Shown: positions 1-37,549, numbered from the stretch's first letter. The stretch is DNA of 37,549 nt from Candidatus Bathyarchaeota archaeon (GCA_005881615.1 VBBR01000011.1:26370-63918), one strand, 5' to 3'. Program-made: numbers and translations. The notes: generated by a model not told the origin, from the letters alone.

Positions 1-2
1 GG

Positions 3-1610
3 GGAAGAGACGCCCAGAGAAGCAACATAATGGCCGCTAAGATAGTTGCGGAAATTGTCCGGTCAACCATCGGACCACGAGGGATGGACAAGATGCTGGT
101 CGCAGGCATGGGGGACATTGTGATCACAAACGACGGGGCTACCATCATGAAGGAAATGGACGTCCAGAACCCTGCTGCTAAGATGATAGTCGAGATATCG
201 AAAACCCAGGACAGCGAAGTTGGCGACGGAACAACAACCGCAGTAGTCCTCGCCGGCGAGTTGCTCGCCGGAGCAGAGACTCTTCTTGACAAGGATGTTC
301 ATCCCAATGCCGTCATCGACGGTTACAGAAACGCTGCAGGAAAAGCACAGGAGATTCTAGAGAAAATCGCCATCGCTATCAAGCCTGACGACGAGGTGCG
401 GCTCAAGCAGGTCGCGATGACCTCCCTAAACACCAAAGGTATCTTCGGTTCTCAGAACCGTTTCGCCGAACTTGCTGTTGAGGCGGTCATGCAGGTGACT
501 GAGAAGAACAATGGCAGGGTAAAGGCGGATATCGATCTTGTCAAGGTGATGAAGAAGCACGGAAAAAGCTTGGAGGAAAGCGAGCTAGTGAACGGGATAA
601 TTATCGACAAGGAAGTCTCTCACTCTCAGATGCCGAAGAGCGTCGCTGGCGCTAAGATAGCGTTGTTGAATGCGAAGTTGGAGATTGAGAAGACTGAGAC
701 CGATGCGAAGATCAATATCAACAAGCCGGAGGAAATGTACCAGTTCATACAGGAAGAGGAAAAGCTTCTCCGAGACATGGCGGATCAGGTTACCAAGACT
801 GGCGCAAATGTTCTCTTTAGCGAGAAGAGTATCGATGACGAGGTTCTATCTCTCCTTTCTAAAAAAGGAATCCTCACTGTCAAGAATGTAAGCAGCAGCG
901 ACATGGAGAAACTGGCAAAGGCCACGGGCGGAAGTGTTGTAGGAACGACACGGGATCTCTCGAAAGAGGCGCTTGGTTATGCCAAGGTCGTTGAAGAAGT
1001 GAAGATCGGAGACGACAAGCTTGTATACGTTCGCGAGGCGAAGAACCCCAAGGCAGTTACTATCATGATACGAGGGGGCTCAGAGCACGTTGTCGACGAG
1101 GCCGAAAGGTCCCTCCATGACGCGCTGAGCGTTGTTCGAAACGCAGTGGAAGACGGAAAGATAGTCGCTGGCGGAGGCTCTCCAGAAATAGAGTTGTCCA
1201 AGCGGCTCCGAGAGTACGCGATCAAAGTCGGAGGCAGAGAACAGCTCGCCGTGACGGCATTCGCAGAAGCCTTGGAATCCATACCAGTGGCAATTGCTCA
1301 GAACGCGGGAATCAACCCGATAGACATACTCGTTGACCTCAAATCGAAACATAACAACGCTCAGAATCTGTGGTTCGGAGTCAACACCCAGACCGGAAAG
1401 GCAAGCGACATGCTGAAAATGAACGTGGTTGAACCACTACGCGTGAAGACACAGGTGATCAAGTCGGCGGTTGAAGCTGTGACGATGATCCTTAGGGTCG
1501 ACGACGTCTTCGCATCGAAGGGTGGAAGCACACCAGGCCCAGGCGGTCCTGGAGGAATGCCCCCGGGTATGGGTGGCGGTATGCCTCCCGGCATGATGGG
1601 CGGAATGTAG
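3..1610 (+). CDS. thsA: Thermosome subunit (group II chaperonin), 5' end cut by window edge
   Basis: ATP-dependent group II chaperonin subunit that folds cytosolic proteins in a double-ring complex. The usual N-terminal motif GRDAQRxNI is readable in frame upstream of the ATG at 30 (codons from base 3 give [15 protein letters not shown]), so the real start lies before the window and the ATG at 30 is internal. Visible family signatures are [14 protein letters not shown], the ATPase motif [15 protein letters not shown], and [11 protein letters not shown] with [10 protein letters not shown] in the second equatorial half. The C-terminus is the Gly/Pro/Met-rich tail ending GGM typical of archaeal thermosomes. 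Length (over 535 codons visible) fits the family with only a few residues missing. Which paralogue (alpha or beta) cannot be told from this sequence. Family assignment is certain. Confidence 0.97.
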
Positions 1611-1639
1611 TAAGAGTCCAACTAAGATAATCTAATGGC

Positions 1640-1735
1640 TTTCCTCTCTCCAAAGGAGAGGGTGGGAGCCCTCTCTAGCGGTTCTTTCCTCTCTTCGGGC
1701 CTTCTCTGCCCGCCATTTTCTTCTTTTTCTTCTGC
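1640..1735 (+). terminator. Hairpins plus T-rich tract downstream of thermosome
   Basis: Two perfect hairpins follow the chaperonin stop: CTCTCC-AAA-GGAGAG (1646-1660, extendable by a GC and a GT pair) and CGGGC-CTTCTCT-GCCCG (1696-1712). The second is followed directly by a pyrimidine tract with T runs (1717-1733). Archaeal RNA polymerase terminates on T-rich tracts, so this is a good terminator candidate for the thermosome transcript. It is inferred from sequence only. Confidence 0.5.
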
Positions 1736-1864
1736 CAATCAGGACGAGTCATGGTTTCTTCAGAACAATGGTGTGTTTCTTCACGTATATCTGCCCGATC
1801 CTTCAGACATTGAAGGCAAGATTCGGAGTCAAACTACTTATTTTGTCAGGACCATGAGTGAGCC

Positions 1865-2968
1865 ATGTTGACTTCCCAGCAGAGTCTCGCTCAACTACAT
1901 GGAGCCCTCGAGCAGAAAGATAACATTCTGCCCGATGATGAAAAATGGAGAGCTGTTCTATCTAGAGATGACCGTTTCGATGGAGCATTTGTATTCGCCG
2001 TTCGCTCGACCGGGATCTATTGTAGACCGTCGTGTCCAGCGAGGCGTCCGAGCAAACAACAAGTTCTATTCTTTCCTGGAACGATTGAAGCCGAACAATC
2101 TGGTTTCCGGCCGTGTCACCGTTGTCAGCCCCGCGAAGGAGGACCTTCCCCGAAAGCCAAACTGGTAGATCAAGCCTGCCGATACATCGAAGCCAATCTT
2201 CAAGGAAAACTTAGCCTCGCAATCCTCAGTGGTCAAGTCGGCCTTAGTCCTTATCATTTCCAGCGTACTTTCAAGAAGGTTCTCGGGATCTCACCCCGAG
2301 AATACGTCAAGGCTAGCCGCCTTGCCAGAATGAAACGGTTTCTAAGAAATGGGGAAACTGTGAACGACTCGTTGTACAGTGCTGGTTTTTCTTCCCGAAG
2401 TCGCGTATACGAGAACGTTCAGGGAGCATTCGGGGTAAGTCCTGGAGAATTTCGCCGAGGCGGTGAAGGCTTACGGATTCAATATAGCATCATCGACTCT
2501 CCGATAGGCCGGCTGCTGGTCGCCGCAACAGAAAGAGGTGTGTGCGGTGTCTGCATTGGAGACTCAGATCGATTTGTCGAGAGCTCTCTTGCGGAGGACT
2601 ATCCTCACGCAATCTTGAGCCGGAGTGACGAGGCGATGGAAGAGTGGACTGGTGCGTTCGCGAAATACTTTGACGGGGAGCATCTCGCACTCAACCTTCC
2701 TTTCGACGTGACGGCCACAGCTTTCCAGTCGCGGGTCTGGAAGATAATCCAATCCATCCCATTCGGCCAGACGACCACCTACAGTCAGATCGCCAGGGAG
2801 CTGGGCGAGCCTGAGGCTTCACGAGCGGTGGCAAGAGCATGCGCGACCAACCCCGTTGCGCTGGTGATTCCATGTCATCGAGTAATTGGCAAAGACGGTA
2901 GTCTGCGCGGATATCGCTGGGGTATCAAGAGAAAACATGCTTTACTCAAGCTCGAGCACACCAGTTAA
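1865..2968 (+). CDS. ada: Bifunctional Ada: methylphosphotriester/O6-alkylguanine methyltransferase and AraC-type regulator
   Basis: DNA alkylation repair protein with the complete three-part architecture of E. coli Ada. Residues about 25-90 form the zinc/Cys-methyltransferase domain with FVFAVRSTGIYCRPSC and GFRPCHRCQP; C53, C57, C84 and C87 are the four zinc ligands, C53 being the expected acceptor from phosphotriesters. Residues about 97-200 are an AraC-type double HTH. Residues about 205-365 are the MGMT domain with active site IPCHRV (acceptor C337) and the GYRWGIKRKHALL tail. Length (367 aa) matches bacterial Ada (354 aa). In bacteria the methylated protein activates its own gene; whether an AraC domain can work with archaeal transcription machinery is unclear. 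The gene stands alone on this strand. Full-length Ada suggests transfer from bacteria. Function is confident; regulation is inference. Confidence 0.95.
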   Translation: MLTSQQSLAQLHGALEQKDNILPDDEKWRAVLSRDDRFDGAFVFAVRSTGIYCRPSCPARRPSKQQVLFFPGTIEAEQSGFRPCHRCQPREGGPSPKAKLVDQACRYIEANLQGKLSLAILSGQVGLSPYHFQRTFKKVLGISPREYVKASRLARMKRFLRNGETVNDSLYSAGFSSRSRVYENVQGAFGVSPGEFRRGGEGLRIQYSIIDSPIGRLLVAATERGVCGVCIGDSDRFVESSLAEDYPHAILSRSDEAMEEWTGAFAKYFDGEHLALNLPFDVTATAFQSRVWKIIQSIPFGQTTTYSQIARELGEPEASRAVARACATNPVALVIPCHRVIGKDGSLRGYRWGIKRKHALLKLEHTS

Positions 2969-3093
2969 CTCAGAGACGATCCAAAAATAGCTCGTTGGTG
3001 GGCCAGCAGTTCATTCGCACCTGACATCGTGATTAAGCATCAAATCAACCGCACTAATAGAGCGCTCAGGACCTTATCAGTGACTTGCGGATC

Positions 3094-3972
3094 ATGTCTA
3101 AGCAGTGGAACTTGCCAGAGACCATCGTCGATATGACCGGTAAGACCTCCCTCATTACGGGCGGGAATTCCGGGATCGGCAAGGCCACAGCTCTTGGACT
3201 TGCAAGAATGGGAGCGACTGTCATAATCGTCTCCCGGGACAAGGAGAGAGGGGAGGTCGCTCTAGCGGACATTATCGCGAAGAGCGGGAACCAGAACTTG
3301 GAGTTGATGCTGGCTGACATGTCCTCCCAGGACTCTGTCCGCAGGTTAGCGAGTGACTTCAAGGCTAGACATGAGATGCTGCACTTGCTTGTCAACAACG
3401 CCGGAGTCTATCTGACGAGGCGCATCACGACGGTGGACGGTCTCGAATCGACCTTCGCCACTAACCATCTCGGACCGTTTCTCTTGACGAGCCTCCTGCT
3501 TGACCTTCTCAAGGCAAGCGCTCCGTCCCGAATAGTCAACGTTTCATCGGACGCCCACAATGGCGCGAAGGTTGACTTCGAGGATCTCCAAGGCGAGAAG
3601 AAGTTCTCGGGCTGGCATGCTTATGGCCAGTCAAAACTGGCAATGATACTTTTCACTCACGAGCTGGCGAAGAGGCTTGACGGCACGGGTGTTACCGTGA
3701 ATAGTGCGCATCCGGGAGTAGTCAGAACCAACTTTGCCAACAACAACGGCCTCGTCACCTTCGGATTCAGGCTAATGCGACCGTTTTTCATAAGTCCCAA
3801 AAGCGCAGCCAAGAGAATTCTCTACGTGGCAACCTCTCCCGACTTGGGAGGCGTGACTGGAAAGTACTTCACCAAGATGCACGAGGCAAAGTCTTCTCGA
3901 GAATCGTATGATGATGACTCAGCCAAACGGTTGTGGCAGATAAGCAAACAATTGACAAAAGTATCTATTTGA
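3094..3972 (+). CDS. SDR family NAD(P)-dependent oxidoreductase (retinol-dehydrogenase-like)
   Basis: Classical short-chain dehydrogenase. Counting from the ATG at 3094, the Rossmann cofactor motif GGNSGIG is at 23-29, NNAG at 101-104, the structural Asn at about 124, catalytic Ser at 151/152 in RIVNVSSDAH, and the catalytic pair Y177-x3-K181 in AYGQSK. The arrangement with TFATNHLGPFLLT and NSAHPGVVRTNF resembles the retinol dehydrogenase/WWOX-like branch of SDRs. VSRDKERG after beta-2 suggests a basic residue favouring NADP(H). Substrate cannot be told. An in-frame TTG at 3085 would add three residues; ATG is preferred. Stands alone after ada, with no tight operon neighbour. Confidence 0.93.
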   Translation: MSKQWNLPETIVDMTGKTSLITGGNSGIGKATALGLARMGATVIIVSRDKERGEVALADIIAKSGNQNLELMLADMSSQDSVRRLASDFKARHEMLHLLVNNAGVYLTRRITTVDGLESTFATNHLGPFLLTSLLLDLLKASAPSRIVNVSSDAHNGAKVDFEDLQGEKKFSGWHAYGQSKLAMILFTHELAKRLDGTGVTVNSAHPGVVRTNFANNNGLVTFGFRLMRPFFISPKSAAKRILYVATSPDLGGVTGKYFTKMHEAKSSRESYDDDSAKRLWQISKQLTKVSI

Positions 3973-4076
3973 CTGCGCATTCAAGAGGGTTCGTGCAAAT
4001 ACGCTGCTAAGGGAACGGTGACTGCTTGGAGCCTTTGATCCCGGTGTCCTCTAGGTTCGATGTTCCAGCTGCTTTT

Positions 4077-4337
4077 CTAGTATGGCAGGGCCCGGGAAGC
4101 AATCTCGCTTTTGATATCAGTGATTATCGTTGCAGGGCCTTCGGCTTTGACTCTGAGTTCTCGTCCAGACCACGTTGCCCGCAGAGTCGTCTTTCTGAGC
4201 TGCCTCTCATCGTCTTGCCTTAAGAATTCAAGCCCAATGAACTCTACCTCGGTTAGTTCGAAGGGTCCGACAGAGGGCACTCGCATTTCCCTCGGTTGAG
4301 GATCAAACGTCAACTCGCGAGGGATATTAGGCGTCAT
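4077..4337 (-). CDS. Small hypothetical protein (86 aa)
   Basis: I do not recognise this protein. It is a soluble, charged 86-residue product without membrane segments; the centre (GPFELTEVEFIGLEFLRQDD and TLRATWSGRELRVKAEG) alternates hydrophobic and charged residues as a small beta-rich domain would. It starts with ATG. It lies tail-to-tail with the SDR gene. Two shorter ORFs on the other strand overlap it, but their products look like random translation. The minus-strand reading is preferred on amino-acid composition only. Confidence 0.5.
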   Translation of the reverse strand: MTPNIPRELTFDPQPREMRVPSVGPFELTEVEFIGLEFLRQDDERQLRKTTLRATWSGRELRVKAEGPATIITDIKSEIASRALPY

Positions 4338-4407
4338 GGTACAGTTGTCTATGTCCGGTCACTTGTGCGGGAGACTCTAGTTTCTCCCATGAATCGATTG
4401 AACTAGC

Positions 4408-4698
4408 TCAGGAGGTTCCTTTACCGAGGTCCCTTCTCGGTCTGACAACTATTGCGACGAAGAACAAGGCTAGTGCGACGAAGTCGATTCCGACCCTGAC
4501 GACATCTTCGGTCGTCGAAGGTAGAACATAGTCTAGCAATGTCTTCATGAAAAAAAGCAAGAATGCTGCTGCGACCATGATCAGAGCTGGTTGTCTTCTC
4601 CTTGACCAGGCGTATAGGGATAACGAGAAGAGGATGAGTGCGAAGATTCCCCTACCAATTTCTAGCAGGTCTGTTGGATCAGTTGGAGATGCTGACAT
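4408..4698 (-). CDS. Small three-helix membrane protein
   Basis: A 96-residue protein with three predicted membrane segments (about 15-32, 38-58 and 70-87), separated by a basic loop (SRRRQP) and an acidic loop (STTEDVV), ending in a short basic tail. No catalytic motif is visible. It follows the two-wHTH regulator on the same strand by 46 bp. Small membrane proteins beside wHTH regulators recur in archaea and may sense or modulate the regulator, but that role is inference. Starts at ATG. Confidence 0.75.
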   Translation of the reverse strand: MSASPTDPTDLLEIGRGIFALILFSLSLYAWSRRRQPALIMVAAAFLLFFMKTLLDYVLPSTTEDVVRVGIDFVALALFFVAIVVRPRRDLGKGTS

Positions 4699-4744
4699 TT
4701 TTTTCGCTTTTCTCCTCGCTATCCCCGACTTCTCAAGACCGTGG

Positions 4745-5254
4745 TTACGCGAGCAGGTCGGCCAATCTTTCAGCCCATCTCTCCCATACTCTTGGGTGGT
4801 AGCTTCTCAGGAGTGCTAGAATCCTGGCTAAGTCTCCGCTAACGGTGTAGAACACGAACCCGCCTTCTCTCCTAGGTTGTACGAATCCAGCTCTGGATAG
4901 TCTTCCCATGTGCCAGTTTGTTGAGCTCGCGGAGATTCGGGCGAATTCAGAGAGTTCTTTCTGGCTTGCAAGTGGGTTCTTGATGAGGTAGAGTACGAGA
5001 TCTCTCTCAGTTTCTTGGGAGAGAATGTTCAGGATCTCGCGGTCTTGCGCTCCAAGGGCTTTGTCGGCATAGAAGCGTTTGTAGAGGCCGTGGCGAACCG
5101 ATAGTATGCTACGTTCTCGTTCTAGTCTGTACAGGTGGTACTGGATGACACCCATGGCGAGGTTGAGTTCTCGTTTGATCTTTCTCAGATGGGTGCCAGG
5201 ATTCGCTTTGATGAACGCTAGTATGCGGACTCTGTTGGAGTCTTGAATCTGCAC
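4745..5254 (-). CDS. Tandem winged-helix transcriptional regulator
   Basis: A 169-residue DNA-binding protein with two winged-helix domains. The first (about 5-65) contains NPGTHLRKIKRELNLAMGVI with a QYHLYRLERE recognition helix. The second (about 75-145) contains NPLASQKELSEFARISASS with NWHMGRLSRAGFV and a wing QPRREGGFVFYTVS. This duplicated layout is a common archaeal one-component regulator type related to ArsR/MarR-like wHTH. Start is GTG at 5254. It precedes the small membrane protein and is probably cotranscribed with it. An 11-bp direct repeat 45-72 bp upstream is a candidate operator. Target and signal are unknown. Confidence 0.88.
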   Translation of the reverse strand: MQIQDSNRVRILAFIKANPGTHLRKIKRELNLAMGVIQYHLYRLERERSILSVRHGLYKRFYADKALGAQDREILNILSQETERDLVLYLIKNPLASQKELSEFARISASSTNWHMGRLSRAGFVQPRREGGFVFYTVSGDLARILALLRSYHPRVWERWAERLADLLA

Positions 5255-5298
5255 TACTTCGGCTGATTGCGCCTTCGCACGCTCCGCGCATACTGCTC

Positions 5299-5326
5299 GT
5301 TGGGGTGTGAAAAATGTTGGGGTGTG
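5299..5326 (-). promoter_or_regulatory. Direct repeat upstream of the wHTH gene, candidate operator
   Basis: Two perfect copies of GTTGGGGTGTG (5299-5309 and 5316-5326, + strand) sit 17 bp apart, separated by AAAAAT. On the wHTH coding strand they read CACACCCCAAC twice, 45-72 bp before its GTG start. Such spacing (about 1.5 helical turns) and position fit binding of a regulator, perhaps autoregulation. No other copy was noticed in the window. Role is inferred. Confidence 0.45.
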
Positions 5327-5443
5327 TTTGAGTGATGCCTGTCGTTGCTCCCGTCTGTGTTCTTGAAGAAATGGGTAATCCGGGCAGTGTTCCGTTCGAG
5401 CCTAAAGAAAAGAGGGGGTTAGAATGGGATAGGTTCTTGTGCG

Positions 5444-5845
5444 CTACATTCCGCCTGTGGATTGGAACAGGGCGAAGGTGTTTCCGTCAGGGTCCTTTAG
5501 AACTGCAAAGTATCCTACTGTTGGGATTTCTTGTTTTGCAGTGACCACTTGGGCACCTAGGCTTGTGGCTTTGGCTGCGGATTCATCGATGGAGTTGACG
5601 GAGAAATAGTTGAGGAATTGCTCGTTTGGTGCGTTGCGTTTGAAGAGTCCGCCAATGGAATCGTTTGCCGGGGCGTCTTTGTGTGCAATGAGCCAGTATT
5701 CCTGTTCTCCCCATTTAGAGAATTTCCAGTTGAAAAGCTGCTCGTAGAACTTGCTTACGTTGGCGGGGTCGGTTGCAGGTATCTCGAAATGGACTAGAGT
5801 GTGTAGCTTTGGTTGCGGTCGGGTTGTGACTGTTGATGCTTCCAT
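5444..5845 (-). CDS. VOC superfamily (glyoxalase/bleomycin-resistance-like) protein
   Basis: A 133-residue single VOC module. LVHFEIPATDPANVSKFYEQLFNWKF is the typical first beta-alpha-beta unit with an N-terminal metal-ligand region, and VGYFAVLKDPDGNTFALFQS is the typical last unit ending in the PDGN-x-F-A-L motif. This pattern resembles the branch annotated as VOC or glyoxalase-like proteins with two such modules in a dimer. No substrate can be assigned. It starts at ATG; it is monocistronic, facing a 739-bp stretch without a confident gene. Confidence 0.9.
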   Translation of the reverse strand: MEASTVTTRPQPKLHTLVHFEIPATDPANVSKFYEQLFNWKFSKWGEQEYWLIAHKDAPANDSIGGLFKRNAPNEQFLNYFSVNSIDESAAKATSLGAQVVTAKQEIPTVGYFAVLKDPDGNTFALFQSTGGM

Positions 5846-5915
5846 AGTGTATCAGTGTTGAGAGGCGTTCTGGTTGCGTCTCTTAAACATAGCCTCCTCT
5901 CGGGTTAAACTGCGG

Positions 5916-6143
5916 CTAGGGTTCTGTCAAGTCTTCGGTTGTTCGAAGACTAGACTTGCTCTCATCGACTCCGAGGATTACCGTCGTCATCGGGTTCCCG
6001 TTCACTGCTTCACCTGAGAGCCCTTGCGCCTCAAGAGACGCGTGGTCTCTTTTCGGCAGGGAACGGTCGAACCTCAACCGCCCCCTCACGCCCGCAGCGT
6101 GGTAGCTTGGCCCATTGCCAGGCAAGGATTTTACAGTGGCCAA
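5916..6143 (-). pseudogene. Possible decayed transposase (TnpB-like) C-terminal remnant
   Basis: The frame begins at a TTG, a few codons after a stop, and translates to a basic, low-complexity product with HAAGVRGRLRFDRS and RDHASLEAQGLSGEAVNG. This composition loosely recalls the poorly conserved tails of IS605-type TnpB proteins, which often end in a similar HACG-type/KQEA-type segment. No TnpB catalytic motifs or zinc fingers are found upstream in any minus-strand frame, so if it is a remnant only the tail survives. It may equally be a spurious frame over structured non-coding DNA. Confidence 0.2.
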
Positions 6144-6263
6144 CCAACCAGGTATCCCAGTTCAGACCCGTCACGTGATCAGTCACCTCCCCCAGCGTAA
6201 CAGGCTCATCTGACGAACGCCCCTAACGAATAATCGGTCACTCCTCGAACAAAACGGTTAGAG

Positions 6264-6392
6264 ATGACCGAAGGACAAGAAACAGCAACCGAAGAGTTGA
6301 CAGTGCCGCGGCTAGTAAGGAGAATCCTGATGCATGTCGCGAGCGGTGACGTGCACGTCTTCGGTCGTGATTGGAGGATGGGTTGGAAATGA
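6264..6392 (+). CDS. Possible micro-protein (42 aa)
   Basis: An ATG-started frame of 42 codons ending in TGA codes MTEGQETATEELTVPRLVRR and then a short hydrophobic/charged segment with GDVHVFGRDWRMGWK. The product looks more protein-like than surrounding frames and is preceded by a purine-rich GGTTAGAG. There is no homology known to me and no neighbouring operon. Low confidence. Confidence 0.2.
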   Translation: MTEGQETATEELTVPRLVRRILMHVASGDVHVFGRDWRMGWK

Positions 6393-6584
6393 CACCATCG
6401 ACGACTACATTGGGTGTTCCACTAGAAGCTAGCTCCGAAAGGAACGGCCAGGGCCTTTCTGATTGGATTCGACTCTTGCCTTCGACTGTAACCCCATTGA
6501 GTAATTTCTGGTTATGCTAGGGATAAGGGCTGAAAACTGCACTGTCGTAGTGGGAACGAGTGCTGGCTCGATCTGGAAAAAGCA

Positions 6585-7148
6585 ATGGCTAAAGGTATCG
6601 CCGCCGTCATTTTCGTGATTCTCATGATCGGTGCAGTATCAGGGTACTTTTTCTATACTAGGTATGTTCAGGGAACAGTTGTTCTGAGTATCACGGATCC
6701 GCCTCAGGTGCAACCGGCTACTGTTCAGCAATATGATCCCAGCATTCTCCACATCTACCTCACGTTCGCAACGATGGAGATCCATCAGGGAGGCTTTGGG
6801 AACTCTAGCAGTAGTGGATGGTACGCGATAGTCGGGTCCCAGAAAACAGTGGACATGATTTCAATCTTGACCACTACGAAGACTTTGGGAAGTGCGAGGC
6901 TCTCCACGGGAATTTACGATCAGCTCCGTTTTCCAGTATCCGCTGCGGTGGTTACTTTTTCCAACCTCGGAAACGTGACCTATTCGATACCTAGCGATTC
7001 TCTTAAGGTCTCGATCGTTGGGGGAGGGTTTCAGAGCTCTCCGGGTACCACGGTGAATCTCCGATTAACATTGTCTTTCAATAGCAATGAGATCATGGCC
7101 ATGAACGGACAGTTAACGCCACATGCCACAGCCCGGATAGTGACTTGA
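6585..7148 (+). CDS. DUF4382 domain-containing envelope protein
   Basis: A 187-residue protein with one N-terminal membrane segment (about 5-27, followed by YTRY) acting as signal or anchor, placing the rest outside the cell. The exterior domain matches DUF4382: VVLSITDPP at the start, ILHIYLTFATMEIHQGG, W-containing strand, KTVDMISILT, then LSTGIYDQLRFPVS, a typical LPxGxYxQIRL-like motif of the family. DUF4382 proteins are beta-sandwich envelope proteins of unknown function, frequent in archaea and Bacteroidetes. Starts with ATG. Not in an obvious operon. Family call is confident; function is not known. Confidence 0.87.
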   Translation: MAKGIAAVIFVILMIGAVSGYFFYTRYVQGTVVLSITDPPQVQPATVQQYDPSILHIYLTFATMEIHQGGFGNSSSSGWYAIVGSQKTVDMISILTTTKTLGSARLSTGIYDQLRFPVSAAVVTFSNLGNVTYSIPSDSLKVSIVGGGFQSSPGTTVNLRLTLSFNSNEIMAMNGQLTPHATARIVT

Positions 7149-7172
7149 TGTTTTTCTAAGGAGAAGACAACG

Positions 7173-7358
7173 TTACATCTGTGATTGATGACGAGCGAGC
7201 CAACAACAGCAGACTTCAAGCCGGCAGTTGGGGCAGGCGGCGGGCATTTCAGTCGCTTGGCATTCATCTGGTGAACAGTCGCAGTCCGCGCAACGGATGT
7301 GACTGTGACCCTCTTTCGATTTAGCCAACCTTCCTCTCCCTAGAATTTCAGTATTCAT
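7173..7358 (-). CDS. Cysteine-rich mini-protein, probable metal binder
   Basis: A 61-residue product with nine cysteines in two clusters: C23, C26, C28, C33 (CxxCxC-x4-C) and C42, C45, C50-C52 (CPNC-x4-CCC), preceded by GHSHIRC. The spacing suggests a zinc or soft-metal site. It starts with ATG 19 bp after the stop of the TfoX-N gene on the same strand, so it may be cotranscribed. A frame over the DUF4382 gene overlaps it but looks like a shadow. I do not recognise a named family. Confidence 0.45.
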   Translation of the reverse strand: MNTEILGRGRLAKSKEGHSHIRCADCDCSPDECQATEMPAACPNCRLEVCCCWLARHQSQM

Positions 7359-7377
7359 TCAACTAAGTGGGGATGGG

Positions 7378-7731
7378 CTATTTTTTGGTTTTCTTGGGAG
7401 GCAACCGGCTTGTCCAGTCCAGGGACTGGCTGACCCACAATTGCACCGTCTCGGGTTGGTTCCGCCAAGCTTTCGGTATTACGACGTATTCTTTCATGGG
7501 CTTTCCTTTCATCGGTTCCAGCAATGAAGCTCCCTTCTTTTCGAGGAGTTCCTTTCGATTCTCCTCGGACACGCGCACGAATAGGTCGTCTCCAAATAGC
7601 CCTGTGAACATGTTTCCGTTAACAAACGCCGATATGTTTCCGAACATTGGCCGGATAGTGACTCGAGGGTCGTCCGGCAAGATTGATCTGAAAAATTCTT
7701 TGGAATTTTCACTAGGACGCGGAATACGCAT
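7378..7731 (-). CDS. TfoX/Sxy N-terminal domain family protein
   Basis: A 117-residue protein consisting of the TfoX N-terminal domain alone. Diagnostic segments are LPDDPRVTIRPMFGNISAFV, NGNMFTGLFGDDLFVRVSEE and GKPMKEYVVIP, in the expected order. In gamma-proteobacteria TfoX/Sxy controls competence, but stand-alone TfoX-N proteins in archaea have no established role and this one lacks the C-terminal domain. A Lys-rich tail (PPKKTKK) ends it. It lies 26 bp after the peroxiredoxin stop on the same strand, so peroxiredoxin, TfoX-N and the Cys-rich mini-protein may form one operon. Confidence 0.9.
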   Translation of the reverse strand: MRIPRPSENSKEFFRSILPDDPRVTIRPMFGNISAFVNGNMFTGLFGDDLFVRVSEENRKELLEKKGASLLEPMKGKPMKEYVVIPKAWRNQPETVQLWVSQSLDWTSRLPPKKTKK

Positions 7732-7757
7732 TCGAGGGCCTCGGAATGAGAGATAAG

Positions 7758-8240
7758 CTAACTCAAGGACTTCAGGACGTTTAAGGCCTCCCCAACGTGC
7801 GCGGTGGCTCGGGTTTGGGATGAGAAGATAAGTCTGATAATTCCCTTCTTGTCTATTACAAAACTCACTCGGCCGGCAAAAAGACCGAGTGACTTCTTGA
7901 CCCCGTAGGCCTTCCTCACCGAACCTTCGGCGTCGCTGAGCAATATAAATGGCAAGTGGTGCTGCTGAGCGAAATCTCGATGAGAGTCTTGGCTGTCGGA
8001 GCTTATTCCAATAACTTCTGCCCCTAGATCCTTGAAAGCCTCGTATGAATCCCGGAAGCTGCAGGCCTCGGCTGTGCAGCCGCGGGTGAAGTCTTTTGGA
8101 TAGAAGTAAACTACCACGTTCTGCTTACCAAGAAAATCCTCTAGAGCAACGTAACTGCCATTGTCGGTTGATAGGCGGAAATTGGGTGCGGCGTCACCAA
8201 CAGCGAGCAGTTTCCTTACTTCCCATAAGGGGAATGTCAA
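7758..8240 (-). CDS. bcp: Peroxiredoxin, BCP/PrxQ type
   Basis: Thiol peroxidase that reduces H2O2 and organic hydroperoxides in the cytosol. The thioredoxin-like fold is clear: VGDAAPNFRLSTDNG, YFYPKDFTRGCTAEACSF with peroxidatic C55 and a second Cys five residues later (C60), the PrxQ alpha2-type resolving position, then VIGISSDSQDSH, FILLSDAEGSVRKAYGV and VSFVIDKKGIIR. Length (160 aa) is usual. The start is TTG at 8240; no ATG is available nearby and the family normally begins just before VGDxAPxF. It is divergent from the TMEM175-like gene with only 53 bp between. Confidence 0.94.
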   Translation of the reverse strand: MTFPLWEVRKLLAVGDAAPNFRLSTDNGSYVALEDFLGKQNVVVYFYPKDFTRGCTAEACSFRDSYEAFKDLGAEVIGISSDSQDSHRDFAQQHHLPFILLSDAEGSVRKAYGVKKSLGLFAGRVSFVIDKKGIIRLIFSSQTRATAHVGEALNVLKSLS

Positions 8241-8293
8241 TGTGGAAGAATAGGCTTGCGTTGATAATTGGGTCTAGAAAGAGCTAAGCATCC

Positions 8294-8956
8294 TTGCAGC
8301 AGTCCCTCTTAGAGAAATTGGCCCTTTCCGGGATACTACAAGCTGGATTGACTAAAGCCCGTATTGAGGCCCTAACGGACGGGATATTTGCCACGGTCAT
8401 GACGGTTCTGGTTTTGGGTCTAACAGTCCCTGTCCCAAACCTTCCTGAGTCGGAACTTGCTAGTCAAATAAGGGGACATTGGCCAAATTATCTCGCCTAC
8501 GCGTTCAGCTTTATCGTATTAGGCGTGTACTGGATTGGCCACCACAACCAGTTTCACTATATCAAACAGAGCGACAGAGTATTCTTGTGGGTCAACATTC
8601 TTTTTCTCTTAACTATCGGTTTTGTGCCCTTTTCCACATCTCTGCTCGGGCTGTATCCCTTCTCGCCTACTGCGGTTCGGGTCTACGGTGCGAACCTGGC
8701 AGCGACAGGGCTGGCGCTCTACGCTGTATGGTGGTACGCAACGAGCCAGCATCGCCTTGTCGAAAAGGATCTTGACCCTCACATCGTAAGTCTAGCCAAG
8801 AGGCGAATTAGTGTCGGGCCAATAGTCTCTCTACTTGGGATCGGCTTCTCCTTTCTGGATACTCGGATAAGTCTCGTACTCTACCTGCTCCTAATTCCGT
8901 TCTTTATCCGACCAAGCCACATCGATATCCACTTCAGAGAAGGCTCTCACGACTAG
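8294..8956 (+). CDS. TMEM175/DUF1211 family membrane protein, putative K+ channel
   Basis: A 220-residue six-helix membrane protein. The first helix carries RIEALTDGIFATVMTVLVL, the family signature RxxxFSDGVFAIxxTLLVL with Leu and Thr replacing the usual Phe-Ser. TM2-3 contain FIVLGVYWIGHHNQFHYI, also typical. Bacterial and archaeal members form tetrameric K+-permeable channels; the changed FS motif makes conductance uncertain. Start is TTG at 8294 right after an in-frame stop; no ATG is available. It is divergent from the peroxiredoxin. Confidence 0.88.
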   Translation: MQQSLLEKLALSGILQAGLTKARIEALTDGIFATVMTVLVLGLTVPVPNLPESELASQIRGHWPNYLAYAFSFIVLGVYWIGHHNQFHYIKQSDRVFLWVNILFLLTIGFVPFSTSLLGLYPFSPTAVRVYGANLAATGLALYAVWWYATSQHRLVEKDLDPHIVSLAKRRISVGPIVSLLGIGFSFLDTRISLVLYLLLIPFFIRPSHIDIHFREGSHD

Positions 8957-9019
8957 TACTTGCTGTCGCAACGTCCTTAAAGCCCAATCTCAAATCCCGC
9001 GGACGAAAACAATAACGAG

Positions 9020-9742
9020 TTGGAACGATTGCCTCCTGCAGACAGTCCATGGATGGTTGAGGCCCAATCGGTCTGGAAGGTCTACCAGACGGGCACGTTG
9101 AAGGTTGAGGCTCTCAGAGGCCTCGACTTCAAGGTCCGAAAGGGCGAGATGGTGGCGGTAATGGGCCCTTCGGGCTGTGGCAAGACTACCCTACTGAACT
9201 GTCTTTCCGGGCTTGACGACATTACCAAGGGCATGGTGGCGATCGAGGGCGTTGACCTAGCGAGCATGTCTGATGATCAAAAGTCCGGGTTTAGGGCAAG
9301 AAGGATGGGCTTCATTTTTCAAGCCTACAACCTTCTTCCCGTGCTGAGCGCACAAGAAAACGTCGAGCTTCCCCTTCTACTAGCAGGCGTGTCTGAGGCG
9401 GAGGCTCGCAAAGAAGCCTTGAGTGCTCTGAAGATGGTTGGGCTGGAGGAGTGGCGTCTTCACAAGCCAATGGAACTCAGCGGGGGGCAGCAGCAACGCG
9501 TAACCATTGCTCGTGCTCTTGTGAACAAGCCTGCGATAGTGTGGGGCGACGAGCCGACTGGTAATCTGGACTCCGAGAATTCAGCCGAGATTGTCAAGTT
9601 GTTGAGAAGCTTGAACCGCGACTACGGACTGACCTTCGTGATAGTCACCCATGATTCTCACATTGCCCAAGAGACCGACCGGATAGTTTCAATGAGAAAT
9701 GGGCAAATAGAGAAAGAAACGGCGGCCGGAACAAAGTCCTGA
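9020..9742 (+). CDS. ABC transporter ATP-binding protein, MacB/LolD-like
   Basis: Cytoplasmic ATPase of a type-VII (MacB/FtsX-like) ABC system. Walker [11 protein letters not shown]-loop [10 protein letters not shown], signature LSGGQQQR, Walker B VWGDEPT with the catalytic Glu, D-loop NLDSE and H-loop THD are all intact. The order [30 protein letters not shown] is typical of the LolD/MacB subfamily. The TTG at 9020 gives 240 aa; ATG at 9053 ([12 protein letters not shown]) matches the usual family start and is an equally good choice. Its TGA overlaps the frame of the following permease, its partner. Confidence 0.95.
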
Positions 9743-9921
9743 CGAGGAGCGGTCGGCCAACGGCAGAACCTAGGTCTCGATCTCAAGGAAGGTCGTTTCT
9801 TGTAGGTCTAATTGTTTTCCTCTCGATAATTGCCCTCGGGGAGCTTTACGCTCTCTATCTCAATTACCAAAACGACTTCTTTCTACGCCAGTTTGTCTCT
9901 GAAAATCAGACCTGGCTCCTA

Positions 9922-12900
9922 GTGCAGGCCGCGGGACTTTTGGTCGTGGGTCTTGGCGCTGGCTACTTGTCCTACCTGTTTTCCCGGGCCAAGCCTACCA
10001 GTAGGGCGGGACGCTACTCAAGGAAACTGCTCTCCTTCTCGTCGTTGGTCATCGGTCTCGCTGCTTTGCTCCTTTGGTTCGGCGGCCTTAGTAGCATTGC
10101 TGGCAGCTCGACCATTGGCTTTGAAGTCTACATCGTAGCTGTACTGCTGTTAATTTCGCTAGGTATGATGCTGCGCGATCGCCTTACTCTCAGAATGGCG
10201 CTGCGCAATTTTACCAGACGGAAGACCAACATGGCGCTGGTCATCGCAGGACTTATGATCGGAACTGCGATGATTTCAGGATCGCTTGTCACTGGAGACA
10301 CGCTTACCGAGCTTTTTACCCGCGGTGCCTACTTCGGCTACGGCCATGCGGACGAGGTTGTCTATGCGAGAAACAGCACCACGTTCGGGTTTCAAGGATC
10401 TGCCTATCAATACTTCGGATACAACGTCTACCAGTCACTTTCAACCGGTCTCTCCAATTATCCATCCGCTGGACCGGACGTAGTGGGAGTTACACCGGAA
10501 ATAATCGAGACAGTTAGCATCTACGATTCTAACAAGGGAATAGTTCAGGCCGGATCTGCGCTTATCGGAAGCTTCTCCAACGCGTCCCGTGCTCTAGGAG
10601 ACTTTCATTCCACATCCGGATCGGTAATTCCATCCACTTTCAACGACACCGAGGCCGTGCTCAACGACAAGGCAGCCCGCGACCTGAACGCCACCATAGG
10701 AGACACGGTCACTGTCTACTCCGCCCAGCGCTTCACAGCCCAACATCTCAATTTCACAGTCGTAGGAATAGCAGTCTCCGACGAGAGGGGCTCCTTCACA
10801 CAGGGAGACGACGTGTTCGTCACGCTGAACTCCGCTCAACAGTTTACCGGCCACCCCAACTCGGTAAATTACATCGCGATTACAAACATTGGAGGGCTCA
10901 GGGGCGCCATTCAATACAGCCGAACTGTGGCGCTAGCCGCAAATCAGACCCTGGATAGCATATACTCGACCACCCAATCGACGATCAACTCCACATCGAT
11001 AGGATGCAAAACAGACATTTCGACGGTCGTGACGCCTCCTGCTATTCCGTGCGCATTTACCGAGAAGAAGCTCTCAGTCGACAATGCCACCGATGGGGCA
11101 AAGTCCCTTTCTCAGTTCTTCCTCATCCTTAGCTCATTCGCAATCCTAGCCGGGATCGTTCTGATTCTCAACATTTTCATCATGTTGGCCGAGGAGCGGA
11201 AATCGGAGATGGGAATGGCCCGGGCCGTTGGAATGCGGAGGAGTCAGTTGACTAGACTATTCCTGTTCGAGGGGAGCCTCTACTCTGCTGGTGCCTCCAT
11301 CGTCGGAGTATTGGTAGGGATCGGTGTAGCATACGCCATTCTATATGCAATCGGAAACATTTTCTCAGCATTCATTCCTTCTCTGAACGAGTCTCTGGTT
11401 CTCAGTAGCTTCACTATCTCCCCGGAATCATTGTTCGCCGCGTTCACCGCGGGAGTGCTGATTACCTATGTTACGATTCTTCTCACTTCGTGGCGGATAA
11501 GTAAGCTGAACATTATCAGGGCAATTCGAAACATTCCCGAACCACCACGAGGAGAGAGAACCTACACTCTGCTGCTGGTAGCCGGCTTTGCAATGGCTCT
11601 CGCTGGAGTCGTAGTTTTCCAGGCCTCGTTCGCAGCCAAGTCCACCATGGAAGCGCTCGTGGGGCCAAGCCTCATTATTTTCGGCGCAGGGCTCGTCCTG
11701 TCAAGGTTCCTCCGCAACCGATACGCATTCACTCTCTCAGGTTTCGCGCTCCTTGTTCAGTGGGCGGTTCCGAGCCTATCATTTGACAATCCACTGGTCT
11801 CGAACTACAGTTTCGGCCCGGAGGTGTTCATAGTGGGAGGGATAATCATGGTCGTCGCCTCGGTGCTAGTTGTGATGTACAACACTGATGTTCCATTGAA
11901 GATGCTGCGCTTTGTCCTTCGCAAGAGGCGAACTCTGACCGCCATCTTCAAGATCGCGCTGTCCTATCCTGAAAACAAACGCTTCCGGACAGCCGCGACT
12001 GTCGCAATGTTCGCCCTTGTACTGTTCACAGTGTCGGCCGTCGCCGGCATTCAAGCCGAGCTGAATGCATCTATCAGCCAAAGTGCCAAAGATCAGTCGG
12101 GTGGATATGATATCGCCACTAACACCGCTCCGATAGCGAACCTGACCTCGTCAGTAATGGCGGATGCAACATTGAGCAACAAGGTTTCAGCGGTTATCCC
12201 GTTTACCACGATTCTGCTGCAGGAGGCGCATGATTCATCCACGTCTCAGGACTTTCCGTTGACTCAGCTAGTGGGTGCTGACCCGAGCGCGCTAGGAGCT
12301 GATAACTTCTTCACAACGAACTCGTTCAAGATGCTAAGCCTGGCCACTGGCTTCGGATCGGCTACTGAGGTCTGGAATGCGGTCAGAAGCAACGAGTCCT
12401 ACGTCGTATGGTCCGTATCATTCGCAGGAAACGGACATCCAAACCCTGGAGATGATCTCGTCCTCGCGGCAAGACCTGCTGGGAACCCGGTGTTAAAGTC
12501 GGTGAGGGTTCTCGGGGTTTTGCGTGGACTATTTGACGGAATAATCGGAGTAAGGGGACTTCTGAAAGACTCGTTCAACGTCGACTCCGGTACTTTGGGG
12601 CTTGTAAACGTAGCAAAAGGTCTGGACCCTGTTAATGTTGCGAACCTGTTGAAGAAGGACTTCATTCAGCTGGGCATGCAGACGATCGTTATCGAAGTGA
12701 CTATCGAACAAGGACAGAGGATTTTCCTATCATTCTTCGGATTGTTTGAGGGTTACCTGGCTTTGGGCCTGGTCGTCGGAGTAGCAGGCGTCGGAATTAT
12801 CTCGATACGCTCGGTTGTTGAACGGAGGAATGAGATCGGTATTCTTCGCGCCCTAGGTTTCCGAAAGAGAATGGTCTTGTTGGCCTTCCTCGTCGAGAGT

Positions 12901-13125
12901 AGCTACATAGCTCTTTTGGGAATCATAATCGGAGTTTCGCTGGGGGTAGACTTAGCCTACGCGTTTACTGCTCAGCCCAACTCGGGCCTCTCCTTCGTGA
13001 TTCCTTGGACGCAGATTATCGAAATCTCTGTCGCATCATATGCGCTGGCAATGTTGTCGGTGCTCGGCTCGGCGCGCAAAGCATCCAAGATCCCACCAGC
13101 GGAAGCCCTCAGATACACCGAGTAG
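9922..13125 (+). CDS. Large FtsX/MacB-type ABC transporter permease (start probably further upstream)
   Basis: Membrane partner of the preceding ATPase. Two FtsX-type permease modules are present: the first begins RNFTRRKTNMALVIAGLMIG, has a large extracellular Ser/Thr/Asn-rich domain and three helices near SQFFLILSSFAILAGIVLIL; the second begins SYPENKRFRTAATVAMFAL and ends with RRNEIGILRALGFRKRMVLL. Between them lie extra helices. Such systems extrude lipids, peptides or act as mechanotransmission devices; substrate is unknown. The first canonical start is GTG 9922, but the frame is open back to CTG 9739, which overlaps the ATPase TGA, and encodes another clear helix (SFLVGLIVFLSIIALGELYA). 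A start in that stretch would give about 1128 aa and four N-terminal helices before the first FtsX module. Confidence 0.93.
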   Translation: MQAAGLLVVGLGAGYLSYLFSRAKPTSRAGRYSRKLLSFSSLVIGLAALLLWFGGLSSIAGSSTIGFEVYIVAVLLLISLGMMLRDRLTLRMALRNFTRRKTNMALVIAGLMIGTAMISGSLVTGDTLTELFTRGAYFGYGHADEVVYARNSTTFGFQGSAYQYFGYNVYQSLSTGLSNYPSAGPDVVGVTPEIIETVSIYDSNKGIVQAGSALIGSFSNASRALGDFHSTSGSVIPSTFNDTEAVLNDKAARDLNATIGDTVTVYSAQRFTAQHLNFTVVGIAVSDERGSFTQGDDVFVTLNSAQQFTGHPNSVNYIAITNIGGLRGAIQYSRTVALAANQTLDSIYSTTQSTINSTSIGCKTDISTVVTPPAIPCAFTEKKLSVDNATDGAKSLSQFFLILSSFAILAGIVLILNIFIMLAEERKSEMGMARAVGMRRSQLTRLFLFEGSLYSAGASIVGVLVGIGVAYAILYAIGNIFSAFIPSLNESLVLSSFTISPESLFAAFTAGVLITYVTILLTSWRISKLNIIRAIRNIPEPPRGERTYTLLLVAGFAMALAGVVVFQASFAAKSTMEALVGPSLIIFGAGLVLSRFLRNRYAFTLSGFALLVQWAVPSLSFDNPLVSNYSFGPEVFIVGGIIMVVASVLVVMYNTDVPLKMLRFVLRKRRTLTAIFKIALSYPENKRFRTAATVAMFALVLFTVSAVAGIQAELNASISQSAKDQSGGYDIATNTAPIANLTSSVMADATLSNKVSAVIPFTTILLQEAHDSSTSQDFPLTQLVGADPSALGADNFFTTNSFKMLSLATGFGSATEVWNAVRSNESYVVWSVSFAGNGHPNPGDDLVLAARPAGNPVLKSVRVLGVLRGLFDGIIGVRGLLKDSFNVDSGTLGLVNVAKGLDPVNVANLLKKDFIQLGMQTIVIEVTIEQGQRIFLSFFGLFEGYLALGLVVGVAGVGIISIRSVVERRNEIGILRALGFRKRMVLLAFLVESSYIALLGIIIGVSLGVDLAYAFTAQPNSGLSFVIPWTQIIEISVASYALAMLSVLGSARKASKIPPAEALRYTE

Positions 13126-13133
13126 CCTAGGAT

Positions 13134-14273
13134 CTACTTTCCCCTAGTTCTCTTCGTGGTTTCGCTCGCTGCTTCTTTCAGCAGCCTGTTCGTGCTCTCA
13201 GTGTTTCCTCCCAGCCTGAGGGTTTGTTCATGTTGGTCGGATAGCCGTTTTGTCGCCTCGATAAGATCGGTGCGCCGTGTCTGTTCAGCGTTTGCAGATA
13301 ATTGGTTCATGGTTTTGGTTGCTTCTTTCAGCTGTCCCGCAGCAAGGTGCTGGTAATACTCCTCCAGACCCTGGTAGTATGTGAATTCCGATACAAGGTT
13401 GTTGTTGATTCCTTCCGAGAACTGTTCCTCGTTCCTGGCGACTCTAACCTCTACAGGGGCGCTGATAGTCTTTTTCTTGTCATCGATCGTGTCAGAGTAC
13501 GTGACTTGAATGTTGAGCAGTCTACCGTTGAATCCTGCCGGTATTGGAACACGGCCCCAGATCTTTGCAACCGTCTCCACAGCGTTGATAGAAACCGGTG
13601 GTCCCTTGTAGTTCAGGATCTTGACCTCAGGGGTTCCAAAGTCTACACTTATGTTTCTGGCGCCAACCTCGTTTACCGCGCTCTCCTGCATTAGGCTGGG
13701 GAGCTTGAGTTTCTGGGCGTCCGTGATGTTGTGGAGCATACCACCAGATGCGTCGGCGAGAGCCTTCAAGATCGACTGGTTATAATCTGCGCCGATGCCA
13801 AACTCGATCATTTGAAACCCTGTAGGCATTTTCAGCTTCGAATACTGTTCGGGCTTGGTGACATCTGTGGGTTCACCGTCGGTGAGAAGAACGATCCATC
13901 CGGGTAGGCGGCTCTTCTGCGCTATTTCAAATGCGGACTGGAGCGCTGCGTAGAGAGCTGTCAAACCTGACGCTCTGATCTTGGGGAGAACCTCTGAAAG
14001 CTTGGTTTCAGGATACGCTTGGACGGTGCTTGAAAACAGGACTACAGAGACCATGTTTCCAGAAGGAATACCCTTCACATATTCCTGCGCGCCGTTCTTT
14101 GCAAGCTCGATTTTCTGGCCGTCCATCGATTTGCTAGTGTCGAGGACGATTATGTGGTGGAAGCCTTTCGCTTCCGTACGCCTCTCTGCGACCAGAGTGA
14201 GCTTAAAAATCGCGTCTATCTTCGAATCGTACGAGTAAGTATGACTCAGCTCGGTTCTAGCTGACAGTGTCAT
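13134..14273 (-). CDS. von Willebrand factor A domain protein
   Basis: A 379-residue soluble protein. The vWA domain (about 36-205) has an intact MIDAS: D45-T-S-K-S49, T105 in GLTALY, and D132 in LLTDGEPTD, so it should bind a divalent metal and a partner's acidic residue. Residues about 215-285 look like a beta-sandwich (NISVDFGTPEVKIL, LLNIQVTYSDTID), and the C-terminus (about 290-379) is helical, with many Gln/Glu/Thr. This order resembles inter-alpha-trypsin-inhibitor/TerY-like vWA proteins without a signal peptide. It is the last gene of an operon with the phosphatase (4-nt ATGA overlap) and FHA protein, so it is probably an adaptor or target in that phospho-signalling system. Confidence 0.92.
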   Translation of the reverse strand: MTLSARTELSHTYSYDSKIDAIFKLTLVAERRTEAKGFHHIIVLDTSKSMDGQKIELAKNGAQEYVKGIPSGNMVSVVLFSSTVQAYPETKLSEVLPKIRASGLTALYAALQSAFEIAQKSRLPGWIVLLTDGEPTDVTKPEQYSKLKMPTGFQMIEFGIGADYNQSILKALADASGGMLHNITDAQKLKLPSLMQESAVNEVGARNISVDFGTPEVKILNYKGPPVSINAVETVAKIWGRVPIPAGFNGRLLNIQVTYSDTIDDKKKTISAPVEVRVARNEEQFSEGINNNLVSEFTYYQGLEEYYQHLAAGQLKEATKTMNQLSANAEQTRRTDLIEATKRLSDQHEQTLRLGGNTESTNRLLKEAASETTKRTRGK

Positions 14274-15055
14274 AGTGTGACCTTCTCCATTTTGTCATCT
14301 TCCAGAACCAGTACGCCGGCGGCGCCGCCATGGTACTTGCTGGTGAAAATTGTCATTACTTTTCCTCCGAGGTCTTCTCTAAACCCATCAACGACCTCGT
14401 GGCCACGAATAATGCCCTTGAGGGAGTTGTTCGTCAAGAATTTCTCTGTTACGTCGCTGCCATAGTAGAAGGCTCCGTCTCCCCTTACGCTTGGGATGAA
14501 ACCCTCGATCATGTCTCTAGGGTCGTTCCATAGAAGCTGAAACGCCGTCGGATCGTCAGGGTTCATGTCAGGAAAGGGCAGATCGGCAATCTGGGACACA
14601 CTGTCCAGAGTAGTCGCTAAACCACCGTGGAGGCAGAGGTAGCTGTTGACAACGACGGCGTACGGCATGGCTTGAAAGAACTCTTTGAACTGATCGTAAG
14701 CAGTCTCTCCTAGCTTCTCTGTAACCTCCGCAAAAAAGCCGTAGTAGGAGTTTGTCAAGGGGCTCTCGTGGTTTCCCCTCAACATTATGATCTTGGTAGG
14801 ATCTTCGAGAAGCTTTGAAGCTATTAGGCCTAGATTCTCCACGCCTGTCTCTCCTCTGTCCACATAGTCACCAAGGAAGACGATTAGGTCGCTATCCGCG
14901 TAATACTTGTCGAAGATAGTTTGTGTAAGGTCGACTGCCGTATGAGTGTCTCCGACAAAGACTACTTTCCTTTCCCGCCTCGAGTCGAGGAGTGGTCCTT
15001 CCATCTTTTCTTTTGCCTCGAGTATGAGCCTGGGGGTTTCCAGGGCTTCAATCAT
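14270..15055 (-). CDS. PPP-family serine/threonine protein phosphatase
   Basis: Metallophosphoesterase of the PP1/PP2A/lambda type. All family motifs are present: GDTH (35-38, with Thr after it instead of Gly), GDYVDRG (62-68), GNHE (94-97), LHGG with H143, WNDPR and RGHE with H219. These supply the two-metal site and catalytic His. Length (261 aa) fits archaeal PP1-arch phosphatases. No membrane segment: cytosolic. It overlaps by 4 nt with both neighbours, so expression is coupled to the FHA and vWA proteins. It likely removes phosphates placed by the divergent kinase; this pairing is inferred from context. Confidence 0.95.
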   Translation of the reverse strand: MIEALETPRLILEAKEKMEGPLLDSRRERKVVFVGDTHTAVDLTQTIFDKYYADSDLIVFLGDYVDRGETGVENLGLIASKLLEDPTKIIMLRGNHESPLTNSYYGFFAEVTEKLGETAYDQFKEFFQAMPYAVVVNSYLCLHGGLATTLDSVSQIADLPFPDMNPDDPTAFQLLWNDPRDMIEGFIPSVRGDGAFYYGSDVTEKFLTNNSLKGIIRGHEVVDGFREDLGGKVMTIFTSKYHGGAAGVLVLEDDKMEKVTL

Positions 15056-15876
15056 TCACCAGTGAGCCTCACGATAGTGCCAGTACCGAACTTTACTATA
15101 CTGTTCGGTTTAACCTCGACACTATCGTGAACCTGCTGGAATTCCTTTCCGTTGTAGAGAAATGTACCGTTCTTGCTGTTCAGATCCTTCAGCATCAGCC
15201 TGGTTCCGCTCATTGTGAGTTCTGCATGTTTTCTTGAGACTTCTTGGTCCGGGATGACGATCACGTTCTCTGGGCTTCGTCCGATACTAACAACGGGGAA
15301 GTCGTCGAACTCGATCGGCACCTTTGACTTGATTAGGGATGCAGCGGGGGTGTTCACGAACACCATGTAGAATCGTCCATGTCCGGTCGTCGGCATGGAG
15401 GATACTGGGCTGTATGGGGTAGGGGTTGGCTGGAAGGGCGTAATTTCAGGCTCAGGTGGCGCAGGTGGAGTCTCTAGTTTCGCATGATCAGTATCGAAGG
15501 AGAAAATGGTAGGTTCAGAGGGTGTTTCCTCTACGTCTGTTTTCTCTGGCTCTGGCGCCTCGAAGGGCTCCGGCTCTTCTTCTGCTGCTGCTGGCTCTAT
15601 TGTTGGTTCTACTATGGGTTCTATTGGTTTCGGCGTCGCCGAATCTCCAGCTCTGTCTCCTCCGCAAGACACGCAGGTTTGTTTTGAGTCAGGATTGTCA
15701 GCTCCACACGCTGAGCACGTCCAGATGAGCGTCTCCGCAGACTCCGCGTCTAGGTCAGGGTCTTTCGGCTTTGCCTTATGCTTGATAGATGGGCGCTTCA
15801 TGAATGAACTCTTCTGTCTTACCCGGTTTGCGAGCATGTAATTGCGCTGGAACGAAAACCGCCTCGCGTCGGTCAC
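15052..15876 (-). CDS. Zinc-ribbon and FHA domain protein
   Basis: Phosphothreonine-binding adaptor. A RanBP2-like/double-Cys zinc ribbon (WTCSACGADNPDSKQTCVSC; C54, C57, C68, C71) is followed by a disordered Pro/Glu-rich linker (about 78-165) and a C-terminal FHA domain (about 170-272) with conserved GR (199-200), SRKHA (214-218), and LNSKNGTFLYNG (232-243). FHA domains bind phospho-Thr peptides, so it should dock onto substrates or autophosphorylated kinase. The frame opens with GTG at 15876; ATG at 15837 (MLANRVRQK) or 15801 (MKRPSIKHK) are also plausible starts. First gene of the FHA-PPP-vWA operon, divergent from the kinase with 63 bp between. Confidence 0.94.
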   Translation of the reverse strand: MTDARRFSFQRNYMLANRVRQKSSFMKRPSIKHKAKPKDPDLDAESAETLIWTCSACGADNPDSKQTCVSCGGDRAGDSATPKPIEPIVEPTIEPAAAEEEPEPFEAPEPEKTDVEETPSEPTIFSFDTDHAKLETPPAPPEPEITPFQPTPTPYSPVSSMPTTGHGRFYMVFVNTPAASLIKSKVPIEFDDFPVVSIGRSPENVIVIPDQEVSRKHAELTMSGTRLMLKDLNSKNGTFLYNGKEFQQVHDSVEVKPNSIVKFGTGTIVRLTGE

Positions 15877-15939
15877 ACCGTTGATTACTAGGAATTTGCG
15901 TATTCGAAGTCCACTCGTTAGGAAGGCGCTTGCTCGTAG
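15877..15939. promoter_or_regulatory. Shared divergent promoter region of the phospho-signalling genes
   Basis: The 63 bp separating the FHA operon and the kinase must hold at least one of their promoters. It is AT-richer near 15885-15905, but I see no strong TATA/BRE match on either strand, so the assignment rests on geometry. If the FHA gene starts at a downstream ATG the region would be up to about 140 bp. Confidence 0.3.
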
Positions 15940-18111
15940 TTGCCGCAGTTGAAGAAAACCCGCAGCCTTCCCTTCACGCGGGATTCACTCGGACCGATCC
16001 TCACGGCAGTCCTCTCTGTACCGATAGCGTTCCTCTTCGGTCTGGGAATACAGGGTGATTCCTCAGCTTACATTATTGGACTGGTAAGCCTCGGCGTTCT
16101 GACATCTCTCGATCTGCGGACCGGTGTTTCAAAGGTCGGTGTGGGATTTGCAGTCTCGTTTCTTGCCGCTCTCTATGTTATCGGACATTCTGTGTCCGGG
16201 CAGGGCTTTTCTTCTTTGTCGTTCGGGGACTTGTCCTTGCTCCTCGTCGCTCTTCCCCCATCGATTGGGGTTCTCTTGGCCGGTCTTCTCTTCTCTAGGG
16301 CGACGCCTTACAAGATGATCAAGGCAAATGTCGTAGCGTCCATCGCGTTAGCGGTCGGGCTGGGGTTGGGGTCGGCTTTGCAAGCGGGTTCAGCTTTGTC
16401 AGTAGACTCACTCACCATCGTGTTCTTCATCGCGCTTGGTGTACCTGCGAACATTGCCCAGATGGTTCTCTTCCACTTCCTGGACAAAGTATGGCAGACC
16501 AAGAATCTCTCGATGTCCATGATGCCCACCCTGTTCTTCAGCTTCAACCTGCTTGCCGTCCTAGGGTTTGTAGCTTCTGGAGACTTGAGACAGCTCTACC
16601 CATTCGTCTCTTCGCTTGGATTCTTGCCCGCCTTGGCATTGGTCGGAGCCAGCTCCAGTAATCTAGCGCATAGAATCTTATTGGGTCCTACCCTTGGACC
16701 AACAATTACCATCACGGGAGCGCCTACCGTTCGCCAAGGCAAAGAACAGACAATCAAGATCGCCACCCAATTTGGCGGGCAAGCAAAGAAAATGGCCAAA
16801 ATTGTGGCAACGATAACACGGCCTGGGGGCAAGACTGATTCTCTGAGAGTATCGCAAGTTTCGACGGGAGAGTACAGCGCGCACTATCGGCCAGAGGGAT
16901 CCGGCAGCTACGCTGTACATATTGCTGCAACGAGCAAGGAACACCAGACGGTTAACGAGTCGTTTTCCTTCAACGTCCAGTCTCCTCAATCGAGTCCTCC
17001 TCCGCCGACGATATCGAATCCACCGTCCCCAAGTCGTCCACCGCCTCAGCCTGCAAAACAACCCACGCCTCTCCCACCTCCACCTCCCGCAATACCCTTC
17101 GTTAAAGGCAGTCTCCCGCGGTTGGACAATTGGGACCCGAGAGTCTGGGTGGGTCAAGAGGTTCACAGCTACAAGATAACCGAGCACTTGGCCACAGGGC
17201 TCACAGGGTATGTCTTCCGGGCTAGCTTTGGGCAGGCGGGGACTGAAATGGCAATTAAGATTCCAATCCTCAAAACTGGAACAGGGGCCGCGGCTCTCGA
17301 GGAGACCATGTCCGAAGCCACACGGCTACTGGAGTTGTCGGCGCAGTCGAAATACGTAGTCCAGCTTAGAGGAATCCTAGTGGACCGGCTCAACATTCAG
17401 GAAATCGTGAAAGGCGATACACAGCTCTATCTTCGCAGTCCTCCCGCAATTGTAATGGAATTGATGAAGGGCGGTGCTGCTAAGGGACTTCTGGAAGATC
17501 CTGCGTATGATTCGTTGTATTATTCGGAGAAATGGGGAGGTATTGTCATGCTGATCGGCTCCATGATTGCGACTGGACTAGAGACGATTCACAACGCGGG
17601 CTTTGTCCATCTCGATGTGAAACCGCAGAACATTCTATTCAACCTGCGACCACCCTCTACGGGGCAGGAGATGAGGGACCAGATGAAGTCTGGAACCCTT
17701 GTGCCAAAGCTAGCTGATCTCGGATCCGTCGTCAGGATCGGGGGGAAAGTCGGCCAGTTCACCTCGGAATACGCTCCAGGCGAACAAGTCTTGGGAGAAG
17801 GCGCTACAGCCTCCATGGACATTTACGCGCTAGGAGCAACCATCTACAATATGCTGACAAAAACTCCGTTGAATTCCAAGAAGCTTATTGAATTGATGAA
17901 CGCGACCACTGCTAATCCCGGGTCCGGCAGAATAGCGAGCGATCTGAAGTCGGCTTGGAATTCGTTCAACCCTGATTTCGAGAGGGTTGCCAAGCTCGCA
18001 CCGGCGGTCCCTGTTTTCAAGAAAATGTTGGATAAGGACGCCCGGCATCGACCGTCTGCAGGGTCCGCGGCCGCTTCGCTCCGAGAACTTGGAGACAGAG
18101 CGCTAGCCTAG
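15940..18111 (+). CDS. Membrane-anchored Hanks-type Ser/Thr protein kinase with Ig-like domain
   Basis: A 723-residue receptor-like kinase. Residues about 17-240 contain eight predicted helices; about 253-346 form an Ig/filamin-like beta sandwich (TITITGAPTVRQGKEQTIKI through GSGSYAVHIAATSKEH); about 350-387 are a Pro-rich linker; about 411-720 are the kinase. Kinase motifs: glycine loop LATGLTGYVF, Lys440 in MAIK, helix-C Glu about 459, catalytic HLDVKPQN (H557, D559, K561, N564), DLG (593-595, replacing DFG), EYAPGE (APE-like), D627 in MDIYALG. All residues for catalysis appear present. With an even helix number the Ig domain and kinase are on the same side, presumably cytosolic. The start is TTG at 15940. 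Divergent from the FHA-PPP-vWA operon, its likely partners. Confidence 0.95.
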   Translation: MPQLKKTRSLPFTRDSLGPILTAVLSVPIAFLFGLGIQGDSSAYIIGLVSLGVLTSLDLRTGVSKVGVGFAVSFLAALYVIGHSVSGQGFSSLSFGDLSLLLVALPPSIGVLLAGLLFSRATPYKMIKANVVASIALAVGLGLGSALQAGSALSVDSLTIVFFIALGVPANIAQMVLFHFLDKVWQTKNLSMSMMPTLFFSFNLLAVLGFVASGDLRQLYPFVSSLGFLPALALVGASSSNLAHRILLGPTLGPTITITGAPTVRQGKEQTIKIATQFGGQAKKMAKIVATITRPGGKTDSLRVSQVSTGEYSAHYRPEGSGSYAVHIAATSKEHQTVNESFSFNVQSPQSSPPPPTISNPPSPSRPPPQPAKQPTPLPPPPPAIPFVKGSLPRLDNWDPRVWVGQEVHSYKITEHLATGLTGYVFRASFGQAGTEMAIKIPILKTGTGAAALEETMSEATRLLELSAQSKYVVQLRGILVDRLNIQEIVKGDTQLYLRSPPAIVMELMKGGAAKGLLEDPAYDSLYYSEKWGGIVMLIGSMIATGLETIHNAGFVHLDVKPQNILFNLRPPSTGQEMRDQMKSGTLVPKLADLGSVVRIGGKVGQFTSEYAPGEQVLGEGATASMDIYALGATIYNMLTKTPLNSKKLIELMNATTANPGSGRIASDLKSAWNSFNPDFERVAKLAPAVPVFKKMLDKDARHRPSAGSAAASLRELGDRALA

Positions 18112-18207
18112 ACAATCGACCGGAATCTCACCGCAACGAGGTCGCTGGTGACTTGAGACCCTTAACTTGGAAATGAGCCGAGCTAAGCCGAGGAGTCCGT
18201 TCCTACG

Positions 18208-19143
18208 CTATGCTTCCTCATATACCGAGGCGCGATGGGTCTCCGGCATGAACGCGTACAATTTGCCAGTGTGCTGGTTGAACGCGATCGTGTGGGTTCC
18301 GGGTTCAGTCATGACCGTTTGAATCTCTTTCATGGTTTTCGTGTCGAAGACTTGTACGACAGCCGGGTCGCCGATTGTCACGTACAAGTGGTCGAGTTCC
18401 GGGTTATAGAATATGACATCAGGGGGTCCCGCAAGCTTGGAGGGTTCTGAGATCCTTTTCGATTCAAGGTCGATCTCGTAGAGGTGGCCTTCATCGCAGG
18501 CGCAGAACAGGCGCCTCCCTAGCCGGTCGAGGTCCAGCCCGTGTGGGCCTGCAGATGGAATACGATAAGACTCCAATAGCCCGTCAGGATCTTCCGAGTC
18601 GACCATAGCAATTTCGCTCGGGTCGGCTATGTTCACGTAGAACCGTTTTGTATCAGGATCGAAGACAGCCCATCTTGTCCGGCCAGGAACCGCAACATCC
18701 GCGGTCATTGTCTTCTTTGCCATGTCAACTATGGACACTGTGACCGCATCTCTGCTGTTCGGCTTGGGAACGTTGGCAGCTAGGAGCATGTTGCTCGAAT
18801 GGTTGAAGGCAAGTCCATTGGGCCTACCGCCAACCTTGATCTTCTGCAAATCATGATCTTCTCCATGGTTAAAGACGCCGACCGTATTCTCTCCACGATT
18901 AGACGTGAACACCATATTCTTCTCATGAGAAACTAGAACCCCTGCTACACCTGTTAAGTTTGGAATCGATCTCAGGTATTTGTCTTGGCGGCAGTCGATC
19001 ACGTCTACACTATCGTTCGATGTGTGAGCCACGTAGAGGGTGGAGGATCTGAGATGGACCGCCGCGTGATCGAATCCCCCCTTTCCGTGATTTGGAGGGA
19101 GTTCGATGTATCCTAGATGTCGAAGGGTGAAACGAGATCCTAC
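18208..19143 (-). CDS. YncE-like seven-bladed beta-propeller protein
   Basis: YVTN/YncE-type propeller; repeats include LYVAHTSNDSVDVIDC, MVFTSNRGENTVGVF, PNGLAFNHSSNMLLAAN, RFYVNIADPSEIAMVD, HGLDLDRLGRRLFCACDEG and HLYVTIGDPAVVQVFD. The first canonical start is GTG 19032, but that cuts the first blade: the frame upstream reads RFTLRHLGYIELPPNHGKGG and FDHAAVHLRSSTLY, the expected family N-terminus. This open stretch has no ATG, GTG or TTG; the codon overlapping the upstream TAG in 4-nt geometry is GTA at 19143, taken here as the provisional start. It lies directly behind the ChrB-domain gene and is probably cotranscribed. No signal peptide is seen. Propellers of this type may bind metals or partners; function is unknown. 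Confidence 0.88.
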   Translation of the reverse strand, partial: VGSRFTLRHLGYIELPPNHGKGGFDHAAVHLRSSTLYVAHTSNDSVDVIDCRQDKYLRSIPNLTGVAGVLVSHEKNMVFTSNRGENTVGVFNHGEDHDLQKIKVGGRPNGLAFNHSSNMLLAANVPKPNSRDAVTVSIVDMAKKTMTADVAVPGRTRWAVFDPDTKRFYVNIADPSEIAMVDSEDPDGLLESYRIPSAGPHGLDLDRLGRRLFCACDEGHLYEIDLESKRISEPSKLAGPPDVIFYNPELDHLYVTIGDPAVVQVFDTKTMKEIQTVMTEPGTHTIAFNQHTGKLYAFMPETHRASVYEEA

Positions 19144-19619
19144 CGACTGGGCTGTGAAACGTTGTACTCGAGTTTCTGAGTTCCTTCGACTTGGAGCTGA
19201 CAGTACTTGTAGAGCGCATCATACGTAGGGAACTGAAGTCTCATGTTGTCAAAGTCGTCCTTCGCAAGGTTTCGGAAACCGTGTGCTATGGCTTCGAGAC
19301 CTGCTGACTCCGGTGGAGCATCGGATATTTTCGCGTCCGCCCCTCTAACTATCTTCGCTAGCTCCAAGAGGGCAGGGTCTTTGAGCTTGTACTTTTTGAT
19401 GATAGCATCGAAGCTGACGTATTCCTTGCCATCCTCTTTGTAGTGCGTCAACTCTATTCCCTTAGCGTCATACGGTATGGCACCTGTTTCCTTGACCACC
19501 CGTGGTATGTCTTCGGGAGGGACAAAGAGGAACTCAGGATTCTTATCTACGAACTTCTTGATCAGCCATGGACAGGCTATCCTGTCCACCTTTGCTTTTT
19601 CTCGGGTTACCCATTTCAT
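19140..19619 (-). CDS. ChrB-domain (chromate-resistance-associated) protein
   Basis: A 159-residue protein matching the C-terminal domain of ChrB: KWVTREKAKVDRIACPWLI at the start, with the conserved Arg-Ile-Ala-Cys-Pro-Trp-Leu-Ile box, then FLFVPPEDI, GAIPYDAKGIELTHY and YVSFDAIIKKY. It lacks the N-terminal regulatory part of bacterial ChrB. In bacteria ChrB accompanies the chromate pump ChrA, but no ChrA is visible here, so a role in chromate is not established. Starts at ATG; forms an operon with the propeller and is divergent from PadR, likely controlled through the inverted repeat in between. Confidence 0.88.
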   Translation of the reverse strand: MKWVTREKAKVDRIACPWLIKKFVDKNPEFLFVPPEDIPRVVKETGAIPYDAKGIELTHYKEDGKEYVSFDAIIKKYKLKDPALLELAKIVRGADAKISDAPPESAGLEAIAHGFRNLAKDDFDNMRLQFPTYDALYKYCQLQVEGTQKLEYNVSQPSR

Positions 19620-19635
19620 TTCATTTTGACACCTA

Positions 19636-19663
19636 TAGATGTTCTACATAGATAGAATATCTA
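19636..19663. promoter_or_regulatory. Inverted repeat, candidate PadR operator
   Basis: Near-perfect inverted repeat TAGATGTTCTA-CATAGA-TAGAATATCTA: 11-bp arms, one mismatch, 6-bp spacer. It sits 17 bp before the ChrB-domain ATG and next to a TATA-like element facing PadR. Position and symmetry fit a dimeric repressor such as PadR acting on both divergent transcripts. Binding is inferred. Confidence 0.6.
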
Positions 19664-19673
19664 CACATATAAG
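19664..19673 (+). promoter_or_regulatory. TATA-box-like element (PadR promoter)
   Basis: CACATATAAGG directly follows the inverted repeat. A start site 25-27 bp downstream would fall near 19695, leaving a short leader to the ATG at 19723. It overlaps or abuts the operator candidate, so repressor binding would block TBP. The same A/T core could also serve the minus strand. Confidence 0.45.
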
Positions 19674-19722
19674 GCTAACTCACCCATTGCTGCGAGAGAG
19701 GAATCGATTATTGTCGAGGCTC

Positions 19723-20298
19723 ATGCCCCATGGAATGAAGATTGGCGCAGTGTCGCTCTGGCTGCTACTGTTGCTGTCGGAGAAACCGATGTATGGCTAT
19801 GAGATCATTCGAGAACTTGAGAAGAGGTTCTCAGGCTATTGGAAACCGAAGGCCGGAACAATCTATCCCGCCCTGGAGAAGCTGGAGAAGAATCACTTGC
19901 TTACAAGCCGAGTTGAGTTTCGAGAAGAGGCGCCCGACCGGAGACATTATGCGCTTACAGACGCAGGCCGTGTTGAACTAGCAAGTACTATGGTCTATTG
20001 GACGAGAATGACCGAGATACTCGAGACATACAGGGAAACGCACCAGTCGATATTCCGCCACAGAACTGAACTCCAAAAAAATCAGCTCTCAGAGTTTTTT
20101 ACTAAACTTTCTGAATCCCTTCGCGGCAGATCGATCGATCTCAAGAACCTGTTTCCTGGATCCGAAACGTCTACGCGGATTTCTCCAATTGAACCGATTG
20201 GGTTGAAGTTTCTCTACGCCAAGGAGAACCAGAAATTCGAGATTCATATGGAACTTGAATGGCTGCCCACCCAGAAACAGACATCCGCTCGATCATAA
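19723..20298 (+). CDS. PadR family transcriptional regulator
   Basis: Winged-helix repressor of the PadR family. From the ATG at 19723 (MPHGMKIG) the wHTH reads SEKPMYGYEIIRELEKRF, then the hallmark KAGTIYPALEKLEKNHLL and wing with DRRHYALTDAGR, followed by an amphipathic C-terminal dimerisation region and an additional about 70-residue tail. The frame is open to ATG 19639, but that codon lies inside the inverted repeat and upstream of the TATA-like element, so the later ATG (19723 or 19735) is preferred. It is followed after 47 bp by an MFS transporter, and faces the ChrB/propeller operon. Probable role: ligand-responsive repressor of one or both units. Confidence 0.92.
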   Translation: MPHGMKIGAVSLWLLLLLSEKPMYGYEIIRELEKRFSGYWKPKAGTIYPALEKLEKNHLLTSRVEFREEAPDRRHYALTDAGRVELASTMVYWTRMTEILETYRETHQSIFRHRTELQKNQLSEFFTKLSESLRGRSIDLKNLFPGSETSTRISPIEPIGLKFLYAKENQKFEIHMELEWLPTQKQTSARS

Positions 20299-20345
20299 GA
20301 CGAATCGAGCTCTGGGAACTGGAATAGCGGGCAAGGTAACGCGGT

Positions 20346-21566
20346 ATGCCTTTCAACTGGATGGCCAAAGACGGAAAAGTTATCCTCATCGAAAAAGCGG
20401 TCCGCACAGTCCCGTATGGGTTCTTGGGAGTCCTATTTTCAGTCTACTTGAGCCAGTTAGGGCTTGACGCTTTCCTCATAGGCGTGGTCTTGGCCCTAAC
20501 CGTTGCCTCGAGCGCGGTCTACACCCTCATCGCGAGCGTGTTCGCTGACCGTCTAGGCCGCAAACGGACGTTGATCTTCTTCGCGCTTACTGATGCACTA
20601 GCTGGCGCTCTTCTATTCTCGTCTAATTCTTTGTGGGCGCCAATAGCAGCAGGAATCGTGGGCAACATGACCGTTGGAGCAGGCGAGGTTGGACCTTTTC
20701 TGACGCTTGAACAGGCGATTCTCCCCGGTGCATCGGACGGCAGGTCAAGAACGCTGGGCTTCAGCATCTACAACCTCGTAGGGTACGTTTCATCGTCAGC
20801 TGGAGCCCTTGTTGTCGGCCTACCGCAATACATTGGTTCTGGCACCGGAGGATATCGCCCGCTGTTCCTGGCATACCTCGTGTCGGGGTTACTGGGAGCC
20901 TATCTCTACTCAAGACTCTCAATGAGAGTCGAGAAGGAAAAGACCAGCTCGCCGAATATCACCGTCTTGTCTGAGGGCTCGAAGCCAGTCGTAAGAAGAA
21001 TGTCAGCGTTGTTTGCATTGGACTCGTTCGGCGGAGGTTTTGTCGGCGTCAGCATTCTCTCGTACTATTTCTACGAGAGGTACTCTTTGCAGCTTGGCTC
21101 GCTGGGATTATTGTTCGCTGGGGCACAGATTGTAACCGCAATCTCGTTCTTATTCGCTGAGCGGATCGCTCGCCAGATCGGCTTGATCAAAACGATGGTC
21201 TATACTCATATCCCGTCAAATCTCTTGTTGGCGGTCATACCATTTGTCTCTTCGGCGTCAATCGCTGTAAGTCTACTACTCGCTCGACAATCTCTCTCCC
21301 AAATGGATGTACCAACCCGACAATCATATCTGATGAGTGTGGTACCAGAGGCCGACCGCACTCCTGCTGCAGGGTTCACTAATGTGTCCCGGAGCATCGC
21401 TCAAACTTTCAGCCCTTCTCTTGCTGGCTACGCCATTGTTACACTTTGGCTAGGGTCTCCTTTTGTTATCGCAGGAGGACTAAAAGTAGCCTATGATCTG
21501 TCGCTCTACAAGATCTTCCACAGGCTGAAACCCCCGCAGGAGAGCAAGGCCGTAGGTCAATCATGA
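20346..21566 (+). CDS. MFS transporter
   Basis: A 406-residue membrane carrier with about 12 helices. The motif-A region between TM2 and TM3 is FADRLGRKRT; the second half has FAERIARQIGLIKT. RQSLSQMDVPTRQSYLMSVV and AGFTNVSRSIAQTFSPSLAG in the C-terminal half are typical of a widespread prokaryotic MFS branch annotated as drug or metal exporters. Substrate cannot be named. Starts at ATG 47 bp after PadR and is likely its co-transcribed target. Loss of the pump by PadR repression and induction by a toxic compound is the usual logic (inference). Confidence 0.92.
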   Translation: MPFNWMAKDGKVILIEKAVRTVPYGFLGVLFSVYLSQLGLDAFLIGVVLALTVASSAVYTLIASVFADRLGRKRTLIFFALTDALAGALLFSSNSLWAPIAAGIVGNMTVGAGEVGPFLTLEQAILPGASDGRSRTLGFSIYNLVGYVSSSAGALVVGLPQYIGSGTGGYRPLFLAYLVSGLLGAYLYSRLSMRVEKEKTSSPNITVLSEGSKPVVRRMSALFALDSFGGGFVGVSILSYYFYERYSLQLGSLGLLFAGAQIVTAISFLFAERIARQIGLIKTMVYTHIPSNLLLAVIPFVSSASIAVSLLLARQSLSQMDVPTRQSYLMSVVPEADRTPAAGFTNVSRSIAQTFSPSLAGYAIVTLWLGSPFVIAGGLKVAYDLSLYKIFHRLKPPQESKAVGQS

Positions 21567-21659
21567 GCCTCGATACGTGCTTGGAATTGACCAAGATTTC
21601 CCCGTCCGGAGGAGTTGAAGGGAATGAGGCGGAGAGTTAGCTAATCGAGGAATCATTGT

Positions 21660-21685
21660 CTTCACATTACATCTTCACATTACAT
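21660..21685. repeat. Tandem 13-bp duplication
   Basis: CTTCACATTACAT occurs twice head-to-tail without spacer (21660-21672, 21673-21685). It lies in the 220-bp gap between the MFS and MscS genes, about 100 bp before the MscS frame. Could be a slippage duplication or tandem binding site. Confidence 0.6.
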
Positions 21686-21787
21686 GTTGAGCGCCGTCTG
21701 GAGACACACGCACAATTCTATGTTCTCTATCGGAAGAGCAAGGTTTTTCGAATCATGCGTCAGTGCGTGAGTCAGGGGAGAGGCTGA

Positions 21788-22291
21788 GAATCGGCCGATC
21801 TATTCACAACTCTATTCCAAATTGTTGTTGTTGCAGGTCTCTGGGCAGTCGTCGGCGAGCTGTTTCGTCGCGGACTCACCGCTCTGGCCAAGAGGGCGGG
21901 AGCTTCCAGGCAACTCATAAGAACCATAAGGGACGGCGTTAGGGTAACTTGGATAGTCGTCGCAGTCGCTGCTATCCTCATAGTTACGGGGATTGCGTCC
22001 GAGTTCCAGGCTCTGACTGTAACAGGGATTGCGGGGCTAACGATTTCCTTGGCTCTTCAGACAACACTTTCCAACATTATTGCCGGCGTACTCCTTTTCT
22101 CAGACAAGACCCTGCGCTTGCACGATGTCATTTCGTACAGCGGGATAAAGGGTACAGTTGTAAGAGTAGGTCTTAGGTCCACTCTGATAAGAACGCAAGA
22201 AGGGAGTATTGCGATAATTGGCAACAGCACTTTGATGAGTGGACCCTTCATCAACTATACGGCCGAAGAGCGTCTAGTCGGAAGGCCCTGA
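21788..22291 (+). CDS. Short MscS-family mechanosensitive channel (start codon unresolved)
   Basis: Small-conductance mechanosensitive channel core. The frame encodes two helices (FQIVVVAGLWAVVGELF, TWIVVAVAAILIVTGIA), the pore-lining TM3 with AGLTISLALQTTLSNIIAGV, and the beta domain (LHDVISYSGIKGTVVRVGLRSTLIRTQEGSIAIIGNSTLMSG). The C-terminal alpha/beta cage is missing, as in other very short prokaryotic MscS proteins. The first canonical start (TTG 22049) would remove TM1-2 and half of TM3, so translation must begin earlier. The open stretch from 21788 has no ATG/GTG/TTG. An ATG at 21755 is in frame but an in-frame TGA (21785-21787) follows after ten codons. Either a non-canonical start (ATT 21824 region) or a nonsense-inactivated gene. 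The 3' end overlaps the convergent DUF6295 gene by 18 bp. Confidence 0.75.
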   Translation, partial: ESADLFTTLFQIVVVAGLWAVVGELFRRGLTALAKRAGASRQLIRTIRDGVRVTWIVVAVAAILIVTGIASEFQALTVTGIAGLTISLALQTTLSNIIAGVLLFSDKTLRLHDVISYSGIKGTVVRVGLRSTLIRTQEGSIAIIGNSTLMSGPFINYTAEERLVGRP

Positions 22292-22609
22292 GACCATCTC
22301 TTTCAAGAGATGATTTTTGGAATGATCAGTGATTTCACTCGTTTCTTGTTCCCTTCGATCGCCTTCTCCCCTGGATAGAGTGGCAAGGATGGCATGGACT
22401 AGGTCCCTTGCGGATTGAGGAGTCAGCTCGACGGCAACCCTTGATTCTGGCCTCGCAGAATTGCTAAGCAGGTCAATGATTACCGCTCGTTCAGATCGAG
22501 CGTGGTCGGGATGGTCATAGGAAACACTGGCCTGTTCCAGAGGGAACCAGCCTTGTGGACCCTTGCCGTGACCTGAGATTTTCGTGTTCTCGACGATCCC
22601 TGTGCACAT
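22274..22609 (-). CDS. DUF6295 family protein
   Basis: A 111-residue soluble protein starting MCTGIVENTKISGHGKGPQG, then WFPLEQASVSYDHPDHARSE, IIDLLSNSARPESRVAVEL and SARDLVHAILATL. This order (MCT..., GKG..GWF, YDHP, RVAVEL, ...AI) is that of DUF6295, known mainly from actinobacterial and some archaeal genomes and without assigned function. Here a charged tail of about 25 residues follows. ATG start. Its end overlaps the MscS gene on the other strand. Possible transfer between bacteria and archaea. Confidence 0.8.
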   Translation of the reverse strand: MCTGIVENTKISGHGKGPQGWFPLEQASVSYDHPDHARSERAVIIDLLSNSARPESRVAVELTPQSARDLVHAILATLSRGEGDRREQETSEITDHSKNHLLKEMVSGPSD

Positions 22610-22648
22610 GAGTCATATTTCCTCTAATGACAAAATGCTTACCAAGGT

Positions 22649-23398
22649 TTAGTCAGGAGTTTCCAGGTATTTCGCGAAGAACGCAAACACTTTGTTCCAG
22701 CCGTCGACAGCCTGCTCTTGTCTGTACCCAGACCTGTCGTAGTAGAAGAAACCGTGGCCGGCTTTCGGATACATGTGGAACTCGTAAGTCTTCCCGTACT
22801 TCTTCAGCTCTTGTTCATGCTGGACAACTTGCTGGGGAGTCGGGAATTGATCTTCCTCGCCAAACAGTCCGAGCAGTGGGCAGGACAGGTCCTTCGTGTA
22901 GTCTATTGGTGCCACTGGGTACTTGGGGGTCAACTCTTGTTGGGACATAACCACTCTTCCTCCCCAGCAGTCTACGGCCGCATCGACTCCCTTTGTTCTG
23001 CAAGCCACAAGGAACGTTTGTCTCCCAGCTGAGCAGGTGCCGAACAGTCCCACTTTGCCATTACTTTGAGGGAGAGATTTCAATCGATGCAAGCTTTCTG
23101 TTATGTCGCCGACGACGTCATCGTCAGGCACTCCTCCTGAGGCTCGTACCTTTGCGGCAATATCCTCCGGCGCCCCGTGGCCAAACTGGTAGTATATGTT
23201 CGGGCTAATCGCTAGGTAGCCATGGTGGGCGAACTTGCGAGTAGTCTCGCGATACCACTCGTCCCATCCTGGTGCGTGATGGATTAGCACGACTCCAGGA
23301 AAGGGTCCTGGCCCCAGAGGACGCGCGAAATACGCGTTGATAACGGTGCCGTTGTGTCCTGGAACCACTACTGTTTCGGCTATCATCCCCTCGTACAT
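22649..23398 (-). CDS. Dienelactone hydrolase family protein
   Basis: Alpha/beta-hydrolase of the DLH family. Seen: VVVPGHNGTVINAYFARP, GPFPGVVLIHHAPGWDEWYRE, LAISPNIYYQFG, the nucleophile elbow GLFGTCSAGRQTF with the Cys expected as nucleophile in DLH (residue 122 from the ATG), acid in LLGLFGEEDQFPTPQQ and His in KAGHGFFYYDRSGYR. In well-studied members the enzyme opens dienelactone rings; many archaeal members act on other esters, so the substrate is open. The ATG at 23398 is chosen; the frame extends seven codons to a TTG at 23419. Lies 39 bp after the DUF6295 start, on the same strand. Confidence 0.93.
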   Translation of the reverse strand: MYEGMIAETVVVPGHNGTVINAYFARPLGPGPFPGVVLIHHAPGWDEWYRETTRKFAHHGYLAISPNIYYQFGHGAPEDIAAKVRASGGVPDDDVVGDITESLHRLKSLPQSNGKVGLFGTCSAGRQTFLVACRTKGVDAAVDCWGGRVVMSQQELTPKYPVAPIDYTKDLSCPLLGLFGEEDQFPTPQQVVQHEQELKKYGKTYEFHMYPKAGHGFFYYDRSGYRQEQAVDGWNKVFAFFAKYLETPD

Positions 23399-23592
23399 GT
23401 CTGTCCGATACTTGAGCAATGTTCGATACCCGGTCTTGTGGACCAGGAAGGCAGGTTTGTTTATCTTTGCCTCAAATTTAGCCTATGAGCTCACCAAAGG
23501 CATGCTCTGAACCGAAACCGTCGTCTGCGAGATTCCGCTTCATTCTCACACACCCCTAGCCTTTGTGAGGCGTCGAATCTGGGCTTCACTCG

Positions 23593-26046
23593 ATGGCCCT
23601 TAAGTACTCGACTGGAAATTCCAGCGTTTGGATTGCCATGCAGATAACTACTCAATCTGACAAAACAGTACAACAGGTCAGAGAGTACGATCTATTTCTC
23701 GACATTGATTTTGATGCTGTGAAATTTTCTGGGAGAGTGATGATCGATATGAGCTCAATTGACGATGTCAGTCTAGACGCAGTGGATCTAGAGGTTACTA
23801 GTGTCAAAACGAACGGTCGAAAGCTTCCATTCGAGCATCACGAAAATGCCGTGGATATTGAGACTGGCAAATTCTCCGGATCCCTAGAAGTTGAATATAA
23901 AGGAAAAGTTTCCGAGAGTCTGACCGGGTTCTACAAGGCTCCATACGGGGACAAGTATGTCCTGACAACACATTTCGAAGCCGCACATGCTCGCAGGCTC
24001 CTACCTTGTATTGATCATCCCGCTTACAAGGCGGACTTCAAACTATCAGTCCGGACCCGAAGTGATCTAGCAGTAATCTCGAATATGCCCCTCGAATCCG
24101 AGAACACGGAGGGAAGCCGGAAGACCGTCACTTTCCAGAAAACCCCGAAGATGTCCACATATCTTCTCTATGTTGGAGTCGGCAAGTTCGAGGAGGACAA
24201 GAACCGACATAACAAGACAGAATTGTACGTCGCCTCCGTCGTAAGGCCCGAGGGAAAGATCAAGAGCGGTCTCGCCTTCGAAGCGGCACAGAAATCCTTA
24301 GAATTCTACGAAAACTACTTCGGCATTCCCTACGATTTGCCCAAGCTCCACTTGATCGCTGTTCCCGAGTTCGCTTATGGGGCGATGGAGAACTGGGGAG
24401 CAATAACTTTCCGAGAGATCCTGTTGCATGCTGACAAGGACACGAGCACTTCGACAAAGAAGAGCATCGTCGAGGTAATCGCGCACGAAATTGCTCACAT
24501 GTGGTTCGGCGACCTAGTGACGATGAAGTGGTGGGACGACCTCTGGCTTAACGAAAGCTTCGCCACCTTCATGGCTTACAAAGTAGTCGACTGGGCTTTT
24601 CCGCAATGGAAGATCTGGCAAGATTTTGTCAAGAACAGCACTGGGGGAGCAATGGCTCGTGACGGGTTGAACAGCACGCATCCGATCGAGGCCAAGGTCC
24701 GCTCTCCGGAAGAGATCGAGGAACTCTTCGATGAGATTAGCTATGGCAAAGGTGCTAGCATCCTTCGAATGATCGAAGCGTACATCGGTCCAGACAAGTT
24801 CCAGAAGGGTGTCAGCAAGTATCTCCAACAGTTCCGTTATTCCAACGCTGCCGGCAGCGATCTATGGAACCATCTTCAGCAAGCGTCGGGCCTAGACGTT
24901 AGCCGCGTAATGGATGAATGGATTAGCAAAGTAGGATACCCAGTTGTCAAGGCATCGCTGTCCCACGGCAAGCTACTCCTGGAACAGGAGAGATTCATGT
25001 TCTCCGGAGCGCGGGAGTTGCAGACCTGGCCTATTCCAGTAACGATAACAGTGGACGGTAAGACACAGCAACTCCTCCTAGACAAAGAGAAGGCCGAAGT
25101 CAAACTTGCCAGTCCAAAGTCCCTGAAGTTGAATGTTGATCGGACAGGATTCTACAGGACCGACTATCATGGTAGCGAATTACAAGAGCTCGTTTGGGCT
25201 AGCAAACTGTCAGGGCTTGATCGGTACGGCCTCGCGAATGATGCTTGGGCTTTCCTCACCTCGGGAAGAATGAGCTGGAAAGAATACCAGGTCTTCCTCA
25301 AGCATTTCTTTGGCGACGAAGAATATCTGCCTACGTTTGAAACCTCAGAGAGGCTCACAACGCTATTTCTGATTGCGCCGGGAAAGACTGTCGATCTGTC
25401 GCAAAGATACCATAGGTCTCAGTTGAAAATCCTTGAAAGAAAACGGGACGAGAACAGCTCCTTGCTGAGGGGAATTGTTGCCTTGCGACTCACCATGATG
25501 GATGATGCCTATGCGCGAGAGGTTGGAGCGAAATTCAACGAATTGGCCAATGTAGAGCCTGACATGAAGCGAGCTGTGATCGTGGGTTATGCAAGATCCT
25601 CGAACGACTACGACGGGCTTCTAGGAAGCTACAAGAAGAGCACTACCGATGAGGATCGGCTCAGGTACTTGGAAGGACTCGCCAGTTTCAAGCGGCCTGA
25701 CCTTGTCAGAAAGGTTCAGGCCTTCGCAATGGCAGGCGGCGTAAAACGACAGGATATCGGACGGGGACTGCTCCAGTTCGCGACCTCCAACCCGGATGGG
25801 CACGCCGCGACTTGGGAGTGGTTCAAGGACAATGTTGAGAAGCTTGACAAGATGTACGAGGGAACAGCAACGCTCTCAGCCTATATGCGTCTGTACATCT
25901 CGATCATAGGCGTCGGTCGCGTCCCAGAAGTTGAGAAGCTCTTCGGCGAACACAAGCTCGCTGGAGCCGACGCGACACTCGAGAGGCTAAAGGTACACGA
26001 TCGACTGGCCAACGAGATAACGAAGTCATCGGTTCAGATCGCCTAG
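23593..26046 (+). CDS. M1 family zinc aminopeptidase (tricorn-interacting-factor F2/F3-like)
   Basis: Cytosolic aminopeptidase that trims peptides released by the proteasome or tricorn. Exopeptidase motif GAMEN (263-267), zinc site HEIAH (298-302) with the third ligand E321 in WLNESFATF, and catalytic Tyr in ISYGKGASILRM are intact. Order: N-terminal beta domain (1-about 210), thermolysin-like domain (about 210-450), small beta domain, and helical C-terminal cap. Length of 817 aa is near Thermoplasma F2/F3 (about 780-785). ATG 23593 gives 15 residues of weak N-terminus; ATG 23638 (MQITTQSDKTVQQVREYDL) is nearer the family start, and CTTAAGTA at 23600 could then be a TATA element. Monocistronic. 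Confidence 0.95.
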   Translation: MALKYSTGNSSVWIAMQITTQSDKTVQQVREYDLFLDIDFDAVKFSGRVMIDMSSIDDVSLDAVDLEVTSVKTNGRKLPFEHHENAVDIETGKFSGSLEVEYKGKVSESLTGFYKAPYGDKYVLTTHFEAAHARRLLPCIDHPAYKADFKLSVRTRSDLAVISNMPLESENTEGSRKTVTFQKTPKMSTYLLYVGVGKFEEDKNRHNKTELYVASVVRPEGKIKSGLAFEAAQKSLEFYENYFGIPYDLPKLHLIAVPEFAYGAMENWGAITFREILLHADKDTSTSTKKSIVEVIAHEIAHMWFGDLVTMKWWDDLWLNESFATFMAYKVVDWAFPQWKIWQDFVKNSTGGAMARDGLNSTHPIEAKVRSPEEIEELFDEISYGKGASILRMIEAYIGPDKFQKGVSKYLQQFRYSNAAGSDLWNHLQQASGLDVSRVMDEWISKVGYPVVKASLSHGKLLLEQERFMFSGARELQTWPIPVTITVDGKTQQLLLDKEKAEVKLASPKSLKLNVDRTGFYRTDYHGSELQELVWASKLSGLDRYGLANDAWAFLTSGRMSWKEYQVFLKHFFGDEEYLPTFETSERLTTLFLIAPGKTVDLSQRYHRSQLKILERKRDENSSLLRGIVALRLTMMDDAYAREVGAKFNELANVEPDMKRAVIVGYARSSNDYDGLLGSYKKSTTDEDRLRYLEGLASFKRPDLVRKVQAFAMAGGVKRQDIGRGLLQFATSNPDGHAATWEWFKDNVEKLDKMYEGTATLSAYMRLYISIIGVGRVPEVEKLFGEHKLAGADATLERLKVHDRLANEITKSSVQIA

Positions 26047-26068
26047 GGCAGATATACTGCCTACGGGC

Positions 26069-26593
26069 TCAGATCTGGACACTCTGACCGTTCACGACCA
26101 GTTTGAAAGTAAGATCAGTAGCGCGTGCCAGTGTTGCGTGCACTGGGCATCTTCGATGCGTTTCCCTCGCCACCTGAATCACACGTTCAACAGGATCCCT
26201 TGTCGATACCTTCGTCTCAACGGTTATGCCGGTGAAGTATGGCGCGACGTTGTCGATCTCGAAGAGTCCTCTTCGGTCCCAGGACCCTGTCACGGTAGTC
26301 TCCAGCGAATCGACGGACAATCCCGCAAGACTAGCCTTCCGGACGAATATCACGTTCTCGCAGAAGCCGATCGACGCGATGAAATAGTCAGTTGGAGTTG
26401 GACCCATGCCGGTTCCTCCGATACTCTCTGGCTCGTATTGAATTACGTCGAAGCCCCGGACTCTTGTCTCTGAAGGTTGGTCCTTGATGAGTCTAACTTC
26501 GGCCTTGTCTGTCGCGAACGTGTTTGAAGTGCCTGAAGTAACAATGTCTTGCCGGAGCGTTTCGAATCTTTGCCTTAGCTCAGGGGAGATCAT
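26069..26593 (-). CDS. OsmC/Ohr family protein
   Basis: A 174-residue OsmC-like protein. The two redox cysteines appear: C78 in PTPTDYFIASIGFCENV and C149 in VARETHRRCPVHATL, matching the paired Cys of peroxide-reducing OsmC/Ohr enzymes; GSWDRRGLFEIDNVAPYF and FTGITVETKVSTRDPVER are the beta segments between. Members reduce organic hydroperoxides with lipoyl or thiol partners; archaeal paralogues are less known. ATG start. Lies 59 bp after the AHSA1-like gene on the same strand and may be cotranscribed. Stop-to-stop convergence with the aminopeptidase (22 bp). Confidence 0.92.
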   Translation of the reverse strand: MISPELRQRFETLRQDIVTSGTSNTFATDKAEVRLIKDQPSETRVRGFDVIQYEPESIGGTGMGPTPTDYFIASIGFCENVIFVRKASLAGLSVDSLETTVTGSWDRRGLFEIDNVAPYFTGITVETKVSTRDPVERVIQVARETHRRCPVHATLARATDLTFKLVVNGQSVQI

Positions 26594-26652
26594 CGCGTTT
26601 CATCCCTTGTGAGTGTGATCACTACTCTTCCTGATCCTCCAGGTGAGAGCAG

Positions 26653-27045
26653 CTAGGGTCTCGCCCTTTCAAGGTACTTCTTGAGAGGGTTCCAGTAGGA
26701 ATCATACCATCCTCTCCGATAGTCTTCCACTTGTTCAGCGGGAACCTTCGAATGAACCATCTTAGGCTCTGTTCTACCATTCTTTGCGATAAGGATGAAT
26801 TCCAGTTTCGAAGGTGGATAGCCGTTTAGCCCATTCGGTCGTCTTCCATTCTTGGACGATCTTCTTGTCCTTGACGAGTCTGATGTTCTTTCCTGAAATG
26901 TAATTGTCCCACGCAGTGAATCTAGCGCCAGTCCTCCGCTAGTGGGTGCAGGGGACCCTGTGAAGTCACTGTGCTTGACAGGGTCTAGCAAAGCAACGAA
27001 AACGTCATGAGGCTTGGCATCCAGTTGTACTACTTGTTCAATCAC
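26653..27045 (-). CDS. AHSA1/SRPBCC (Hsp90-activator-like) protein with two compensating frameshifts
   Basis: The ends are a typical SRPBCC/AHSA1 protein: VVQLDAKPHDVFVALLDPVK with HSDFTGSPAPTSGG at the N-terminus, and NGYPPSKLEFILIAKNG with VEDYRRGWYDSYWNPLKKYL at the C-terminus. The middle (about residues 39-73) is Arg/Ser-rich and unlike the family. Reading the same DNA one frame over gives TGARFTAWDNYISGKN and KKIVQEWKTTEW, exactly the missing family core. Thus one base is lacking near 26931/26932 (GGA-CTGG for GGA-ACTGG) and one A is extra in the A run 26825-26827. Net length is unchanged. Either the gene is mutated with a scrambled ligand pocket, or the consensus has two indel errors. 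GTG start. Confidence 0.88.
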   Translation of the reverse strand: MIEQVVQLDAKPHDVFVALLDPVKHSDFTGSPAPTSGGLALDSLRGTITFQERTSDSSRTRRSSKNGRRPNGLNGYPPSKLEFILIAKNGRTEPKMVHSKVPAEQVEDYRRGWYDSYWNPLKKYLERARP

Positions 27046-27236
27046 TCCGAATCTGAGCTGCAGGTCCCTTGCGGCTTCTTCTTGGGCTGCAAATCGCTTC
27101 CAGCTCGGTACAATTTCTCAATGGGCGATCAAAAACTTTCGCCTAAGCTCAAGAATTCTACGCGAGCAAGTATCGAAGCGCTTTTGAGACAGCCTTGATG
27201 CCGGAACCATGACGTGTCGGAGTAGGGCTAGGATTC

Positions 27237-29090
27237 TTGTCTGATAGGCCGGATTCTGCAGGAAGATACAAGCCCATCAGCGATTATGGAGTAATTGGAG
27301 ATATGCACTCGGCAGCGCTCGTTGGACTAGACGGTTCCATCGACTGGTATTGTGCTCCAAGATTCGACTCTCCAAGCGTATTCGCCGCTCTGCTCGACTC
27401 GCAAAAGGGGGGGAGATTCCGTCTGTCGCCTACAGGGAATTTCAAGACGAAGCAGAGCTACGAGGGCGAAACTAACATTCTATCAACTACTTTCGAATCC
27501 CAAGAGGGAAGCATCAAGCTTACCGACTTCATGCCCTGTTTCATGGAAAAAGGAGAGCTGAAGGTATTTCAGGAAATCCACAGGGTCGTAGACTGTCTAG
27601 AAGGTACTCCTGGGCTTAGAATCACATTCCAACCACGTTTCAATTATGCCCGGGGAAAGACGATCCTAATGGAGACTAGGGAAGGATGTGTTGCAAGGAA
27701 TCAGAGGCATCATCTTAGTCTCGCTTCGTCCCTAAAGCTCCTTGTCTCAGACAAAGACCAATTGGTCAACGATTTCCGGCTGTCCAGAGGACAGAGACTC
27801 ATCTTCGTCCTCAAATGGGGAAACAGCTCGCCAACACACACGGGGAAATACGAAACTAGCAGGAAGCTATCAAAGACACTATCCTACTGGAAGCGGTGGG
27901 TTAGCCACGTAAAATATCAGGGACCATACCGCGCGCACGTCGTAAGATCTTGCCTCGTCTTGAAAATGCTTCAGTATGCCCCGACCGGGGCCATGGTGGC
28001 GGCTGTCACGACTTCGCTACCCGAGAGTATTGGAGCGTTGAGGAATTGGGACTATCGATATTCTTGGATCAGAGACAATGCACTCTCAGTCTGGGCATTG
28101 AGCGAGGCTGGTGCCACAAGAGAAGCCTTGGAATACACAAGATGGATGATCAACGTTCGGCGTCATTCGAAAGAGAAGTTGCAGATAATGATGGGAATTG
28201 GCGGCGAGAGGGAGATCCCTGAGATTACCCTCGACCATCTTGAGGGCTATCGACGTTCAAGCCCTGTCCGAATAGGAAACGCCGCCTATAGACAGATTCA
28301 GTTGGACATTTATGGAATCCTCGCTGATTCCATGTATTATCTTCACCGGGCTTTGGGGTGGACTACTAAGCAAGTGTACGAAAACCTTGTGAAATATTCA
28401 GCGGACCAGGCCGCAGTGGAATGGGAGAAATCCGACAGTGGAATTTGGGAGATGCGTCAAGCTAGACAGTTTGTGGAATCGAAGATGTGGTGCTATGTCG
28501 CTCTAGACCGTGCGATCAAGATAGCAAGAGAGCTGGGATACGACGACGACTGGCGCAGATGGGAACCTGTTAAGAAGAAGATCAAGGGCGAGATTCTCTC
28601 CAATGGATGGTCAAACAAGAAGAAAGCTTTCACAATGGTTCTCGGCGGCGACGAACTCGATGCCGCCAACCTCCTCATGCCACTAGTAGGGTTCCTGCCA
28701 GCTAAGGATCCCAAAATGACATCGACAATCCAGCACATCCGCGAAGAACTTTCCAAAGGCGATCTAGTCTACAGATACAACGTGGATGATGGGCAACTGG
28801 GAAAGGAGGGAGCCTTCACCGTGTGCAGCTTCTGGATGGTGGACTGCCTGACACGGCTAGGAAAGTTGGGCGAGGCCGAGGGACTGTTGAATCAGTTATT
28901 GAAACGGGGTAATCATCTGGGGTTGTACTCGGAGGAAATTGATCCTGCAACAGGTGAAGCATTGGGGAACTTTCCTCAAGCCTACACTCACATGGGTTTG
29001 ATTACCGCCTCTGTTCGTCTTGAAGAGGCACGGCGAAAGACCGGGTTCATGCGTTATGCTCGTGCTCTATCTAACCGAATCGGTGGCTAG
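27237..29090 (+). CDS. GH15 glycoside hydrolase (glucoamylase/trehalase family)
   Basis: A 617-residue inverting glycosidase. The N-terminal beta-sandwich starts YKPISDYGVIGDMHSAALVG with SIDWYCAPRFDSPSVFAALL, the GH15 opening. The (alpha/alpha)6 catalytic domain has LRNWDYRYSWIRDNALSVWA, general acid E405 in SDSGIWEMR and the general-base region LYSEEIDP (E566/E567). No signal peptide, so it is cytosolic. Cytosolic archaeal GH15 proteins include trehalases (Thermoplasma, Sulfolobus) as well as glucoamylases. It is convergent with a trehalose-6-phosphate synthase/phosphatase, which favours trehalase. Start is TTG at 27237; 617 aa is a usual length. Confidence 0.93.
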   Translation: MSDRPDSAGRYKPISDYGVIGDMHSAALVGLDGSIDWYCAPRFDSPSVFAALLDSQKGGRFRLSPTGNFKTKQSYEGETNILSTTFESQEGSIKLTDFMPCFMEKGELKVFQEIHRVVDCLEGTPGLRITFQPRFNYARGKTILMETREGCVARNQRHHLSLASSLKLLVSDKDQLVNDFRLSRGQRLIFVLKWGNSSPTHTGKYETSRKLSKTLSYWKRWVSHVKYQGPYRAHVVRSCLVLKMLQYAPTGAMVAAVTTSLPESIGALRNWDYRYSWIRDNALSVWALSEAGATREALEYTRWMINVRRHSKEKLQIMMGIGGEREIPEITLDHLEGYRRSSPVRIGNAAYRQIQLDIYGILADSMYYLHRALGWTTKQVYENLVKYSADQAAVEWEKSDSGIWEMRQARQFVESKMWCYVALDRAIKIARELGYDDDWRRWEPVKKKIKGEILSNGWSNKKKAFTMVLGGDELDAANLLMPLVGFLPAKDPKMTSTIQHIREELSKGDLVYRYNVDDGQLGKEGAFTVCSFWMVDCLTRLGKLGEAEGLLNQLLKRGNHLGLYSEEIDPATGEALGNFPQAYTHMGLITASVRLEEARRKTGFMRYARALSNRIGG

Positions 29091-29116
29091 TGAGCGCGCT
29101 TGATATGGTGGCAGTT

Positions 29117-31327
29117 CTAGGACTTGTCTATCTTATAGAGATCAGAGAGAAGTTGGATAACTTCCCTATGGTTTCTAAGGTTGAACTTTGCAAATGATTT
29201 GGCAAGTCCTACTTTGATCGAATATGCTTGATCTGGAATCGCTTCGAAGAGGTCTTCGTCAGCCCAATCATCACCCATTGCTAGAACGAAGTCGAAGGCT
29301 CTCTCTGACAGGAGCAGTTTCGCGGCCATTCCTTTGTTTATTCCAACGTTTCTCACCTCGATTGATTTACTGCCCTGTAATACTTGGATCTCGGTGTTTT
29401 CAGTGAAGTAGGACAGTTCATCGGCAAGTTCCTTCGATCGGACGTATGCGAGTTCTGGGTCTGCTGCTCGGTAGTGCCAGACAAGGGAGAACTCCTTTTC
29501 CTCTAAGAGAGATCCTGGTAGTCGGTCTTCATAGCCTTGGAGGGTGGGTCGGACTTTTTCCTTCCAGTTGGTTTCTACTTTTATCGTTGGAACCCAGTCT
29601 TTGCCTTTTTGTCTGATCCAGGCTCCATGCTCAGCGACGATTCCTAGATTGAGGGCGCCGAACCACTCTTGCAAGAGGCTTCGATTGCGTCCGCTGATTA
29701 TGACCAGGTTGTTTCGTGGATCTTCTGAGAGCGCATTGAGGACTGTTAGGAGGGTCTTTTCGGGAACTGCTGTTTCGGGACGCGCTTTGAATGGTGATAA
29801 TGTCCCGTCGTAGTCCAGAAAGAGCATCCTGTGTTGTGAGCTGTCGTAGTCTCTGATTATCTTCTCTCTAGTCGCGGCATCGAGTAGCTTAGCACTGAAT
29901 TTCTTCTGTTCTTCTTTGATCGAGTGTAGTTTGTTCGTGAAATCTTGACCCCATCTGATGACATCGTAGCGCTCCAGTCTCGTCTGCATTGCTTGGTTGC
30001 GACGCACTTGTTCTGCCTCAGGCATTTCAAGCGCGGTCTTTATCGCGTCTACTATTTCGGAAGTATCGTTAGGGTTTATAATGAGAGCTTCACCCAGCTC
30101 CTTGGAGGCTCCGGCCATCTCGCTGAGAATCAAGACTCCCTTCTGGTCTATCTTCGATGAAACGTATTCTTTGGCGACAAGGTTCATCCCATCCCTCAAA
30201 GGAGTCACTAGCGCCACATCGCTGATTGAAAAAAGACTCAAAAGTTGATTGTAGGGCAGGAATCTGTACCGGTAAACTATTGGGGTCCAATCAATGGTCC
30301 CATACTTTCCATTGATGTTACCCACTAGCTTGTCGATCTCCTCCTTCATCTCGTCGTAATGTTCTGCTCCAAGTCTTGATGGCACAACCGACAAAACTAG
30401 GACGACCCTCCGTTGCCATTGAGGGTACCGCTCGAGAAATATTGCGTAAGCTTCCAGACGATGTTTGATCCCTTTGGTGTAGTCAAGCCTATCTTGGGAT
30501 AGTATTATCTTTCGATTACCAAGTCTCTCGCGGAGACCGCGGCCCTCTTCCTGAATATCGTCACTTATGGCTGCGTTACGAATCTGGCGATAATCAACGC
30601 CCATCGGGAAAGTATCGACTTTTATCGTCCTTTCTCCTCCAATAAGGACCTGGCCGAAGCTGTGTTCTTGGCCGAGGATTCGGAGAATGCATCTGAGGAA
30701 GTGCTGTGTGTAGTCTATTGTGTGGAATCCTATCAAATCAGCTCCAAGAATGCCTTCTAGTATATCGCTGCGCCACTTGGTTGGGAGCGTGCGGAAGATA
30801 TCGTACGAGGGGAAGGGGGTGTGGAGGAAGAACCCGATTGACAAGTCAGGAACCTTCTCTCTCAACAATTTAGGGAGAAGCATGAGATGATAGTCGTGGA
30901 CCCAGACGGTATCGTTGGGTTGGTACACACTCAGGACGGAATCTCGAAACGCCTCATTCACTTTCACGTACTGAGCCCAGTCTGCCTCCCGGAACTTTGC
31001 GTGTGTAGGAAAATAATGGAACAGGGGCCATAGCGTACTGTTGCAGAATCCGCGGTAGAACTTTTCCATGGTATCAGCGTCGAGAAAAACAGGCGAGGCC
31101 TTGTGTTTCGCAGCCCTTGTTCTCAACTGTTCGCGCGAGCCCTCCTCCACCTCCATACCGGGCCAACCGACCCACAAGTAATCGGATCCTGAGGCGCTTT
31201 GTTTGGCCCAGTCTAGATACGCGGTTAGTCCTGAGACCAGGCCACCCGGGCTCGCGTGAAAGACTAACTTATTGTCGCGATTGCTGACCGTGAAGGGCAG
31301 TCTGTTAGATACGACTAGAAGGGTCAT
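29117..31327 (-). CDS. otsAB: Bifunctional trehalose-6-phosphate synthase/phosphatase
   Basis: Two enzymes in one chain that make trehalose from UDP(or ADP)-glucose and glucose-6-phosphate. The GT20 synthase (about 1-470) has VSNRLPF, PGGLVSGL, WVGWPG, HDYHLMLLPKLLR, LHTPFPSYDIFRTLP, SQDRLDYTKGI (277-287) and RDGMNLVAKEY (378-388). The HAD phosphatase (about 495-735) has nucleophile DYDGTLSPF (505-513), VIISGRN and the acidic motif MGDDWADEDLF. All key residues are intact. Fusions with the synthase first are known in archaea, bacteria and eukaryotes. ATG start. Ends 26 bp from the GH15 gene end, so the two are convergently arranged. Confidence 0.96.
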   Translation of the reverse strand: MTLLVVSNRLPFTVSNRDNKLVFHASPGGLVSGLTAYLDWAKQSASGSDYLWVGWPGMEVEEGSREQLRTRAAKHKASPVFLDADTMEKFYRGFCNSTLWPLFHYFPTHAKFREADWAQYVKVNEAFRDSVLSVYQPNDTVWVHDYHLMLLPKLLREKVPDLSIGFFLHTPFPSYDIFRTLPTKWRSDILEGILGADLIGFHTIDYTQHFLRCILRILGQEHSFGQVLIGGERTIKVDTFPMGVDYRQIRNAAISDDIQEEGRGLRERLGNRKIILSQDRLDYTKGIKHRLEAYAIFLERYPQWQRRVVLVLSVVPSRLGAEHYDEMKEEIDKLVGNINGKYGTIDWTPIVYRYRFLPYNQLLSLFSISDVALVTPLRDGMNLVAKEYVSSKIDQKGVLILSEMAGASKELGEALIINPNDTSEIVDAIKTALEMPEAEQVRRNQAMQTRLERYDVIRWGQDFTNKLHSIKEEQKKFSAKLLDAATREKIIRDYDSSQHRMLFLDYDGTLSPFKARPETAVPEKTLLTVLNALSEDPRNNLVIISGRNRSLLQEWFGALNLGIVAEHGAWIRQKGKDWVPTIKVETNWKEKVRPTLQGYEDRLPGSLLEEKEFSLVWHYRAADPELAYVRSKELADELSYFTENTEIQVLQGSKSIEVRNVGINKGMAAKLLLSERAFDFVLAMGDDWADEDLFEAIPDQAYSIKVGLAKSFAKFNLRNHREVIQLLSDLYKIDKS

Positions 31328-31472
31328 GCTCAGTGGTTCTTTCGGGTTTCTCTCAGAGCTGTCTAGCTATCCATTAAGATTGTTAGTAACCCGTCATTAA
31401 GCCAGATGAGTATAGGTTCGAAGATGTCAATTCTGCTCTTCTCAAGCAGTAGCTACCCGACAAGCTTCTCGA

Positions 31473-32447
31473 GTGCAAGTAGTGGATTTATGTTCAAGGC
31501 GCCACGGAGAGCAGTTCAGGGATGGACGCTTCTTGTCTCATGAGAAAGACTTGGCCGTCGCGTTCAGGTCGACGGTTGTCGCTCCCGGATTGATCGTCGA
31601 ACTCGCGAAGAGGTTGGACAGCTTCAGTTCCCTATCTCATGTTTTCGTGCCCGAGGGCAGTCAAGGGGGCTTTACCTCAATCGACATTTGTTCAGCTTGT
31701 CTCGCTATTTCAAAGAGGCTCCGCATTGGAAGCGGAATAATTCGGATTCTTGAGCACGACCCGGGCCTTCTTGCAAGGCGCCTCTTAACTCTCCAACAAC
31801 TATCGGACAACCGCTTTGTTCTGGGGATTGGAACGGGCCGGGCTGGCAGTGACCCCAAGCTGACGATTCGGGCGATGCTTGACCGCCTCCGCCTGACTCG
31901 GGAGAGTTTCGTAACGTTTACGGAAGCCTTGCTGGGGGTTAAGATGCCTGAGACACTCATCGCGACACTTCGGAAGGGAATCGCGAAGGCTGTCATGGGT
32001 CATTCTGACGGTATCCTACTCAATTTCTGCTCGCCGGAACATGTAAGAGCTGTGATCTCTTCTCTAGGCGATGCACGTCGTCGCCTTATAGTGTCCTGCT
32101 ACCTGAAAATATTCTACTCGAAAGACGAGGCAACTGCACACAGGATGCTAATCGAAGAATTTGCTGGTTATGATCAGAACCCGAGCTATCACAAAATGTT
32201 CGAGTCAGTTGGAATTGCTCAGGAAATCGGACAGGCGAACTTATTTCTACGCTCTGGTAAGAGCGTTCGACCTAGCGAGAACCTGAAGAGGATCTCTCTT
32301 GTCAACCCAACGAAGAGAGAACTTGCCAGTTACGTTACCATGTTCAGGGAAGTCGGAGTCGATCTTCCCTGCTTATACCCGTATTTCGAACCGAGCGAAG
32401 GTGCGGTTTTCAAGATTGGGAAGGTTGAGGAAATAGCACGCATGTGA
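31473..32447 (+). CDS. LLM class (probably F420-dependent) oxidoreductase
   Basis: TIM-barrel flavin/F420 enzyme of the luciferase-like monooxygenase superfamily. Seen: HVFVPEGSQGGFTSIDICSA, RLRIGSGIIRILEHDPGLLA, the RLLTLQQLSDNRFVLGIGTG core, and SDGILLNFCSPEHVRAVI. In archaea with F420 such proteins are mostly F420-dependent (Mer/Adf-like); substrate is unknown. The first about 25 residues from GTG 31473 do not look like the family; homology-like sequence begins at LAVAFRSTVVAPG, so a start at TTG 31533 or 31551 is likely. 325 codons fit the family. Lies alone, divergent from the trehalose gene. Confidence 0.87.
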   Translation: MQVVDLCSRRHGEQFRDGRFLSHEKDLAVAFRSTVVAPGLIVELAKRLDSFSSLSHVFVPEGSQGGFTSIDICSACLAISKRLRIGSGIIRILEHDPGLLARRLLTLQQLSDNRFVLGIGTGRAGSDPKLTIRAMLDRLRLTRESFVTFTEALLGVKMPETLIATLRKGIAKAVMGHSDGILLNFCSPEHVRAVISSLGDARRRLIVSCYLKIFYSKDEATAHRMLIEEFAGYDQNPSYHKMFESVGIAQEIGQANLFLRSGKSVRPSENLKRISLVNPTKRELASYVTMFREVGVDLPCLYPYFEPSEGAVFKIGKVEEIARM

Positions 32448-32481
32448 ATGTCTTAGGGCTTGTGATGGGGGTCATTAATTC

Positions 32482-32919
32482 ACGAAGAAGATCGACATCG
32501 TTCGAAGTTCAGAGCTGAAGGCAGGTTATTCGACTCCAGGCATAGTTCGTGAGAAAGCGTTTGAATCGATGCATCGATACATCATTATCTCACGGACAAG
32601 GGTTGCTTGCGGGGCCGTATCGGACTGGCACCATCACGGCACAAGGCATCTCTATGGGTTTCTCGAGGCCGGACGCATGCGGTTAGAACATGGTGAGAAA
32701 GGTGGCAGTGCTGTCGAAGTCGGACGTGGAGATTTCTTTCACATTCCTCCACGTCTGGTTCACCGCGATGTGAATCCGGACAAAGAACAAGAACTTGTAG
32801 TCGTAAACATTCTTGTCGGAAAGGGAGACCCGGTCATTAACGTCAAGAGCCCTAAGCAAGGCTTGAGGAGCAAAAACCCAACTGGAGAAAACGACGGTTC
32901 GAAGGGTGTCTTGGAGTGA
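32482..32919 (+). CDS. Cupin domain protein (possible non-AUG start)
   Basis: Small metal-binding beta-barrel protein. The core has SDWHHHGTRHLYGFLEAGRM (first cupin motif, His ligands) and FFHIPPRLVHRDVNP (second motif His). The first ATG (32569) leaves out a clearly coding stretch: in frame upstream the DNA reads KKIDIVRSSELKAGYSTPGI then VREKAFES, the expected N-terminal strand of this cupin branch. After the in-frame TAA at 32476 no ATG, GTG or TTG occurs; an ACG at 32482 stands where ATG would be expected, one transition away. Start given at that ACG provisionally. Ligand and reaction unknown. A tail of about 25 residues follows the barrel. Confidence 0.85.
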   Translation, partial: TKKIDIVRSSELKAGYSTPGIVREKAFESMHRYIIISRTRVACGAVSDWHHHGTRHLYGFLEAGRMRLEHGEKGGSAVEVGRGDFFHIPPRLVHRDVNPDKEQELVVVNILVGKGDPVINVKSPKQGLRSKNPTGENDGSKGVLE

Positions 32920-33046
32920 GAACGGTTCGGGTATTTGTCTAATTTTGTTCATGAAAAAGTCTCTTCATGCCCAGAACCCAGGAATGAACGTCGCGGTATC
33001 GGTTACATTTTGAGCTTGACACCCGCCTGTTTGTTCGACATGTAGG

Positions 33047-34564
33047 TTGACATCTGCCTCCAACTCGCCTAAGAGTCCAGTCGAGGATAGGGTAGCGACC
33101 GGTGTTGAGGGATTTGACAATCTAATCGAGGGCGGTTTTCCACGAGGTGACCTCATTCTTCTGGCCGGTCATCCCGGTTCGGGCAAGACGATGTTCTCCT
33201 CACAATTCTTGTACACCGGAGCAATCCAGTATGGGGAGCCTGGGATCTACGCGTCTTTCGCCGAAAATAGGGAAGCGTTTCTGCGAAATATGCGAAGGGC
33301 CAATATGGATTTTGAGTCGCTAGAGCAGAAGAATCTGTTCAGATTCATCGACTTCGTCACCGTAAAAGAACAAGCAATTGACGCTGCGCTCGCCACGATT
33401 ATGGCTGAAATTGACTCTTTGAAGGCGAGTCGTCTCGTGATAGACTCTTTCTCGGCGATGGCCCAGGCCTTTTCCGAAAAGATCGATGCACGAATCGTCC
33501 TTCATACGGTTCTAGGGAGAATGACTCGGCTTAGCAAGGTAACCACCTTGCTCATTGCTGAGAAGCAGCTTGGGTCAGAGTCCCTCGGAGGCGGAATGGA
33601 AGAGTTCGTCTCTGATGCGGTTTTGGTCCTGACGCAATCGATGGAGCGGGGTCATATGCGAAGGCACTTCGACATCGTCAAAATGCGTGGAACCGGAGCA
33701 AGCAGAGCCCGACTGACCTATGATATCACAGAGCACGGTATTGTTGTTCACCCCTCGCTTGAGGCTCACCCCGCAGCTCGAGTCTACAGTGAAAGGGTAA
33801 GCACTGGCGTTGAGGGGTTGGATCGAATGTTAAGCGGAGGCCCGTACAAAGGCTCTACAATTCTTGTTATGGGCGAAGCTGGAACTGGAAAGACAACTAC
33901 GGCTCTGCAGTTCATGATGCGGGGGGCAGCAAACAAGGAGAGGACTCTCTACGTTTCTTACGAAGAATCTCAAGAGGAATTGATTAGACAAGCACTGGGA
34001 TTCGGTTGGAGGATTAACGACCACATCGAAAACGGGCTGGTCAGGATCGCATCCTTCTTTCCTGAACCGTATAACATCGACAACATCTTCGCTGATACCA
34101 GGAAACTAATCGATGAGTACCAGCCGACAAGATTCGTTCTTGATAGTCTCACAAGCCTTGAGCGGGCGATGAGCGATGACGAGTTCTTTCGGGTTGTCAG
34201 ACGAATGGAGTCGCGGTTCAAAGGAGAGGGTGTGACAGCACTCGTTACGGCCCGTAATACTGATGGAGGTCTTCCGTCAGATTTCTGGGTCTCTTCACTA
34301 ATGGACGTAATAGTTTCCCTTAGACAGGTCGAGTCGGAAAGCGCCCTGAGAAGAGCTCTTGTCATCTTCAAAGCTAGAGGTCTACCTCACGACACTAGTA
34401 TCAAGGAGTTCGAGATCGGCCCCAAGGGGATCGTTGTTGAAGAAAAGTTCGCTGACATCGAGCAAATTCTAGGGGGTTCAGCGAGGAGGCCGGCAAGGGT
34501 ACAGGCTTGGAGCGACGCTTTCTCAGGCGCTCCACGACAATCAAGGTCTGGAGCTAAAGGATGA
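33047..34564 (+). CDS. Tandem KaiC-like (RecA superfamily) ATPase
   Basis: A 505-residue double-KaiC protein. Domain 1 (about 13-235) has Walker A GHPGSGKT (41-48), and Walker B in SRLVIDSFS; domain 2 (about 248-470) has Walker A GEAGTGKT (276-283), YVSYEESQEE with a catalytic-Glu-like pair, and RFVLDSLTSL. Both begin with the typical R-V-(A/S)-TGVEG-(F/L)-D motif. The C-terminal about 40 residues are basic and disordered. Cyanobacterial KaiC is the circadian ATPase; archaeal homologues without KaiA/KaiB act in signalling (for example FlaH/ArlH and others). Here it heads a cluster with an 8-TM protein and two NitrOD5-like proteins, suggesting a signal-transduction ATPase. TTG start at 33047; no nearby ATG. 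Confidence 0.94.
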   Translation: MTSASNSPKSPVEDRVATGVEGFDNLIEGGFPRGDLILLAGHPGSGKTMFSSQFLYTGAIQYGEPGIYASFAENREAFLRNMRRANMDFESLEQKNLFRFIDFVTVKEQAIDAALATIMAEIDSLKASRLVIDSFSAMAQAFSEKIDARIVLHTVLGRMTRLSKVTTLLIAEKQLGSESLGGGMEEFVSDAVLVLTQSMERGHMRRHFDIVKMRGTGASRARLTYDITEHGIVVHPSLEAHPAARVYSERVSTGVEGLDRMLSGGPYKGSTILVMGEAGTGKTTTALQFMMRGAANKERTLYVSYEESQEELIRQALGFGWRINDHIENGLVRIASFFPEPYNIDNIFADTRKLIDEYQPTRFVLDSLTSLERAMSDDEFFRVVRRMESRFKGEGVTALVTARNTDGGLPSDFWVSSLMDVIVSLRQVESESALRRALVIFKARGLPHDTSIKEFEIGPKGIVVEEKFADIEQILGGSARRPARVQAWSDAFSGAPRQSRSGAKG

Positions 34565-34623
34565 ACCTCGGCATGACCCAGTTCTGTCTTGTTTCACACC
34601 AATAGGGAGCTGTCATCAATTTG

Positions 34624-35418
34624 ATGAGTTTCAACCTACGAAAGCTTGGAGTTGCACCGCTGCCAGTCGCAGCCATATTGGCCTTGGGGTTTGGGGTTTT
34701 TGGGATCGGAGAAGAACTGATCTTCCCCTCAGTTCTTCTTGAGGTTATACTCAACGTCTTCCTCATTCTAGCGATTTCGGTTGTCGTCGCGCGAATTTCA
34801 GTCAAGAGTTTCTTTTCAACAGGCTCCTTGAACGTTCTATTGCTCGGAACTGCAGTCCTCGCATTTGGCACGATGGCAACTCTCGGAGGCGCCGTCAGCA
34901 GCATCGACGTCAACAAAGGAATAGCTGTATACGGCTTCGGGGCTATCACTGCCGGAGGGCTTCACTTGGCAAGTGCCGTACTCACATATCGTGGTAGTCC
35001 TCGGCGGGCTACGCGCCTGAAATTAAGAGCGGGAGCATGCTACATCGGAACGATCACCTTCCTTACCACATTGTCAGTGCTGGCGATTGACTCTATTCTT
35101 CCGGCGAGTTTCGGTGAGCCCGGTTCGATTATCCAGCGAGCCTCGGCTGCTACGACGGTGTTGCTGTTCACAATCTCGGCGATACTGTTCTCTAGGGTTT
35201 ACCTTCGATCTCACAATCCAATCCTCTATTGGTATAGTCTCGGTCTGTGGGCGACCGCTGTAGGGTTTCTCTCGTTTTTTGCTACGAAGGGAAATGGAGA
35301 CCCACTGCTTTGGACAGGAATAGCCAGTGTTTGCGTGGGCAGTATCTATTTTCTCTTCTCGATACTTGCCGTTCCGAACCTGCGAAGCAATAGGAAACCG
35401 CCGGAACACTTGAGCTGA
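34624..35418 (+). CDS. Eight-helix membrane protein, sensor-like
   Basis: A 264-residue polytopic protein with eight predicted helices (about 12-34, 38-60, 71-93, 101-122, 136-155, 172-190, 199-217 and 226-247) with short loops and a short polar tail (SNRKPPEHLS). No transporter motif is seen. The topology resembles the membrane sensor (MASE-type) modules fused to archaeal histidine kinases, but the output domain is absent. The next gene starts only 4 bp after its stop, so the two are translationally linked; the small NitrOD5-like protein may be its detached output. TTG at 34621 precedes the ATG chosen. Confidence 0.75.
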   Translation: MSFNLRKLGVAPLPVAAILALGFGVFGIGEELIFPSVLLEVILNVFLILAISVVVARISVKSFFSTGSLNVLLLGTAVLAFGTMATLGGAVSSIDVNKGIAVYGFGAITAGGLHLASAVLTYRGSPRRATRLKLRAGACYIGTITFLTTLSVLAIDSILPASFGEPGSIIQRASAATTVLLFTISAILFSRVYLRSHNPILYWYSLGLWATAVGFLSFFATKGNGDPLLWTGIASVCVGSIYFLFSILAVPNLRSNRKPPEHLS

Positions 35419-35422
35419 AAAA

Positions 35423-35794
35423 ATGGATTCCATGTCCGAAACCGACTTCAAGTCGAGTATCATGAAATGCATTGATTCTGGGCTAGATGTGCTTGGAGAT
35501 GTGTCCAAGCAAGTTGTATATTCCTATCTCGCCCAGAATCAGTTAAGCAAGGAGATGATTCCTGACGAGCCCTGGAAATTCACTGAGACTCTCAAGAGTC
35601 TGTTTGGGCGAGGAGAAGAAGTATTGGAAAAGACGATTGTGACGGAACTAAAGCGGACCTTCAACATAACGTCTGGCGGGGGAATGCTCGTGGAGATATT
35701 GGCAGCTGTGAGGCTTAGGAAGGGGTCTGTCGGACAGGGTAGAGAGATTCATGGACTGACCCGCAAATCGCGTGGTTCCGTGGGTGTAAGCTAG
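35423..35794 (+). CDS. NitrOD5-like small signalling-output protein
   Basis: A 123-residue soluble helical protein. CIDSGLDVLGDVSKQVVYSY, then LAQNQLSKEMIPDEPWKFTE, LKSLFGRGEEVLEKTIVTEL match the pattern of the Nitrosopumilus output domain 5, found at the end of thaumarchaeal sensor proteins. NitrOD5 function is unknown. A 40-residue basic Gly/Arg tail follows. It sits 4 bp after the 8-TM protein and 53 bp before a divergent paralogue. ATG at 35432 is an alternative start. Family identification is by eye and deserves a profile search. Confidence 0.7.
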   Translation: MDSMSETDFKSSIMKCIDSGLDVLGDVSKQVVYSYLAQNQLSKEMIPDEPWKFTETLKSLFGRGEEVLEKTIVTELKRTFNITSGGGMLVEILAAVRLRKGSVGQGREIHGLTRKSRGSVGVS

Positions 35795-35847
35795 GTCTAG
35801 TTCTCAAAAAGGCCGGACGAGAAACGCGAGCGCCTAACATTGCTCTC

Positions 35848-36228
35848 ATGCATGAGACAATAGCTCTATGCTTCGGAGAGGTCTTGCAAAACGCTGGACC
35901 TGGCGTGAAGCAAGTAGTCGATCGCTTCCTGACAAAGGCGGGAATCTCTGAGTTGGATATTTCGACAAGGTTCGGAGATGTTGAGAGAGTTGTTACTGGA
36001 GTCTTCGGGGCTGGTGGAAAGATTATGATCGTTTCCACCTTATCGAAAGTCTGTGATGAATACTCGCTAAGCTTGAACGTATCATATGCGACTTCGTTAC
36101 ATGATCGGCTTGAACAGTTGAAGGAGAGAATTCTTGTCGAAAAGTTGGTGCCCAAGCACTATCGGAGGGCTGTAGAGACGACCACTTTTGAGGACAAAGC
36201 TGGCACTCACGCACCCTGGACAGACTAA
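35848..36228 (+). CDS. Second NitrOD5-like small protein
   Basis: A 126-residue helical protein that aligns by eye to the preceding gene: CFGEVLQNAGPGVKQVVDRF with CIDSGLDVLGDVSKQVVYSY, ISELDISTRFGDVERVVTGV with the KEMIPDEPWKF segment, and FGAGGKIMIVSTLSKVCDEY with FGRGEEVLEKTIVTELKRTF. The N-terminal Cys and the FGxG pair are shared. The C-terminal half (LHDRLEQLKERILVEKLV) is an amphipathic helix not seen in the first copy and could be a coiled coil. Probably an old tandem duplication with diverged partners. ATG start. Confidence 0.7.
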   Translation: MHETIALCFGEVLQNAGPGVKQVVDRFLTKAGISELDISTRFGDVERVVTGVFGAGGKIMIVSTLSKVCDEYSLSLNVSYATSLHDRLEQLKERILVEKLVPKHYRRAVETTTFEDKAGTHAPWTD

Positions 36229-36321
36229 GTAGGGCAAGCTCTCGACGAGGAGGAGGGAAATTACAAAGCATTCTCAATCCCTCAGGGGATGGACTGAGTG
36301 GCATCAAGGTAGTCCTGATGT

Positions 36322-36753
36322 CTACTTCAGTTTCTTGGGATCCCATTCGAGGGAGTCGGCGTTTATCTTCTCTGCTTTAAGTGCGGTCTTCAGTCCAACT
36401 AGGACGCTCGTAAAGGTATAACCTGCTCCTAGACGGAGAACGTGGTGTACGACTGGCTGCTTGTGAAGCTGGTAGATTGAGTCTGAAGGGAAGGACGAAT
36501 TAAGCCAGAAGATGATTGGATTCTTAATCTTCCCATTATACTGGACAAGTTGGCGGGCAAGAATGTGATTCGGCGGATTATCGCGTGCATGAAGCCTCTC
36601 GTCAAACTCGAAGCTCTGCCCAACTTGGACCATGGCGGTTCCCCTCCGCGCATGCAACATTACCTGCGGAGATAGTACGCAAGCCGGACATTTGGATAGC
36701 CAGTCTCTCAACTGCTTCTCGTAAGACTCCACAGCGTCACCGAAAGAACTCAT
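36322..36753 (-). CDS. Hypothetical protein (143 aa)
   Basis: I do not recognise this protein. From ATG 36753 it begins MSSFGDAVESYEKQLRDWLS with an amphipathic helix, then a KCPACVLSPQ segment, HARRGTAMVQVGQSFEF and a hydrophobic/aromatic centre IIFWLNSSFPSDSIYQLHKQ followed by HHVLRLGAGYTFTSVLVGLK. Two cysteines (KCPAC) could bind metal or form a disulfide. No membrane helix. The frame is open 25 codons further to a TTG at 36828, but that part (Ser/Thr/Asn and Arg-Cys) looks non-coding. Convergent with the NitrOD5-like gene, 93 bp apart. Coding character is good. Confidence 0.6.
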   Translation of the reverse strand: MSSFGDAVESYEKQLRDWLSKCPACVLSPQVMLHARRGTAMVQVGQSFEFDERLHARDNPPNHILARQLVQYNGKIKNPIIFWLNSSFPSDSIYQLHKQPVVHHVLRLGAGYTFTSVLVGLKTALKAEKINADSLEWDPKKLK

Positions 36754-36873
36754 TCCCTCTACTACGACGGCGCTTGATAATAGAGTTGTTGACTTGCCAT
36801 TAGAGTTGAACCTGCATCGGCAAACCAACGCGGAACACAGTCAGTCGTGCGACTCAGAGTATTCTTTTAGCTA

Positions 36874-37143
36874 ATGTCGAGGAGGATAGATGACGAGACA
36901 GCGTTGAGATCCGGAACCCCTGAATTCCCGATCCTTGAGACTCTTCGTGCTGAGGGGCCTCATCCATCTCACCGGGACAAGCTCAAGCTCTTCGGACAAC
37001 TTGGCGAATGGAGCAGGAAATGCTCGAGCGTCGACGTTTCACGTGATCAGTTCAAGAAGAGAACTCAACGCGGATTCAGACTTGCCCTGCTCCAGCCCGT
37101 TGAGGATTGGAGTAACGTGCGTAGCAAATTGGTGCGGGGGTGA
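36874..37143 (+). pseudogene. Decayed fragment of a FGWVLxGRAVQDV-type protein
   Basis: The N-terminus PEFPILETLRAEGPHPSHRD then KLKLFGQLGEW recalls a bacterial/archaeal family that starts L..L...GPHP-H--KL-LFG-(F/L)VGxWD and later has F-GWVL-GRAVQDVW. Here VG before EW is lost, the W-D strand is replaced by RKCSSVDVSRDQ, and GFRLALLQPVEDW sits where the GWVL/QDVW motif should be. After 89 codons it stops, about half the family length. I infer a truncated and possibly frameshifted remnant. It may instead be a diverged short gene. ATG start; preceded by no neighbour on this strand. Confidence 0.45.
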
Positions 37144-37167
37144 GATTTGGACCCCACTTTACTAGTA

Positions 37168-37175
37168 CATATAAA
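37168..37175 (+). promoter_or_regulatory. Strong TATA-like element without an obvious gene
   Basis: ACATATAAAGC at 37167-37177 is the best TATA match near the right edge. No convincing plus-strand protein gene follows within the window, and it could also function on the minus strand (TTTATATG). A short RNA or the decayed neighbour's lost downstream gene are possible. Confidence 0.3.
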
Positions 37176-37270
37176 GCAAATTTCATCTGGCCGCCGATAG
37201 AAACCGAATCGTCATTGTGACTGCGATTATCCTGGTAAAATCTACTCAGAAAACATGTAGTATACAGATG

Positions 37271-37549
37271 CTACTCGCTACGACTACAGTTCATCAACCA
37301 TGATGGGTTTCTACCTATGCGGCAAGCGAAAAGCCAGCTTGTAGCTTGAGGTTTGACGAAGCTGTATTGCCCAGATCCGACAGGGTTCCAGGCCGAGAAA
37401 AAGACTTCAAACTCCGTATCCGAGGAAGCCATGTATTCGACGCTGGCGAGAATCACCTTGTCAACAAAGCGTAGCATGGTCCTAGGCTCAACCTCCAAGA
37501 AGCCATCCAGAAACCGCAGATTTGCTCGACAAGTTCCAAAGCTGTTGGG
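37271..37549 (-). CDS. Hypothetical protein, 5' end beyond window edge
   Basis: The minus-strand frame is open from the window edge to a TAG at 37271-37273. The visible part reads GTCRANLRFLDGFLEVEPRT, then MLRFVDKVILASVEYMASSD, FEVFFSAWNPVGSGQYSFVK and PSWLMNCSRSE. The mix of aromatic/hydrophobic strands looks like real coding sequence and the in-frame codons upstream of TTG 37498 continue the pattern, so the start probably lies outside. I do not recognise a family. Confidence 0.4.
   Translation of the reverse strand, partial: PNSFGTCRANLRFLDGFLEVEPRTMLRFVDKVILASVEYMASSDTEFEVFFSAWNPVGSGQYSFVKPQATSWLFACRIGRNPSWLMNCSRSE

Follow-up and report, generated by a model that had tools for sequence, protein, structure and literature searches.

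A double KaiC ATPase, a stand-alone eight-transmembrane protein and two Death-domain-like proteins: a conserved gene set and probable signalling module of soil Bathyarchaeia

Background

KaiC ATPases are strongly expanded in archaea, and to our knowledge it is mostly unclear what they sense, and how. Makarova, Galperin and Koonin (mBio, 2017, e01959-17) reportedly proposed that archaeal KaiC proteins serve as signal-transduction hubs with DEATH-like adapters. The proposed hub role is also cited in PMC6393860 and in a passage of Galperin et al. (2018, PMC5847659), where NitrOD2, NitrOD4 and NitrOD5 are members of an archaeal 'Death domain-like' family, and where NitrOD5 as a rule stands alone and in multiple copies (7 in Nitrosotalea), REC-NitrOD5 being the exception. 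A pairing of KaiC with a DEATH-domain protein has been described at archaeal type IV pilus loci (arCOG01174/arCOG03758, PMC4858521), and in cyanobacteria KaiA acts on the C-terminal tail of KaiC (PMC6378743).

The locus described here resembles the archaeal KaiC hubs in the linkage of KaiC genes with small all-alpha Death-domain-like proteins and in the many KaiC paralogues per genome. It differs from them in that the constant partner of KaiC is a specific membrane sensor family which is common to histidine kinases, in the partner-specific tail of KaiC, and in its host, a member of the soil Bathyarchaeia.

Results and discussion

The four-gene set and its conservation

The window, i.e. the whole 37,549-nucleotide stretch of DNA analysed, belongs to a contig of a 2.23 Mb genome of the soil Bathyarchaeia (G000). 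The named relatives by sequence are 'Candidatus Bathyarchaeota', several of them bearing sample names like 14_0903_16_40cm, and the Thaumarchaeota frame of the sequence-only reading does not apply. Four co-directional genes are located on the + strand within positions 33047-36228, as one directon with the coordinates given at first reading, and the start of N1 at 35423 lies 4 bp past the stop of the 8-TM gene:

33047..34564, + strand: double-domain KaiC ATPase, 505 aa
34508..34522, + strand: W-S-D-A-F, KaiC residues 488-492, proposed from tail comparison as docking peptide for the 8-TM sensor
34621..35418, + strand: stand-alone 8-TM membrane sensor protein, MASE3-like, 265 aa
35423..35794, + strand: N1, small all-alpha Death-domain-like (NitrOD5-related) adapter, 123 aa
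35848..36228, + strand: N2, diverged N1 homologue, Death-domain-like, with a C-terminal extension, 126 aa

Comparison with the nearest relative (G001) gave dN values of 0.04-0.11 and dS values of 0.5-0.8 for all four genes; the resulting dN/dS of about 0.05-0.15 signifies purifying selection, and all four are therefore genuine, constrained protein-coding genes. The gene order KaiC-8TM-N1-N2 is kept in G001 and, with one additional small adapter between N1 and N2, in G002, while in G012 the contig runs out inside N1 and the order KaiC-8TM-N1 is kept as far as the contig reaches. Neither of the outcomes named at first reading as refuting, i.e. unrelated neighbours in relatives, or the lack of both a NitrOD5 match and an N1-N2 alignment, was thus observed. 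In G003 and G008 an N2 orthologue and a further adapter are found at the syntenic place, flanked as in G002, with KaiC, 8-TM and N1 absent from that place, and the 8-TM gene is absent from several genomes of the genus. The four-gene module is thus an accessory cassette, and N2 may have other partners.

The genes closest to the set serve trehalose synthesis or encode a luciferase-like oxidoreductase and a cupin; further off in the window, at a distance of 15-20 kb, lie those for an ArnB-type vWA protein and a Ser/Thr kinase. The Sec23_helical match on a downstream 168-aa ORF and the Tox-MPTase2 matches on two adapters were below cut-off or isolated, and were read as chance. As at the type IV pilus loci, KaiC here adjoins a Death-like protein, and with that published precedent (PMC4858521) and the ArnB-type protein and kinase in the same window, the set could be thought to regulate surface filaments or motility. 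We consider this very unlikely, as no pilin, archaellum or secretion-ATPase family member was found among the window proteins scanned around the set, and the nearest neighbours have other functions. The set also differs from the pilus-associated pair in having two adapters plus a membrane sensor.

The double KaiC protein

The first protein contains two PF06745 domains (E 4e-107, 357 bits against a curated cut-off of 26.6), which places it in the KaiC family, and it aligns end to end with Synechococcus elongatus KaiC (E 2e-76). From the multiple alignment with its neighbours it is clear that both halves, CI and CII, carry Walker motifs. In the alignment with S. elongatus KaiC, CII retains the catalytic Glu pair (EE at 318/319), and Ser occupies the T426, S431 and T432 positions (Ser-Ser at S431/T432); with these residues, autophosphorylation of CII is plausible. 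In CI the E77-E78 pair is replaced by Ala-Glu (Ala at E77), likewise in G001, G002 and G012, and hydrolysis by this domain may be altered.

The double KaiC, the CII Glu pair and the Ser residues at phosphosite positions are shared with the cyanobacterial KaiABC system, from which the set differs in having an integral membrane protein as its proposed input partner and adapters of an unrelated fold. A DEATH-domain protein has been proposed as a possible KaiB-like substitute (Makarova et al. 2016, PMC4858521). One could thus picture an oscillator in which the Death-domain-like proteins stand in for KaiB and the membrane protein for KaiA. However, a search for KaiB (PF07689) in eight genomes of the genus, with a positive Synechococcus control, found none, which speaks against a KaiABC clock. 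Related modules contain a single-domain KaiC, and the 2.2 Mb of the window genome hold about 28 genes of the KaiC family (31 domain matches), as expected of a general signalling family, all of which makes an oscillator highly improbable.

The 8-TM membrane protein and its pairing with KaiC

As first noted from the sequence, the 8-TM protein has no output domain, and none was returned by a Pfam scan. Its AlphaFold model consists of eight long helices (pLDDT 77.5), with structure-prediction alignments that were shallow (10 rows, from the related loci and the window). Of 13 members of the 8-TM family, nine match MASE3 (PF17159, best E 1.8e-9), while the window protein on its own has a weak match to 7TMR-DISM (E 0.017). 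A PDB fold search with the model gave GPCR-type helix bundles (TM about 0.5 or less, E > 0.01), which were rejected as generic helix-bundle similarity and not homology.

Elsewhere in the phylum the same domain forms the N-terminus of long PAS-HisKA-HATPase kinases (domains scanned in G257, G289 and G126; the long protein of G177 is a near copy of the G126 kinase, of the same length). Stand-alone versions also occur with such kinases: in G030 (L122) the 8-TM gene is flanked by those of a PAS-histidine kinase and of a receiver-domain protein, and a further locus (L125) has it next to a PAS-histidine kinase. Being fused to or located beside PAS-histidine kinases, the 8-TM domain is best seen as a sensor input domain, and in the set described here KaiC holds the position of the kinase. 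The likeness to the MASE3/8-TM sensor histidine kinases is thus one of input domain, swapped from one partner to the other: here it is free-standing, and has KaiC as its partner instead of a kinase.

This pairing is not confined to the window. Of the 12 loci which carry the stand-alone 8-TM gene in the family-level group of the window genome, 11 have KaiC directly upstream of it, four with a double-domain KaiC (G000, G001, G002 and G012) and seven with a single-domain KaiC (G014, G009, G011, G007, G010, G020 and a second G000 locus on C44). KaiC has been lost from the twelfth locus (G005), where 'AFAKNKQKHS' and a stop, the end of the KaiC tail, are located immediately before the 8-TM gene. 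The placement of the adapters varies, being downstream in the double-KaiC loci and upstream in the single-KaiC loci: an N1-like adapter adjoins KaiC in the single-KaiC 8-TM loci of G009, G011 and G014, and in G009 and G014 it precedes the gene for a winged-helix-like protein, which is encoded just before the single KaiC in G009, G014 and G020.

The C-terminal tail of KaiC

All 11 KaiC proteins adjoining an 8-TM gene end in W-x-x-A-F followed by a mostly basic stretch (the single KaiCs for example in SITEDAANSWALAFAKNKQKHS), while the other KaiC-family proteins that were examined, in the window genome and G014, lack this tail. The same type of tail was found on a protein of another family, as the G030 histidine kinase adjoining the 8-TM gene ends in STEQITTAWSSAFAEKIGKKAR, past its HATPase domain. 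With a weight matrix built from ten KaiC tails only, this kinase ranked first of 653 non-training C-termini, a set which includes non-coding frames, with 12.6 bits versus 7.6 for the next (mean -10.4, sd 4.5). No other histidine kinase was present in a 238 kb sample of G030, in which W-x-x-A-F occurred in 0/103 long frames. The tail rule is not universal, since the L125 kinase beside a stand-alone 8-TM protein does not have it.

KaiC proteins with a 3-TM protein as the next gene end in ..KFMDLFRGAAEKRK-type tails (F-x-D-[LM]-F type). The cores of single KaiCs with an 8-TM or a 3-TM partner are 74-80% identical and intermixed in the tree, yet the type of tail follows the membrane partner. An input via the tail of KaiC has a precedent in cyanobacteria, where this tail is the site of KaiA action (PMC6378743), and we propose likewise that the 8-TM sensor docks on the W-x-x-A-F tail, to which we would give a chance slightly short of even.

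Alternatively, the tail could be a mark of common descent of one KaiC lineage with its adjoining 8-TM gene rather than a docking peptide. The 3' end of KaiC adjoins or overlaps the 8-TM gene, and both could have moved as one DNA segment without any binding; moreover, the tail was seen on a single histidine kinase. On the other hand, that kinase is not homologous to KaiC and is located beside an 8-TM gene, and closely related KaiCs with a 3-TM protein as next gene have the F-x-D-[LM]-F-type tail instead. Common descent alone is therefore a somewhat unlikely explanation.

The small proteins N1 and N2

The similarity between N1 and N2 noticed from the sequence (KQVV, FGxG and an early Cys) is present, and while it is marginal in a single-pair BLASTP (E 0.037), profiles of the two families align significantly over 98 columns (hhalign, E 2.2e-14). 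The assignment of both to NitrOD5 was only partly borne out. N1 matches NitrOD5 (PF11537) with 16.4 bits and E 0.01, under the Pfam cut-off of 27, and was the sole match (16.5 bits) in a NitrOD5 search of the whole window genome; NitrOD5 was reached at E<=0.1 by 4/16 members of the N1 family (best 1e-3). N2 itself has no Pfam match, and one member of its family matches NitrOD2 (E 1.1e-3). The best PDB sequence for the N1 profile is PH0832 (2P9X, E 0.008; E 0.002 with a joint N1+N2 profile), and 2P9X was also the one good match of the N2 AlphaFold model (pLDDT 78.7) among 350,542 PDB chains (probability 1.0, TM 0.77 normalised to the target, rmsd 2.2, E 0.024). As both lead to PH0832/2P9X, by sequence or by model, N1 and N2 most likely share one fold, related to NitrOD5/NitrOD2, but with NitrOD5 scores under the Pfam cut-off the name should go no further than 'Death-domain-like, NitrOD5-related'.

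The sequence-only reading had also taken the free-standing, duplicated state of these domains as unusual, whereas for NitrOD5 the stand-alone, multi-copy form is in fact the rule (PMC5847659), and multiple adapter copies were found in every genome of the genus searched. The adapters are thus comparable to the Thaumarchaeota NitrOD5 proteins, which are likewise small, stand-alone, all-alpha and present in many copies per genome, and differ from them in scoring under the Pfam cut-off, in their occurrence in Bathyarchaeia, and in being operonic with KaiC and a sensor.

Adapter genes near KaiC genes

We expanded the comparison to all adapter-family loci of the window genome, where 7/10 lie no more than 2 kb from a KaiC match (0.44 expected); this count includes the window's own locus, and when its two adapters are left out it is 5/8. 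In five relatives, 3-5 of the 9-11 adapter loci lie within 2 kb of KaiC, with about 0.4 expected in each, the six genomes being related and hence not independent. Death-domain-like adapters are thus associated with KaiC genes, as shown by this enrichment in all six. There is also a second recurring cassette (L140, L145, L146 and L147), consisting of an N2-type adapter, an N1-type adapter, a winged-helix-like protein, a single KaiC and a 3-TM protein, of which L149 is a version with N1-type adapters; its winged-helix-like protein is about 100 aa long and has a weak match to HVO_A0114 (E 0.0025-0.012).

These counts bear on whether N1 and N2 belong with KaiC and the 8-TM protein at all, or whether the latter two form one system and the small proteins are adapters of other pathways which adjoin it by chance. 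Several adapters are far from any KaiC gene, the family is multi-copy in every genome of the genus, and N2 persists without KaiC-8TM in G003 and G008, all of which would fit chance proximity. Against this stand the order kept in G001, G002 and, up to the contig end, G012, the strong enrichment of adapters near KaiC genes in six genomes, and the N1-like adapter beside KaiC in the single-KaiC 8-TM loci of G009, G011 and G014, and we consider chance proximity unlikely.

Proposed signalling module

Overall, the split sensor-output-ATPase relay proposed in the sequence-only reading is still the best reading of a conserved KaiC with a sensor and two homologous adapters, and the four genes probably constitute a membrane-to-cytoplasm signalling module. 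The 8-TM MASE3-like protein would sense a membrane or extracellular cue and bind the double KaiC by its C-terminal W-x-x-A-F tail, in a manner analogous to KaiA, and this binding would set the ATP-bound or phosphorylated state of the KaiC CII ring. N1 and N2 may then bind KaiC in a state-dependent manner and hand the signal on. The final output would probably be transcription, as the single-KaiC sister operons have a gene for a winged-helix-like protein in between those for adapter and KaiC. The direction of the signal, like these contacts and this output, is an inference.

A broader and more tentative proposal, which we regard as possible but doubtful, is that 8-TM receptors are interchangeable between histidine kinases and KaiC ATPases via a common C-terminal docking peptide, W-x-x-A-F. 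Compared with the KaiC/Death-domain-like systems already predicted, what is likely to be new here is the sensor shared with histidine kinases as constant partner of KaiC, and the partner-specific tail as the likely contact.

Conclusions

In some genomes this receptor family forms part of histidine kinases, and in others it is genetically linked to KaiC, for which it provides a concrete candidate input; the partner-specific tail of KaiC is a short peptide which is directly testable. If the proposed module is correct, the hypothesis that archaea have, in parallel to two-component systems, a signalling network with KaiC as its hub would become testable with three or four small proteins. Should the interchange of receptors also hold true, then KaiC hubs would have dedicated membrane receptors and act as the archaeal counterpart of histidine kinases, with the Death-domain-like proteins in the role of response regulators.

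Related cassettes and variant sets

A second cassette recurs in which Death-domain-like adapters and a winged-helix-like protein of about 100 aa accompany a KaiC and a small 3-TM protein, the KaiC being single and ending in a tail of the F-x-D-[LM]-F type. It was found at five loci:

L140, 4171-6638
L145, 4811-7408
L146, 3025-5549
L147, 2776-5384
L149, 3491-5402

In genome G030 an operon-like trio (L122, 1-3101) comprises a PAS-histidine kinase with a W-x-x-A-F tail, a stand-alone 8-TM sensor and a receiver protein, part of which weakly resembles DUF7504. On contig C26 of the window's own genome, L142 encodes a 7-TM protein of 620 aa (2962-4824) with no Pfam match, the soluble half of which, judged by eye only, resembles inactive KaiC-like domains; an N1-type adapter gene (4821-5198) lies directly downstream, with two KaiC genes close by.

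Other genes in the window

8294-8956, homologue of TMEM175-type potassium channels (E 6.6e-28)
13134-14273 (-), vWA protein with ArnB C-terminal domain
15940-18111 (+), Ser/Thr protein kinase
27237-29090 (+), fused trehalose-6-phosphate synthase/phosphatase
29117-31327 (-), trehalase-like GH15 glycosidase

The two trehalose-related genes are convergent. The vWA/ArnB protein and the nearby kinase may form a regulatory pair of the archaellum type, here in a member of the Bathyarchaeia.

Gain or loss of the module

A third small adapter-like gene, located between N1 and N2 in UBA185 (L118, 8214-8558), has no counterpart in the window. On contig C60 of genome G005 (L024/L159) the KaiC gene upstream of the 8-TM gene is lost, apart from a remnant that encodes its C-terminal residues AFAKNKQKHS and ends in the stop codon. 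When L150 (5400-6123) and L151 (5515-6238) are compared with L017 (8384-11936), the N2 orthologue and another adapter are kept between conserved flanks, whereas KaiC, 8-TM and N1 are absent, which is gain or loss of the module at a single place.
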